The position numbers were made by a program, and so were the translations under genes. From NCBI GenBank assembly GCA_937916485.1, contig CALFSV010000208.1, positions 1 to 9,204 on the forward strand: a DNA stretch of 9,204 nucleotides. The letters run 5' to 3'. This document shows, in pieces, positions 1 through 9,204 of this stretch. Source of the DNA: an uncultured Paracoccaceae bacterium. Its GTDB lineage: Bacteria; Pseudomonadota; Alphaproteobacteria; Rhodobacterales; Rhodobacteraceae. Positions within the stretch are counted from its first letter, which is position 1. Each line of letters starts with the position of its first letter. The notes beneath the pieces were generated by a model. That model ran no database searches, was not told the DNA's origin, and saw only the letters and a program-made list of their open reading frames with translations.

Positions 1-41
1 AGGACCACAGGAACAATCGGGCTTTCGAAATCTGTCGTCAT
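1..41 (-). CDS. 5' end of an unidentified minus-strand gene (partial)
   Basis: An ATG at 41-39 on the minus strand opens a frame that runs off the left edge and reads MTTDFESPIVPVV. A purine-rich GAGAGG lies about five bases upstream, a plausible ribosome binding site. Thirteen codons are too few to name a product. It begins about 20 bases outside the right end of the IS3 element, so it is either the neighbouring gene or part of another element. It is reported because start and ribosome binding site agree; it could still be chance. Confidence 0.3.
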   Translation of the reverse strand, partial: MTTDFESPIVPVV

Positions 42-61
42 GTTAACCTCTCAAGTGACGT

Positions 62-82
62 GCCTCTATAGGGTGGTCCGGT
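62..82 (+). repeat. Right terminal inverted repeat of the IS3 element
   Basis: This 21-base block matches the reverse complement of 2577-2597 at 13 of 21 positions. The best-conserved run is GTGGTCC. It lies just beyond the orfB stop codon, where an IS3 right end is expected. Confidence 0.65.
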
Positions 83-89
83 TTGATTA

Positions 90-263
90 TTAGTGCATCG
101 TGGGTCTCCGGTCCATTAGAACGATGCTTTCGTGCGCAGGCACACGATGGCCCAACGAGCTGTGTGGCCTGATGGTGTTGTAGTGAATGCGCCATTGCTC
201 GAACAGGATTTGGGCCTCACGCAGACTGTAAAAGATTTCGCCGTCCAGCAGTTCGTCGCGGAA
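90..263 (-). pseudogene. IS3-family transposase OrfB, C-terminal fragment
   Basis: Read on the minus strand, this block starts FRDELLDGEIFYSLREAQ, continues through a FEQWRIHYNT and RPHSSLGHR region, and ends RRPTMH with stop TAA at 92-90. These are the hallmark C-terminal blocks of IS3-family DDE integrases, with the HYN..RPHSSLG motif just after the catalytic Glu. The fragment has no start of its own; it continues the orfB that begins at 2255. Between the last IS3 codons on the other side (EYIRCDN, ending near 1706) and FRDELL here, about 40 codons are absent. Those codons normally hold the third catalytic residue in a WENG-type motif. The product is therefore inactive. Confidence 0.88.
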
Positions 264-265
264 TT

Positions 266-1495
266 TCCAAACACCGACATGAGGTGCTTATTGCTGTCCC
301 TGGCAGGAGCTGGCGGCGGCGTTTGACCATCACCAACAGTACCGACGACTTCCTACGGCTGATCGCGATCTTGCGGGAGTCTGGCCTGCCGGTCCGGATC
401 GGATTTGAGGCCACGGGCAACTATCATCGCGTGCTGATGTATCATCTGGGCGTCGCTAGTTTTGACCTGAAGCTGGTGTCGTCGGTTGCCTTAGCCCGCA
501 CGCGAGAGGCGCTGCACAACAGCTGGGATAAGAATGATCCGGAAGATGCTAAGGTCATTTTGCACATGCTGCAAATCGGAGATCTGCAGATCTTTCAGGA
601 CCCGATGGTGGCTGGTAGGAACGACATTCAAGAATTGTCCAAGGCCCAAGATGCAGTGTCGCGGGCCAAGACCGCGCTCTGGCACCGCATCTTGATCCAT
701 TACCTGCCGCTTTACTTTCCGGAAGCCGATCGTTTCCGTCGCAGCTCGCGCACAGATTGGTTTCTAGCCTTCCTCGAGATGTTCCCGTCACCGCAAATGA
801 TCTTGGCCCTGACCAAGGAGGAGTCTATTAAGGCGGCTTGGGAGGTGGTCGGACGCAAGGTCGAGAAGTCTCTGATGTTGTCAGATATTTACGAAACGGC
901 AAAGATGTCAGCCGGGTTGCCCGTGTCGCCTAATTCGGACGCCATCCGAATGTTCCGCATGATGCTAGCCGAAAGGCGAAGCCTGATCCGGCAGCGCAAC
1001 GCTATTGAAGACAGGGCAGTCGAACTGCTAAGTGCGAGCGCTGATTACCAACAACTGCGCATCATTCCCGGCATCGGGCCGATCAATGCCCTCACCATTT
1101 TGGCAGAGGCGGGCGATTTGCGCCGGTTCCGCCGTCACCGGCAGTTTCTGAAGTTCTGCGGCATGAATCTGGCAACCGTTCAGTCCAGCATGTTCCGCGG
1201 CCGCAGCAAGATTTCCAAGTATGGTAATGCCCGCTTGCGGTGCACCTTATGGCTGGCAGGACAGACTGCGGTCCTGAAGAAGACCAACAGTTTCCGCGAT
1301 AAATTCGAGCGTTACATCGCCCAAGATCGCCACAACCCGGATTTGCGGCGCAAGGCCTACACCGCCATCGCCGCAAAGATGGCGCCCACCATTCAGGCCG
1401 TGATCAAATCCGGCGAACCCTATCGCCCCTTCTTCGAAGGTGTGAGCCCAGACGGAAGGACCCCTCTTTGTAAAGCGATGGAGGCAGGTTCCTGA
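266..1495 (+). pseudogene. IS110-family transposase, N-terminally truncated
   Basis: This frame encodes a DEDD recombinase of the IS110 family, which recombines circular element DNA with a target under RNA guidance. Counting from a GTG at 284, the second catalytic acid is Glu42 in GFEATGNYH, and Asp85 and Asp88 lie in KNDPEDAK. A C-terminal Transposase_20-type region follows, with IIPGIGPINALTILAEAG and a conserved Ser-containing SKISKYGNARLR block. The frame is open upstream to about 266, where it reads SKHRHEVLIAVPG. This fits the end of a GIDVSKH-type first motif whose Asp and start codon have been replaced by IS3 sequence. The GTG at 284 has no convincing ribosome binding site and is probably not the original start. 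Without the first Asp the enzyme should be inactive. The rest of the frame is intact, which suggests recent damage. Confidence 0.85.
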
Positions 1496-1705
1496 CCTCG
1501 TAGATAATGTTCGGGCCTTCTGCTTGGGATTTAGGTTCTCGTCTTGAGGACGGTGAGCAGGGCAATCGGGACTATCCTGTATTTGCTATGGAAGAGACCA
1601 CTTCTTGACGGCGGAGCCCGCCTGGGCAACCATCTCAAGGGTATCCGGCCGCTCGGCTGCCCCGTGATCTGACGCCCTAAACCGCGTTTCGTTCCAAAGC
1701 TAGGA
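1496..1705. other. Non-coding right end of the IS110 element
   Basis: About 210 bases between the transposase stop and the junction with IS3 orfB contain no convincing gene. A short perfect hairpin is visible at 1610-1622 (GGCGG, three-base loop, CCGCC), without a following T-run. In IS110-type elements the guide RNA is usually encoded upstream of the transposase, a part missing here; in IS1111-type elements it lies downstream. Because the left end is lost, the subtype cannot be decided from subterminal repeats. Confidence 0.5.
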
Positions 1706-2255
1706 CGTTGTCGCACCTGATGTATTCTGGTGGCCAGCGCAGGATGAACAGGTCCGTCAAAGTGTCCAGCACATCGGTCGAGTTGAGCTTGCGATCGACG
1801 CGTATCATGAGCGCCTCCTTGGTGTATTCGCCGATAATGTTGAGCGTCCGATAGACCTGGCCATCAGCGGTGCGATCCTGAACGAAGTCATAGAATAAGA
1901 CATGGTTGGACCGCTCCGGCCTGAGCCGAACGCAAGACCCATCTTTCAGCCAAGGCCGCCCCTTATTTCTTTGCTTTTGCGGAACCTTCAGCCCTTCGCG
2001 TCGCCAGATACTCGCGACACGCTTGTGGTCCACGTGCCAGCCAGCGTTGTTTAGCAAACCCGCCACCATACGATAGCCATAACGGCTATACTTTTCGGCC
2101 AGTTCAATGATGTCGTCGGTCAGCCGCTTTTCATCGGCCCGGACCTGCGGCACCTTGCGCTGCGTGGATCGGTGTTGCCCACGCGTGCGGCAGGCGCGAA
2201 GTTCAGACACGCCAGGCTCCTGCCGCACATGGTCGATGCATTTCCGGCGGCGCAA
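1677..2255 (-). pseudogene. IS3-family transposase OrfB, N-terminal part
   Basis: The frame begins at a TTG (2255) and overlaps nothing of orfA except its frameshift zone; it is in the -1 frame relative to orfA, as usual for IS3 elements that make an OrfAB fusion by ribosomal frameshifting. It shows the HTH_21-type block (DDIIELAEKYSRYGYRMV, HVDHKRVASIWRREGL) and then the integrase core. The first catalytic Asp is in FYDFVQD and the second in EYIRCDN. The last nine residues (VLALERNAV) and the stop come from inserted IS110 DNA. The frame resumes at 263-90. Some residues differ from what I recall as the family consensus, so decay may have begun before the insertion. Confidence 0.85.
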
Positions 2256-2260
2256 AGGGC

Positions 2261-2539
2261 TCAGAAGTTTCCCAGTTCCGCCTCGGTCAGAATGAACGTG
2301 TTCAACGTCAAGTCTGATACAGCGAGCGGCAACCTTTGGTTCTCTTTCCCAAGCTCTTTCAGTCGAGCGAGTTGATACCTGCCCATCCCGCCATCGAGCT
2401 TACGCCACCTGTAGAACGTCCGCTGTGTCACGCCGATCTGGCGCACGGCCTCCGCGACCGTCATTCCTTGTCCTTGCAGAACGTCAACTTGCCGAAGCTT
2501 CAATACAATCTCTTCGGGATCCTCTCGTTTCCCACCCAT
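2261..2539 (-). CDS. IS3-family transposase OrfA
   Basis: This 92-residue protein is the DNA-binding subunit of an IS3-type transposase. It has an N-terminal HTH_8-type helix-turn-helix (GMTVAEAVRQIGVTQRTFYRWRK, about residues 25-48). A leucine-rich, coiled-coil-like segment follows (RLKELGKENQRLPLAVSDLTL), normally used for multimerisation. The start MGGKREDPEEIV is a standard IS3 OrfA beginning. The stop lies just before the orfB frame, within the expected frameshift region. OrfA looks intact, but without a complete OrfB it cannot transpose the element; it could still bind the ends and act as an inhibitor. A proline in the leucine-rich part hints at mild decay. Confidence 0.88.
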   Translation of the reverse strand: MGGKREDPEEIVLKLRQVDVLQGQGMTVAEAVRQIGVTQRTFYRWRKLDGGMGRYQLARLKELGKENQRLPLAVSDLTLNTFILTEAELGNF

Positions 2540-2576
2540 CGCTGATCCTCCATTTGTGGGACATTCTATCCCAGTT

Positions 2577-2597
2577 AGTGGACCACTTTCAGGGGGC
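2577..2597 (-). repeat. Left terminal inverted repeat of the IS3 element
   Basis: On the minus strand this block contains CCCCCTGAAAGTGGTCCACT, a typical IS3-subgroup end. It pairs imperfectly (13 of 21) with 62-82. It lies about 40 bases upstream of the orfA start. Confidence 0.7.
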
Positions 2598-2805
2598 TAC
2601 TCCAGGCGTCCGGATCAAACCATACCGTCAGGTTGCCAAGCTTCCTTTTATTGGCGCCAGTTCGTGACCCGGAGCTTCGTTTCCAGGATTTTGTTCCGCC
2701 ATAACGCATTGAGCTTGAACGCAATCACTCGATTCTATCGTCAAATCGGATGAACTGCTACGATGCAGAGGATCGTCGTGCAACAATGTCACTCTGGGCT
2801 GAGGC
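2598..2805. other. Intergenic region between the IS3 end and the glycosyltransferase
   Basis: About 200 bases downstream of the minus-strand export operon hold no gene I can support. A short imperfect hairpin occurs just after the glycosyltransferase stop, around TGAGGCTCA near 2797-2805, but it has no T-run and is a poor terminator candidate. Frames crossing this stretch on either strand lack recognisable motifs. Confidence 0.5.
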
Positions 2806-3720
2806 TCAGACCCGGCCCAAAATGACGGCGATCCAGAGCGCGATGGTGCCCAGGCTGGTCTGGCGCCGGATCCGAGCCTGACGCAGCAGCGCGATCCTTT
2901 GGAACAGTGGCAGGCCGCGCCCATCGCGAAACGCCTCGAGCAGGGGACGGTTTTCCGGGGTAAGATGGTCGATCACCGGAACCAGGCTTTCCACGGTTTT
3001 TCTGTTCCAGGTTGAAAAATGGCCACCCATCACCATTTGAAAGCGGAGGACTCGGGCCCGGACCGAGCGGTTGGCCCCGAAGAGATTGTCGTCATGCTGC
3101 CGGTAAAGGACCTGCGGCTCGGGATCGTAGATCACTTCGGCCCCGGTGCCTGTCATGATCTGATAGGCCCACCAGTCATGGAATATGATATTATTCGCAT
3201 AGGGGCGTGCGTCCAACAGGCCCGGCAATGCGGCCCGGGTCAGCACCATGGTGTTGCCGCCCGCGATATTCTGCACCAGCGCGTTCCCAAAACTCGCGCC
3301 GCGGGTGTAAGAGAGGGTGGCACCAGTCTTCTTCAGGACTTCGTTCACCAGAGTGGTCCGTCCGCAGACCATCGCCGGGTGATCCGGTTCTGGCATTTGA
3401 GCAACCGCGCGGGAGAGCTTTCCGGGTAGCCAGACATCATCCTGATCGGCAAAGGCGAAATAGGCGGCGTCGCCCACATGGCTGAGCAGGGACAGGAAAT
3501 TCCGGGCAACCCCCTGCTGCGGCCCCGCGACGAGGCGAATGTGGCGCTCGGGATTAAGGGCGGCGAAATCGCAGATCATTTGGGGGCTGGCATCGGTCGA
3601 GCCGTCATCCGAGGCGATCAGCGCCCAGTCCTCATGGGTCTGGGCGAGGAGGCTGTCGAGCTGGGCCTGCAGGAAGCGCTCTCCGTTATAGAGCGCCATG
3701 AGGATCGCGACCTTAGCCAT
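2806..3720 (-). CDS. Family 2 glycosyltransferase (capsule/polysaccharide assembly)
   Basis: The protein should transfer a sugar from a nucleotide donor to a growing glycan at the cytoplasmic face. From Met at 3720 it is 304 residues. The GT-A start is clear: VAILMALYNGERFL at residues 4-17 and SDDGSTD at 37-43. The metal-binding acidic motif DQDDVW is at 92-97, and an acceptor-side HDWW lies at 181-184. The DQDDVW plus HDWW pattern resembles rhamnosyl- and related transferases of O-antigen and capsule loci, but the sugar cannot be told from sequence. I chose 3720 rather than the upstream in-frame start at 3762 because MAKVAILMALYNG is a canonical beginning. Its ATG also overlaps the ATPase stop by eight bases, suggesting translational coupling. 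No transmembrane segment is clear; the C-terminus (TIALWIAVILG) is mildly hydrophobic and could associate with the membrane. Confidence 0.88.
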   Translation of the reverse strand: MAKVAILMALYNGERFLQAQLDSLLAQTHEDWALIASDDGSTDASPQMICDFAALNPERHIRLVAGPQQGVARNFLSLLSHVGDAAYFAFADQDDVWLPGKLSRAVAQMPEPDHPAMVCGRTTLVNEVLKKTGATLSYTRGASFGNALVQNIAGGNTMVLTRAALPGLLDARPYANNIIFHDWWAYQIMTGTGAEVIYDPEPQVLYRQHDDNLFGANRSVRARVLRFQMVMGGHFSTWNRKTVESLVPVIDHLTPENRPLLEAFRDGRGLPLFQRIALLRQARIRRQTSLGTIALWIAVILGRV

Positions 3721-4396
3721 GCGGCACCCAGTCGGGCAGGGTGCCAGCCATGGCGGTTTCATGCACTACGATGGCCTCTTCAACATCTTCATACCATTGC
3801 GCATGGCCGTTGATCATGACGATGCCAAGATCGCAGAGCTGTCGCATAAGGGGCATGGAGTGGGACACGATGAGCGCCGCACTTTCTCCGATCCGGTCCC
3901 GCATGACTTCTGCTGAGCGCGCCCGAAATGAGGCGTCCCCGACCGAAGCGACCTCGTCCACCAGATAGGTGTCGAATTTGATCCCCATAGAAAGGCCGAA
4001 GGCGAGCTTGGCGCGCATGCCGGCACTGTAGGTGCGAAACGGGGCGTGGAAATGCGGACCCAGCTCCGCGAAATCCTCGACAAAGGAGATTAACTCTTCG
4101 TTATCCACCCCATAAACGCGGCCCACGAAGCGAATATTCTGCGCGCCGGTTAGTTCCGGGTGGAACGATCCGGCAAAGCCGACCGGCCAGGAAATCGTTC
4201 CGTTCGAGGTGATCGAGCCGCTGTCAGGATCCTCAACGCCGGCCACCATCCGCAGCAGGGTCGATTTACCTGCACCGTTGCGCCCAAAGATCCCGACGGA
4301 TTTGCCCGAAGGAAAGGTCAGGTTCAGCCCATGCGCGACAGTCTTGGGCGAGCCTTTCACATAATAGGTTTTCCAAAGATCCCGGACTTCGATCAT
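3713..4396 (-). CDS. kpsT: Capsule polysaccharide ABC exporter ATPase (KpsT-like)
   Basis: This 227-residue protein is the cytoplasmic ATPase of an ABC-2 polysaccharide exporter; it powers passage of a lipid-linked glycan through a KpsM-type permease. All nucleotide-binding motifs are present. Walker A GRNGAGKST is at residues 38-46, the signature YSAGMRAKL at 123-131, Walker B YLVDE with Asp147 and Glu148, and the switch His179 in IVSHS. The short length, the WPVGF segment near 70-74 and the absence of a C-terminal carbohydrate-binding extension fit the KpsT/CtrD/BexA branch rather than the Wzt type. The start overlaps the upstream kpsE-like stop as ATGA (four bases), and the stop overlaps the glycosyltransferase start, so the three genes form a tight operon. 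The symbol is by family resemblance, not proven orthology. Confidence 0.92.
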   Translation of the reverse strand: MIEVRDLWKTYYVKGSPKTVAHGLNLTFPSGKSVGIFGRNGAGKSTLLRMVAGVEDPDSGSITSNGTISWPVGFAGSFHPELTGAQNIRFVGRVYGVDNEELISFVEDFAELGPHFHAPFRTYSAGMRAKLAFGLSMGIKFDTYLVDEVASVGDASFRARSAEVMRDRIGESAALIVSHSMPLMRQLCDLGIVMINGHAQWYEDVEEAIVVHETAMAGTLPDWVPHG

Positions 4397-5694
4397 CGCC
4401 GATCCTTGATCGCGTAGAAAATCAGTGTGCCGATGGTCCAGGACAAAAACATGAACAGCCCCAGAAGGCCCAGCAAGATCCAGCGTTGCGGATATGCTGC
4501 GCGTTCGGCAATTGTCGGGGAAATATAGGCCGCGAGGTAGCGGCTCTGCCGCTGTGCTTCGGTCAGGGCGCTTTCATAGGCAGCCCGGGCGGCGAAATAG
4601 CTTTGTTCGGCAAATTCGCGATCCACGGCCAGCCGTTCATATTCACCGACAAGCGTCGCATAATTCTCGCTTCCTGCCCCAGTTGAGGCATATTTCGCGC
4701 GCTCTTCTTCAATTCGGTCGCGGATGATCTGAACTCGATCATCCGCCTGATTGAGCCGCGGATCATTGCGCCCGGCACTGTCGGCCAATACATCATATTC
4801 GATCAGCGCGTCGGAAAGCTGTGCCTCAAGAGCGCTCAGCAGGCCGGTCTGCAATCCGATCTCGGCTTGCGGATCTACGATACGGTAGCGTGAGCGGTAT
4901 TCCGTCAGCGCTTGTCTTGCCTGCCGAAGCTGCTCCTGCGACCGATCGAGTTCCTCCCGGGCATAGCGGGTGGCATCTTCGCGGGCGATATCGCTGAACT
5001 CATTGATCATCTTGGAGCTGCTGGCGAAAATGGCTTGCGCGATTTCCTGCGCGTCTTCTGGGGTGAAGGCATGCACCCTGAGCTCAATCAGTCCGGTACC
5101 ACGGTCATAAAACACCTTGACCATCTGCCCCCAATATTCGGTCAGATCCTCGATCGTACCCTCGGGGTTATAGGCAAACCATGGATCTCTGTCATAGGGC
5201 TCGGAATAAATCCGGCGCAGATTCATCTCTACATCGAGTTGTCGGACAAGTCCCTGACTTTGGATGAACTCATACAGGATGTCTGCATCCGACGTGCTGC
5301 CCCCGCCAAGCGCCGAAAGCCCGCCCAGAATGTCGATGGCCGAGCTGATATCTTCGGTGCGCACGGCGAAGGCGGTTTGCGAGGTGAACTGATCTTCGGC
5401 CTTGGTGAACAGATACCAAGCCGCTACCACGAGCGGCAGCAAAACAAAGGCAAGGAAGCTGGCAAGAATGGCCAGATGGCGGCGATGTGGCTGGGCTGGG
5501 CCCGCCATGGGCTTGGAATGTGAGGCCGGGGTGCCTTGTCCTTGAAGACCGGCTTTCGCGGCAGCACCTGGCACTTTCTGCAGTCCCGCTGGCTGGCCCG
5601 GCTTCTCTTCGGGTTTAGCAGCTATGGCATGCTTGTCCTGCGCGGCTGGCTGAGCAGTTGATTTTTTTGGGGGGGTCTGATGGAACTTGGTCAC
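4393..5694 (-). CDS. kpsE: Capsule export inner-membrane protein (KpsE-like polysaccharide co-polymerase family)
   Basis: This 433-residue protein is a bitopic periplasmic adaptor that couples the inner-membrane exporter to the outer-membrane channel. The N-terminus (1-70) is a long Pro/Ala/Lys/Gln-rich cytoplasmic tail. A first membrane helix follows at about 73-96. The large periplasmic domain contains coiled-coil-prone heptads around ARYAREELDRSQEQLRQARQ and a second helical arm near DDRVQIIRDRIEEERAKY. A C-terminal helix lies at about 404-428 (WILLGLLGLFMFLSW), ending in IKDRR. The start used is GTG at 5694; AAGGA lies about 11 bases upstream, a slightly long spacing. An out-of-frame ATG at 5704 and a C7-A7 tract near codons 8-12 make the true start uncertain. 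The stop overlaps the ATPase start. This family is also called KpsE/CtrB/BexC. Confidence 0.9.
   Translation of the reverse strand: MTKFHQTPPKKSTAQPAAQDKHAIAAKPEEKPGQPAGLQKVPGAAAKAGLQGQGTPASHSKPMAGPAQPHRRHLAILASFLAFVLLPLVVAAWYLFTKAEDQFTSQTAFAVRTEDISSAIDILGGLSALGGGSTSDADILYEFIQSQGLVRQLDVEMNLRRIYSEPYDRDPWFAYNPEGTIEDLTEYWGQMVKVFYDRGTGLIELRVHAFTPEDAQEIAQAIFASSSKMINEFSDIAREDATRYAREELDRSQEQLRQARQALTEYRSRYRIVDPQAEIGLQTGLLSALEAQLSDALIEYDVLADSAGRNDPRLNQADDRVQIIRDRIEEERAKYASTGAGSENYATLVGEYERLAVDREFAEQSYFAARAAYESALTEAQRQSRYLAAYISPTIAERAAYPQRWILLGLLGLFMFLSWTIGTLIFYAIKDRR
5662..5675 (-). repeat. Double homopolymer tract (C7 then A7 on the coding strand) near the kpsE-like start
   Basis: On the plus strand seven T are followed by seven G; on the coding strand this is CCCCCCC then AAAAAAA, read as Thr-Pro-Pro-Lys-Lys. 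Long runs in two adjacent bases are unusual in this G+C-rich gene and can cause replication or transcription slippage. Confidence 0.9.
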
Positions 5695-5824
5695 GGCCTA
5701 GCATTTCCTTGGAGGATACCACGGCTATATCATCGATTAATAATGACGCAAATGCATACCGTTTATGTAAACCAGTGACGGGTTCGGCTTGCATCGGGAA
5801 CGGGTTTTCGCGCATCACCCTGTT
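5695..5824. promoter_or_regulatory. Divergent promoter region between the kpsE-like and kpsM-like genes
   Basis: These 130 bases separate two genes read outward, so promoters for both must lie here or inside the genes. The centre (about 5728-5770) is clearly A+T-rich. For the minus-strand operon a candidate -35 TTGCGT and -10 TATAGC are 16 bases apart on the minus strand. For the permease, a TTTATGTAAA stretch near 5761-5770 could contain a -10. ATCGAT and ATTAAT palindromes sit in the middle, but no known operator is recognised. The presence of promoters is inferred from gene orientation; the exact boxes are weak. Confidence 0.4.
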
Positions 5825-6622
5825 ATGAGTTTTTCCGCCCAAGGGCTGCATGCCCGCCGCTTCAAAACCTCGCGTACGGTGCTCGCGCTGATGCTGCGCG
5901 AGATGAGCACCTCCTATGGTCGTTCACCCGGGGGGTATCTCTGGGCTGTTCTCGAACCGGTCGGCGGATTGGCGGTGATGACGATTGCATTCTCGCTGGC
6001 GTTTCGATCCCCCGCCTTAGGAGACAACTTCCCGCTCTTCTACGCGACCGGCTATCTGCCGTTCATGATGTACTCAGATCTGGCGGCTAAGATCGGCCAG
6101 TCGATTCGATTTTCAAAACCGCTGCTGTTCTATCCAGCGGTTACTTTTGTCGATGCCATCATCGCCAGACTCCTGCTCAATGCACTGACGCATCTTATGG
6201 TGTTCTACATCCTCATGAGTGGTATCATGTTGGCCTTCGACACTGGCAATATTCTTAACTATCCGGCGATCCTAAACGCTCTGGGAATGGCGCTGGCGCT
6301 CGGATTGGGGATCGGTACCCTGAACTGCTTTCTGCTGATGCGCTTTCCGATCTGGGAGCAGGTCTGGGTGATCATAAGCCGACCACTATTCATTATTTCC
6401 GCTATTTTCTTTCTGTTCGAGAGCATCCCGCTGCCCTACCGCGACTACCTTTGGTATAACCCGCTGATCCATGTAACCGGAGAAATGCGGCGCGGTTTCT
6501 ATGCTACTTATGATGGAGCATATATCAACCCTCTTTACGTATACATGATTTCGGTGGTGGCGTTCACCATCGGGTTGATTTTCCTGAGTAGATATCACCG
6601 TGTACTCTTGAACAATCGATGA
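5825..6622 (+). CDS. kpsM: Capsule polysaccharide ABC exporter permease (KpsM-like, ABC-2 type)
   Basis: This is the membrane channel subunit partnering the KpsT-like ATPase. From ATG 5825 it is 265 residues, usual for KpsM/CtrC/BexB. The N-terminal cytoplasmic interface has LMLREMSTSYGRSPGGYLWA (about 22-41) followed by EP at 44-45, a signature of polysaccharide ABC-2 permeases. About six hydrophobic helices follow, beginning GGLAVMTIAFSLAF and ending MISVVAFTIGLIFL. Conserved late motifs include PLPYRDYLWYNPL and the ExxR..F region (GEMRRGFY). An upstream TTG in the same frame at 5789 would add 12 residues; ATG 5825 is preferred by family length, although no strong ribosome binding site precedes either. 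It is transcribed away from the kpsE/kpsT/glycosyltransferase genes, whereas KpsM and KpsT are usually co-directional. Confidence 0.92.
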   Translation: MSFSAQGLHARRFKTSRTVLALMLREMSTSYGRSPGGYLWAVLEPVGGLAVMTIAFSLAFRSPALGDNFPLFYATGYLPFMMYSDLAAKIGQSIRFSKPLLFYPAVTFVDAIIARLLLNALTHLMVFYILMSGIMLAFDTGNILNYPAILNALGMALALGLGIGTLNCFLLMRFPIWEQVWVIISRPLFIISAIFFLFESIPLPYRDYLWYNPLIHVTGEMRRGFYATYDGAYINPLYVYMISVVAFTIGLIFLSRYHRVLLNNR

Positions 6623-6799
6623 CGCGTATGACGTGCCAGTCGTTTCGCATGGGCAACACGACTCCTACGCAGGGGCCCTTTCAAGAATTGCCCCGACCAC
6701 CCCGATGGGATAAGAAACCGAGGAGAGACGCTCATTGGGCTTTGACAGTGACGCAGATGGCGTTTCTTTGATCTTCCTAACCGCGATGGCGGCGTCACC
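6623..6799. other. Region between the kpsM-like gene and the IS21 left end
   Basis: No recognised gene is present. On the minus strand a frame comes in from the IS21 side and ends at a stop at 6667-6665. Its codons from 6800 to 6665 read plausibly protein-like (for example SYPIGVVGAILERAPA). This could be the 3' end of a gene cut by the IS21 insertion, but no family is recognised and the opposite strand is also partly open. A six-base inverted repeat (AGTCGT at 6638-6643, ACGACT at 6658-6663) lies just after kpsM; it lacks a T-run. Confidence 0.3.
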
Positions 6800-6805
6800 T
6801 GTTGA

Positions 6806-6825
6806 TTTCCATCCAGAAGTGACCC
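6806..6825 (+). repeat. IS21 terminal repeat, copy 1
   Basis: This 20-base unit, TTTCCATCCAGAAGTGACCC, has a second copy that starts at 6840 (TTTCCATTGAGAATTGA) and whose CCC end resumes at 8232, after the inserted element. Multiple repeats of this kind at each end are the transposase binding sites of IS21 elements. Confidence 0.7.
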
Positions 6826-6839
6826 GGGTAGCGGCATAA

Positions 6840-6856
6840 TTTCCATTGAGAATTGA
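6840..6856 (+). repeat. IS21 terminal repeat, copy 2 (left half, split by insertion)
   Basis: TTTCCATTGAGAATTGA matches copy 1 up to TGA. The remainder (CCC) resumes at 8232, directly after a second TGA at 8229-8231. Joining the two at TGA restores a complete repeat unit of the same length as copy 1. Confidence 0.7.
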
Positions 6857-6861
6857 TGGGG

Positions 6862-6872
6862 TGGATACCCCC
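6862..6872 (+). repeat. Subterminal inverted repeat, left
   Basis: TGGATACCCCC is an exact reverse complement of 8214-8224. It lies about five bases inside the predicted left boundary. Confidence 0.88.
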
Positions 6873-6920
6873 TCCCGACGGCATCGCAATGTGCCAAAGT
6901 GATGTGGGTGACATCACGAG

Positions 6921-6927
6921 AAGGAGG
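6921..6927 (+). promoter_or_regulatory. Strong ribosome binding site of the IS1111-type transposase
   Basis: AAGGAGG lies eight bases before the ATG at 6936. This near-perfect Shine-Dalgarno decides the start codon. Confidence 0.85.
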
Positions 6928-6935
6928 AAGTATCC

Positions 6936-7964
6936 ATGGAACAAGTTACCATCATAGGGTTGGATTTGGCAAAGCGGGCTTTTCAAGCTCACGGCGCTAC
7001 GGCGGAGGGCCAAGTCGCATTCCGCAAGAAGTTGTCACGTGGTCAGGTATTGGCGTTCTTCGCGAGCCTGCGCCCCTGTGTGGTTGCGATGGAAGCATGT
7101 GCCACGGCGCATTACTGGGCGCGTGAGCTTGGCGCTCTGGGACACGACATCAGGTTGGTGCCGCCTGCGTATGTCAAACCTTTCGTCAAGCGCCAAAAGA
7201 ATGATGCTGCCGATGCGGAGGCCATAGCTGAAGCGGCCAGCCGTCCGACCATGCGATTTGTTGAACCAAAGTCACCCCGACAGCAGGCTCGTGCCATGAT
7301 CTTTCGGACGCGCGATCTGTTTGTCCTCCAGAGGACACAAACGGTCAACGCGCTGCGGGCTCACTTGGCAGAGCATGGCCTGATTGCACCTCAGGGTCTG
7401 TCGAACCTCGCAGGTATCGAGCGGCTTGTTGAAGAGAGTGCGACGGACTTGGAACCTTTGGTGGCCGAGACAGCACGTATCTACCTTGAACAGATCAATG
7501 ATCTGACCGGTCGCATCGTGAAGATGGAGGCGACATTGCAGCAAGAGGCCGCACAATCTGATGCCTCATCACGGATGATTACAATGCCCGGCATTGGGCC
7601 GATTACCGCGATGGCAATTGAAGCCTTCGCGCCCACCCTGTCAGTGTTCAAGCGCAGCAGGGATTTTGCGGCCTGGCTGGGACTGGTGCCGCGGCAACAT
7701 TCTACCGGAGGCAAACAGGTGCTGGGGCGAACCTCGAAGATGGGGCAGCGTGATATCCGACGCCTGTTAATCATCGGTGCTATGTCGGTGATCCGCTGGG
7801 CAACCTGTAAAGGAACAATCCGGGGTACCTGGCTCCACACCATGCTGCAGCGCAAGCCACGCAAGGTGGTCGCAATCGCGCTGGCTAACAAGATGGCCCG
7901 GGCGCTCTGGGCGATGGAAACGCGGAAAGAGAATTACAGAGATCCACGACTGGCAGCAGCCTGA
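6936..7964 (+). CDS. IS1111-type transposase (IS110 family DEDD recombinase)
   Basis: This 342-residue enzyme should excise the element as a circle and insert it at a target chosen by a guide RNA. The four catalytic acids are all present. Asp10 lies in GLDLAK, Glu53 in AMEACATAHYW, and Asp90 and Asp93 in KNDAADAEAI, which is the RuvC-like DEDD domain. A central helical region (about 110-210) leads to the C-terminal Transposase_20 domain. That domain has MPGIGPITAMAIEAF (217-231) and HSTGGK containing Ser256, at the position of the serine thought to form the covalent DNA link in this family. Length, motifs and start all match an intact IS1111-group protein. The stop codon lies inside a 15-base palindrome (7960-7974). 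Confidence 0.95.
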   Translation: MEQVTIIGLDLAKRAFQAHGATAEGQVAFRKKLSRGQVLAFFASLRPCVVAMEACATAHYWARELGALGHDIRLVPPAYVKPFVKRQKNDAADAEAIAEAASRPTMRFVEPKSPRQQARAMIFRTRDLFVLQRTQTVNALRAHLAEHGLIAPQGLSNLAGIERLVEESATDLEPLVAETARIYLEQINDLTGRIVKMEATLQQEAAQSDASSRMITMPGIGPITAMAIEAFAPTLSVFKRSRDFAAWLGLVPRQHSTGGKQVLGRTSKMGQRDIRRLLIIGAMSVIRWATCKGTIRGTWLHTMLQRKPRKVVAIALANKMARALWAMETRKENYRDPRLAAA

Positions 7965-7974
7965 CAGTGTCAGG
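7960..7974 (+). repeat. Perfect 7-bp palindrome over the transposase stop codon
   Basis: CCTGACAGTGTCAGG has seven paired bases around a single central G. It spans the TGA stop at 7962-7964. The loop is too short for a simple RNA hairpin without opening inner pairs. It may be a protein site or the 5' stem of the right-end RNA. Confidence 0.6.
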
Positions 7975-8213
7975 TCGCCAAGAGTGGGACGTCGGCGTGT
8001 GGGGAGGTCATAGGCAGTAAGGACAAAAGATCGGTGACGATGGTTCTGGAAACGTATCCGGGTCAATGGGCCATGAGCCCGCAGAATTGATTTTGCACCA
8101 GAGCCGCGCAGCTCCATACCGGCCAGCGGTCACGTGTTTGCCGCACAACAGGCCTGATACATGACCGCCCCCGATCACACGTCAATGCTGTTCAAAAGCC
8201 AACTTGCGCGAAC
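7965..8213 (+). ncRNA. Predicted bridge (seek) RNA region of the IS1111-type element
   Basis: In IS1111-group elements the right end downstream of the transposase encodes a structured RNA. Its loops pair with the target and with the element's own junction. This non-coding stretch has the right place and size. At 8060-8091 a small hairpin (GGGC-CATGA-GCCC, 8068-8080) is flanked by GGGTCAAT (8060-8067) and AGAATTGA (8083-8090). The first is the reverse complement of ATTGACCC and the second is identical to the left half of the reconstructed target AGAATTGACCC. This is the layout of a target-binding loop. Another stem (GAGC/GCTC, 8101-8114) follows. The RNA's exact ends and the donor-binding guides could not be assigned. 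Confidence 0.6.
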
Positions 8214-8224
8214 GGGGGTATCCA
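8214..8224 (-). repeat. Subterminal inverted repeat, right
   Basis: GGGGGTATCCA is the exact reverse complement of 6862-6872 and lies about five to seven bases inside the predicted right boundary. Confidence 0.88.
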
Positions 8225-8275
8225 TAAATGACCCATGTGACCCTTCTCCCAGCGCCATGCGCAGCGGGGGACTCT

Positions 8276-8279
8276 GGAG
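8276..8279 (+). promoter_or_regulatory. Ribosome binding site of istA
   Basis: GGAG lies eight bases before the ATG at 8288. This supports that start over the in-frame ATG at 8228, which sits at the junction of the inserted element. Confidence 0.65.
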
Positions 8280-8377
8280 TGATACACATGGGACTTTTGA
8301 ACATCATTCGACGTATGGCTTTGAGAGAGAAGTTGCCCCTGCGCGAGATTGCGCGGCGGACCGGGATGTCACGCAGT

Positions 8378-8412
8378 GAGCGGCGAACGCCATCGGTTCA
8401 AGAGAGCCGCGA
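8378..8412 (+). repeat. Miniature hairpin insertion A (35 bases) in istA
   Basis: Removing these 35 bases restores MSR-STIKKYL, a normal IstA helix-turn-helix sequence. The insert begins GAG and ends CGA, and contains the core CCATCGGTTCAAGA (8390-8403). Its arms GCGGC (8380-8384) and GCCGC (8406-8410) are complementary. Its core is 13 of 14 identical to that of insertion B. Confidence 0.7.
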
Positions 8413-8887
8413 ACGATCAAGAAGTATCTGAAGGCAGGCACGATCGAGCCTCAGTTCGCGACGCCGGAGCGGCAGAGCAAGCTCGATCCATTTGCCGAGA
8501 AGCTGGCCGGCTGGCTGAAGACGGAGGCGGGGAAGTCTCGCAAGCAGCGGCGCACGCTGAAGCAGATGCATGCCGATCTGGTGGTTCGCGGCTTTTGCGC
8601 GCGACTCGCAGGCCGATCGGCAGCGCGATCAGCAGACGACAGGCCGCGGCACCTTCGTGCCGCTGTCTTTTCGCCCGGGCGAAGCATTCCAGTTCGACTG
8701 GAGCGAAGATTTTGCCATTCTGGGTGGCGAGCGCACGAAGCTCCAAGTCACCCACATCAAGCTGTCGCACAGCCGGGCCTTCCTGGTCCGGGCTCATCTG
8801 CTGCAAACGCACGAGATGCTGTTCGATGCCCATTGGCACGGGTTCCGGGTCTTCGGCGGCATCCCGGAGCGCGGCGTCTATGACAGC

Positions 8888-8925
8888 GAGACCATGTTCT
8901 CCATTGGTTCAAGAACAATGGTCGA
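8888..8925 (+). repeat. Miniature hairpin insertion B (38 bases) in istA
   Basis: Removing these 38 bases rejoins VYDS to ARTAVDRVGRG in frame, close to the normal YDNMRTAVD motif. The insert begins GAG and ends CGA and has the core CCATTGGTTCAAGA (8901-8914). Arms GACCAT (8890-8895) and ATGGTC (8918-8923) are complementary. Pairing extends to GTTCT/AGAAC with one bulged base, giving an 11-pair stem. Confidence 0.7.
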
Positions 8926-9204
8926 GCGCGCACCGCAGTTGATCGCGTCGGTCGCGGGAAGGACCGGCAGGTCAACATGCGGTTCCTTGCGATGGCAAAC
9001 CACTACGTATTCGAGCCGACGTTCTGAAATCCTGCCGCCGGCTGGGAGAAGGGACAGGTCGAGAAGAACGTGCGGGATGCCAGGCATCGTCTGTGGCAAC
9101 TCATGCCGAGCTTTCCTGATCTCGCGGCACTGAATGACTGGCTGGAACCGCGTGTCTGACGTCAGCGCCCATGGGACAGTTTAGGCATATTGCGGAACGG
9201 AGGG

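Follow-up and report, generated by a model that had tools for sequence, protein, structure and literature searches.

The IS1111-type insertion sequence in the window, by which we mean the whole stretch of 9,204 nucleotides that was analysed, almost certainly encodes in its right end a bridge RNA or seekRNA for its DEDD recombinase, and this RNA would carry target and donor guides and lead to insertion at the core of a motif at the tip of an IS21-family element. The mechanism is already known, because the available parts of two published studies describe the same organisation for the IS1111 seekRNA and the bridge RNA (PMC11187229, PMC11208160). New, as far as we searched, is that guides of the AGAAC / ACCCGG type appear to mark insertions in IS21-family terminal repeats. 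The window element can be regarded as a very clear natural example of RNA guidance with an unusual choice of target.

The element and its empty site

The features of the element and of its flanks are collected in Table 1. The core dinucleotide TG stands at both junctions (6854-6855 and 8229-8230), and joining of the flanks yields ...GAGAATTGACCCATGTG..., with AGAATTGACCC inside. Plasmids of Loktanella salsilacus (L109) and Hoeflea sp. (L112) carry this joined sequence without interruption, and the pre-insertion site is therefore real; a one-base gap in the match stems from an additional base at the joint of the query. An earlier sequence-only reading had taken the joined flanks as the target, which the two empty sites bear out, and had read the shared sequence as TGA; the latter has to be corrected to TG, since target and left end both go on with A.

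Table 1. Positions of the element, its RNA, the guides and the flanking IS21-family parts in the window
Feature	Position	Strand	Evidence or remark
IS1111-type insertion sequence, 1375 bp	6854..8228	+	sTIRs, shared core, two empty sites
Left subterminal inverted repeat (sTIR) TGGATACCCCC	6862..6872	+	11/11 complementary to 8214-8224
Right subterminal inverted repeat GGGGGTATCCA	8214..8224	+	
DEDD transposase/recombinase, 342 aa	6936..7964	+	NCBIfam NF033542, Pfam PF01548 and PF02371
Predicted bridge/seek RNA, long form, limits approximate	8022..8182	+	Covarying consensus fold; model R1
Closing stem 8029-8033/8172-8176; inner helices 8121-8124/8151-8154 and 8126-8130/8140-8144	8029..8176	+	Consensus fold
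Predicted target-binding stem-loop	8042..8105	+	Stem 8042-8049/8098-8105 and 8054-8056/8094-8096, apical hairpin 8068-8071/8077-8080
Putative right target guide, antisense, CCGGGT + CA	8058..8065	+	Complementary to core TG + ACCCGG; scan peak z 13.9
Putative left target guide, sense, AGAAT + core TG	8083..8089	+	Same as left target; scan peak z 18.0
Candidate right donor guide CTCCATAC, antisense to left-end ATGG	8112..8119	+	z 3.3-3.9
Putative left donor guide ATACATG	8157..8163	+	Own 6.96/7 vs swapped 5.47, z 11.7, N=46
Left flank: outer and inner IS21-family terminal repeats, tip TGTTGATT at 6800	6800..6855	+	Matches IS21-family ends in L110 and L111
Right flank: remainder of IS21-family left end and broken istA	8231..9204	+	tblastn of IstA

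The transposase scored 306 bits against the NCBIfam family NF033542, 'IS110 family RNA-guided transposase' (cut-off 140). Judged by its sequence features, namely the DEDD transposase with both Pfam domains, the sTIRs and the long non-coding end downstream of the transposase gene (264 nt, 7965-8228), the element is a member of the IS1111 group of the IS110 family. Its sTIR is 11 bp long, and in clean-ended relatives the length is mostly 11-13 bp. The distance between the sTIRs in the circle amounts to 12 bp here and to 10 bp, from asymmetric extensions of 7 and 3 bp, in relatives whose sTIR measures 13 bp (L019, for example). The closest copies, among the best 80 of 578 relatives and the plasmid matches, were found in Alphaproteobacteria.

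The window also holds a second IS110-family transposase of the longer type (284-1495, 403 aa) and, between insertion sequences, a stretch of polysaccharide-export-like genes (2806-6622), in which the Pfam matches were to a glycosyltransferase and an ABC-transporter ATPase only.

Related elements

A search with the transposase as query provided 80 loci on genome contigs (the best 80 of 578 relatives found), 23 loci on viral contigs and copies on plasmids. The end finder was given 103 sequences, comprising the 80 genome loci, three plasmid loci, 19 of the 23 viral loci and the window, and candidate ends were found for 88 of these. A total of 82 elements with an sTIR score of at least 7 and a non-coding end of 250-312 nt were kept; 77 of them showed flanks on both sides and cores that agreed (L007, L008, L021, L072 and L092 were removed), and 46 were left after deduplication, in which elements with a non-coding-end identity of at least 80% were removed. 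The covariance model R1 was built from these 46 training rows, the window included. Matches to it were found in 52 of 385 genomes sampled within a class and, within one family, in 146 of 394, the family being that of the genome (G013) of the Sulfitobacter MAG locus L055. For a further test, 99 model matches in 94 sources were considered, of which 45 gave ends, the 54 without ends being left out; 44 of the 45 lay outside the 46, 27 remained after mutual deduplication and, the guides of five resembling those of elements already used, 22 elements with dissimilar guides were obtained.

Target guides

In the window, GGGTCAAT (8060-8067) occurs once on the + strand, and AGAATTGA occurs twice, at 8083 and at 6849, the latter being the left flank itself. 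Among 20,000 Markov-resampled 264-nt right ends, three contained two such 8-mer matches in order and within a span of 40 nt, a chance figure (0.00015) that was calculated after the fact and is partly circular because guides sharing the core are partly complementary to each other. The decisive evidence for the guides is not this single-window figure but the family-wide comparison of own and swapped flanks, in which RNA 6-mers at 258 usable alignment columns were held against each element's own flanks and those of the others in the 46 elements.

The left-flank signal formed a single peak ending at 8087, with 4.78 of 6 matches for own and 1.63 for swapped flanks (z 18.0), and the best column more than four positions away reached only z 3.2. 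For the right flank, the peak stood at 8063 (own 4.11/6 vs swapped 1.61, z 13.9), the next column forming a shoulder of z 6.0; farther than four positions away, no column exceeded z 3.1. Position by position, the left guide corresponds to target positions -5 to -1 plus the core (8083-8089), with own values of 0.78-1.00 against 0.25-0.43 for swapped pairs; the second core base is invariant in the 46 elements and hence uninformative. On the right, the guide corresponds to the core (8064-8065) and to the six bases that follow it in the target (8058-8063; own 0.61-0.76 vs swapped 0.24-0.34), and it may perhaps extend to 8066, the base before the core, where a weaker signal was seen (0.57 vs 0.25). 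No guide signal was found at 8067 and 8090 in this per-position test of the 46 elements. As read from these comparisons, the target address code is five nucleotides plus core on the left and six plus core, in antisense, on the right. The match of 8060-8067 and 8083-8090 to the element's own insertion site, from which the sequence-only reading had started, is thus borne out by the flanks and by the own-versus-swapped test; the places were right, the ends being off by one to two nucleotides.

Scored at its five positions, the left guide matched its own target with 4.50/5 compared with 1.35/5 for swapped pairs (N=46). At a fixed register, 28 of the 46 left guides and 20 of the 46 right guides were perfect. 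With a one-base slip allowed, 34 of the 46 right guides matched at five or six of six positions, 1.2 being expected from swapped pairs; the weaker fit of the right guide across the family is partly due to elements with an extra guide base, which were scored out of register. The 27 deduplicated further elements gave 4.15/5 for the left guide (swapped 1.21) and 4.22/6 for the right guide (swapped 1.57). For the 22 with dissimilar guides, the values were 4.23/5 vs 1.21 (z 11.8) on the left and 4.00/6 vs 1.50 (z 9.5) on the right, in permutations that ignore phylogeny, as do all own-versus-swapped permutations here. Elements with transposases about 55-70% identical to that of the window have quite different targets, each of them spelled in both guides at fixed columns of the conserved fold; relatives at other targets carry different segments that match their own targets, which is the covariation that had been proposed as a check. 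Indeed, own guides fit own targets across the 46 elements, in agreement with the earlier claim that specificity can be read from the element. In the window copy, the right guide reads ACCCGG and the site ACCCAT, a match of 4/6.

Eight related elements with an AG core (L019, L022, L026, L027, L031, L033, L041 and L074) have a right flank of about 30 bp in common, mostly AAGGTT...CCCTCCGC, and left flanks that differ and fit poorly to the left guide. The common right flank resembles what we take to be the 3' end of a tRNA-Ser, and these elements were possibly inserted at att sites of integrated islands. ARAGORN detected no tRNA at this insertion site in nine joined flank pairs, and Rfam gave no match at the gathering threshold in L026, L041, L074 and L083.

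RNA fold

The model R1 matched positions 8022-8182 with 132 bits, a score to be read with the window being one of its own 46 training rows. The consensus fold of the 46 RNAs comprises 29 pairs with 97.8% of the cells being standard pairs, and double-sided changes are present in 21 of the 29. None of 500 shuffles reached any of five fold measures, which apply to a structure derived from the same alignment. The three helices of the target loop are paired in 95.9, 98.6 and 97.8% of the cells, each with double changes. Both guides share one internal loop, bordered on one side by the 8-bp and 3-bp stem and on the other by the GGGC/GCCC hairpin, as had been supposed when the two segments were placed beside this hairpin inside a target-binding loop, and the conserved fold, which had been named as a further check, keeps both segments there. 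The single-sequence lowest-energy fold of the window pairs GCAGAA (8081-8086) with UUUUGC (8091-8096), covering part of the left guide, and also pairs two bases of the right guide; the two guides are not paired together in it. Among 4227 Rfam families, none was found at 8022-8182 up to E=1.

Donor guides and circle junction

A further segment of the RNA, located in the multiloop of the consensus fold (8157-8163), matches the last five bases of the right end plus the core of each element. In the donor scan of 227 columns, from which the right end itself was excluded, the next column was 8089, part of the target-guide core, with z 5.4. This putative left donor guide is perfect in 44 of the 46 elements, the exceptions being L080 and the window copy, in which the right end (8224-8230) reads ATAAATG against the guide ATACATG. 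The single mismatch lies at 8227, which is an A in the window copy and a C in its donor guide and in the right ends of clean-ended close relatives. Because the right target guide fits at 4/6 and the donor guide has this one mismatch, this copy may have decayed in part, or a parental RNA that differed slightly may have guided it.

Positions 8112-8119 may hold a right donor guide. The 8-mer with its end at 8119 scores z 3.9 and the 6-mer with its end at 8117 scores z 3.3, values that are equalled at other columns (8132, z 3.9; 8057, z 3.6).

In 43 of the 46 elements, TTGC stands in the right end exactly 17 bp before the NANGAT hexamer of the joined ends, compared with at most 3/46 at any other single offset in the last 60 bases; the exceptions are L080 (TTGA), L106 (TTGT) and L047 (spacing of 16 bp). 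The hexamer, whose NGAT follows from the definition of the ends, arises only when the ends are joined. A circle-junction promoter has been described in the literature, and the arrangement seen here, judged by motif and spacing, fits it.

Insertion at the tips of IS21-family elements

Judged by its istA/istB genes, its TGTTGATT tips and its repeated terminal motifs, the target is an IS21-family element. Within the window, only its left end and a broken istA are visible, the latter with three tblastn matches of 52-81% identity to IstA in the right flank, and the left flank carries two repeats of the type TTTCCANNNAGAANTGACCC. In L110, istA and istB are annotated (NCBIfam NF033546 and NF038214), in L111 istB is annotated and istA lies in two pieces (tblastn), and both have TGTTGATT tips at both ends.

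Selection by guides alone, namely those like AGAAC / ACCCGG with at least 3/5 and at least 4/6 matches, retrieved 11 of the 82 aligned elements: the window, L001-L005, L007, L010, L016, L082 and L083. The tip TGTTGATT was present within 70 nt on the left-end side in 10 of these 11 and in 0 of the 71 others. In eight elements, its first base lies exactly 20 bp ahead of the core; the window element and L001 are inserted in an inner repeat, and L016 displays two such repeats without the exact TGTTGATT. The right flank starts with ACCC in 10 of the 11, that of L002 being unrelated. By tblastn, istA or istB was found in the window, L001, L005, L016 (with an additional short IstA match on the left side) and L081, the other loci of the group being assigned by tip sequence alone; L006 and L081 have no clean right end and stand outside the 82. 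According to gene order, the insertion in the window lies at the istA end and that in L001 at the istB end. Within the group, left guides track the variable tip bases (exact permutation p 0.002, N=9 with one kept per near-identical pair, phylogeny ignored), and no significant tracking was found for right guides (exact permutation p 0.25, N=8, L002 left out).

At L083:2487-3914, the IS1111 copy lies inside a 55-bp palindrome of two back-to-back IS21-type tips flanked by an apparent 8-bp duplication (GGCAGAGT). This unit is perhaps a minimal, tips-only IS21 element, and the IS21 transposase could therefore move it as a whole. At L082:2487-5470, one plasmid contains two inverted copies of the element, each beside an IS21-type tip, with the right flank of the second copy being unlike its guide.

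The whole clade could be an RNA-guided parasite specialised on the terminal repeats of IS21-family elements. It would enter the repeats of both tips, always split them at one and the same base and lie with its left end tipward; its left guide would track the drift of the tips, and its insertions would probably disable or re-border the IS21 element. For this broader picture, we consider the case evenly balanced.

Alternative explanations

The sequence-only reading had itself cautioned that GTCAAT and ATTGAT might merely pair as an RNA stem, the match to the target being a chance by-product. The two segments are indeed complementary over the core and its neighbours, but the consensus fold leaves both of them unpaired, they change between elements in step with the flanks, and the own-versus-swapped results in the 46 and the 22 elements speak against a simple stem, so that we give this reading practically no credence. 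Recognition of the site by protein-DNA contacts, or capture of an ancestral copy of the target, would leave a match that is inherited and not functional. Such an origin would agree with the strong conservation of guides and targets within the IS21-tip group and with the right guides there, which do not track the target significantly (p 0.25, N=8); it is nevertheless very unlikely, as relatives of about 55-70% identity have quite different targets with both guides at fixed columns of the fold, and the left guide tracks variable bases even within the group (p 0.002, N=9, phylogeny ignored). A possible though less probable reading is that the RNA guides excision as well as insertion, and that the match of flanks and guides is kept by selection on circle formation. 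For ISEc11, circles no longer formed once the target bases flanking the donor on either side had been replaced, according to the available part of the report (PMC11187229), and such a role would be compatible with guided insertion.

The explanation that we prefer remains a structured RNA, bridge RNA or seekRNA, that would come from the right end of the element and be employed by its DEDD recombinase. Its multiloop donor guide (8157-8163) would pair with the element's own right end and core, the joined ends of the circular element would make a promoter, and the circle would go in at the core of whichever site the target guides specify, for the window element the repeated motif at IS21-family tips. 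What the compared sequences themselves show is that target guides match flanks and donor guides match right ends across the family, that the RNAs share a fold, that empty sites exist and that the site belongs to an IS21-family element; production, binding and use of the RNA, the formation of circles and the strand pairing would follow by analogy with published relatives.

Relation to known systems

According to the available parts of Siddiquee et al. 2024 (PMC11187229), the elements with an IS1111 seekRNA (ISEc11, ISPa11, ISKpn4 and ISPst6) have the same DEDD transposase, sTIRs and long non-coding end downstream of tnp, and their RNA likewise contains two short matches, the top-strand one 5' of the bottom-strand one, that overlap in the target; for ISEc11, reprogrammed guides redirect insertion. 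The window element differs from these in its lineage and its target, and here the code was derived from natural covariation and the donor guide was resolved. In the parts of Durrant et al. 2024 (PMC11208160) at hand, the bridge RNA of IS621 likewise has both target guides in one internal loop with a shared core dinucleotide, a donor-binding segment is likewise present in IS110/IS1111 bridge RNAs, and potential donor nucleotides are placed in the multiloop of IS1111 bridge RNAs. In the IS110 group, the RNA is located in the left end, whereas that of the window element lies in the right end, and IS621 has a CT core, in contrast to NG (TG, AG or CG) in the present elements; the guide order of the IS110 group is opposite to that of IS1111, as far as stated in the available part of PMC11187229.

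In the titles and abstract openings of freely accessible papers, we found no recognisable report of IS1111/IS110 elements in IS21 ends. IS4321/IS5075 are said, by Partridge and Hall in 2003, to target the terminal inverted repeats of the Tn21 family, and for IS1383 the reported target is the inverted repeats of IS1384 (Muller et al., 2001). Going by the titles, one mobile element likewise inserts there into terminal repeats of a different one; in the present case, the victim belongs to the IS21 family and has more than one such repeat per end. The available parts of PMC11208158 and PMC3281130 contain no description of IS1111/IS110 elements in IS21 ends.

For this lineage of IS1111 elements, the target address is readable from genome sequence as 5 + 2 + 6 bases at fixed places of one covarying fold, which makes it possible to compute from sequence what such programmable recombinases target and how they have been retargeted. 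The left donor guide, which for IS1111 has been published as potential donor-binding nucleotides in the accessible part of PMC11208160, covaries strongly here. The IS21-tip group is a further case of a mobile element aimed at the ends of another.
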